Assembly: GCF_003611695.1 (NCBI RefSeq) | Contig: NZ_RAWE01000071.1 | Coordinates: 1 to 41,265, forward strand | DNA: 41,265 nt | Origin: Corallococcus carmarthensis | GTDB lineage: Bacteria > Myxococcota > Myxococcia > Myxococcales > Myxococcaceae | Direction of reading: 5' to 3' | Part shown: in pieces, positions 1 through 41,265 of the stretch | How positions within the stretch are numbered: the stretch's first letter is position 1 | Layout: every line of letters starts with the position of its first letter | The notes under the pieces: generated by a model | What the model saw: the letters and a program-made list of their open reading frames with translations, nothing else | The model's database searches: none | What the model was told of the DNA's origin: nothing | Made by a program: the position numbers and the translations under genes

Positions 1-1872
1 GTCGTCGTCCCGGCCCGCCCCGCCGTCACGCCGGTGATGGCGCCGAAGGTGACGGACGCGGAGCTGCTGGCGGTCTGGGAGAGGTGGAAGGCGGCCCGCT
101 CGCGCAACGACCGCGCGGCGGCGGAGGCGGCCCAGAAGGAGCTGCTCACGCTGCGCGAGGAGGTGCTCGCCTCCGACCTGGAACCGCTGAGCATGGGCTT
201 CGTGCGCGAGGCAGGGGTCCGCCGCCGCGCCGGGGACCTGTCGGGCGCGCTCGCGCTCCTGGACGTGGCCGTGACCCTGTCGCCGGGGCTGCCCGCCGCG
301 CGCTTCGCCCGGGCGGAGACGTACGTGGTGGAGGATCCTCTGAACGTGCCGCGCGCGGTGAGCGAATGGAAGACCGCGCTCGTGACGCTGGCGAAGGACG
401 CGCGCTACCGCAGGCCCGCGCTCACGGACCTGGGCGCGCTGGTGCTCGCGGCGTGGGCGGCCACGGCGGTGGCGGTGGTCGCGGTGCTCTTCCTGCGGCG
501 GATCCGCTACGCGCTGCATGACTTCCACCACCTGTTCCCCCGGGCGGTGACGCACTGGCAGTCGGGGCTGCTGGGGCTCCTGCTCCTGGCGCTGCCCGCG
601 GTGCTGGGCGCGGGCCTGGTGCCCGTGCTGCTGGTGCTCTTCGCCTCGGTCGCGCTGTACGTGGGCCGCGCCGAACGCTGGGTGGCCGCGGTGCTGCTCA
701 TGGGGTTGGGGGTGATGCCGCTCGCCGCTGGGACGCTGGCGCGCTTCACCGTCTTCGCCGGCACGCCCGCGGAGGACGTCTACCTGCTGGAGCGCGGCGG
801 CCTGTCCGCGGAAGGCGCGGCGGCCCGGGTGCGCGCCCGTGCGGTGGCGCGCTCCGCCCGCTTCCAGGAGCTGGGGGCCCTGGCCTTCTACGAATCGCGC
901 CGCGGCCTCCTGGAGGAGGCGAGGGCGGACTTCAAGGCCGCCTCCGCCCTGAAGGAAGGCGACGCGCGGATGCTCACGCGCTTTGGCAACGCGCTCCTGG
1001 GCCTGGGCGACGTGGACGGGGCGGTGCTCCTCTACACCCAGGCGTCCAAGGCGGATCAGTCCATGGCGGCGCCGCACTACAACCTGGGGCAGGTGTACCG
1101 GCGCCGGGCCCGGCTCCTGCCGGATGATCAGCTGGGCAAGGAGCTGGACCGTTCCACCTCCGCCATCGCCCACGCGCAGGCGCTGGATGAATCACTCCTG
1201 CGCCGCGAACCGCCGCCGGAGGACCGCCCCCTGCTCAACCTCCTGCTCCTGTCCCCGTCCGTGCCCGAGCGCGACTGGATGGACCTGGCGGATGGCACCC
1301 AGGAGGGCGCCCGCGTGGAGTCCCAGGTGAGCCGCTGGCTGTCGCCCGTCCTGCCGGCGGGGCCGGTGGGCTGGGGGTTGACCGCGGCGCTCGCGGCCCT
1401 GGTCGCCGTCTTTGGAGAAGCTTCCTGGCGCATGAATGCGTCGCGCGGCTGTGAGAAGTGCGGCCAGGCGGTGTGCCAGCGCTGCGACAAGGACCTGGGC
1501 GTGGGCAGCGCGATGTGCGGCCAGTGCGTCCACGTCTACGCGCGCAAGAGTCAGGTGCCCAAGGAGTTCCGCTCGCGCAAGCAGGGCGAGGTGGAGCGCC
1601 ACCAGGCATGGACGAAGCGGGTGACGTACGTGCTGGGAAGCCTGGTGTCCGGCGCGGGCCACGTGGGCTCGGGCCTGCCCGTGCGCGGCGCCCTCTACGC
1701 CTTCCTGTTCAGCTTCGCCGTGGCCGCGCTGGTGCTCCACCGCGGCCTCGTCCGCACCCCGTACGGGGACGCGCCGCTGTACCTCAAGCTCGTGCCCGCG
1801 GGCACGGTCCTCTTCTTCGTCTACCTGCTGACCTTGCGCGGCCTGCGCCGCCACCAGCGGGGGGAGGCCTGA
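1..1872 (+). CDS. TPR-repeat membrane protein with a six-cysteine zinc-finger-like cluster (5' partial)
   Basis: The frame is open to base 1. Internal starts at 34 (GTG) and 37 (ATG) have no ribosome binding site, and the residues before them form a Pro/Ala/Val-rich linker, so the gene probably begins upstream. Counting from base 34 (612 residues), there is a TPR-like helical stretch, hydrophobic segments around 135-155 and 180-245, a second TPR-like block around 285-360 (DARMLTRFGNALLGLGDVDGA and what follows), another hydrophobic segment near 450, then three CxxC pairs (CEKC, CQRC, CGQC) near 475-500, and two more membrane segments at the C terminus. TPRs mediate protein contacts and paired CxxC motifs usually bind zinc. 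I do not recognise a named family. The PATAN gene starts 3 bases after the stop, suggesting cotranscription. Confidence 0.8.
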   Translation, partial: VVVPARPAVTPVMAPKVTDAELLAVWERWKAARSRNDRAAAEAAQKELLTLREEVLASDLEPLSMGFVREAGVRRRAGDLSGALALLDVAVTLSPGLPAARFARAETYVVEDPLNVPRAVSEWKTALVTLAKDARYRRPALTDLGALVLAAWAATAVAVVAVLFLRRIRYALHDFHHLFPRAVTHWQSGLLGLLLLALPAVLGAGLVPVLLVLFASVALYVGRAERWVAAVLLMGLGVMPLAAGTLARFTVFAGTPAEDVYLLERGGLSAEGAAARVRARAVARSARFQELGALAFYESRRGLLEEARADFKAASALKEGDARMLTRFGNALLGLGDVDGAVLLYTQASKADQSMAAPHYNLGQVYRRRARLLPDDQLGKELDRSTSAIAHAQALDESLLRREPPPEDRPLLNLLLLSPSVPERDWMDLADGTQEGARVESQVSRWLSPVLPAGPVGWGLTAALAALVAVFGEASWRMNASRGCEKCGQAVCQRCDKDLGVGSAMCGQCVHVYARKSQVPKEFRSRKQGEVERHQAWTKRVTYVLGSLVSGAGHVGSGLPVRGALYAFLFSFAVAALVLHRGLVRTPYGDAPLYLKLVPAGTVLFFVYLLTLRGLRRHQRGEA

Positions 1873-1875
1873 GCC

Positions 1876-2994
1876 ATGGCCCTCAAAGGCACCCTCAAGG
1901 ATTTCGGCATCGGCGACATCCTGCAGCTCATCGGCCAGCAGCAGAAGACGGGCACGCTTCACCTGCGCAACAAGGACCAGGAGGTGCGCGTCGGCTTCCA
2001 GGACGGCCACATCATCAAGGCCGAAAGCCTCACCCGGAAGCGCAAGGAGCTCATCGGCGCCATGCTGGTGCGCGCCGAAATCATCACGGAGACGCAGCTG
2101 GAGGCGGCGCTGGAGGTCCAGAAGCGCACCCTCAAGCGGCTGGGTGACGTGCTGGTGCAGAGCCACGCCCTCACCGCGGAGCGCTTCCAGCACATGGCCC
2201 AGCTCCAGGTGACGGAGACGCTCTACCGCCTCTTCACCTGGAAGGCGGGCACCTACGAGTTCATCCAGGAGCCCGTGGAGCCCGGCCCCGACGGCATCAC
2301 CCCGCTGCGCGCGGAGACGGTGCTGATGGAGGGCTTCCGGATGGTGGATGAGTGGCCCGTCATCCGGAAGCGCATCCACCGCGACGACATGACCTTCGAG
2401 CGCGTCAAGGCGCTGCCGCCGCCCCGCGTCAACGCGGACGACGGCGGGGAGCTGGGCGTCATCGGCCCGTCGGAGCGCCACATCTACGAGGAGATCGCCG
2501 TGGGGCGCGACCTGCGCCGCATGGTGGACCTGTGCGGCCTGGGCGAGTTCGAGACCTGCAAGGCGCTCTACAACCTGGTCAAGGGCGACTACGTGCGCGC
2601 CATCGACCCGGAAGGCCGCGCGCCCGTGCCGGAGGACACCCGGCTCGTCGCCCGGGTGGCGGGCCCGCTGGGCCGCATCGCGGTGACCATGGCGGTCATC
2701 GCGGGGCTGGCCTTCATCGCGTCCCGCTGGGTCGGGGGCCACGGACAGGAGACCGGCGCCTCCCGCCTGGGGGATCCTGCCGCCCAGCGTCAGATTGCCC
2801 ACGCGCAGCGCGTCCGCATCGAGGCCGCGCTGGAGGTGTTCCAGCTGGAGAAGGGAACCCTCCCCGAACGGTTGGACGCACTGGTGGATGCCGGATTGTT
2901 GGGTCCGGAGGAACTGCGCTACCCGTGGCGGGAGGAGTACTATTACCGTCGCACGGCCGCCCGGCAGTTCATCCTCCTACCGCCCGTGCGCTAG
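1876..2994 (+). CDS. PATAN (DUF4388) domain protein with a C-terminal membrane anchor
   Basis: 372 residues. The N terminus (MALKGTLKDFGIGDILQLIG, then KTGTLHLRN and a VGFQDGHIIKAES strand) is a typical PATAN/DUF4388 start, followed by a helical region to about residue 150 that completes the module. A single hydrophobic segment lies near residues 265-285 (GRIAVTMAVIAGLAFIASRW). About 85 residues follow it, including a charged stretch and a Tyr-rich WREEYYYRR motif. PATAN domains occur in two-component and regulatory proteins of myxobacteria, cyanobacteria and others and are thought to mediate protein interactions; no catalytic residues are apparent. It lies 3 bases after the TPR/zinc membrane protein and probably shares its transcript. 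Family assignment is firm; the cellular role is unknown. Confidence 0.88.
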   Translation: MALKGTLKDFGIGDILQLIGQQQKTGTLHLRNKDQEVRVGFQDGHIIKAESLTRKRKELIGAMLVRAEIITETQLEAALEVQKRTLKRLGDVLVQSHALTAERFQHMAQLQVTETLYRLFTWKAGTYEFIQEPVEPGPDGITPLRAETVLMEGFRMVDEWPVIRKRIHRDDMTFERVKALPPPRVNADDGGELGVIGPSERHIYEEIAVGRDLRRMVDLCGLGEFETCKALYNLVKGDYVRAIDPEGRAPVPEDTRLVARVAGPLGRIAVTMAVIAGLAFIASRWVGGHGQETGASRLGDPAAQRQIAHAQRVRIEAALEVFQLEKGTLPERLDALVDAGLLGPEELRYPWREEYYYRRTAARQFILLPPVR

Positions 2995-3090
2995 CCCGCG
3001 GGCAGGCTCGCCACCGAGGGATGGCGGGCGTGGGGGGAGGGGCGGCGTTAACTTGAGGGCGAGCGATCACTGAACGAGGAACGACGCGCA

Positions 3091-4149
<1,059 letters not shown>

Positions 4150-4168
4150 CGTCGTTCCGCGGCACCCG

Positions 4169-4206
4169 CCACCCCCGCTCCCAGGCCTGCGCCGGGGCGG
4201 GGGTGG
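4169..4206 (+). terminator. GC-rich hairpin downstream of phoH (no U tract)
   Basis: A perfect 10-base inverted repeat, CCACCCCCGC at 4169-4178 and GCGGGGGTGG at 4197-4206, flanks an 18-base loop 20 bases after the phoH stop. No T run follows, so it is not a canonical intrinsic terminator. It may be a weak terminator, a 3' end stabiliser or a pause site. Confidence 0.4.
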
Positions 4207-4364
4207 AGTCGCTGGGTGACCCACACCGCTGCCTGTTGGCTTACCCGCATTTTTCGCAGAGCGAACTGGCGTCCAGGCGGCGGCTGTCCCACCCTCACGA
4301 ATTTTCCCCGTCGCTGCTTCCTTGTAGGGAGCCTTGACGTCTTCGCAGGGTGAGGAGTTCCCCC

Positions 4365-6875
4365 ATGGCCGATCCTGAATCACCAACCCCCGGGCCCAGT
4401 CCGCTGGACGCGCTCGCGGTCCGCCTGGGGCTGGGGCGCAGTGGGGATTGGGGCCGGCGCGTCGTGCAGGGCCTGCTGTTGCTCGTCGTCTCCGTGGGGG
4501 CGGGTTTCGTCATCTCCCCGGGCCTCTACAGCCAGCAGATTCCAGCGCTCACCCAGGACAATGTGAACAAGCCGTTCCGGGCCAACTCGCCCGCCGGCTT
4601 CAAGGCCGCGCGCGACTACGACATCGTCCACCAGGCGATGACGGAGCAGCGCCGCCGCGAGGCCCGCAGCGCGGTGCGCCCGGTGTACGACCTCAACCCG
4701 GCCGTGGTGGGCAATCTGCGCGCGTCCGTGCGCGCCGCCTTCGCCAGCGCGCGCGAGCACCTGGAAGAGGAGAAGGATGCCCGCACGGACGAGTCCGTGC
4801 CGGAGGAGGGCACGGCCAAGCGCCGCCGTGCCGTGCCGCTCACGCCCGAAGCCCTGGAGCGCCAGCGCCGCGACCGTGAGGAGATGCAGGCCCAGTTCCA
4901 GGAGCAGCTCTTCGGCCAGCGGGACGCGGGGCTGGAGCCGGAGGACTTCCAGGCGATCATCGCCAACGGCTTCTCGGAAGAGGCGGAGACCGCCACCCTG
5001 GTGCTGCTCGACCGCGCCTACCGTGCGGAGGGCAGCCAGGTGTACGTGGCCGGTTCGCGCGAGGAGCTGGTGCGTGAGGCGCCCCAGGGCCTCACCGTGC
5101 GCGACGTGCAGCACAAGAACGAGGAGACGCTGCCCGCGGGCGCCGCCCAGGTGGTGGACATGAAGGAGGCGCACCAGGAGATGGATCGCTTCGCCTCCGT
5201 GCCCGGCAACGTGCTGCCGGAGGCCCCGGCGGTGCAGCGCCGCGCGGTGTTGCGCATCGCCAAGCGGCTGGTCCGCCCCAGCCTGACCATCAACATCGCG
5301 GAGACGGACCTGCGCCGCCGGCTCGCGGGCGACGCGGTGAAGGACGCCGTCATCGCCATCAAGAAGGGCCAGCGCGTCATCGGCGACGGCGAGCTCGTCA
5401 ACGAAACGCACCTCGTCATGCTGCGCGGGATGCGCGCGCAGACGGACCGCCTGGACCTGCTCCAGCTCCAGGTGGGCGGCACGGGCCTGGTGGCCCTGCT
5501 GGTGGTGTCCTTCTACGGCTTCTGCCGCGCGGCCTTCCGCCGCTTCCGCCCCACGCGCAAGGACGGCGTGCTGCTGGGCCTGTTGCTGGTGGGCCTATTG
5601 GGCCTGCTCCAGGTCTGGGTGTCCATCGCGGACGCGGTGCAGGACCGCTACACGGCGCTGCCCATCGAAGCGTTCTATTACGCCTTCCCGGTGGCGGCGG
5701 GCGCCATGCTGGTGCGCTTCATCCTCTCTCAGGAACTGGCGCTGTTCTTCGCCATGGTGTTCGCGTGCCTCGCGGGCGTGATGCTGGGCAACTCGCTGGC
5801 GTTCGGCATCTACACGCTGGTGGGCTCGCTGGTGGCGGCGGAGCGCATCGTCAAGGCGAAGGACCGCGTGGGCATCTTCCGCGCGGGCCTCGTCACCGGC
5901 ATCGCCAACCTCATCGCCGTCCTGTTCCTGTTCCTCGTGGAGGGCAAGGGGCTGGCGGGGGACACGGTCGTCACGGCGCTGTGCGCGTTCTTCGGCACCG
6001 CGCTGGCCGTCCCGGTGATGGTGATGGCGCTGACGCCGCTCATCGAGGCCACGTTCGGCTACGCGTCGGACATCAAGCTCCTGGAGCTGGCGAACCTGAA
6101 CCACCCGGCGCTCAAGGAGCTCATCGTCCAGGCGCCCGGCACGTACCACCACTCCATCATCATCGGCACGCTGGTGGAGAACGCGGCGGAGACCATTGGC
6201 GCGAACCCGCTGCTGGCGCGCTCGTGCGCGTACTACCACGACATCGGAAAGGGCCGGAACCCGCTCTACTTCGGGGAGAACCAGAAGGGGGAGAACCGGC
6301 ACGACGGCCTGGCGCCCGCGATGAGCGCGGTCATCATCAAGCGCCACGTGACGGAAGGCCTGGAGATGGCCCGGCAGTACCGCCTGCCCAAGCTGGTGGC
6401 GGACGCCATCCCCCAGCACCACGGCACGCGCACGGTGGGCTTCTTCTTCCACAAGGCCCTGAAGGAGCAGGAGGGCAAGGAAGGCGCGCCCCCCATCGAC
6501 GAGAGCATCTACCGCTACCCGGGCCCCAAGCCGCAGTTCCGCGAGGCGGCCCTGGTGATGATCGCCGACGCGGTGGAGGCCTCCACGCGCTCCATGCCGG
6601 ACCCCACCAGCGCGAAGCTCCAGGCGCAGGTGCAGAAGATCATCAACATCATCTTCTCCGAGGGCCAGCTCGACGAGTGCGACCTGACGCTCAAGGACCT
6701 GAACCTCATCGCCCAGTCCTTCCTGCACACGCTGGAAGGCATCTACCACACGCGTCCCGTCTACCCGGCGGGCGCGATGGGTGGGGGCAAGGCCGGGGGC
6801 GCGCCGCTGATGATGGCGCCCGCGCCCGCGAAGTCTGACAAGGACACGAAGGTGCGAACGGCGGGCATGTCATGA
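4365..6875 (+). CDS. Seven-TM HD-domain phosphohydrolase (PgpH/YqfF family)
   Basis: 836 residues from ATG 4365, which has AGGAG at 4353-4357; an in-frame GTG at 4350 lies upstream of that site and is less likely. Layout: one TM near 30-50; a large extracytoplasmic 7TMR-HDED region to about 370 with a charged Arg/Glu-rich stretch near 135-180; a bundle of membrane segments about 375-575; then a cytoplasmic HD domain with TYHHS, YYHDIGKG, a His/Asp pair (ENRHDG), and IPQHHGT. All metal-binding HD positions appear intact. PgpH-type proteins in Firmicutes hydrolyse cyclic di-AMP. The substrate here is inferred only from the family. The gene sits between phoH and ybeY, as in Bacillus, and its stop overlaps the ybeY start (ATGA). 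Confidence 0.92.
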   Translation: MADPESPTPGPSPLDALAVRLGLGRSGDWGRRVVQGLLLLVVSVGAGFVISPGLYSQQIPALTQDNVNKPFRANSPAGFKAARDYDIVHQAMTEQRRREARSAVRPVYDLNPAVVGNLRASVRAAFASAREHLEEEKDARTDESVPEEGTAKRRRAVPLTPEALERQRRDREEMQAQFQEQLFGQRDAGLEPEDFQAIIANGFSEEAETATLVLLDRAYRAEGSQVYVAGSREELVREAPQGLTVRDVQHKNEETLPAGAAQVVDMKEAHQEMDRFASVPGNVLPEAPAVQRRAVLRIAKRLVRPSLTINIAETDLRRRLAGDAVKDAVIAIKKGQRVIGDGELVNETHLVMLRGMRAQTDRLDLLQLQVGGTGLVALLVVSFYGFCRAAFRRFRPTRKDGVLLGLLLVGLLGLLQVWVSIADAVQDRYTALPIEAFYYAFPVAAGAMLVRFILSQELALFFAMVFACLAGVMLGNSLAFGIYTLVGSLVAAERIVKAKDRVGIFRAGLVTGIANLIAVLFLFLVEGKGLAGDTVVTALCAFFGTALAVPVMVMALTPLIEATFGYASDIKLLELANLNHPALKELIVQAPGTYHHSIIIGTLVENAAETIGANPLLARSCAYYHDIGKGRNPLYFGENQKGENRHDGLAPAMSAVIIKRHVTEGLEMARQYRLPKLVADAIPQHHGTRTVGFFFHKALKEQEGKEGAPPIDESIYRYPGPKPQFREAALVMIADAVEASTRSMPDPTSAKLQAQVQKIINIIFSEGQLDECDLTLKDLNLIAQSFLHTLEGIYHTRPVYPAGAMGGGKAGGAPLMMAPAPAKSDKDTKVRTAGMS

Positions 6876-7753
6876 GCCGCAAGGTGGAGGGCGTGAAGCT
6901 TCGCAAGGGCAAGGTGATTCCGCGCGACGACGGCAAGCGCATCGAGGAGTTCGTCGGCGTGGCCAGCACGCAGACGGAGTCCGCGTCCGTGGCGCGCATG
7001 CGGGCGCCGCCGGGCTGGAGCGAACCCGCGCAGACGCCGGAGTTCGACGAGGTGGTGCTCGTCCTCACGGGCGAGCTCACCCTCGTGGTGGACGGCAAGC
7101 GCGAACGGATTGGCGCGGGCGAGGTGGGCCTGGTGCCGCGCGGCAAGCGCGTCGTGTACCGCAACGACTCGCAGGGCGCGTGTGACTACTGGTCCGTCTG
7201 CGCGCCCGCGTTTCGCGTGGAGCTGGCCCACATCGAGAAGCCGGAGCCCAAGCCGAAGGCCTCGGACAACCAGGTGACGGTGCAGGTGGCGCACGGGCAG
7301 GGCGGGGACTACGAGCGCCTGCTCACCACCTGGGGCCGTGACTACCTGAAGCGCCTGGGGCTCACCGGCTGTGAGCTGTCGCTGTCGCTCGTGGGGGACC
7401 GGGCCATCCGCCGGCTCAACCGCACCTGGCGCCAGAAGGACAAGGCCACGGACGTGCTGTCCTTCCCCGCGGGGGACCAGCCCAAGGGTACGCCGGGCCC
7501 GCGCCCGCTGGGCGACGTGGTCATCTCCCTGGACACGGCGAAGCGGCAGGCGAAGGAGTACGGCCGCACGCTGGAGTCGGAGATGGGCCGCTACCTCGCG
7601 CACGGCCTGCTGCACCTGCTGGGGCATGACCATGAGAAGCCTCGCGACGCGAAGCGCATGGCCGCCCTGGAGGAGCAGCTGTTGGGCGAGCGGGGCATGG
7701 TGGCGGACTCGCTGACCATCGACTCGCGCGAACGCCGGGCGAAGCTCATCTGA
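6872..7753 (+). CDS. ybeY: Cupin-like domain fused to rRNA maturation RNase YbeY
   Basis: 293 residues, about twice the length of a standalone YbeY. Residues 134-270 are YbeY: a DVLSFP motif and the metal-binding HGLLHLLGHDH motif with His244, His248 and His254 in the expected spacing. YbeY is a single-strand endoribonuclease that takes part in 16S rRNA 3' maturation and ribosome quality control. Residues 1-120 look like a cupin barrel (PEFDEVVLVLTGELTLVVDG, then GAGEVGLVPRGKRVVYRN) related to EutQ-like cupins, but the usual metal-binding histidines are replaced, so it is probably non-catalytic. A Lys/Pro-rich linker (PEPKPKAS) joins the two. ATG 6872 overlaps the upstream stop (ATGA), and no second start with a good RBS is seen before the YbeY part, so the fusion appears to be real. 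Confidence 0.92.
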   Translation: MSRKVEGVKLRKGKVIPRDDGKRIEEFVGVASTQTESASVARMRAPPGWSEPAQTPEFDEVVLVLTGELTLVVDGKRERIGAGEVGLVPRGKRVVYRNDSQGACDYWSVCAPAFRVELAHIEKPEPKPKASDNQVTVQVAHGQGGDYERLLTTWGRDYLKRLGLTGCELSLSLVGDRAIRRLNRTWRQKDKATDVLSFPAGDQPKGTPGPRPLGDVVISLDTAKRQAKEYGRTLESEMGRYLAHGLLHLLGHDHEKPRDAKRMAALEEQLLGERGMVADSLTIDSRERRAKLI

Positions 7754-7762
7754 ATCCCCGCC

Positions 7763-7781
7763 GGGGGGCTTGCGGCCCCCC
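7763..7781 (+). terminator. Hairpin downstream of ybeY
   Basis: Perfect 7-base stem GGGGGGC (7763-7769) and GCCCCCC (7775-7781) with a 5-base loop, 10 bases after the ybeY stop. It is followed by GTGCCTCCTTCC, which is only weakly T-rich. A second small inverted repeat (GGGTG/CACCC) follows at 7794-7808. Probably a 3' end structure for the phoH-ybeY operon. Confidence 0.45.
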
Positions 7782-7822
7782 GTGCCTCCTTCCGGGTGCC
7801 CGACACCCGTCCGGCCCCGCCG

Positions 7823-7850
7823 TTGAGTCGGGGGCCGTGCGTGATAGGTA
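7823..7850 (+). promoter_or_regulatory. Putative sigma70-type promoter for the DUF4105 gene
   Basis: TTGAGT at 7823-7828 and TAGGTA at 7845-7850 with a 16-base spacer, placed between the ybeY hairpin and the ATG at 7885. The -10 is a weak match; position and spacing are the main support. Confidence 0.35.
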
Positions 7851-7884
7851 GTGGGCGCCCGCCTCCCGCGTGTTGGATGGAACG

Positions 7885-9207
7885 ATGCCCCGCCTGTCGT
7901 CTCTCGTCGTCGCAAGCCTGTTGGGTCTTCTGCTGACCGCGTCCTCCGCGCGCGCCGCCTCGGTGCCGCCGTGGGGCACGGGTGAGAGCCGGGGCGAGGA
8001 CCTGTCCATCTGGCTGGTGACCTTCAGCCCCGGCGATGACGTCTTCTCGTGGTGGGGCCACGGCTCGCTGGTGGTGGAGGACCGCGCCCGCCAGATGCAG
8101 CGGCTCTACAACTACGGGATGTATTCGTTCGACGACCAGACGGTGGTGCACTTCGCCAAGGGCCGCCTGGAGTTCTGGGTCGGTGAGTCGGGCGTCAACG
8201 GCACCTTCCGCTTCTACAAGTCGCTGGACCGCGACGTGCGCGTGCAGGAGCTCAACCTCACGCCGGAGCAGCGCGTGACGGTGGCGAAGAAGCTGGCGGA
8301 CAACGTGCTGCCGGAGAACCGCGACTACCTCTACGAGCACTACAGCGACAACTGCGTGACGCGGCTGCGCGACATGATCGACGTGGCCGTGGGCGGCCGG
8401 CTGTCGGAGGCGGAGAAGGCCCCTGCCCGCATGACGCTTCGCGAGCACACGCGGCGCTACACGGCGGTGGGCCCGTCCCTGAGCTTCCTGCTCGACTTCA
8501 TGATGAACGACTCCATCGACAAGCCCATCACCCGCCGCGAGGAGGCCTTCCTCCCGGATGAGCTGGAGCAGCAGGTGGCGGAGCTGAAGGTGCCGGGCAC
8601 GGACGGCAAGCCGGTGTCGCTGGTGGCGAAGCAGTGGGACTACTACGCGTCGCCCACGCGCCCCCGGCCTCCCGCGCAGCCGCCGAACTTCGGCCCGTGG
8701 ATCCTCGCGCTGGGCGTGCTCCTGGGTGGGGCCGCGTTGGGCCTGGCCGCGTGGGAGCGCAAGGGCAGCCGCGCGGCGCGCATCCTCCTGGGCCTGGAGA
8801 ACGTGGTGGTGGGGCTGGTGCTGGGCATCCCCGGGCTGGCGCTCGTCATCATGTGGGTGGGCACGAACCACGTGGTGACGCACCACAATGAGAACCTCTT
8901 CTTCGCGAACCCGCTGACGCTCCTGGCCGTGCCGTACGGCCTGCGCCTCACCTGGAACAGCGCGAAGGCGCGCGCGCGGCTCAAGTGGGTGTGGGGCCTG
9001 CTCGTGGCGACGGGCGCGCTGGGGCTGGTGTTGAAGGTGCTTCCCTGGTTCGACCAGGACAACTGGCGCGCCATCGCGCTCATCCTGCCCATCTCCCTGG
9101 GCATGGCCGGTGCCTTCTGGCTGGACCGGCTCCGGGCGCTCGTGCCAGGAACGGCGCGCACGCCGCCCCGTCAGGATGCGCCGGTGTCGTCGCTCAAGGC
9201 CTCCTGA
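7885..9207 (+). CDS. DUF4105 (Lnb N-terminal periplasmic domain) membrane protein
   Basis: 440 residues from ATG 7885; a GTG at 7870 is possible but would place 5 residues ahead of a clean signal peptide (residues 1-23 ending SSARA-A). Residues ~35-230 form a DUF4105/Lnb-N domain: FSWWGHGSLVVED, a YNYGMYSFD segment, the EHYSDNCVTRLRD Cys/Asn region and an LDFMMNDSIDKP segment. The C terminus has several hydrophobic segments (about 275-300, 310-335, 375-390, 395-415) making a membrane-anchored tail. The domain resembles papain-like periplasmic proteins with conserved His/Cys, but the biochemical function is not established. The next gene, prfB, starts 50 bases later. Confidence 0.85.
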   Translation: MPRLSSLVVASLLGLLLTASSARAASVPPWGTGESRGEDLSIWLVTFSPGDDVFSWWGHGSLVVEDRARQMQRLYNYGMYSFDDQTVVHFAKGRLEFWVGESGVNGTFRFYKSLDRDVRVQELNLTPEQRVTVAKKLADNVLPENRDYLYEHYSDNCVTRLRDMIDVAVGGRLSEAEKAPARMTLREHTRRYTAVGPSLSFLLDFMMNDSIDKPITRREEAFLPDELEQQVAELKVPGTDGKPVSLVAKQWDYYASPTRPRPPAQPPNFGPWILALGVLLGGAALGLAAWERKGSRAARILLGLENVVVGLVLGIPGLALVIMWVGTNHVVTHHNENLFFANPLTLLAVPYGLRLTWNSAKARARLKWVWGLLVATGALGLVLKVLPWFDQDNWRAIALILPISLGMAGAFWLDRLRALVPGTARTPPRQDAPVSSLKAS

Positions 9208-9257
9208 AACACCCCGGCATTCCCAACTGTTTCGATACGAAGGAGACGACGAACACC

Positions 9258-10380
9258 ATGGCGAACGATTCGATGGAGAAGATCCACGCCCTGAAGGAGC
9301 GCCTCAACGCGCTCCGGGGGCATCTTTGACCTCGACCGCAAGCGGTCCCGCATCGCGCTGATTGAGCGTGACTCCACGCAGCCCGGCTTCTGGGATGACA
9401 ACACCAAGGCCCAGGGGCTCCTGAAGGAGAAGTCCACGCTGGAGGCCAGCGTGGGCGCCTTCGACAAGACGATGCGCGGGCTGGACGACGCGCAGACGCT
9501 GCTGGAGCTGGCGGCGGAGATGAACGACGAGGCGAGCGCGCAGGAAGCGGAGGGCTCGCTCGCGTCGCTGGACGCGGAGGTCGCGAAGCTGGAGCTGGCG
9601 CGGATGCTCTCCGGGCCTCAGGACCGCAGCAACTGCTTCATGGACATCAACCCGGGCGCGGGCGGCACGGACTCCATGGACTGGGCCGCGATGCTCCTGC
9701 GCATGTACACGCGCTACGGCGAGACAAAGGGCTGGAAGGTCGAGATCAGCGACGCGCTGCCGGGCGAAGAGGCGGGCTTCAAGAACGTCTCCCTGCGCAT
9801 CGAGGGCGAGAACGCCTACGGCTATCTCAAGGCGGAGGTGGGCGTGCACCGGCTCGTGCGCATCAGCCCCTTCGACGCCAACGCGCGCCGGCAGACGGCG
9901 TTCGCGTCCGTGGACGTGTACCCGGAGGTCGACGACAGCATCCAGATTGACCTGCCGGAGAAGGACTACGAGTTGAAGTTCATCCGCGGCAGTGGCGCGG
10001 GTGGCCAGAAGGTCAACAAGACGTCGTCTACGGCCCAGCTGCGGCACCTGCCCACGGGCATCATGATCACCTGCCAGACGGAGCGCTCGCAGTCGGCCAA
10101 CAAGGACATGGCCTTCCAGATCTTGCGCGGCCGCCTGTACGAGCTGGAGATGAAGAAGCGCGATGCCGAGCGCGACGCGGCGGAGGCGGCGAAGAAGGAC
10201 ATCTCCTTCGGCTCGCAGATCCGCAGCTACGTGCTGGCGCCGTACCGCATGGTCAAGGACCTGCGCACCGGCGTGGAGACGGGCAACGTGGACAAGGTGC
10301 TGGACGGCGACCTGGATGAGTTCGTCACCGCACAGCTGCTGGGCGTGAAGAACCCCAACCGCAACGCCTCCGCGGACTAA
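9258..10380 (+). CDS. prfB: Peptide chain release factor 2, with programmed +1 frameshift
   Basis: RF2 terminates translation at UGA and UAA. The coding sequence is split: frame 0 runs from ATG 9258 for 23 codons to CTT TGA at 9324-9329, and the rest is read +1 from GAC at 9328 to the TAA ending at 10380, giving 373 residues if joined. The slippery CTT-TGA-C is preceded by a GGGGG run at 9316-9320 with 3-base spacing, the internal Shine-Dalgarno-like stimulator of the classic autoregulatory frameshift: low RF2 favours frameshifting and more RF2. The +1 part carries the GGQ motif (SGAGGQKVNKTSS) and the codon-recognition region, where the usual SPF tripeptide occurs as RISPFDAN. An automated gene call would miss the first 23 codons or call a pseudogene. 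AGGAG at 9241-9245 lies 12 bases before ATG. Confidence 0.97.
9316..9330 (+). promoter_or_regulatory. Programmed +1 frameshift site in prfB
   Basis: GGGGG (9316-9320), CAT, then CTT (9324-9326), the in-frame TGA (9327-9329) and C. The +1 frame continues as GAC CTC GAC. The layout matches the RF2 recoding signal known from Escherichia coli and many other bacteria. Confidence 0.95.
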
Positions 10381-10407
10381 GGCGCCGGCCCTGTCCGGAC
10401 GCATCCC

Positions 10408-10444
10408 ACCCCTCCCGGGCCTTTGGGTCCGGGAGGGGTTTTTC
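10408..10444 (+). terminator. Strong intrinsic terminator after prfB
   Basis: Stem CCCCTCCCGG (10409-10418) with CCGGGAGGGG (10429-10438), a 10-base loop, and a TTTTT run at 10439-10443. It begins 28 bases after the prfB stop. An additional A-T pair extends the stem. This is the best canonical rho-independent terminator in the window. Confidence 0.9.
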
Positions 10445-10536
10445 ATGCCCGGGAACCTTTTTCCCGGACCCGGTGTCAGGGGGCGGGGCAGGGTGGTGCG
10501 GTAGGATGTGGTGGGCCCACACGGGCGGGAGGCACG

Positions 10537-11169
10537 GTGTCACCGGGCGGAGTGCTCGACGTCGGACAGCAGCCCCTGGCCACCGAGGCCGGTTCCGACG
10601 CGCGCCGCGAGGAACAGGCGCTGCTCGTCCGGCTGCGGCGCGGGGACCCGGAGGCCTTCGAGTCCCTGGTGCGCGAACACCAGGACCGCCTCTACGACTT
10701 CTGCTTCCGCATGCTGGGCGACCGCGAAGAGGCCCACGACCTGGTGCAGGAGATCTTCGTCAGCGTGCACCAGCACATCCGGCGCTTCCGCGAGGATGCG
10801 CGCCTGTCCACCTGGCTGTTCCGCGTCTCCAAGAACCACTGCCTCAACCGGCTGAAGTACCTCCAGCGCCGGGGCCGCGGCCGCTCGGAGGTCTATGACG
10901 AGGTGAGCGCCGCCGCCATCGCCGAGGGCGGGGGTGCCCCGCCGCAGCCGGACGCCGCCCTGGACGCGGCGCGGGAGCGGGCCCGGGTGCAGCGGGCCAT
11001 TTCCCAACTGGACCCCGATGCGCGCATGCTGGTGGCGCTGCGAGACATCGAGGGCCTGAGCTACGACGAGATTGTCGACATCACCGAGCTGCCCGAGGGA
11101 ACCGTGAAGAGCCGGCTCCACCGGGCACGCGAGAAGCTGGCGGACCTGCTGGGGCGCTTCGAACCATGA
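10537..11169 (+). CDS. ECF-type RNA polymerase sigma factor
   Basis: 210 residues from GTG 10537, which has GGGAGG at 10527-10532; GTG 10552 is an alternative. An upstream in-frame GTG at 10423 lies inside the prfB terminator and is rejected. Region 2 spans about 25-110 (EDARLSTWLFRVSKNHCLN, DLVQEIFVSV), and region 4 about 150-205 with the helix-turn-helix GLSYDEIVDITELPEGTVKS. There is no region 1 or 3, as expected of the ECF/RpoE group. The anti-sigma gene starts within the stop codon (ATGA), the usual arrangement of a sigma factor and its cognate regulator. The inducing signal is not evident; a zinc anti-sigma suggests a stress or redox cue. Confidence 0.93.
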   Translation: MSPGGVLDVGQQPLATEAGSDARREEQALLVRLRRGDPEAFESLVREHQDRLYDFCFRMLGDREEAHDLVQEIFVSVHQHIRRFREDARLSTWLFRVSKNHCLNRLKYLQRRGRGRSEVYDEVSAAAIAEGGGAPPQPDAALDAARERARVQRAISQLDPDARMLVALRDIEGLSYDEIVDITELPEGTVKSRLHRAREKLADLLGRFEP

Positions 11170-11546
11170 GCGGCCTCATGCGGAGGGGAACGGACTTGGA
11201 ACCGCGATTGGATCACCGCGAGGCGAGGGCGCTGTTCCTGGCGCTCGCCGACGAAGAGTTGCCCGCCCCCCAGGAGCAGGCGGTGCGCAGCCACCTGGAC
11301 GGCTGCGAGGAATGCCGCCAGGGGTGGGACCGGTACGCCCGCACGGTGGAGCGCGTGCGCTCGGTGGATCGGGAGAGGGCCCCGCCCGCGCTCGCGACGC
11401 TCGTGGCGGGCCGCATCCGCCGCCAGCGCCGCTTCGGCCTGCGCGGCCTGCACCTGGCCCATGCCAACCACCGCTTCCCGGTGGAAATCCTCATCCCGCT
11501 GCTCCTGGCCGCGGCAGTGGGGGCATTTCTTTTGATGTCTTCCTGA
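11166..11546 (+). CDS. Zinc-finger (ZAS-type) transmembrane anti-sigma factor
   Basis: 126 residues. A putative zinc-finger anti-sigma domain is centred on HLDGCEEC (the HxxxCxxC motif, residues ~44-51) within a DHREARALFLALADEELP helix pattern. A single hydrophobic C-terminal segment (IPLLLAAAVGAFLLMSS) ends the protein, so almost nothing would be exposed on the far side of the membrane. The ATG at 11166 overlaps the sigma factor stop. By family, it holds its partner inactive at the inner membrane until a signal releases it. The missing periplasmic sensor domain suggests either an additional partner or sensing in the membrane or cytoplasm. Confidence 0.88.
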   Translation: MSGLMRRGTDLEPRLDHREARALFLALADEELPAPQEQAVRSHLDGCEECRQGWDRYARTVERVRSVDRERAPPALATLVAGRIRRQRRFGLRGLHLAHANHRFPVEILIPLLLAAAVGAFLLMSS

Positions 11547-11564
11547 AGCCACGCCCTTGATGCG

Positions 11565-11593
11565 TTGCGTACTGGGGGCCGCTTGGCTAGCGT
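11565..11593 (+). promoter_or_regulatory. Putative sigma70-type promoter for lysS
   Basis: TTGCGT at 11565-11570, 17-base spacer, TAGCGT at 11588-11593. Start of transcription would fall near 11600, about 19 bases ahead of ATG 11619. It also makes the in-frame TTG/CTG codons upstream of 11619 unlikely starts. Confidence 0.4.
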
Positions 11594-11618
11594 GCCGCGC
11601 CTTTCAAAAGAGCGCGTC

Positions 11619-13178
11619 ATGGCCGAGACCGATAACAAGACCCCCCCAGGTGAGAAGAGCGGCGAAGCGGCGGATCTCGGCTCCAAGGAGCAGGAGATCT
11701 ACCAGCAGCGGTTGGACAAGGCCGCGAAGTGGCGCGAGGCCGGCTTCAACCCCTACGGCAACGGCTACGCCCCCCAGCACCGGGCGGCGGACATCCTGGC
11801 CACGCACGCGAACCACTCCATGGAGGACCTGGAGAAGGACGCGCCCGTCTACGACGTCGCGGGCCGCATCGTGGCCATGCGCTCGTTCGGCAAGGCGGCC
11901 TTCATCAAGCTGCGCGACCGCTCCGGAGAGATTCAAGCGCACGTGAAGAAGGACGCGCTGGGGGACCTCTATGAGGTCTTCAAGCAGTGCGACCTGGGCG
12001 ACTTCGTCGCGGTGCAGGGCCCCATCTTCCGCAGCAAGACGGGGGAGCTGTCCCTGTCGGCCACGAAGTTCGTGCCCCTCACCAAGTCCCTGCGCCCCAT
12101 GCCGGAGAAGTGGCACGGCCTCACGGACGTGGAGATCCGCTACCGCCAGCGCTACCTGGACCTCGTCTCCAACCCGGACGTGAAGCAGGTCTTCCTGAAG
12201 CGCAGCAAGCTGGTGAAGTTCATCCGGAGCTTCCTCGACGGGCGGGACTTCGTCGAGGTGGAGACCCCGATGATGCACCCGCTGGTGTCGGGCGCGGCGG
12301 CGCGGCCGTTCGTCACGCACCACAACACGTACGACATCGACCTCTTCATGCGCATCGCGCCCGAGCTCTATCTGAAGCGGCTCGTGGTGGGCGGCATGGA
12401 GCGCGTCTACGAAATCAACCGCAACTTCCGCAACGAGGGCGTGAGCACCCGGCACAACCCGGAGTTCACGATGCTGGAGTTCTATCAGGCGTACGCGACG
12501 TACGAGGACCTGATGGACCTCACGGAGGAGATGCTCTCCGAGGCCTCCCGCCACGTCACCGGCGACTCCAAGGTGAAGTACGGCGAGCACGTCATCGACT
12601 TCGGCAAGGGCTGGAAGCGCATCCCCATGCCGGAGGCCATCCGGGAAGCTGTCCCCAGCCTGTCCGACAAGGACATGGTGGACGTGGACCGCCTGCGTCA
12701 CGAACTGCTCAAGACGGTTCACTCGGAGGTGGAGCGCCGCGCCGTGGACGCCATGAACCACGGTGAGCTGGTGGGCGCCCTCTTCGAGGCCCACGTCGAG
12801 CACACGCTCATCCATCCCACCTTCATCACCCAGTATCCCACCGCCGTCTCCCCGCTCGCCCGCCGCAACGACCAGAACCCGGAAATCACGGACCGGTTCG
12901 AGCTCTTCGTCGCGGGCCGGGAAATCGCCAACGCCTTCTCCGAATTGAACGACCCGCTGGACCAGAAGGGCCGCTTCCAGGCCCAGCTGGACGCGAAGCA
13001 GCGGGGCCAGCAGGAGACGATGGACTACGACGAGGACTACATCCGCGCCCTGGAACACGGCATGCCGCCCACGGCAGGTGAAGGCATCGGGATTGATCGC
13101 GTCGCCATGTTGTTCACGGACGCCGCCAGCATCCGCGACGTGATTCTTTTCCCCCTCCTCAAGCCGCTGGCGAAGTAG
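11619..13178 (+). CDS. lysS: Lysyl-tRNA synthetase, class II
   Basis: 519 residues from ATG 11619. The N-terminal OB-fold anticodon domain (about 60-170, with VAGRIVAMRSFGKAAFIKL) is followed by the class II catalytic core: motif 1 near FVEVETPMMHPLVSGAAA, motif 2 NFRNEGVSTRHNPEFTMLE, and motif 3 GEGIGIDRVAMLFT. These together assign LysRS rather than AspRS or AsnRS. The first ~35 residues are charged and low-complexity, an extension relative to shorter LysRS forms. The enzyme charges tRNA-Lys in the cytoplasm. The downstream permease gene begins 12 bases later, so lysS, the permease and lolD may share a transcript. Confidence 0.96.
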   Translation: MAETDNKTPPGEKSGEAADLGSKEQEIYQQRLDKAAKWREAGFNPYGNGYAPQHRAADILATHANHSMEDLEKDAPVYDVAGRIVAMRSFGKAAFIKLRDRSGEIQAHVKKDALGDLYEVFKQCDLGDFVAVQGPIFRSKTGELSLSATKFVPLTKSLRPMPEKWHGLTDVEIRYRQRYLDLVSNPDVKQVFLKRSKLVKFIRSFLDGRDFVEVETPMMHPLVSGAAARPFVTHHNTYDIDLFMRIAPELYLKRLVVGGMERVYEINRNFRNEGVSTRHNPEFTMLEFYQAYATYEDLMDLTEEMLSEASRHVTGDSKVKYGEHVIDFGKGWKRIPMPEAIREAVPSLSDKDMVDVDRLRHELLKTVHSEVERRAVDAMNHGELVGALFEAHVEHTLIHPTFITQYPTAVSPLARRNDQNPEITDRFELFVAGREIANAFSELNDPLDQKGRFQAQLDAKQRGQQETMDYDEDYIRALEHGMPPTAGEGIGIDRVAMLFTDAASIRDVILFPLLKPLAK

Positions 13179-13190
13179 CCACGAGGCCTC

Positions 13191-15560
<2,370 letters not shown>

Positions 15561-15562
15561 CC

Positions 15563-16237
15563 ATGGCGCTGTTGTCCATCCGCAACGTCTTCAAGAGCTA
15601 CTTCCTGCACGGCAAGCGCATTGACGTGCTGCGCGGCGTGTCGCTGGACATCAACGCCGGCGAGCTCATCTCCATGATTGGCGCGTCCGGCGCGGGAAAG
15701 AGCACCTTCCTGCACGTGCTGGGCACGCTGGACGCCCCCGCCGCCGGTGAAGTCCTCTTCGACGGCCGGTCCGTCTTCTCCATGAACGACGCGGAGATCG
15801 CCGAGTTCCGCAACCGCACCATCGGCTTCGTCTTCCAGAGCCACTACCTCCTGCCGGAGTTCACCGCGCTGGAGAACGTGGCCATGCCCGCGCTCATCCA
15901 GCGCAAGGACCGCGGCCCCGCCTACGCCTACGCCCGGGAGCTGCTGGAGCGCGTGGGCCTGGGCAGCCGTGTGGATCACCGCCCCGGCGAGCTGTCCGGC
16001 GGCGAGGCCCAGCGCGTGGCCCTGGCGCGCGCGCTGGTGCTCAAGCCCGCGGTCCTGCTCGCGGACGAGCCCACCGGCAACCTGGATCCCACGACAGGCG
16101 AGGGCATCCACCAGCTGCTCCGGGACGTCAACCGGGACCTGGGCATCACCGCCGTCGTCGTCACGCACAACGAGACGCTTGCTCGCTCCATGCCCCGCCG
16201 CCTCAGACTGGCCGGCGGGCAGGTGTCGGAGGCCTGA
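15563..16237 (+). CDS. lolD: Lipoprotein-releasing ABC transporter ATPase LolD
   Basis: 224 residues from ATG 15563, 2 bases after the permease stop. Walker A GASGAGKST (about 43-51), Q-loop FVFQSHYLLPEFT, ABC signature LSGGEAQRVALARAL, Walker B VLLADEPTGNLD, and the switch His in VVVTHNE. The Q-loop SHYLLPEF sequence and the NLDP ending are typical of the LolD/MacB ATPase group rather than importers. LolD powers release of outer-membrane lipoproteins to the carrier LolA. LolA and LolB are not in the window. The adjacency to the LolC/E-type permease settles the assignment. Confidence 0.94.
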   Translation: MALLSIRNVFKSYFLHGKRIDVLRGVSLDINAGELISMIGASGAGKSTFLHVLGTLDAPAAGEVLFDGRSVFSMNDAEIAEFRNRTIGFVFQSHYLLPEFTALENVAMPALIQRKDRGPAYAYARELLERVGLGSRVDHRPGELSGGEAQRVALARALVLKPAVLLADEPTGNLDPTTGEGIHQLLRDVNRDLGITAVVVTHNETLARSMPRRLRLAGGQVSEA

Positions 16238-16255
16238 TGGCCGCTCGCTTTTGGA

Positions 16256-16285
16256 TTGAGGGGGCCTCCCCCCATCCCGTACATT
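16256..16285 (+). promoter_or_regulatory. Putative promoter for bamA
   Basis: TTGAGG at 16256-16261, 18-base spacer, TACATT at 16280-16285, in the gap after lolD. Transcription would begin near 16292. This makes the TTG at 16284, which overlaps the -10 box, an unlikely bamA start and favours TTG 16314. Confidence 0.4.
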
Positions 16286-16313
16286 GCCCCGCCTTTTCCT
16301 GGCCGGACTGCAC

Positions 16314-18779
16314 TTGAGGCTCACCGTTCTGCGCAAGTCATTGCTCCCGCTGCTGGCGGTCGCCCTGTGGGCGCTCGGGCCCGTTTCCGCCTACGCCCAG
16401 GTGGACGCGGGTTCGCCCGTCGTCGTCCCCCCGTCCACCACCCCCGCCACGCCCGTGCTGCCTCCGGACGCGGGCACCCCCACGGGCGCTGACGCGCCGC
16501 TGGCCACCTCTCCGGACGACGAGGACACCAACGTGTCCCCCTCGGACCGCGTGGTGGAGGTCCGCATCGAGGGCAACCGCCGCGTGGAGTCGGAGGCCAT
16601 CCGCCGCGTCCTGCGCACCCAGGTCGGTGACCCGCTCACCCGCACCGCGGAGGACCTCCGCGCCATCTGGGCCCTGGGCTACTTCACGGACGTGCAGCTG
16701 CTCGCGCAGCGCATGGCCAACGGCATCGCGTACGTGGTGCGCGTGGCGGAGCGGCCCACCATCCGCGCCGTGCAGCTCCAGGGCAACGAGGAACTCAGCG
16801 CGGACGACCTGAAGGAACAGCTGGAGCTCAAGGCCGGCACCATCCTCGACATCGAGGCCGTGCGCGCCACGCAGAAGAAGATTCAAGAGAAGTACGTCGA
16901 GAAGGGCTACTTCCTGGCGGAGGTGACGTACCGGCTGGATCCGGTGGAGGGCGGCGCCGCGGTCAACGTCGTCTACGTCATCAACGAGCACTCGAAGGTG
17001 ATGGTGAAGCAGATCATCCTCCAGGGCGCGGAGAAGGTGTCCCCGGAGGAGCTCAAGGCGACGATGATCACGAAGGAGGGTGGCTTCCTGTCCTTCTTCA
17101 CCGGCGAGGGCACCTACCGCGAGGAGGCCTTCCAGCGCGACCTCGCCGTCATCCAGATCGCCTACTACGACCGCGGCTTCATCAACGTGCGCGTGGACAA
17201 GCCCACCGTGCAGCTGTCCGCGGACAAGCGCGACATCTACATCACCCTGCACATCACCGAGGGTGAGTCGTACGACATCGGGAAGATCGACTTCGCGGGA
17301 GACCTGGAGCGCCCGCCCGCGGAGCTGCTGACGCTGATGAAGTCGCGTCCGAAGGAGCGCTTCAACCGCGGCCAGCTCTCCACGGACATCTCCGCCATCT
17401 CCGACGTGTACTTCGACAAGGGGTACGCGTACGCCAACATCAACCCCGTCACCTCCGTCAACGCGGAAGACCGGACGGTGGACCTCACCTTCGACATCCA
17501 GAAGGGCCCGCTCGTCAACATCGAGCGCATCGACGTCGTCGGCAACACGAAGACGCGCGACAAGGTCATCCGCCGCGAGCTGCGCGTCTACGAAGGCGAG
17601 CTCTACAACGGCACCGGCGTGAAGCGCAGCCGCGAGCGCGTCACCGCGCTGGGCTTCTTCGAGACCGTCGAAATCACCCAGCACCCGGGCAGCTCCGACA
17701 ACGCCATCGTGTTGCAGGTGGAGGTGAAGGAGAAGGCCACCGGCACCTTCCAGGTGGGCCTGGGCTTCTCCAACGTGGAGAACTTCATCTTCACGGCCCA
17801 GGTGTCGCAGAACAACTTCCTCGGCTGGGGCCAGAGCGTGTCCGCGTCCGCGCAGATTTCCGGCCTGCGCTCCCTGGTGCAGCTGTCGTTCTACGACCCG
17901 TACTTCCTGGACACGAACTACCTGCTGTCCGCGGAGTTCTTCCGCGTCCAGGCGGACTACGAAGGCTTCATCCGCAACTCCACGGGCGGCACCATCTCCC
18001 TGGGCCGCCAGCTGGTGGACGACGTGCTGGCCACCGTCGGCTACTCGCGTGAGTACGTGGACGTGCAGGCGGGGCAGGGCATTGGCGCGGTGCTGCTCGC
18101 CAACCAGTTCCAGTCCGGCGTCACCAGCGCGCTGCGCCTGTCTGTGTCCTTCGACCGGCGCGACAACCGCCTCTTCCCGTCGCGCGGCTTCATCCACTAC
18201 GGCTCGGTGGAGACGGCGCCCTCGTTCCTGGGCGGCACGTTCCTCTTCAACCGCTACACCGCCTACTCGCGCCTGTACTTCCCCCTGCCGCTGGGCTTCG
18301 TCTTCAAGACGAACGCCACGCTGGGCTACGTGCAGCAGCTGGACTCCAGCAAGCCGCTGCCCATCAGCGAGCTCTACTACGTGGGCGGCATCAACACGAT
18401 CCGCGGCTACTACCTGCGCAGCATCAGCCCCACGCTGCTCGTGCCGCGCGCGGACAACCCGGACGCCAACGTCACCGAGTTCCGGGTGGGCGGCAACAAG
18501 CAGCTCATCTTCAACTTCGAACTGGAGTTCCCCATCTTCGAGAAGGCCGGCCTGCGCGGCGTGCTCTTCTACGACGCGGGCAATGCCTTCGGCTCCAACG
18601 AGAAGTTCTTCGAGGACCGGCAGGACAAGCTGCCCCTGGGCCTCTTCCACTCCGCGGGCTTCGGCTTCCGCTGGTTCTCGCCCATCGGGCCCCTGCGCTT
18701 CGAGTGGGGCATCCCGCTGACCAAGCGGCCTTCGGACGACCCCATCCTGTTCGAGTTCACGATCGGTAACTTCTTCTGA
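16314..18779 (+). CDS. bamA: Outer membrane protein assembly factor BamA
   Basis: 821 residues from TTG 16314, which yields a signal peptide with cleavage near SAYA-Q (residue 28); another TTG at 16284 is less likely. After a Pro/Thr/Asp-rich linker (30-75) come five POTRA domains (about 78-430), recognisable by repeats such as VEVRIEGNRRV, IRAVQLQGNEEL, VKQIILQGAEKV, IGKIDFAGDLE and IERIDVVGNTKT. The C-terminal half is the 16-strand beta-barrel, with the conserved IRGYYLRS loop-6 motif and a terminal aromatic (GNFF). BamA is the core of the BAM complex, inserting outer-membrane proteins. The Skp-family chaperone gene and lpxD follow, the order found in many Gram-negative bacteria. Confidence 0.96.
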   Translation: MRLTVLRKSLLPLLAVALWALGPVSAYAQVDAGSPVVVPPSTTPATPVLPPDAGTPTGADAPLATSPDDEDTNVSPSDRVVEVRIEGNRRVESEAIRRVLRTQVGDPLTRTAEDLRAIWALGYFTDVQLLAQRMANGIAYVVRVAERPTIRAVQLQGNEELSADDLKEQLELKAGTILDIEAVRATQKKIQEKYVEKGYFLAEVTYRLDPVEGGAAVNVVYVINEHSKVMVKQIILQGAEKVSPEELKATMITKEGGFLSFFTGEGTYREEAFQRDLAVIQIAYYDRGFINVRVDKPTVQLSADKRDIYITLHITEGESYDIGKIDFAGDLERPPAELLTLMKSRPKERFNRGQLSTDISAISDVYFDKGYAYANINPVTSVNAEDRTVDLTFDIQKGPLVNIERIDVVGNTKTRDKVIRRELRVYEGELYNGTGVKRSRERVTALGFFETVEITQHPGSSDNAIVLQVEVKEKATGTFQVGLGFSNVENFIFTAQVSQNNFLGWGQSVSASAQISGLRSLVQLSFYDPYFLDTNYLLSAEFFRVQADYEGFIRNSTGGTISLGRQLVDDVLATVGYSREYVDVQAGQGIGAVLLANQFQSGVTSALRLSVSFDRRDNRLFPSRGFIHYGSVETAPSFLGGTFLFNRYTAYSRLYFPLPLGFVFKTNATLGYVQQLDSSKPLPISELYYVGGINTIRGYYLRSISPTLLVPRADNPDANVTEFRVGGNKQLIFNFELEFPIFEKAGLRGVLFYDAGNAFGSNEKFFEDRQDKLPLGLFHSAGFGFRWFSPIGPLRFEWGIPLTKRPSDDPILFEFTIGNFF

Positions 18780-18816
18780 TAGGCATTGACCCCAAGGCCT
18801 TCCTGGCCCATTCGCC

Positions 18817-18835
18817 TCCGCCCTGCCCGGGCGGA
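18817..18835 (+). terminator. Hairpin in the bamA-skp gap
   Basis: TCCGCCC (18817-18823) pairs with GGGCGGA (18829-18835) across a 5-base loop. No T run follows. It may attenuate or stabilise the transcript between bamA and the OmpH-family gene; the 119-base gap holds no other clear signal. Confidence 0.3.
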
Positions 18836-18898
18836 AGTGAACAGGCCGGGCGGGTGGACGTCGGAGCCTGCAGCACCTTTTCCGAGGAGCCGTAACCC

Positions 18899-19468
18899 AT
18901 GTCGCTTCGAAGCACCCTGGCGGCCGCCGCCGCTGTCCTGTCGCTCGCCCTCCCGGTTGCCGCTTCGGCCGCCGAACTCAAGGTGGCCTACGTCGACCTT
19001 CAGCGCGTGCTGCTGGAGGTGGATGACGGCAAGGCCGCCAAGGCCCGTCTCCAGAAGTGGCTGGAGGACCGCCAGAAGGAGATCGACAAGGAGCAGGACA
19101 CGCTCCGCAAGGAGAAGGAGACCCTGGACAAGCAGGCCAGCGCCATGAGCGAGGCCACGCGCACCCAGAAGGCCACCGAGCTCCAGAAGAAGGTGATGGA
19201 GCTGGCGCAGAAGTACGAGCGCAGCCGCGCCGAGGCCGCCAACAAGGAGCGCCAGGAGATGGAGCCCATCGTCAACCGCATCGACCAGGTCATCGCGTCC
19301 ATCGCGGAGCGGGACGGCCTGGGCATGGTGCTGGACAAGCGCGACTCCGGCATCGTCTTCGCGCTGTCCCAGTACGACATCTCCAACGAGGTCGTGCGCA
19401 GCTACAACAACAGCGCGGCCAAGAAGCCCGCGGCGCCGGTGGCCAAGGACGCCCCGGTCAAGAAGTAG
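18899..19468 (+). CDS. OmpH/Skp family periplasmic chaperone
   Basis: 189 residues. ATG 18899 has GAGGAG at 18884-18889. Signal peptide about 1-23 (ends VAASA-A). The mature N terminus [20 protein letters not shown] is the typical Skp/OmpH start, followed by a long Glu/Lys/Gln-rich coiled coil (about 40-130) and a return segment, [20 protein letters not shown]. The C-terminal region contains [15 protein letters not shown], and ends in an Ala/Pro/Lys tail ([15 protein letters not shown]) not needed for the fold. Skp trimers hold unfolded outer-membrane proteins in the periplasm and deliver them to BAM. Location between bamA and lpxD supports the call. Confidence 0.92.
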
Positions 19469-19484
19469 GCAACTGGACTCCCCC

Positions 19485-20549
19485 GTGCCATCCGCATCGA
19501 ACGCGCACCGGCTGGGGGACATCGCCACCCATGTCCGGGGTGAGCTCCTCGGCGACCCCGGACTGCTCGTCCATGGCCTGAACGGCCTGGAGGAGGCAGC
19601 ACCGGGGGAGGTGTCGTTCTACGGCAACCCCCGCTACCGCAAGCAGTTCGAGGCCACCCGCGCCTCGGCGGTGCTGGTGGGGAGGGATGCCCCCGCTCGC
19701 GACGGCGTGGCCCTGGTGCGGGTGCCCAACCCGCACCTGGCCTACGCGAAGCTCCTCGCCCTGTTCCATCCGGCCACGCGGCCCCCCGCGGGCATCCACC
19801 CGGCCGCCCACGTCCACCCGGAGGCCACGGTGCACCCGGAGGCCACGGTGAAGGCCGGCGCGGTGGTGGAGAAGGGCGCCCACGTTGGCGCCCGCACGGT
19901 GCTGCACCCCGGCGCCTACGTGGGTGAAAGCGCGCGCGTCGGTGATGACTGCGTGCTCTACCCGCACGCCACGGTGCGTGAAGCGTGCGTGGTGGGCTCG
20001 CGCGTCATCCTCCACGCCTCATCGGTGGTGGGCGCGGACGGGTTCGGCTTCGCCTTCGACGCGGAGGGCGACGACGGCCCCCGGCACTTCAAGATTCCCC
20101 AGGTGGGCATCGTCCGCATCGAGGACGACGTGGAAGTGGGCGCCTGCACCTGCATCGACCGCGCGACGGTGGGTGAAACGGTGGTGGGCCAGGGAACGAA
20201 GCTCGACAACCTGGTGCAAATCGCCCACAACGTGCGCGTGGGGCCGCTGGCGCTCATCTGCGCGCAGGCGGGCGTGTCGGGTTCGGCGGAGGTGGGCACC
20301 GGCGTGGTGCTCGCGGGGCAGGTGGGCGTGGTGGGGCACATCCGCGTGGGTGACCTGGCCAAGGTGGGCGCGCAGTCCGGCGTCGCCCATGACGTTCCAG
20401 ACGGACAGGTCGTCAGCGGCAGCCCCGCCATCCCCCACAAGGAATGGCTGCGCGCCAGCGCCGCGTCGGGGCAGCTGGCGGACCTGCTCAAGGAAGTGCG
20501 TGCCCTTCGCAAGAGGGTGGAGCTGTTGGAGAAGGAGAAGGGCGGATGA
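19485..20549 (+). CDS. lpxD: UDP-3-O-acylglucosamine N-acyltransferase LpxD
   Basis: 354 residues from GTG 19485, 16 bases after the upstream stop. The N-terminal uridine-binding domain (about 1-100; [19 protein letters not shown]) precedes a left-handed beta-helix of hexapeptide repeats (about 105-315) and a C-terminal helix ([20 protein letters not shown]). The catalytic-base His is in [12 protein letters not shown]. LpxD adds the second, N-linked acyl chain in lipid A synthesis. The helix includes an exact tandem duplication of the codons for HPEATV (19815-19850). The stop codon overlaps the fabZ start. Confidence 0.96.
19815..19850 (+). repeat. Perfect 18-base tandem duplication within lpxD
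   Basis: CACCCGGAGGCCACGGTG occurs at 19815-19832 and again at 19833-19850 without a mismatch. Each copy encodes one HPEATV hexapeptide of the beta-helix. Identity down to third codon positions suggests a recent duplication. Confidence 0.95.
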
Positions 20550-21016
20550 TGGACATTGGCGAGATCCAGGCGCTGCTGCCGCACCGCTACCCGTTCCTCC
20601 TGGTGGACCGGGTGGTGGAAATCGTGCCGGGCCAGAAGCTCACGGCCTACAAGAACGTCACCATCAACGAGCCCTTCTTCAACGGCCACTTCCCGGGGCA
20701 TCCGGTGATGCCGGGCGTGCTCATCCTGGAGGCGCTTGCCCAGGCCACGGCCATCCTTGCGTATAAGACGGAAGCCATGGACCCGACGCGGCTCGTCACG
20801 TACCTGATGGGCGTGGACAACGCGCGCTTCCGCAAGCCGGTGGTGCCCGGGGACAGGCTTCAGCTGGACATCGAAGTCATCCGCCACAAGGGCGCCATCT
20901 GGAAGACGAAGGGCCTGGCGTCGGTGGATGGCACCAAGGTGGCGGAAGGGGAGTTCCTCGCCACCGTGGTGGACAAGAACAAGGCCGCCAAGGGCGACGA
21001 GAGCGCGGCGCCGTAG
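20546..21016 (+). CDS. fabZ: (3R)-hydroxyacyl-ACP dehydratase FabZ
   Basis: 156 residues. ATG 20546 overlaps the lpxD TGA (ATGA) and has GAAGGAGAAGG just upstream; ATG 20549 is directly adjacent. The N terminus [20 protein letters not shown] and the catalytic stretch [22 protein letters not shown] (active-site His and Glu) identify FabZ. It dehydrates 3-hydroxyacyl-ACP, competing with LpxA and LpxD for the same substrate pool, so coupling in one operon is sensible. The C-terminal 20 residues are charged and Ala/Lys-rich, slightly longer than E. coli FabZ. Confidence 0.96.
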
Positions 21017-21050
21017 GGCGCGTCACACGCGCTGCTGAGGAGAGAAGGAC

Positions 21051-21827
21051 ATGGCGCAGGTTCATCCCACCGCGGTCGTCCATCCGGGAGCCCGGCTCCA
21101 CGACACCGTGGAGGTGGGGCCGTTCTCGGTCATCGGGCCCCAGGTCGTCATCGGCGCGGGCACCCGCATCGGGCCGCACGTCGTCATCGAGGGCCGCACC
21201 ACGCTCGGGGAGCGCAACCACCTCTTCCAGTTCTGTTCGGTGGGCGCGGCGCCCCAGGACTTGAAGTACGCGGGCGAGGACACGGAGCTCGTCATTGGTG
21301 ACGAGAACCAGATCCGCGAGTTCGTCACGGTGAACCTGGGCACGGTGGCCGGCGGCGGCGCCACGCGCCTGGGCCACCGCAACCTGCTGCTCGCCAACAG
21401 CCACATCGCGCACGACTGCATCGTGGGCAATGAAGTGCTCCTCGCCAACGGGGCCGCGCTCGCGGGCCACGTGACGGTGGAGGACGCGGTGAAGATTTCG
21501 GGCCTCGTCGCGGTGCACCAGTTCACCCGGCTGGGGCGCTACGCGTTCATCTCCGGCGGCTCCATGGTCACCATGGACGTGCCCCCCTACTGCACCGTGC
21601 AGGGGGACCGGGCCACGCTGGTGGGCCTGAACACCGTGGGCCTGGAGCGCGGCGGCTTCACCGAGGAGCAGATTGGCCGTGTGAAGGAGGCCTACCGCAT
21701 CCTCTTCCGCTCCAAGCTGGGCTTGCAGGAGGCGCTCGCGCAGCTTCGCGGGGAGCTCTCCGGCCACCCGGAAGTGGAGCACCTGGTGCGGTTCGTGGAG
21801 ACGAGCAAGCGCGGCGTCACGCGCTAG
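21051..21827 (+). CDS. lpxA: UDP-N-acetylglucosamine O-acyltransferase LpxA
   Basis: 258 residues, normal for the family. ATG 21051 has a strong GAGGAGAGAAGG site. The N-terminal two-thirds are hexapeptide repeats of a left-handed beta-helix. The catalytic His is in NSHIAHDCIVGN, with further family landmarks VAVHQFTRLGRYAF and DVPPYCTVQGDRA, then a helical C terminus (GLERGGFTEEQIGRVKEAYR). LpxA performs the first acylation of UDP-GlcNAc from 3-hydroxyacyl-ACP in lipid A synthesis. The LpxC step that follows is not encoded in this window. Confidence 0.97.
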   Translation: MAQVHPTAVVHPGARLHDTVEVGPFSVIGPQVVIGAGTRIGPHVVIEGRTTLGERNHLFQFCSVGAAPQDLKYAGEDTELVIGDENQIREFVTVNLGTVAGGGATRLGHRNLLLANSHIAHDCIVGNEVLLANGAALAGHVTVEDAVKISGLVAVHQFTRLGRYAFISGGSMVTMDVPPYCTVQGDRATLVGLNTVGLERGGFTEEQIGRVKEAYRILFRSKLGLQEALAQLRGELSGHPEVEHLVRFVETSKRGVTR

Positions 21828-21872
21828 GCCCGTTCGCGCGGAAGAAGCCGCAGGAGAAACGGAGCGGAGCGG

Positions 21873-22676
21873 GTGGATCGCATCGGGCTCATCGCCGGGA
21901 ACGGCCAGCTTCCCTTCCTCTTCGCGCGGGCCGCCCGTGCGCGTGGCCTGGAGGTGGTGGTGGCCGCGCACCGGGGAGAGACGGACCCGGCGCTGGAGCA
22001 GGAGGTCGGCCACTTCGCCTGGGTGCGCGTGGGGCAGGTGGGCCGCATCCAGAAGGTGTTCCTCCAGGCGGGCGTCACCCGGGCGGCCATGGCGGGCGGC
22101 ATCGGCCGCGTGCGCGCGCTCAAGGAGGCCCGGCCAGACCTGGGCGCGGTGCGCATCATCTCCCGCCTGCGCAGCTTCCGGGACGACGCGCTCTTGCGCG
22201 CGGTGGCCGCGGACTTCGAGTCCCGCGGCATCACCATCATCGCGCCCACGGACTTCCTGGGCGAGGTGCTCTGCCCCGAAGGGCACCTGGCCGGCCCCGC
22301 GCTGAAGCCCGCGCAGGAGAAGGACGTGGCCCTGGGCCGCGAGGTGGCGGTGCTCCTGGGGCAGGCGGACGTGGGCCAGACGGTGGTGGTGCGCGACGGC
22401 CACGTGCTCGCCCTGGAGGCCGTGGAGGGCACCGACGAGACCATCCGCCGGGGCGCGAAGCTGGGCGGCCCGGGCGCCGTGGTGGTGAAGCGCTGCAAGC
22501 CGGAGCAGGACCTGCGCTTTGATTTGCCCGCCGTGGGCCCGCGCACGCTGGAGGTCATGGCGGAGGTGGGCGCCCGGGTGCTGGCGCTGGAGGTAGGGCG
22601 CACGGTGCTGTTGGACGCACCTGCCCTCTTCGCGGGGGCCACCGCGCGCGGCATCACCCTGGTGGGCGTGCGGTAG
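21873..22676 (+). CDS. lpxI: UDP-2,3-diacylglucosamine pyrophosphatase LpxI
   Basis: 267 residues from GTG 21873, preceded by GGAGAAACGGAG. The N terminus MDRIGLIAGNGQLPFLFARAA and the C-terminal domain motifs VVRDGHVLALEAVEGTDETIRRG and RFDLPAVGPRTLEVM are characteristic of the LpxI (DUF1009) family first defined in Caulobacter. LpxI cleaves UDP-2,3-diacylglucosamine to lipid X, the same step carried out by the unrelated LpxH in E. coli. Position after lpxA is the usual one. The next lipid A gene, lpxB, lies 3 kb away on the opposite strand. Confidence 0.95.
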   Translation: MDRIGLIAGNGQLPFLFARAARARGLEVVVAAHRGETDPALEQEVGHFAWVRVGQVGRIQKVFLQAGVTRAAMAGGIGRVRALKEARPDLGAVRIISRLRSFRDDALLRAVAADFESRGITIIAPTDFLGEVLCPEGHLAGPALKPAQEKDVALGREVAVLLGQADVGQTVVVRDGHVLALEAVEGTDETIRRGAKLGGPGAVVVKRCKPEQDLRFDLPAVGPRTLEVMAEVGARVLALEVGRTVLLDAPALFAGATARGITLVGVR

Positions 22677-22747
22677 GCTCGGGAATCCGTTTCCCCGGGA
22701 TGGGGTTGCCTCTCCACCTCTTCCCGCGACGCCGAGGCCGACGCCGC

Positions 22748-23770
22748 ATGTCCGTTCGACTCCTACCTCTCGTGGTCCTGCTGGGCCTGCCGCTTCCCGC
22801 CTTCGCGGAGGCCATCCGGGTCTCGCTGGAGGGCCGCGCGGCCCTGGGTGAGGGTGTGCCCACGCTGGTCATCCACATCGACGAGCCCATCTCCGGCTTC
22901 GAGGTGAAGCTCAAGCGCAGCGACGGCAAGACGGTGGAGCTCAAGGGGGGCGGCAAGCCGGGCATCACCCGCCGCGTCGCCCTGGAGCAGCCAGAAGGGA
23001 AGTTCCACTACGAGGGCGAGCTGACGGTGCAGTTCCCGGACGCGGAGCCGGGCGCCATGCCGCTCGCCTTCGACACGGAGCTGTACGGCCCGCTGAAGAT
23101 GGAGGTGCGCCGCGAGGACGTGGACGTGCCCGGCCGCAAGCTGCGCTTCACGCTGTCCCGCGCGGCCGCGAAGACGGAAGTCACCGTGTTGATGGACACC
23201 GGCAAGACGGCCTTCGCGGGCGACGTGGACTTCAAGGGCGCGCCCGCGGGCACGCCCCTGGAGGTGAAGTGGATGCCGGCGGAGGGCAAGGTGATGCGCA
23301 TCCGCCTGCGCGCCTACGACACCTCCGACTTCTACACCGGCGTGGACCTCTACCCGTGGCAGGTGGACATCCCGCATGAGGAAGTGACCTTCGCGTCCGG
23401 CCGCTCGGATGTTCCCCCGGCGGAGAAGGGCAAGCTGGACGCCAGCTACAAGGGCATCACGGACGCGCTGAACAAGTATGGGCGCTGGGCGTCGCTGCGC
23501 CTGTACGTGCTCGGGCACACCGACACGGTGGGCAGCACGGACGACAACCGCGAGCTGTCGCTCAAGCGGGCGAAGAGCATCGCGTCCTACTTCCGCCAGC
23601 GCGGCTTGAAGGTGCCAGTGTTCTACGAGGGCTTTGGTGAGCAGTCCCCGGCGGTGCCCACGCCGGACGAGACGGCGGAGGCGGGGAACCGTCGCGCCGA
23701 ATACATCATCGCGGTGGAGGACCCGTCCTTGACGAACGCGCCCTTCACCCCTCGCTGGCGCAAGCCTTGA
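22748..23770 (+). CDS. OmpA-family domain protein, secreted
   Basis: 340 residues from ATG 22748; an upstream in-frame ATG at 22700 would put an Arg-rich 16-residue stretch in front of an otherwise clean signal peptide (LLPLVVLLGLPLPAFA). The middle region (about 25-205) is beta-rich with no family I recognise. The C-terminal 120 residues are an OmpA-like peptidoglycan-binding domain: VTFASGRSDVPP, VLGHTDTVGS, NRELSLKRAKSIASYF, YEGFGEQSPAV and GNRRAEYII. Such domains anchor envelope proteins to peptidoglycan. The next gene starts in its stop codon if TTG 23767 is used. Confidence 0.85.
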   Translation: MSVRLLPLVVLLGLPLPAFAEAIRVSLEGRAALGEGVPTLVIHIDEPISGFEVKLKRSDGKTVELKGGGKPGITRRVALEQPEGKFHYEGELTVQFPDAEPGAMPLAFDTELYGPLKMEVRREDVDVPGRKLRFTLSRAAAKTEVTVLMDTGKTAFAGDVDFKGAPAGTPLEVKWMPAEGKVMRIRLRAYDTSDFYTGVDLYPWQVDIPHEEVTFASGRSDVPPAEKGKLDASYKGITDALNKYGRWASLRLYVLGHTDTVGSTDDNRELSLKRAKSIASYFRQRGLKVPVFYEGFGEQSPAVPTPDETAEAGNRRAEYIIAVEDPSLTNAPFTPRWRKP

Positions 23771-23778
23771 GGTGTCAC

Positions 23779-24249
23779 ATGGTGGAATTTCCCCGCATCC
23801 GTTGGGCGCTCGCCGTGGCGGGCCTGGGCTTCATGGGGACGATGGGCTGCGTGCGCACCGTGCCGTATGCGCAGCGCATGGAGGCCGAGGACGAGAAGTG
23901 CACGCTCCTCCAGGCGCTGATGCGCCAGCCCGCGCCCGCGCAGGCCATCCAGAATTTCGTGGCGGAGGGCAAGGAGGAGAAGGCCCCCGTGGTCGTCTAC
24001 GTGCGCCGGCCGGAGGACGCCACGCTGGAGCGCTTCTTCACCGGCGAGCCCCGGTGCGCGGACGACTCGTTCAAGGTCGTGCAGGAGAACGTGGTGGACG
24101 CGGTGGTGGTGTACCTGCAGGAGGTCCAGGGCGGCTACGCGTACGACGCGCAGCGCTCCAGCCCGGAGCACCTCACCATGGACGGCCGTCCTCAGGGCAC
24201 CGTGCGCAAGGACGGCACCGTGTGGGTTGCGGGCGCGGACGCTATTTGA
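23779..24249 (+). CDS. Small probable lipoprotein of unknown function
   Basis: 156 residues from ATG 23779; an in-frame TTG at 23767 overlapping the upstream stop is an alternative. The N terminus (FPRIRWALAVAGLGFMGTMGC) is a basic-hydrophobic export signal ending in a Cys with Gly at -1, compatible with but not a perfect lipobox. The mature part has no family I recognise: a charged helix (QRMEAEDEKCTLLQAL), a strand-like VVVYVRRPEDATLERFF, then a short beta-rich end. Its 3' end overlaps the converging marC gene by 8 bases. Confidence 0.7.
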   Translation: MVEFPRIRWALAVAGLGFMGTMGCVRTVPYAQRMEAEDEKCTLLQALMRQPAPAQAIQNFVAEGKEEKAPVVVYVRRPEDATLERFFTGEPRCADDSFKVVQENVVDAVVVYLQEVQGGYAYDAQRSSPEHLTMDGRPQGTVRKDGTVWVAGADAI

Positions 24250-24877
24250 GCAGGTCCTTCGCCCCGTCCGCGATGAACTGCACCGCGATGGCGGCCAGGA
24301 TGAGGCCGGACACGCGCTCCAGGATGGCGACGCCGGACTGACGCAGCACCCGCTGCACCAGGCTGGACGCGTTGAGGATGAAGTAGGTCGCGGTGAAGGT
24401 CAGCACCACCGCGGCCACCACCGGCAGCGCGGAGACGAAGGACGTCCCGGAGCGCGCCATCAGCACCATGGCGGTCGCGATGGCGCCCGGCCCCGCGAGC
24501 AGCGGAATGGCCAGCGGGACGATGGCCACGTCATCCTTCACCACGCCTTCTTCCTCTTCCGTGGGGCTGGTGCGCGTGGAGGACGGGCGGGCTCGCAGCA
24601 TGTCCAGGGAGGTGATCAGCAGCAGGATGCCGCCCGCCACGCGGAAGGCACCCAGCGACACCGCGAACACCTGGAAGATGACCCGGCCGAAGACGGCGAA
24701 GAACAGCATCATCCCGCACGCCACCAGACAGGCGCGCAGGGCGGTGCTGCGGATCTGCTGCTTGGTGTCCCCCGCCGTCATCGCCAGGAACAGCGGCACG
24801 ACGCCAATCGGGTCCACCACGAAGAAGATGGCGGACAGCGACACGAGGAAGGTGGACACCACGGCGGACATCGTCAT
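24242..24877 (-). CDS. MarC family integral membrane protein
   Basis: 211 residues from the ATG at 24877 (an in-frame second ATG at 24871); a longer reading from 24907 would overlap the upstream gene. Six hydrophobic segments typical of MarC/YchE: FLVSLSAIFFVVDPIGVVPLFLA at the start, ACLVACGMMLFFAVFGRVIF, FRVAGGILLLITSLDML, PLAIPLLAGPGAIATAMVL, VAAVVLTFTATYFILNAS, and a final VSGLILAAIAVQFI. MarC was originally linked to multiple antibiotic resistance, a role not upheld for E. coli MarC; the transported substrate is unknown. It starts 5 bases after the GT2 gene's stop, so the pair is probably cotranscribed. Confidence 0.9.
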   Translation of the reverse strand: MTMSAVVSTFLVSLSAIFFVVDPIGVVPLFLAMTAGDTKQQIRSTALRACLVACGMMLFFAVFGRVIFQVFAVSLGAFRVAGGILLLITSLDMLRARPSSTRTSPTEEEEGVVKDDVAIVPLAIPLLAGPGAIATAMVLMARSGTSFVSALPVVAAVVLTFTATYFILNASSLVQRVLRQSGVAILERVSGLILAAIAVQFIADGAKDLLK

Positions 24878-24882
24878 GGCGG

Positions 24883-25587
24883 CTAGACCGTGAAGCGCAG
24901 CTTCCACACCATGCCCAGCGCTTCGACGAAGATCTTCTTGTTCATCTTCGAGTGCCCCACGCGCCGGTCCTCGAACACGATGGGGACCTCGCGCACGGTG
25001 AAGCCCTTGCGCAGGGTGCGGTAGGTCAATTCAATCTGGAACGCGTACCCGGTGCTGCGCACCTCATCCAGGTTGATGCTCTCCAGCACGCGGCGGTTGA
25101 AGCACTTGAAGCCGCCGGTGAGGTCGCGCACGTCCACGCCCAGGATGCTGCGTGCGTAGAGCGAACCGCCCCGGCTGATGATCTTCCGGCCCACGCCCCA
25201 GTTCACCGTGCCGCCGCCTGCGACGTAGCGCGAGCCCAGCACCAGGTCCGCGCCGCCTTCGGCCGCGTCCAGGAAGGTGGGCAGGTAGCGCGGGTCGTGG
25301 CTGAAGTCCGCGTCCATCTCCAGGATGAACGTGTAGCCCTCGGCCAGGGCCCAGCGGAAGGCGGCCAGGTACGCGCGGCCCAGGCCCTCCTTCTTCTCGC
25401 GGTGGAGCACGCGCACGCGCGGGTTCTTCGCGGCCAGCTCGTCCGCGAGCTGTCCCGTCCCGTCGGGCGAGTTGTCGTCGACGACGAGGATGTCCACACG
25501 GGGGTCCGCCGCCAGCACCGCCTGGGTGATGGGGCCGATGTTGTCCCGCTCGTTGTAGGTGGGGATGCAGACAAGCGCACGGTTCAT
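24883..25587 (-). CDS. GT2 glycosyltransferase, polyprenyl-phosphate mannosyltransferase (Dpm1) type
   Basis: 234 residues from the ATG at 25587; an in-frame ATG at 25608 adds MGYVRRV. The N terminus LVCIPTYNERDNIGPIT, the nucleotide-binding VVDDNSPDGT, the DxD-like EMDADFSHDP, and LGSRYVAGGG are family motifs, with a QIELTYRTLRKGF ... VPIVFEDRRVGHSKM C-terminal signature of Dpm1-like enzymes. No C-terminal membrane segments follow, so it is the short soluble form. By family it transfers a sugar, usually mannose, from a nucleotide donor to a polyprenyl phosphate. The acceptor here is inferred. It lies 71 bases downstream of lpxB. Confidence 0.9.
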   Translation of the reverse strand: MNRALVCIPTYNERDNIGPITQAVLAADPRVDILVVDDNSPDGTGQLADELAAKNPRVRVLHREKKEGLGRAYLAAFRWALAEGYTFILEMDADFSHDPRYLPTFLDAAEGGADLVLGSRYVAGGGTVNWGVGRKIISRGGSLYARSILGVDVRDLTGGFKCFNRRVLESINLDEVRSTGYAFQIELTYRTLRKGFTVREVPIVFEDRRVGHSKMNKKIFVEALGMVWKLRFTV

Positions 25588-25658
25588 GACCCGGCGGACA
25601 TACCCCAAACCCGGCGCTGGAACAGCAGAACCCGCGCCAACCCGGTCGGTTCTCCGCC

Positions 25659-26819
25659 TCAGGCGACAGCGGGCGGGGGCAACAGCTCCAGCACCGTCTG
25701 GGCCGCGCGGTGGGCGGCTCCCACCTCGCCCAGGCGCCCGCGCACCTCCGCCAGGCCCTGGACCATGGCGTCGCGAGGCTCACCCGGCAGCCACACGCGC
25801 CGCACCTCGGCGGCGATGTTCTCCGGCGTCATGTCCCCCTGGAGCAGCTCCGGCACCACGCGCCGGCCGGCCAACAGGTTGATGAGCGACACGAAGGCCA
25901 CCTTCAACATCATCCGGCCCACCCAGTACGTCACCAGCGACACGCGGTAGACGACGACCAGGGGCCGCTCCATCAGCCCCGCCTCCAGCACCGCCGTGCC
26001 AGAGGCCACCACCGCGGCGTCGCTCGCGCCCACGACCTCCGGGGCGCGCCCGTCCACCAGCACCGGCGTCACGCCGCTGCCCTCGAAGCGGGAGGTGATC
26101 TCCTCCTTCGCGATGGTGGGCGCCACCGGCACCACGACCTGGAGCCCCGGCCGCTCGGAGGCCAGCTGCTTCGCGGCTCCGACGAGCGTGGGCAGGATGC
26201 GGCGGATCTCACTCATCCGGCTGCCGGGCAGCAGCGCGAGCGTGGGAGCGTCCTCGGACAGGCCCAGGCGCTGCCGGAACTCGCGCGCGCTGGCGGACTT
26301 GGGCATCTGCTCCAGCACGGGACTGCCCACGTAGCGTGCGGGCACCCCGGCCTCCCGGTAGAAGTCCTCCTCGAAGGGCAGGATGCAGAGCATGCGGTCC
26401 ACCAGCCGCTGGATGGTGCGCACGCGGCCCCGGCGCCAGGCCCAGATCATCGGGGACACGTAGTAGGCCACCGGGATGCCCAGGGCCTTGAGCTTCTTGG
26501 CCAGCCGCAGGTTGAAGTCCGGGATGTCCACCAGGATGGCGCAGACCGGACGGCGTTCCTCGGCGGCCTGGGCCAGGTCCTTCATGATCCGCAGGATGCG
26601 CGGGATGCGGGGGAGCACCTCGGTGATGCCCATGACGGACACCTCGCGGGCGTCGTGGATGAGCTCCACCCCCCGGGCGGCCAGCCGGGCGCCGCCCATG
26701 CCGAAGAAGGTCAGGTCGGGCCGCAGGGCCTGGAGTGCGGCGACGAGCTCCGAGGCGTGGGTGTCACCGGAGGCCTCGCCGGCCACGACGAGGATGCGGG
26801 GGGAGGGTGGCTGCGTCAT
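25659..26819 (-). CDS. lpxB: Lipid A disaccharide synthase LpxB
   Basis: 386 residues from the ATG at 26819; another ATG at 26837 gives six more residues and neither has a clear ribosome binding site. The N terminus PRILVVAGEASGDTHASEL and the segments FFGMGGARLAARGVE, VLVDIPDFNLRLA-like, YYVSPMIWAWRRGR, LPFEEDFY and LLPGSRMSEIRRI are LpxB (GT19) hallmarks, with VVASGTAVLEAGLMERPLVV in the C-terminal domain. LpxB joins UDP-2,3-diacylglucosamine and lipid X into the tetraacyl disaccharide. It is separated from lpxI and runs divergently from the receiver-like/PATAN gene. Confidence 0.95.
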   Translation of the reverse strand: MTQPPSPRILVVAGEASGDTHASELVAALQALRPDLTFFGMGGARLAARGVELIHDAREVSVMGITEVLPRIPRILRIMKDLAQAAEERRPVCAILVDIPDFNLRLAKKLKALGIPVAYYVSPMIWAWRRGRVRTIQRLVDRMLCILPFEEDFYREAGVPARYVGSPVLEQMPKSASAREFRQRLGLSEDAPTLALLPGSRMSEIRRILPTLVGAAKQLASERPGLQVVVPVAPTIAKEEITSRFEGSGVTPVLVDGRAPEVVGASDAAVVASGTAVLEAGLMERPLVVVYRVSLVTYWVGRMMLKVAFVSLINLLAGRRVVPELLQGDMTPENIAAEVRRVWLPGEPRDAMVQGLAEVRGRLGEVGAAHRAAQTVLELLPPPAVA

Positions 26820-26867
26820 GGGAGGCAAGACCCTCATCGTAGCTGATGCGCGGGGGGAGGGAGGCTG

Positions 26868-26873
26868 TAGACT
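26868..26873 (+). promoter_or_regulatory. Possible -10 element ahead of the PATAN/J-domain gene
   Basis: TAGACT at 26868-26873 is the best -10-like hexamer in the short lpxB divergent gap. No good -35 is visible 16-18 bases upstream. If used, transcription starts near 26880, which would exclude the GTG at 26874 and favour the TTG at 26883. Confidence 0.25.
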
Positions 26874-28769
26874 GTGGCCCCCTTGAAGACGCTTCTGCTC
26901 GCTGAGAGCCACCCCCCGACACTCGAACACCTGACGGGCTTGCTCTCGCAGGCCGGGTACACCGTTCGGGCGGTGAATGACGCCGTGATGGCGTTGGAGC
27001 ACTTCTCGGCGGACAACCCGGACGTGGTGGTGCTGGGCGTGGACCTGCCGCGCGTGGAGGGGCAGCACGTCGTGCACCTCATCCGCGGGCACAGCCAGGG
27101 CGGGCGGGTGCCCATCGTGGCCATCGACAAGGGGCACCTGGGCCGGGCCAAGGGCGTGGGCTCGGTGTTGGACCTCAAGGTCAACGCGTACATCCCGGAT
27201 CCGCTCAAGCCCGGCGAACTGGTGCCCCGCCTGGAGGCGCTGGTGAAGGCCGCGCAGGCCGTCACGCCCACGGGCCTGACCGCCACGCTGTCGCGGCCCG
27301 CGGTGGCTGCGGGCGACCTGAAGGCCTTCCCGCTGCCGGCGCTCTTGCACTCGCTCTACCGGCTGCGCCGTGACGGCGTGCTGGTGGTGGCCCTCAAGGG
27401 CCTGTCGCGCCGGGTGTACTTCCTGCGCGGCGGTCCGGTGAACTTCGACTCCAACGCGAAGCCGGATGGGCTGCCGCGCTTCCTCCGCGAGCGGCAGGTC
27501 CTCACGGAGGCGCAGGAGCAGCCGGTGGTGGAGGCGCTCGCCTCCGGGTTGCGCATCGGCGCGGCGCTGGCGGACGTGGGCGTGGAGGCGGTGGGCGAGG
27601 ACCTCCTGTCGCTGCTGCGCGACTTCACGAAGGACCGGCTCGGGCGCGTGCTGGCCATGCGCGAGGGCCGGTACGCGTTCTACGCGGGCGACGAGTTCTC
27701 CTCCGAAGTGGCCTCCGTGGATCAGCCCGCGCTGGCGCCGCTGCTGGAGGCCGCGCGCCGGCGGATGCCCCTGCGAGTGGTGGCGGCAGGACTCAAGGCG
27801 CACCTGAACGAGTACCCGGTGCGCTCGGCGGACTTCGGGCGCGACCTCCAGGCGATGGCGCTGGACACGGAGGACCTGAAGCTGGCGATGCAGGTGAATG
27901 GCCGCATCGTGCTCAAGGACCTGCTGGCGCACGGGCGCGCGGAGCTGCGGGCGGCGTACACGCTGCTGTGGTTCCTCAAGCTGACGGGCGGGGTGACGTT
28001 CTCCTCGACGCCGGTGGCGACGGGGACGGACGTGCTGAGCGCGGCGGCGGCTCCGGACGTCATCGCGCCGCGCAAGCGCAAGAGCCTGCCTCCAGAGACG
28101 GTGGCGTCGCTGCGCGAGGAAGCGGTGCGGATCATCACGCGCAGCTACTTCGGCGGGCTGGGGTTGGACCTGGCTGCGGACAAGGAGGCGGTGGAGCGCG
28201 CGTACCACGAGACGGCGATGCGCTTTCATCCGGACACCTACGCGGAGTTCGACCTCTCCGACCTGCGTGACCTGTTGGAGCAGGTGCAGGAGAAGCTGTC
28301 GGCGGCGTACCGCGTGCTGAGCGTGGACGAGAAGCGCCGCGCCTACCTCCAGTACTTCTTCAGCCGGCAGGAGGTGGTGGGCCGGGCGACCGCCATCAAC
28401 GTGGACGCGGAGCTCGCGCTGCGCCGGGGCGAGTCCGCGATGAAGCGGGGCGACTACAAGGCGGCCATCCAGGGCTTCGAGGAAGCGGTGTCGCTCAACG
28501 GCAGCGAGCCCGAGTACTACTCGTACCTCGCCTGGGCGAAGTACCGGGGCTCGCCCGGGCCGCTGATGCAGCGGGCGCTCGCGGCGCGCAAGGTGCTCAA
28601 GCAGGCGCTGACGTTGGATCCGTACCTGGAGCGGGCGCAGGTCATCGCGGCCATCATCGAAATCGACCTGGACGACGCGCCGCTCGCACGCAAGAAGCTG
28701 GGGAAGGTGCTGGAGCTGAACCCGTATTCGGTGCTCGCGAGGGCGGCGTTGCAGAAGGTGGTGAAGTAG
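26874..28769 (+). CDS. Chimeric regulator: degenerate receiver, PATAN, J-domain and TPR
   Basis: 631 residues from GTG 26874; TTG 26883 (starting MKTLLLAES) is an alternative. Residues 1-125 have the receiver fold pattern, but the phosphoacceptor position in PDVVVLGVDLP is Gly55 instead of Asp, and the conserved Lys in the terminal loop is replaced (YIPDPLKPGEL). It is therefore probably a pseudo-receiver. Residues ~145-280 are PATAN/DUF4388-like (GDLKAFPLPALLHSLYRL, GRYAFYAGDEF), 285-380 a related helical region, 420-505 a J-domain with an intact HPD at 452-454 and RAYLQYFFSR, and 510-631 TPR repeats. The J-domain implies contact with an Hsp70 (DnaK). The pathway it controls is unknown. It is followed after 2 bases by msbA. 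Confidence 0.88.
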   Translation: MAPLKTLLLAESHPPTLEHLTGLLSQAGYTVRAVNDAVMALEHFSADNPDVVVLGVDLPRVEGQHVVHLIRGHSQGGRVPIVAIDKGHLGRAKGVGSVLDLKVNAYIPDPLKPGELVPRLEALVKAAQAVTPTGLTATLSRPAVAAGDLKAFPLPALLHSLYRLRRDGVLVVALKGLSRRVYFLRGGPVNFDSNAKPDGLPRFLRERQVLTEAQEQPVVEALASGLRIGAALADVGVEAVGEDLLSLLRDFTKDRLGRVLAMREGRYAFYAGDEFSSEVASVDQPALAPLLEAARRRMPLRVVAAGLKAHLNEYPVRSADFGRDLQAMALDTEDLKLAMQVNGRIVLKDLLAHGRAELRAAYTLLWFLKLTGGVTFSSTPVATGTDVLSAAAAPDVIAPRKRKSLPPETVASLREEAVRIITRSYFGGLGLDLAADKEAVERAYHETAMRFHPDTYAEFDLSDLRDLLEQVQEKLSAAYRVLSVDEKRRAYLQYFFSRQEVVGRATAINVDAELALRRGESAMKRGDYKAAIQGFEEAVSLNGSEPEYYSYLAWAKYRGSPGPLMQRALAARKVLKQALTLDPYLERAQVIAAIIEIDLDDAPLARKKLGKVLELNPYSVLARAALQKVVK

Positions 28770-28771
28770 TC

Positions 28772-30556
28772 ATGCATCGCGCGCTCTGGCGGCTGCTCCG
28801 CTACGCGAAGCCGCACGCGGGAATCCTCGTCCTGGCCTTCGTGTGCATGGCGGTGTTGGGGCTCGCCACGGGTGCGTACGCGTACCTGCTGGGGCCGGCG
28901 CTGCGCTTCCTCTTGTCGGGAGGCGAAGAGGGCTTCGCGAGCGCGCACCGGGTGCCGTGGCTGGCGGACCTGCCGCGCGAGGCGGCGCTCTGGGGCTTCC
29001 CGGTGTTGGTGCTGTGCGTGGGCGCGGTGAAGGGCGTGGGATACCTGGGCCAGTTCTACTTCATGGGCCTGTTCGCGCAGCGCGTGGTGAAGGACCTGCG
29101 GCGCGACCTGTTCCTGCGGCTCACGGCGCTGTCGCCATCGCAGCTGTCGAAGGAGCGGACGGGAGACCTGCTCAGCCGCTTCTCCTCGGACGTGATGGCG
29201 GTGGAGCTGGCCGCCATGTACACGGTGGGCTCGTACCTGCGAGACACCATCCAGGTGCTGGTGCTCGCGGGCGTGGCGCTGGCGATGAGCCCGATGCTCG
29301 GAGGGCTGATGCTGGCGGTGATTCCGCTGGCGGCGCTGCCCGCCTCGAAGCTCACGCGCAAGGTGCTGAAGGGAACGCGCGAAGGGCAGGCCCACCTGGG
29401 GCAGCTCGCGGGCCAGCTGCACGAAGGGCTGGGAGGCCTGCGCACCATCCAGGCCTTCAACGGTCAGCAGGCGGAGCTGGCGCGCTTCGAGTCCTACGCG
29501 AAGGCCCACGAGGAAGCGGTGGTGGGCGCGGCCTGGGCGCGCGGAGGCGTGCCGGGGTTGATGGAGGTGCTCGCGGCGGCGGCGCTCGCGGGAGCGCTGG
29601 GGTACGCGGCGGCGACGCGGGCGATGGAGCCAGAGGCGCTCCTGTCGCTGCTCACGGCGGTCATCCTCGTGTACCAGCCGGTGAAGGACCTGGGCCGGGT
29701 GACGCAGTTCGCGGTGCAGGCCGGAGCGGCGGGAGAGCGCCTCTTCGCGCTGCTCGACCTGAAGCATCCAGTGGAGGACGCCTCCAACGCCGTGCCCGCG
29801 CCAGCGATGCGCGAGTCGCTGCGGATGCAGGACGTGCGCTTCTTCTACGGCGAGCGCCGTGCACTGGACGGGCTGACGCTGGACCTGAAGGTGGAGCAGG
29901 TGGCGGCGCTGGTGGGAGGCAGTGGAGGCGGCAAGAGCACCGTGACGTCGCTGCTGCTGCGCTTCGAGCGTCCACAGCAGGGACGCATCCTCCTGGATGG
30001 AGTGGACGCGGACACGTACACGGCGGCGAGCGTCCGCAGTCAGTTCGCGCTGGTGACGCAGGAGCCACTGCTCTTCCACGGCTCGGTGCTGGAGAACCTG
30101 CGGCACGCCAGGCCGGAAGCGACGCGGGAGGAAGTGGAAGCCGCGGCGAAGGTGGCGAACGCGGACAGCTTCATCCAGGGCCTGCCGCAGGGCTACGACA
30201 CGCGCATCGGCGAGCGGGGCGTCATCCTGAGCGGAGGCCAGCGTCAGCGCCTGTGCATCGCGAGGGCCGTGTTGTCGAAGGCCCCGGTGCTGGTGCTGGA
30301 CGAAGCGACGAGCAGCCTGGATCCGGAGAACGAGCGGGAGGTTCAGGCCGCGCTGGCGAAGGTGCTCCCCGGAAGGACGGCGCTGGTCATCGCCCACCGG
30401 CTGTCGACGGTGACGAACGCGGATGTCATCCACGTCGTGGAGGCAGGCCGCATCGTGGAGAGCGGAAGCCACGCGGAACTGCTGCAGAAGGAAGGCCGCT
30501 ACGCCGCCATGTGGCGCCTGCAGACGTCAGGTCCCATCGAGCGGGGAGCGGCGTGA
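28772..30556 (+). CDS. msbA: MsbA-type lipid A/lipid exporter, ABC half-transporter
   Basis: 594 residues. Residues ~1-320 form a six-helix exporter membrane domain (LALAFVCMAVLG-like TM1, coupling-helix area LSPSQLSKERTGDLLSRFSSD). The ATPase domain has Walker A GGSGGGKST (about 380-388), Q-loop LVTQEPLLFHGSVLENL, signature ILSGGQRQRLCIARA, Walker B VLVLDEATSSLD, and the IAHRLSTV switch. MsbA flips core-lipid A across the inner membrane. Assignment to lipid A rather than another exporter rests on the setting: waaA, glycosyltransferases and lpxK follow on the same strand. The stop overlaps the next start (GTGA). Confidence 0.88.
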   Translation: MHRALWRLLRYAKPHAGILVLAFVCMAVLGLATGAYAYLLGPALRFLLSGGEEGFASAHRVPWLADLPREAALWGFPVLVLCVGAVKGVGYLGQFYFMGLFAQRVVKDLRRDLFLRLTALSPSQLSKERTGDLLSRFSSDVMAVELAAMYTVGSYLRDTIQVLVLAGVALAMSPMLGGLMLAVIPLAALPASKLTRKVLKGTREGQAHLGQLAGQLHEGLGGLRTIQAFNGQQAELARFESYAKAHEEAVVGAAWARGGVPGLMEVLAAAALAGALGYAAATRAMEPEALLSLLTAVILVYQPVKDLGRVTQFAVQAGAAGERLFALLDLKHPVEDASNAVPAPAMRESLRMQDVRFFYGERRALDGLTLDLKVEQVAALVGGSGGGKSTVTSLLLRFERPQQGRILLDGVDADTYTAASVRSQFALVTQEPLLFHGSVLENLRHARPEATREEVEAAAKVANADSFIQGLPQGYDTRIGERGVILSGGQRQRLCIARAVLSKAPVLVLDEATSSLDPENEREVQAALAKVLPGRTALVIAHRLSTVTNADVIHVVEAGRIVESGSHAELLQKEGRYAAMWRLQTSGPIERGAA

Positions 30557-31728
30557 GCAAGGCCGGTACGGCGAGGCGGCCCCTCTCCCTGGCCATCCGC
30601 GCCGTGTTCGGTGTGTTGTTCCTGCTGATGGGTGTCGCGGGCTTCTTCGCCTTCGCGGCGGGCTTCGCGGACTACCCCGTCGTAGCGCCCGTGCCGAACG
30701 CGAAGCCGTGGATCCGGGGCGCGTACCATGTGCACACCACGCGCTCGGACGGGAACGGGACGCCCGCGAAGGTCGCCCAGGCGGCGAAGGCCGCGGGGCT
30801 GGACTTCGTGGTGCTCACGGACCACAACGACTTCAATCCGCCCGCCGCGACCTGGGTGGACGGCGTGTTGCTCGTCCCCGGAGTGGAGCTCTCCACCAGC
30901 GCGGGCCATCTGGCCGCGTTTGGCATGCAGCGGCCCATTGAAGGGGTGAAGCCCTGGGGTCCGCCGGAGCAGGCCGTGGCCGCGGTCGAAGCCGCCGGAG
31001 GCACGGCGGTCCTCGCGCATCCCGTCCAGACGAAGAACCCCTGGAAGGACGAAGCGACCGCGCATCAGGTCCCGGGCTTCGAGCTGTATTCGGCGGATAC
31101 CTTCTTCCGGCAGGCGCTGAGAAGCCCGGTGAGCCGGCTCCTGCCCGCGGTGGGAGCCTCGATGGTGAACCCGGTGCACGGCGTGATGCTGCTCGCGGTT
31201 CCGGAGCCGGCCCCCACGGAGCGCTTCCTGGCGCTGGCGAAGGAGCGCAAGCGGATCGCCCTGTGTGGCAACGACGCGCACGGCGTGCCCGCGTACGAGG
31301 ACATCTTCAGCGCGCTCGACATGGAACTGCCGCCGGACGTGCTGCCAGACCCCCTGTCCCAGAACGCGCGCGAAGCCGCGAATCAGGTCACGCGGGCCCT
31401 GGCGAGCGGCCAGGCACTCTGCGTCTTCCGCGCGCTCGGAGGCCCTGAAGGCTTCGCCCTGGAAGGCTTCGACGCGAACACGCGGGAAGCCCCCGCGGGA
31501 ACGGTGCTGACGGTCCACCTCCCGGAACACACACAGGGGACCGTCGAGGTCCGGGTGTGGGGAGATGGCCGCCTGCAACCCGACGGACAGCACGTGGAGC
31601 TGACCGGCCCGGGAGTGGTCCAGGTGGAGGTCTGGGCCCACGCGCCCGGACGTTTCTTCGGCCACGAGTGGCGGCCCTGGCTGGTCCCCAGTCCGGTGCG
31701 AGTGGTGCCGCGCCCGCCGGGCATCTGA
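30553..31728 (+). CDS. PHP-domain metallohydrolase with an N-terminal membrane anchor
   Basis: 391 residues from GTG 30553, which overlaps the msbA stop. A single hydrophobic segment lies at about 14-38. The PHP domain follows, with ligands in AYHVHTTRSDG (His59, His61), LTDHNDF (Asp90, His91), VELS (Glu112), GHLAAFG, LAHPVQ (His156) and CGNDAHG. This is the CehA/McbA-like branch of PHP metallohydrolases. The last ~100 residues form a beta-rich tail, without a recognised family. PHP enzymes hydrolyse phosphoesters or similar bonds; the anchor suggests the active site is periplasmic. Sited between msbA and waaA, it could act on a lipid or LPS phosphate, which is speculation from context. Confidence 0.87.
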   Translation: MSKAGTARRPLSLAIRAVFGVLFLLMGVAGFFAFAAGFADYPVVAPVPNAKPWIRGAYHVHTTRSDGNGTPAKVAQAAKAAGLDFVVLTDHNDFNPPAATWVDGVLLVPGVELSTSAGHLAAFGMQRPIEGVKPWGPPEQAVAAVEAAGGTAVLAHPVQTKNPWKDEATAHQVPGFELYSADTFFRQALRSPVSRLLPAVGASMVNPVHGVMLLAVPEPAPTERFLALAKERKRIALCGNDAHGVPAYEDIFSALDMELPPDVLPDPLSQNAREAANQVTRALASGQALCVFRALGGPEGFALEGFDANTREAPAGTVLTVHLPEHTQGTVEVRVWGDGRLQPDGQHVELTGPGVVQVEVWAHAPGRFFGHEWRPWLVPSPVRVVPRPPGI

Positions 31729-31748
31729 TAGAGCGCGGGACGTCGCCC

Positions 31749-33032
31749 ATGCGCCTGCTCTACATCGTCGCCACCTACCTCCTCTTCGCGCTGCTGTTCC
31801 CGGTGCTCTGCGTGTACCGGAAGACGCGTCACGGGCTGAAGCAGCGGTTGGGCTTCTACGGGCCGGGAGACCTGCCGAAGGGAGACGGCCCGCTGCTGTG
31901 GTTGCACGGAGCCAGCGCCGGAGACCTGCTGGCCCTGGCGCCTATGTTCGGCCCCCTGCGCCAGCGCTTCCCGGGCTGCCGAATCGTGCTCTCGACGATG
32001 ACGGACAGCGGCCACGCGATGGCAAGGGACCGGCTGGCGAAGCAGATCGACGGAGTCGTCTACGCGCCCTACGACCTCTGGGGCGCGACGCGAAGGGCGG
32101 TGCGAGCCCTCCAACCCGACCTCCTGGTCCTCGAGTACACGGAGGTCTGGCCCAACCTCATCCGCGCCGCGAAGCAGTCCGGAGCGAGCGTGGTGATGAC
32201 CAATGGCCGTTTCTCCCCAGCGAACGTGGGGAAGTACCGGACGCTCTTTGGCCTCATCGAAAACCCGCTGAAGGACATGGACCTGCTGCTGATGCGGCAG
32301 GACGAGGAATCCGAAAGGGCACGTGCCCTGGGCGCCCCCACCGAGCGCGTCATCACCACCGGAAACACCAAGTTCGACGCCCTGGCCGCGGGTCCCGCCC
32401 CCGAGGACGAAGCCCTGCGAACCGCGCTCGGGCTGTCTCCGGCGGATCCGGTCTGGCTCGCGGGAAGCACGCACGAGGGTGAGGAGGAAATCCTGTTGCA
32501 GGTGTATCAGCGTCTACGGGAGCGCTGGCCCACGTTGAGCATGGTCATCGCGCCGCGCTACCTGAACCGGGCTGAACGGATCCTGACCCTCGCGAAGGAG
32601 CGGAACCTGACCGTGGGCCTGCGCTCGCAGGGCAACCCGGAGCGTGCGCCGGTGGTGGTGATGGACTCGATGGGCGAACTGTCGCGTGCCTACCGCCTGG
32701 CGACGGTGGTGTTCGTGGGAGGCTCGTTCACGAAGCGCGGCGGCCAGAACATCCTGGAGCCGGCGGGGCAGGGCAGGCCAGTGCTGTTCGGCCCGCACAT
32801 GGACAACTTCCGCGACAGCGTCGCGGTGCTGCAAGGCAACGGAGGCCTTCAAGTGGCGGATGGAGAAGCCCTGCACGCCGCGCTGGAGGATCTCCTCGCC
32901 CATCCCGAGCACCGGCAGCGCCTGGGAGCCCAGGCCGAAGCCACGGTGCGCCGCATCTCCGGAGCCAGTGAGCGCAACGCGGAGGCCATGGCCGCATTGC
33001 CGCGCCGGCAGGCAAGGACCGCTCCCCGATGA
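31749..33032 (+). CDS. waaA: Kdo transferase (WaaA/KdtA family, GT30)
   Basis: 427 residues from ATG 31749. An N-terminal hydrophobic anchor (YIVATYLLFALLFPVLCVY) is followed by the GT30 domains: LLWLHGASAGDLLALAP, VLSTMTDSGHAMAR, VLEYTEVWPNLIRAA, TGNTKFDALAAG, STHEGEEEILL and FVGGSFTKRGGQNILEPA. WaaA transfers Kdo residues from CMP-Kdo to lipid IVA at the inner membrane. In E. coli the corresponding catalytic Glu is in SVSVGE; here the residue is Asp59 (GASAGD), a conservative but unusual change. The following gene starts in its stop codon. Confidence 0.92.
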   Translation: MRLLYIVATYLLFALLFPVLCVYRKTRHGLKQRLGFYGPGDLPKGDGPLLWLHGASAGDLLALAPMFGPLRQRFPGCRIVLSTMTDSGHAMARDRLAKQIDGVVYAPYDLWGATRRAVRALQPDLLVLEYTEVWPNLIRAAKQSGASVVMTNGRFSPANVGKYRTLFGLIENPLKDMDLLLMRQDEESERARALGAPTERVITTGNTKFDALAAGPAPEDEALRTALGLSPADPVWLAGSTHEGEEEILLQVYQRLRERWPTLSMVIAPRYLNRAERILTLAKERNLTVGLRSQGNPERAPVVVMDSMGELSRAYRLATVVFVGGSFTKRGGQNILEPAGQGRPVLFGPHMDNFRDSVAVLQGNGGLQVADGEALHAALEDLLAHPEHRQRLGAQAEATVRRISGASERNAEAMAALPRRQARTAPR

Positions 33033-34030
33033 CGCTCATCGTCCATCCGCACTTCCACAAGCGCTACACGGGAGTCACCCGCCACGTGGAGTCCGTGGTG
33101 CCAGCGCTGGCCCGGGGCGACGAAACGCGGGTCATCGGCTCCGGCCTGACGGAAGCCCTGCCGCGCATCACCTGGGGAGAGCTGATCCGCCGCTCGCACC
33201 GCGAGCCCATCGTCTGGCACGCGCACCGGAACAACGAGCTGCTGGCGGGAATGCTGTTGAAGGCATTGGGAGGAAGGGTCCAGCTCGTCTTCACGAGGCA
33301 CACGTCGGTGGCCCCCACGCGCTTCACGCGCTGGATCGCCAGGGGCGCGGACGCGCTGGTGTCGCTCACGAAGCAGATCTCGGACGTCATCGCGCTCCCG
33401 TCCACGGTGATTGCGCACGGCATCGACCTCACGCGCTTCCGTCCGCCGGAAGACCGCGACGCGGCCTGGGCCCGGCTCAAGCAGGGCGGCCGTTACGGCA
33501 TCGGCGTCATCGGGCGAATCCGCAAGGAGAAGGGGCAGGGCGACTTCATCGAAGCGCTGAGGCCCCTGTTGCCGGCGCGGCCGGACTGGCAGGCGGTCCT
33601 GGTGGGGCTCGCGAAGGGGCCAGACCTGGCGTGGGTGAACGGGCTGCGTGAGGGCATCGAGGACCGGGTCATGCTCGCGGGAGAGCAGTCCACCATCGAG
33701 CCCTGGTACCAGGGCCTTAGCATCCTGGTGCATCCCTCCTACGCGGAGGGCTACTCGCTGGTGCACGTGGAGGCGATGGCGTCCGGCTGCTGCGTGGTCG
33801 CCTCGAAGCTGCCGTACCTGGACACGCTCATCGAGCACGGCCGCACGGGCTTCTTCTTCGAGCCCGGAGACGTGAAGGGCCTGCGCGGCCTGTTGGACGA
33901 ACTGACCCGGGAACCGGAGCGGGCCCATCAGGTCGGCCGCAACGCGGAAGAGGAAGCGCGTCGCCGTTGCGGCGTCGAGCACGAAGCCCGGGCGCTCCGT
34001 GACCTCTACCAATCGCTGGTGAAGCGCTGA
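33029..34030 (+). CDS. GT4-family glycosyltransferase, probable LPS core
   Basis: 333 residues. ATG 33029 overlaps the waaA stop (ATGA). Two Rossmann-like halves; the C-terminal half has the GVIGRIRKEKGQGDFIEAL start and the GT4 EX7E motif in YAEGYSLVHVEAMASGCCVV. An N-terminal HAHRNNELLAGMLLKALG region and TRHTSVAPTRFTRW fit a WaaG-like or related core sugar transferase. The donor and acceptor cannot be read from sequence. Position between waaA and lpxK indicates a role in LPS core assembly. The next gene overlaps it by one base (TGATG). Confidence 0.88.
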   Translation: MTLIVHPHFHKRYTGVTRHVESVVPALARGDETRVIGSGLTEALPRITWGELIRRSHREPIVWHAHRNNELLAGMLLKALGGRVQLVFTRHTSVAPTRFTRWIARGADALVSLTKQISDVIALPSTVIAHGIDLTRFRPPEDRDAAWARLKQGGRYGIGVIGRIRKEKGQGDFIEALRPLLPARPDWQAVLVGLAKGPDLAWVNGLREGIEDRVMLAGEQSTIEPWYQGLSILVHPSYAEGYSLVHVEAMASGCCVVASKLPYLDTLIEHGRTGFFFEPGDVKGLRGLLDELTREPERAHQVGRNAEEEARRRCGVEHEARALRDLYQSLVKR

Positions 34031-35061
34031 TGCGCATCCTGCACCTGCTCGCGAGCCCCTTCTGGAGCGGCCCGGCGGAGAACGTCGCGCTGCTGGCCCA
34101 GGCACAGCGGGCCCTGGGCCACGACGTCACGGTGGCGGTGGACCGCAAGCGCCGGGACATCGCCGCCGAGGAACCCGCCGTCCCGCGTTTCCAGCAACTG
34201 GGCCTCCTGGATGAGGGAGGCCTGACGTTGTCCGTGAAGTCTCCACCGTGGGAGATCTGGAGTGACCTGCGAGCCCTCCGCCGCAGGAAGGTGGACGTGG
34301 TCCACGCCCACTTCACCCATGATCATCTCGTGGCCCGCTGGGGAACGCCGAAGGGCGCCGTGAGGATCCGCTCCATCCACGCGCCGCGCTCACTGCGTTC
34401 CTCCCTGCCCGAAGCCGGCGCCTACACGGTGCCCGCGAGCCACCTGGTGAAGCAGCTCGAAGGCCGGCATCGCCCCGTCCAGGTCCTGCCAGCGCTGGTG
34501 GACCCGATGTTCCAACCATCCTCGGATCGCAAGGCTCTCCGCCGGCCCCTGGGCCTGGAGGACACGCACCTGGTGGGAATGATCTCCACGTTCCAGCAGA
34601 GCCGCCGTCACGCGCTGGGAGTCGAAGCCTTCGCCGCATTCCATCAGCAACGCCCTGAAGCCCGCCTCGTGCTGGTGGGCGATGGGGCCCTGCTCGAAGC
34701 AACCCGGGTGCAGGTGAAGGAGCGAGGCCTCACCGAGCAGGTGACGTTCGCGGGCTACCAACAGGGCGCGGACTTCGCTAGGTGGCTGCAGGCCCTGGAC
34801 GAGGTCTGGATCCTCGGTCTGGGAAATGACTGGAGCGCGAGGGCCGCGGCGCAGGCCAGAGCTTGTGGCGTCCGAGTGGTCGCGGTGAACGAGGGAGCAC
34901 TCCCGGAGCTGGCGGACGCGAGGGTGGAGACGCCCACGGTGGAAGCCGTCGTCACCGCCGCCCTGTCCGGAGCAAAAGCCGGGACCCGGCATCCGACGAA
35001 CGAGCACATCGCCAGGGACATCATGACCCTCTACCAGCAGGCGGCGGAGCCCCGGAGATGA
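34030..35061 (+). CDS. GT4-like glycosyltransferase with degenerate EX7E motif
   Basis: 343 residues. ATG 34030 overlaps the preceding TGA by one base. The N-terminal half carries LHLLASPFWSGPAENVALLA, VVHAHFTHDHLVARW and RSIHAPRSLRSSLPE; the C-terminal half has GMISTFQQSRRHALGVEAF and LVLVGDGALLEATRVQV. The usual GT4 acidic pair is replaced by GNDWSARAAAQARACG, so the EX7E positions are Asp and Gln. It may be a variant glycosyltransferase with altered nucleotide-sugar contacts, or an inactive partner. LPS assembly is inferred from the neighbours. Its stop overlaps lpxK. Confidence 0.82.
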   Translation: MRILHLLASPFWSGPAENVALLAQAQRALGHDVTVAVDRKRRDIAAEEPAVPRFQQLGLLDEGGLTLSVKSPPWEIWSDLRALRRRKVDVVHAHFTHDHLVARWGTPKGAVRIRSIHAPRSLRSSLPEAGAYTVPASHLVKQLEGRHRPVQVLPALVDPMFQPSSDRKALRRPLGLEDTHLVGMISTFQQSRRHALGVEAFAAFHQQRPEARLVLVGDGALLEATRVQVKERGLTEQVTFAGYQQGADFARWLQALDEVWILGLGNDWSARAAAQARACGVRVVAVNEGALPELADARVETPTVEAVVTAALSGAKAGTRHPTNEHIARDIMTLYQQAAEPRR

Positions 35062-36137
35062 CCGGCTCACCCACGGCCTTGGAGCGGATCTTCTATCCGC
35101 CGGCACCGGAGCCCTGGACCCGTCGCGCGCTCCTATCGCCGCTCGCGTTGTTGTCCTGGACCTACAGCGGAGCGGTCCGCCTGCGGGGAGCCCTCTACGA
35201 CTCGGGGATGCTGCGAGCCGAACACGTCGAAGGACTGCGGGTCATCTCCGTCGGCAACCTCAACGTCGGAGGTACGGGCAAGACGCCCGCGGTCCTCCAC
35301 CTCGCGGAGTTGCTGATCCGCGAAGGGCGCAAGGTCGGCATCCTCACGAGAGGCTACGGGCGCGAATCCCAGGAGCCGCTGACCTTCACGGGCACGGAGC
35401 CCCTGCCCGCCGTGACCGAAGCGGGAGACGAACCCCTGCTGCTCGCACGCAGGTGTCCAGGCGCGAGGCTCTTCGTGGGAGCGGACCGTGTCGCGGCGGC
35501 ACTCAGGGCCAGGGACGACTTCGGCCTGGACACGGTCCTGCTGGACGACGGCTTCCAGCACCGGCGCCTGCACCGTGACGAGGACCTGGTGGTCGTGGAC
35601 GAAGCCGTGGGCCTGGGCAACGGCCAGCTGCTCCCAAGAGGTCCCCTGCGAGAGCCCCCATCGGCCCTGCGCCGGGCCACGCTCCTCTGGTTGAGAGCCG
35701 CCCAGGGGGACGCCGCGCCCAACCCGTGGCTCGAAGCCGTGACCGCCCCTCGGATCCGGACGCGCTATGGACCCACGGGGTGGTGGGATCCCTCGGGCAC
35801 CGGGCACGCGACGAACGCGCTCGAAGGAAAGCCGGTCCTGGTCCTGGCAGGGCTGGCCCGCCCGGGGGGCTTCCTGAAGACCGTCACCGCGCTTGGGGCG
35901 GAGGTCCGTGACGCGGCCCTCTTCCCGGATCACCATCGCTTCACCGAGGAAGAGCTGCGTCAGGTCGAAGCCCGGGCCCGCCAGCACGGAGCGCTCGTGG
36001 TGACGACGGAGAAGGACGCGGTGCGGCTGCCCGCCGGCTTCGAGGCCTGGGTGGTGCGCCTGGGAGTGGAGGTCCTGGAGGGCGAAGCGCATCTGCGGCG
36101 GGCGCTCGGGCTGCGGGGAGAGACGCGCGACTTGTGA
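35058..36137 (+). CDS. lpxK: Tetraacyldisaccharide 4'-kinase LpxK
   Basis: 359 residues. ATG 35058 overlaps the preceding stop (ATGA). The N-terminal helix area (LLSPLALLSWTYSGAVRLRGALYDSG) precedes the P-loop NLNVGGTGKTP with Lys75, then ILTRGYGRESQ, AGDEPLLLARR, and VLLDDGFQHRRLHRD, all LpxK landmarks; the C-terminal half contains VLAGLARPGGF, FPDHHRFTEEEL and VVTTEKDAVRL. LpxK phosphorylates the 4' position of the lipid A disaccharide at the inner membrane. The product feeds WaaA, encoded upstream in the same run of genes. Confidence 0.96.
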   Translation: MTGSPTALERIFYPPAPEPWTRRALLSPLALLSWTYSGAVRLRGALYDSGMLRAEHVEGLRVISVGNLNVGGTGKTPAVLHLAELLIREGRKVGILTRGYGRESQEPLTFTGTEPLPAVTEAGDEPLLLARRCPGARLFVGADRVAAALRARDDFGLDTVLLDDGFQHRRLHRDEDLVVVDEAVGLGNGQLLPRGPLREPPSALRRATLLWLRAAQGDAAPNPWLEAVTAPRIRTRYGPTGWWDPSGTGHATNALEGKPVLVLAGLARPGGFLKTVTALGAEVRDAALFPDHHRFTEEELRQVEARARQHGALVVTTEKDAVRLPAGFEAWVVRLGVEVLEGEAHLRRALGLRGETRDL

Positions 36138-37183
36138 GGGCTGGACCGCTTGTGGGACAAAGCGCGCCCATGCCAGCGGTCCCGTCTTCACGTCCGGCAG
36201 CACCGTCCTCGCGCCTGCCACTCTCCTTCGCGCGCCGTCGGGTGTTGCTGGTGGGAGACCTGGTCGCCGACCACTACCTCTACGGCCAGACGGACCGGGT
36301 GAGCCGTGAGGCCCCGGTGCTCATCGTCCGCTACGAGTCGTCGGAGGTGAAGCTCGGCGGCGGAGCCAACGTGGCGGCCAACATCCGCGCGCTGTCGGGA
36401 CAGGTGACGGCGGTGGGCGCCCTGGGCGTGGACTCGATGGGCAGCTCGCTGCGCAAGCTCTTCGATGCCGCGGACGTCCGGCTGCACGCGGTCAGCAGCC
36501 GGAGCATCCAGACGGAGACGAAGACGCGCATCCTCGCGGGCGGCATCAGCACCACCCGGCAGCAGATGCTCCGCGTGGACCGGGGCCAGCGGGGCCCCCT
36601 CCCGCCCCGGATGCGCAAGGCGATCGCCAGGCAGGTGGAGGCCGCGGCGAAGGACGCGGACGCGGTGGTGGTCTCGGACTACGGCGCGGGCGTCGTCAGC
36701 GACGAGGTCCGGGCCGTGCTGCGAAAGCTCGCGGCGGACGGCCTCCCTGTCTGCGTGGACAGCCGTTACGCGCTCGCGGCCTTCGAGGGCCTCACGGTGT
36801 GCAAGCCCAACGAGCCGGAGCTGGAAGCGCTCACGGGCCGTCCGGTGCGCACGAAGGAAGACCTGCTGGAGGCCGGTCACGAAGCGGTCCGCAAGCTGGG
36901 CTGTCAGGCGCTGCTGGTGACGCGAGGCCGCCACGGCATGGCCCTCTTCGACGCGAAGGGCGGCGTGGACCTGATCCCCGTGCACGGAGCGAAGTCGGCG
37001 GTGGACGTGACGGGAGCGGGCGATACGGTCATCGCGAGCTTCGCGTTGTCGCTCGCGGCCGGAGCCTCCTTCGGAGAAGCCGCGAGGCTGGCGAACGTGG
37101 CGGGCTCCCTGGTGGTGCAGAAGCCGGGAACGGCGACGGTCTCCCGCGAAGAACTCCTCGAAGCGCTGCGGAGCCGACGATGA
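36134..37183 (+). CDS. hldA: Heptose 7-phosphate kinase (HldA/RfaE domain I)
   Basis: 349 residues from GTG 36134, which overlaps the lpxK stop (GTGA). An ATG at 36170 would remove 12 residues of a Pro/Ser-rich start. PfkB/ribokinase fold: VLLVGDLVADHYLYGQ, RVSREAPVLIVRYES, LGGGANVAANIRALSG, VVVSDYGAGV, CKPNEPELEALTG, and the catalytic DVTGAGDTVIASFA. The enzyme phosphorylates heptose 7-phosphate in ADP-heptose synthesis. In E. coli it is fused to the adenylyltransferase as HldE; here the two activities are split into overlapping genes. Other pathway genes (gmhA, gmhB, hldD) are not in the window. Confidence 0.92.
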   Translation: MRAGPLVGQSAPMPAVPSSRPAAPSSRLPLSFARRRVLLVGDLVADHYLYGQTDRVSREAPVLIVRYESSEVKLGGGANVAANIRALSGQVTAVGALGVDSMGSSLRKLFDAADVRLHAVSSRSIQTETKTRILAGGISTTRQQMLRVDRGQRGPLPPRMRKAIARQVEAAAKDADAVVVSDYGAGVVSDEVRAVLRKLAADGLPVCVDSRYALAAFEGLTVCKPNEPELEALTGRPVRTKEDLLEAGHEAVRKLGCQALLVTRGRHGMALFDAKGGVDLIPVHGAKSAVDVTGAGDTVIASFALSLAAGASFGEAARLANVAGSLVVQKPGTATVSREELLEALRSRR

Positions 37184-37668
37184 ACACCCTGGACAAGCTT
37201 CGTCCCCTCGCCGCCATCGCGGAGGAGCGGGAACGCTGGCGCGAACAGGGCCGCACGGTAGCCCTGGCCAACGGCGTCTTCGACCTGCTGCACGTCGGGC
37301 ACGTCCGGTACCTGGAAGGCGCGAAGGCGCTGGCGGACGTGCTGGTGGTGGCGGTGAACTCGGACGCCTCCACCCGGGCCTACAAGGGCCCGGGCCGTCC
37401 GCACATTCCGGAAGCGGAGCGCGCGGAGCTGGTCGCGGCGCTGGCCTGCACGGACCGCGTCGTCGTCTTCGACGAGCCGAACGTGCGAACCCTCATCCGG
37501 GCCCTCAAGCCCGACGTGCACGTGAAGGGGACGGACTACACGCCGGACTCCATTCCGGAGGGGGACGAGGTCCGGGCCTACGGAGGCAGGACCGCGGTGG
37601 CGGGAGACCCGAAGGACCACAGCACCACGGAGCTGGCCCGCAGGCTCGGGCGCGAAGGCGCGAAGTAG
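37180..37668 (+). CDS. hldC: Heptose 1-phosphate adenylyltransferase (HldC/RfaE domain II)
   Basis: 162 residues. ATG 37180 overlaps the hldA stop (ATGA). The nucleotidyltransferase motif NGVFDLLHVGHVRYLEGAK with HxGH, plus RAYKGPGRPHIPEAERAELVAAL, DEPNVRTLIRALKPDVHVKG and a final ST-TELARRL segment, match the adenylyltransferase half of HldE. It uses ATP to make ADP-heptose for LPS core addition. The tight overlap with hldA suggests balanced expression of the two halves. Confidence 0.94.
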   Translation: MNTLDKLRPLAAIAEERERWREQGRTVALANGVFDLLHVGHVRYLEGAKALADVLVVAVNSDASTRAYKGPGRPHIPEAERAELVAALACTDRVVVFDEPNVRTLIRALKPDVHVKGTDYTPDSIPEGDEVRAYGGRTAVAGDPKDHSTTELARRLGREGAK

Positions 37669-37671
37669 CCC

Positions 37672-37848
37672 ATGGTCCTGGACCCGGTGCTGCGGTCCGT
37701 CCTGGGCTGTCCTCATTGCAAGGGCCCGCTCGAAGAGCACGAAGGCCCCCCGCCCGAAGTGCGCTGCGGCAAGTGCCTGCGAGCCTGGCCCGTGGAGGAC
37801 GGCGTCCCGAGGATGGTGCTCGAACAGGAGCGGCCACTCACCCCGTGA
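37672..37848 (+). CDS. Small Trm112-like zinc-ribbon protein (YcaR family)
   Basis: 58 residues from ATG 37672, three bases after the hldC stop. The sequence LGCPHCKGPLEE ... VRCGKCLRAWPVEDGVPRMV has two CxxC pairs of a zinc ribbon and the characteristic DGVPRM(V/L) ending of bacterial Trm112/YcaR proteins. In E. coli ycaR sits between lpxK and kdsB, so its presence next to LPS genes is a recurring association. The role in bacteria is unclear; the eukaryotic relative activates methyltransferases. Its 3' end overlaps the converging heptosyltransferase gene by 11 bases. Confidence 0.9.
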   Translation: MVLDPVLRSVLGCPHCKGPLEEHEGPPPEVRCGKCLRAWPVEDGVPRMVLEQERPLTP

Positions 37849-38947
37849 GCGAAGCCCGCTCCGCGACGAACGACCGGATCTCCTCGGCCACGCGCTGCTC
37901 CAACCCCATCCCGGAGGCCCCATCCACGACGGGCGTCAGGTCCACCATCCGGTGGGGGGACACCGCATGACCCCAACGCTCCATGTCCATGCGCAGGAAG
38001 AGCGCCAGCGTGGGCGCGCCCACGGCGACCGACAGGTGCATGGGACCTGTGTTGTTGCAGATGGTGAGGCCCGCGGTCCGCATGAGCGCCGCGAGCTCAT
38101 CGATGCTCGTCGCGGGAGCCAGCTCCGCCCCCGGAGCGCCAGAGAGCACGGTCCGCGCGAGGGCCTCCTCTCCCGGGCCCCAGGTCACGACAGGCGAATA
38201 GCCCAGCGAAATCAGCTCCCGGGCCGCCGCCGCGAACGCCTCGGCCGGAATGCGCCGCTCCCCCAGCCGGCCCCCCGGGTTGATGACCGCGCGCCGTGAA
38301 CCTGTCCCGGAGAACGTCGCCAGATAGCCACGGAACGCCTCACCCAGCACCGGCTCCCGGAACGAGAGCCCCTGGGAGACAGCCCCCTTCGTCAGGGGCG
38401 TCAGCAGGTGGGTCCGCTGAACGGCCTCATGCCGGGTATCGGAACGGGCGGGTACGGACACCGACTGCAGCAGGGACACCGGCCAGATGCCCGGTCCGAT
38501 GACGACCGCCTTCGGCCCCGCCATCCGCGAGACGAGCGCGCTCGTCACCGAAGGAGCGCTCCAGTTGGCGCAATCCACCACGGTGTCGTAGCCCGCGCCA
38601 CGGAGCGCGCGGATGCCAGGAGCCAGGGGCCCCAGCCACAGCAAGCGCCGGTCGAACGCCAGCACCGCATCCGCGTCGGGATGCCCCTGAAGGACGCGAG
38701 CCACCCTGGCGTGCACCAGCACGTGCACCTCCGGAGCCGGGTGGACATGCGCCTTGAGGGTCCGCATCAGGGGCGTCGTGAGGAGGGCCTCGCCCACGCG
38801 GTTGTCCGGCCGGACGAGCAGGATCTTTCGCGGGTGGGGGAGGGGCGTTCCGGGAGAACGGCGACGTCCGGGGCGCCAGAACAGGAGGGAAGCCAGGAGC
38901 GTCAGTGCCAGCTTCGCCCACGTTTCAAGCCGCTTGTGCCACGCCAT
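37838..38947 (-). CDS. GT9 family glycosyltransferase, heptosyltransferase-like
   Basis: 369 residues from the ATG at 38947. A basic N terminus and hydrophobic segment (LALTLLASLLFW) come before the GT9 start, RKILLVRPDNRVGEALLTTPLMRTL. The C-terminal donor domain has INPGGRLGERRIPAEAFAAAA, VVTWGPGEE and CNNTGPMHLSVAVGAPTLALF, all typical of WaaF/WaaC/WaaQ proteins. Heptosyltransferases add heptose to the LPS inner core at the inner membrane. The acceptor cannot be assigned, and the N-terminal anchor is not usual in WaaC or WaaF. The strand is opposite to the hldA-hldC genes that make its likely donor. Confidence 0.87.
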   Translation of the reverse strand: MAWHKRLETWAKLALTLLASLLFWRPGRRRSPGTPLPHPRKILLVRPDNRVGEALLTTPLMRTLKAHVHPAPEVHVLVHARVARVLQGHPDADAVLAFDRRLLWLGPLAPGIRALRGAGYDTVVDCANWSAPSVTSALVSRMAGPKAVVIGPGIWPVSLLQSVSVPARSDTRHEAVQRTHLLTPLTKGAVSQGLSFREPVLGEAFRGYLATFSGTGSRRAVINPGGRLGERRIPAEAFAAAARELISLGYSPVVTWGPGEEALARTVLSGAPGAELAPATSIDELAALMRTAGLTICNNTGPMHLSVAVGAPTLALFLRMDMERWGHAVSPHRMVDLTPVVDGASGMGLEQRVAEEIRSFVAERASLTG

Positions 38948-38992
38948 CGGCGGCGGACCCTACCAGAATTGGAATGGACACAAGACGCTGGC

Positions 38993-39021
38993 TTGACCTT
39001 GGGGCGGAAAGCCCCTAGCAC
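38993..39021 (+). promoter_or_regulatory. Probable promoter for yicC-gmk
   Basis: TTGACC at 38993-38998 and TAGCAC at 39016-39021, spacer exactly 17. Predicted start of transcription near 39028, only about 2 bases before the yicC ATG at 39030. The -35 is a close match. Confidence 0.55.
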
Positions 39022-39029
39022 CCGGCCCG

Positions 39030-39908
39030 ATGCTCAAGAGCATGACCGGATTTGGTTCGGGCCGCGCCCGCGTGGGGGACGAAGAGGTCTCCGTGGAAGC
39101 ACGCTCGCTCAACCACAAGTTCTGTGAAGTGAAGGTCCGGCTGCCGCGCGAGTTGTCCGCGCTCGAGCCCGCACTCGTGAAGCAGGTGAAGGACCGCCTC
39201 GCGCGAGGCTCGGTGGAGATCCTGGTGCGCCGGCAGTCCGCCACGGTCTCCGGCAACGTCCCCACGGTGGATGTCGGTCTGGCCCGCGAATACGCGCGCG
39301 CCTACAAGGAAGTCGCCGAGGCCCTGGGCCAGTCCACGGAGGTCGCCTGGTCGCAGGTGGTCAACCAGCCCGGTGTCATCCGCCTGGAGGAGAAGGGCGT
39401 GGACGTGGAGTCCGCCACCCAGGCCACGCAGACCGCGCTCCAGCAGGCGCTCGCGGCCCTGGAGACGATGCGGAACACCGAAGGCGAGTCCATCCACACG
39501 GACCTGGACGCCCGGATGAAGCTCATCGAGGGGTGGAGCCAGGAGGTCGCCAGTCTCGCGCCCCGCGCGGTCAGTGACTACCAGCAGCGGCTCACCGAGC
39601 GTGTCGCGGAACTCGCGCGCGGCGTCGCGGTGGATCCGCAGCGCCTGGCGCAGGAAGTCGCCCTGTTCGCCGAGCGCACGGACATCGCGGAAGAGGTGAC
39701 CCGGCTCGCGACCCACCTCGAGCAGTTCCGGCTCCTGATGGCGAGCCCCGAGCCGGTGGGCCGGCGCATGGATTTCCTCGTGCAGGAGATGCACCGCGAG
39801 GTGAACACGACGGGCTCCAAGAGCCAGCACGCGGAGATCTCCGCGCGTGTGGTCTCGATGAAGGCCGAGGTCGAGCGCATCCGCGAACAGGTGCAGAACG
39901 TCGAATGA
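39030..39908 (+). CDS. YicC family endoribonuclease-like protein
   Basis: 292 residues, normal for the family. The N terminus MLKSMTGFGSGRARVGDEEVSVEARSLN is the YicC signature, followed by LNHKFCEVKVRLPREL, and the C-terminal domain ends with GRRMDFLVQEMHREVNTTGSKS and a helix through IREQVQNVE (DUF1732). YicC proteins have been reported to act in RNA turnover, as endoribonucleases. No ribosome binding site is visible before ATG, and the predicted transcription start is almost at the ATG, so it may be translated from a leaderless mRNA. It overlaps gmk by 4 bases, a pairing common in bacteria. Confidence 0.93.
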   Translation: MLKSMTGFGSGRARVGDEEVSVEARSLNHKFCEVKVRLPRELSALEPALVKQVKDRLARGSVEILVRRQSATVSGNVPTVDVGLAREYARAYKEVAEALGQSTEVAWSQVVNQPGVIRLEEKGVDVESATQATQTALQQALAALETMRNTEGESIHTDLDARMKLIEGWSQEVASLAPRAVSDYQQRLTERVAELARGVAVDPQRLAQEVALFAERTDIAEEVTRLATHLEQFRLLMASPEPVGRRMDFLVQEMHREVNTTGSKSQHAEISARVVSMKAEVERIREQVQNVE

Positions 39909-40528
39909 ACGAACCCTCTGGACTCCAGCCTGGCCTGCTCCTCGTCCTCTCCGCTCCGTCCGGAGCCGGGAAGACCACCCTCGCGCACCGACTGCTGAAG
40001 GAGATGCCGGACGGCATCTTCTCCACCAGCGTCACCACCCGGCGCCCCCGGGGCAAGGAGCAGGAGGGCGTGGACTACCACTTCGTGGGGGTCGCAGCCT
40101 TCCAGCAGAAGATCGAACAGGGTGAGTTCGTGGAGTGGGCGGAGGTGCACGGCCACTTCTACGGCAGCCCGCAGTCCGTGGTGGACCAGGCCCGCCAGCG
40201 CCGCGGCACCGCCATCTTCGACATCGACGTTCAGGGGGGGCAGGCCATCAAGCGCAAGCACCCCGACGCGGTCCTCATCTTCGTCCTACCCCCCTCCATG
40301 GAAGAGCTGGAGCGCCGCCTCCGGGATCGCCAGACGGACGCGGATGAGACCATCCGCCGCCGGATGCTGGCCGCCCGCTCGGAGATCGAGCGGGGGATCG
40401 CGTCCTACGACTACATCGTGGTGAACGACGACTTCGAGCGCGCCTACCAGGAACTGCACTCGGTGGTGGTCGCGGAGAAGTGCCGGCGGGGGAGGGTGGA
40501 CCTCTCCAAGCTCAAGTTCGGGAGCTGA
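39905..40528 (+). CDS. gmk: Guanylate kinase
   Basis: 207 residues, standard length. ATG 39905 overlaps the yicC stop (ATGA). P-loop LSAPSGAGKTTLAHRLL, the GMP-binding stretch SVTTRRPRGKEQEGVDYHFV, EWAEVHGHFYGSP, and DIDVQGGQAIKRKHPDAV identify Gmk. It makes GDP from GMP in nucleotide metabolism. The order yicC-gmk is conserved in many bacteria and is often followed by rpoZ; here no coding gene follows within the window. Confidence 0.97.
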   Translation: MNEPSGLQPGLLLVLSAPSGAGKTTLAHRLLKEMPDGIFSTSVTTRRPRGKEQEGVDYHFVGVAAFQQKIEQGEFVEWAEVHGHFYGSPQSVVDQARQRRGTAIFDIDVQGGQAIKRKHPDAVLIFVLPPSMEELERRLRDRQTDADETIRRRMLAARSEIERGIASYDYIVVNDDFERAYQELHSVVVAEKCRRGRVDLSKLKFGS

Positions 40529-40547
40529 AAGCCGTCGGGGAATGGGT

Positions 40548-40567
40548 GGAACCGCCCCACGGGTTCC
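40548..40567 (+). terminator. Weak hairpin after gmk
   Basis: GGAACC (40548-40553) and GGTTCC (40562-40567) can pair around an 8-base loop 19 bases after the gmk stop. There is no T run, only C-rich sequence, so termination here is uncertain. Confidence 0.25.
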
Positions 40568-40712
40568 CCCTCCACGACGTCGCATCGCGCCGGCGGCCTG
40601 CATCAAATTTCTTGCGCCGCCCGATCGCCTGATGGATAAGCCGCACACCTCGCGGCGACACGCAGGCGCCACCCCGGTGGCACCTGAAGGACGCAGCGGT
40701 GGTGACGGGAAG

Positions 40713-40741
40713 TTGACATTCCCCGAACCGATTCTTAGATG
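40713..40741 (+). promoter_or_regulatory. Promoter array copy 1
   Basis: TTGACA at 40713-40718, then 17 bases, TAGATG at 40736-40741. The -35 is a full consensus match; the -10 fits the TAGAAG pattern of copies 3-5 with one change. Confidence 0.5.
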
Positions 40742-40858
40742 GTGCCGCAGCAGGACAGTGGATCAGCGGGCGTTGAAGGTGTTGGTGCGGGTCGCCGCCT
40801 CATGGGAGGCGGAGCTGATGGCGGTGGCGGTCTGGAGTCGGAAGCAGCAGCAGGGCGG

Positions 40859-40886
40859 TTGACACAGGATGCGGCGGTGGTACAAG
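40859..40886 (+). promoter_or_regulatory. Promoter array copy 2
   Basis: TTGACA at 40859-40864, 16-base spacer, TACAAG at 40881-40886, followed by CCGCGCCCC, as in copy 3. Confidence 0.55.
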
Positions 40887-40980
40887 CCGCGCCCCTCGCT
40901 TCGAAGCCCGCGCACTGGCGCGGAAGGAACTTCGGAGAGAGCGCAGCACCGAAAAGGAAATAGGGCAGTCAACGAGCGGG

Positions 40981-41010
40981 TTGACAGCGAACGCGGCGAA
41001 GAGATAGAAG
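40981..41010 (+). promoter_or_regulatory. Promoter array copy 3
   Basis: TTGACA at 40981-40986, 18-base spacer, TAGAAG at 41005-41010, then a GC-rich discriminator CCGCGCCCCC. Confidence 0.6.
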
Positions 41011-41087
41011 CCGCGCCCCCACCGAAGAAAGCAGTCCGGCAGGCAACACACGGACGGCGGGCGGTGAGGAAAGCTGACAGCGAGCGG

Positions 41088-41117
41088 TTGACAGGGAAGA
41101 CGGCGCCGAAGTAGAAG
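41088..41117 (+). promoter_or_regulatory. Promoter array copy 4
   Basis: TTGACA at 41088-41093, 18-base spacer, TAGAAG at 41112-41117, then CCGCTCCCC. A second CTGACA lies just upstream at 41074. Confidence 0.6.
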
Positions 41118-41201
41118 CCGCTCCCCTTCGAAAAGAAGCGGCGAAAGTCACTGGACGGCGCCGACGAAATTCGAAGCAGCCCGCAGGACGCAAAAGCGAA
41201 G

Positions 41202-41230
41202 TTGACGCTGACTGCGAACTGAAATAGAAG
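41202..41230 (+). promoter_or_regulatory. Promoter array copy 5, nearest the right edge
   Basis: TTGACG at 41202-41207, 17-base spacer, TAGAAG at 41225-41230, followed by CTGCAACCCC. Transcription would begin near 41237. Confidence 0.55.
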
Positions 41231-41240
41231 CTGCAACCCC

Positions 41241-41261
41241 GCCGGTTGAAACGAAACCGGC
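41241..41261 (+). promoter_or_regulatory. Small perfect hairpin at the predicted 5' end of the array transcript
   Basis: GCCGGTT (41241-41247), 7-base loop GAAACGA, AACCGGC (41255-41261). It begins about 4 bases after the predicted start of copy 5, so it would sit at the extreme 5' end of that RNA. It could be a boxB-like antitermination hairpin or a 5' stabiliser; the window ends 4 bases later. Confidence 0.5.
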
Positions 41262-41265
41262 AACG

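Follow-up and report, generated by a model that had tools for sequence, protein, structure and literature searches.

In Escherichia coli, rrn operons have two promoters each, the tandem pair P1-P2, which have GC-rich discriminators and are subject to growth control, and E. coli is not known to have CdnL. For the mycobacterial rrnA operon, PMC10218544 gives M. tuberculosis two promoters and M. chelonae five, and a mycobacterial CdnL homologue is described as an activator of rRNA promoters (PMC4182748). In Myxococcus xanthus, PMC4182748 presents P4rrnD as a sigma-A promoter that has a consensus -35, a spacer of 18 bases, and open complexes stabilised by CdnL; the name P4rrnD suggests that there are at least four promoters in this organism. 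The need for CarD at Rhodobacter rRNA promoters was traced partly to a missing last T of the -10 (-7T), a trait that the account in PMC8407463 proposes mainly for the Alphaproteobacteria. A search of titles and abstracts in the open-licence literature found none about a myxobacterial rRNA promoter array, with P4rrnD turning up in one paper (PMC4182748), and neither a comparative promoter ladder nor a deletion scar was found in the same search.

The locus analysed here is a tandem array of promoter-like modules that, judged from sequence comparison, is very probably the promoter block of an rRNA operon. The array belongs with the known multi-promoter rRNA operons, because five promoters occur in M. 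chelonae and the name P4rrnD points to at least four in M. xanthus. It resembles P4rrnD in bacterial family and, as far as PMC4182748 describes that promoter, in being a putative sigma-A-type rRNA promoter block with a consensus -35 and, in some modules, an 18-base spacer, and it resembles mycobacterial rrnA in having promoters stacked in tandem ahead of a single rRNA operon (PMC10218544). Unlike rrnA by its description, there are up to seven modules here (loose motif), and most of the internal ones are recognisable copies of one unit. Compared to the E. coli P1-P2 pair, there are 4–7 modules, mostly without T at the last -10 position. This missing -7T is shared with the CarD-needing promoters of Rhodobacter, though the trait is tied mainly to the Alphaproteobacteria in PMC8407463 and a need for CarD or CdnL at the promoters described here is putative.

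The window, meaning the whole stretch of DNA analysed, is the complete contig C499 (41,265 bases), one of the 530 contigs of a 10.8-Mb genome, and rRNA is absent from the window itself. The array follows gmk (Table 1), for which the seven best named relatives of the protein are all Corallococcus (94–97%), pointing to a Corallococcus-like species as the likely source. Past the end of gmk (40528) there are just overlapping ORFs on both strands, in line with the original prediction that the region has no convincing gene, and a protein gene in the array region was rejected. The five predicted plus-strand modules, TTGAC(A/G) and TA(G/C)A(A/T)G separated by 16–18 bases, are present at steps of 146, 122, 107, and 114 bases, with CCGC(G/T)CCCC common to modules 2–4 directly past the -10, as had been claimed. 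All five -10 boxes end in G and none in T.

Table 1. Coordinates of the promoter modules and neighbouring features in the window.
Feature	Position	Strand	Basis and description
YicC-like endoribonuclease gene	39030..39908	+	ORF and Pfam PF03755, PF08340; context gene
gmk, guanylate kinase	39905..40528	+	ORF and Pfam PF00625; upstream neighbour of the array
P1	40713..40741	+	TTGACA-17-TAGATG, then GTGCCGCAG; distal class; without CCGC directly after -10
P2	40859..40895	+	TTGACA-16-TACAAG, TG before -10, then CCGCGCCCC
P3	40981..41019	+	TTGACA-18-TAGAAG, then CCGCGCCCC
P4	41088..41126	+	TTGACA-18-TAGAAG, then CCGCTCCCC
P5	41202..41240	+	TTGACG-17-TAGAAG, then CTGCAACCCC; proximal class
7-bp hairpin GCCGGTT/AACCGGC	41241..41261	+	RNA fold; downstream of P5

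The pattern TTGAC(A/G)-16..18-TA(G/C)A(A/T)G matched five times in 40531–41265 and nowhere else in the window on either strand, and none of 5000 dinucleotide shuffles of the region reached five matches (mean, 0.001; maximum, 1). Because this pattern was derived from the array, the whole genome is the better control. A strict pattern (TTGAY-N17..22-TASAAGCYGC), which catches modules 2–5 and misses module 1, had 14 matches in the 10.8 Mb compared to one when read backwards, with 13 of the 14 in three such arrays. A looser pattern, with a spacing that omits the 18-spacer modules, had eight matches compared to three read backwards, and three of the eight fell outside the arrays and a tRNA pair, one of them within the 23S gene. 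Over 23 array stretches, 85 sense matches and one antisense match were counted. A chance origin of the array was rejected on the basis of the region shuffles, the own-genome control, and this orientation bias. An E. coli-type consensus promoter scan reported no promoters in the region, because that consensus demands the last T of the -10, which the window modules lack.

Comparison to the other arrays of the same genome, a check that had been proposed from the window, identified two sisters, C310 (98% identity to the window array across its final 399 bases) and C477 (93%), both of which are near contig ends and continue into an rRNA leader with CTCGGTCTTTGAAAACC. The last 127 bases of C310 and C477 are identical to the start of C284 (read in the rRNA direction), a contig of 5715 bases with the 16S, tRNA-Ile, tRNA-Ala, 23S, and 5S genes that holds the sole 16S match of the assembly; we take C284 as the collapsed rRNA operons, targeted by at least two and probably three arrays. 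Via this contig overlap, the array recurs upstream of other rRNA operons in the same genome, with 5, 6, and 5 modules in the three arrays. The C499 end overlaps the rRNA contig by 0 bases and stops ahead of the shared leader, and the collapse of the rRNA repeats in the assembly is the likely reason for the contig break at this point. The strict matches within the assembly face stable RNA genes in 10 of 14 cases (nine via contig overlap and one directly), and the remaining four are those of the window, which face stable RNA by synteny. The directly linked match is the single one outside of the arrays. This lone rRNA-type promoter, TTGACG...TACAAGCCGC at L107:2001-2221 (contig C504 of G000), precedes tRNA-Val(TAC) and tRNA-Asp(GTC) by some 30 bases, and a like match recurs in G016–G019, of which G017 was checked for the tRNA pair. 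An array unique to the window locus was a candidate rejected in view of the C310 and C477 arrays and of matches in genomes of the family.

Because the window holds no rRNA and its end shares no bases with the rRNA contig, the link between window and 16S is one of homology and synteny. In G017, a relative from the same genus assembled as one contig, gmk, array, leader, 16S, tRNA-Ile, tRNA-Ala, and 23S follow in order; the gmk protein is 95.7% identical to that of the window, the array behind gmk opens with the same kind of first module, and all three 16S genes are preceded by such arrays. The leader lies 102–103 bases past the P5 start in the G017 gmk operon and C310 (83–84 in two other operons), and the distance between leader and 16S is 197–201 bases. 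Based on these spacings, 16S is expected near 41500 (~235 bases past the window), and the rRNA leader box would lie at ~41304, outside the window. The originally predicted start of an rRNA operon just beyond 41265 is thus supported indirectly, by two sister arrays and the syntenic operon of a one-contig relative, and a guess made from raw sequence alone was borne out.

Across the family, the strict pattern had matches in 86 of 96 genomes, though the one or two matches of many genomes may be due to chance because they are near the control (≤3 matches backwards, one strand). Counts behind gmk were based on the 26 best myxobacterial-type loci (L023–L048) of 80, one of which is labelled Comamonas; the scan included L049–L053, which were left out of the count, and a match inside the leader of L048 was excluded. 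At least two modules were found in 22 of the 26 loci, one in three loci, and none in one (Archangium lansinium, L044), and with a looser motif two of the three single-module loci have two modules. Contigs of four of the 26 loci reach the 16S start, and array and 16S are syntenic there too. At an M. xanthus locus (L045), the proximal module behind gmk, TTGACA-18-TAGAAG, fits P4rrnD as PMC4182748 describes it, a match by description only. The record titled Comamonas sp. KCTC 72670 (L046) has a gmk 83% identical to that of the window, with a promoter array of myxobacterial type and a leader behind it, and this genome looks mislabelled or mixed.

Operons with a readable 16S were drawn from a search of 17 genomes, nine of them without a 16S match, that gave 19 matches; those of G067 and G073 were dropped as too near a contig end, and one G006 operon with the 16S start located by string was added to the remaining 17. 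Four more arrays for which 16S was unreadable stand outside of this count and are included in the sense/antisense, discriminator, and inverted-repeat statistics. Using a motif looser than the window pattern (any TA-hexamer at 15–19 bases), 4–7 modules were found before 16S in all 18 operons, which come from six genomes (G006, G007, G017, G031, G033, and G034), with four modules in three operons, five in four, six in five, and seven in six. All 18 operons have modules at 283–304, 385–417, 490–526, and 619–648 bases before 16S, and 15 of the 18 have a further one to three modules 90–135 bases apart. The related genomes and operons in these counts, as well as the distinct cores from related species considered below, are not independent samples.

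Modules differ in design along the array. In the own operons, the distal module combines a spacer of 17 bases with TAGATG, TAGACA, or TAGAGA and lacks CCGC directly after the -10, and the proximal module has a -10 of TAGAAG, TAAAAG, TACAAG, or TAAAGA. Most internal modules have a spacer either of 16 bases, with TG ahead of the -10, or of 18 bases and no TG; in a few the spacer is 17 bases. A TG at -15/-14 is present in all 26 distinct 16-spacer modules, compared to none of 10 (17-base) and none of 14 (18-base), and with the short spacer it would behave as an extended -10. The idea that the repeats are amplified, drifting copies of one unit fits the internal modules; the outermost and the innermost seem to form classes of their own, each found again at the matching position of other operons. 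For any TA-hexamer in 21 array regions, the last -10 base was G in 91, A in 14, and T in 15 of 120 boxes, and all 15 boxes with a last T sit at one module position in five genomes outside G017. In G006, G007, G031, G033, and G034, the second module before 16S (385–411 bases) has TAGGTT or TAGATT in 15 of 15 operons, and G017 has TAGAAG.

Though we consider it unlikely, if well short of negligible, that only one or two modules are active and the rest are leftovers of amplification that do little, tandem rRNA promoters elsewhere are used unequally according to PMC10218544, and the range of 4–7 modules between operons implies that no single number is essential. Against this, the discriminator is conserved (113–156 of 164 at each of nine positions) and was not asked for by the search pattern, as the -35 and -10 letters partly were, whereas most positions between modules have <0.5 bits across genera. 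Among close sister operons the inter-module DNA is also much alike, so that conservation there says little. Further against it, the distances of the four modules closest to 16S are maintained in 18 of 18 operons.

Some of the conserved sequence may act in the transcript, because the region folds as RNA better than its shuffles (z -4.5; 0/100 shuffles as good). In P3 (40981–41019) and related internal modules, the spacer carries CGCGGC and the discriminator opens with GCCGCG, an inverted repeat that leaves the -10 in the loop. The stems of 16-spacer cores (57 distinct) had a mean of 5.46 compared to 4.31 when spacers were shuffled (0/300 reached), and those in 18-spacer cores (47) a mean of 4.79 compared to 4.28 (1/300 reached); both are above composition. 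These features, fold and inverted repeat, would suit a reading in which the repeats are mainly leader elements (RNA hairpins for processing or antitermination) or regulator sites and only the proximal module is a promoter. That reading is quite improbable, as the 17-spacer cores (40, including distal and proximal modules) have no stem excess (3.05 compared to 2.87; 61/300), dealing the discriminators anew barely lowers the stem (5.26 for 16-spacer cores, 0/300 reaching the observed value; 4.76 for 18-spacer cores, 130/300), TG is confined to modules with the short spacer, and a similar unit occurs singly, outside any array, ahead of tRNA genes. Covariation in the inverted repeat is thin, with one variant core pairing AAGG with CCTT and another having only a 3-base stem. 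Least probable is that the array at this single locus serves something other than an rRNA operon, a view that the lack of both a 16S in the window and an overlap at the contig end would allow, but against which stand the synteny with 16S-bearing operons behind gmk (G017 and the four loci reaching 16S) and the near identity to the C310 array.

A promoter block upstream of an rRNA operon is the preferred reading. In arrays of this kind, promoters apparently come and go through recombination between copies. Upstream of its switch point, the first strict module of C477 is 88% identical to module 1 of C310 over 60 bases (50% to module 2), and downstream it is 95% identical to module 2 over 60 bases (25% to module 1), with the switch occurring at a shared GCCGCGCCCC. 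Such a mosaic is what the deletion of one unit by inter-module recombination would leave. One G017 operon apparently has the short form of C477, so that a deletion of this type may be old. Conversely, G018 has one module twice in succession, identical over 34 matched bases and 108 bases apart, which looks like the gain of a unit.

The regulation of the array can be outlined in terms of CdnL and starvation. The block would serve one rRNA operon, out of three or more in a Corallococcus-like myxobacterium, with five tandem primary-sigma promoters, 107–146 bases apart, predicted to fire toward a 16S-Ile-Ala-23S-5S operon. Each module combines a good -35 with a -10 without the final T, and three of the five have a GC-rich CCGC(G/T)CCCC discriminator. 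Alone, each promoter may form an open complex that is short-lived and dependent on CdnL, and (p)ppGpp and DksA would readily shut it off in starving cells; the stacking of several promoters would raise peak output during growth. We infer CdnL-dependent, starvation-sensitive promoters because of the papers on P4rrnD and CarD, the final G of the -10 boxes, and the presence in the genome of PF02559 proteins and a DksA-like gene. The PF02559 family proteins have 176, 346, and 1211 aa and, named by size, are presumably of the CdnL, CarD, and Mfd types; the best DksA-like match scored 106 bits, under the family cut-off of 115.5. By analogy, -10 boxes without a final T would fit the action of CdnL at P4rrnD as published in PMC4182748. 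As to the GC-rich discriminator of stringently controlled rRNA promoters, CCGC(G/T)CCCC is found in P2–P4 (3 of 5) and P1 and P5 differ, and the array may be under stringent control. This regulatory part (CdnL need, starvation shut-off, and benefit of stacking) stands at about even chances of being right.

As a tentative extension, which we consider somewhat less likely than not, rRNA output in the Myxococcaceae may be set in each operon by how many units its evolving promoter ladder holds. Distal and proximal promoters, each of its own class, would flank internal units that recombination via the shared promoter core adds or deletes; these units would be of two designs (16-base spacer with TG and 18-base spacer without) and mostly without the final -10 T, the whole ladder thus answering to CdnL. 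The ladders of the family are a natural series, with 4 to 7 promoter-like modules per operon both within and between genomes, and such a series allows tests of whether promoter number tunes rRNA operons and whether open-complex factors, CdnL among them, act alike on all units.
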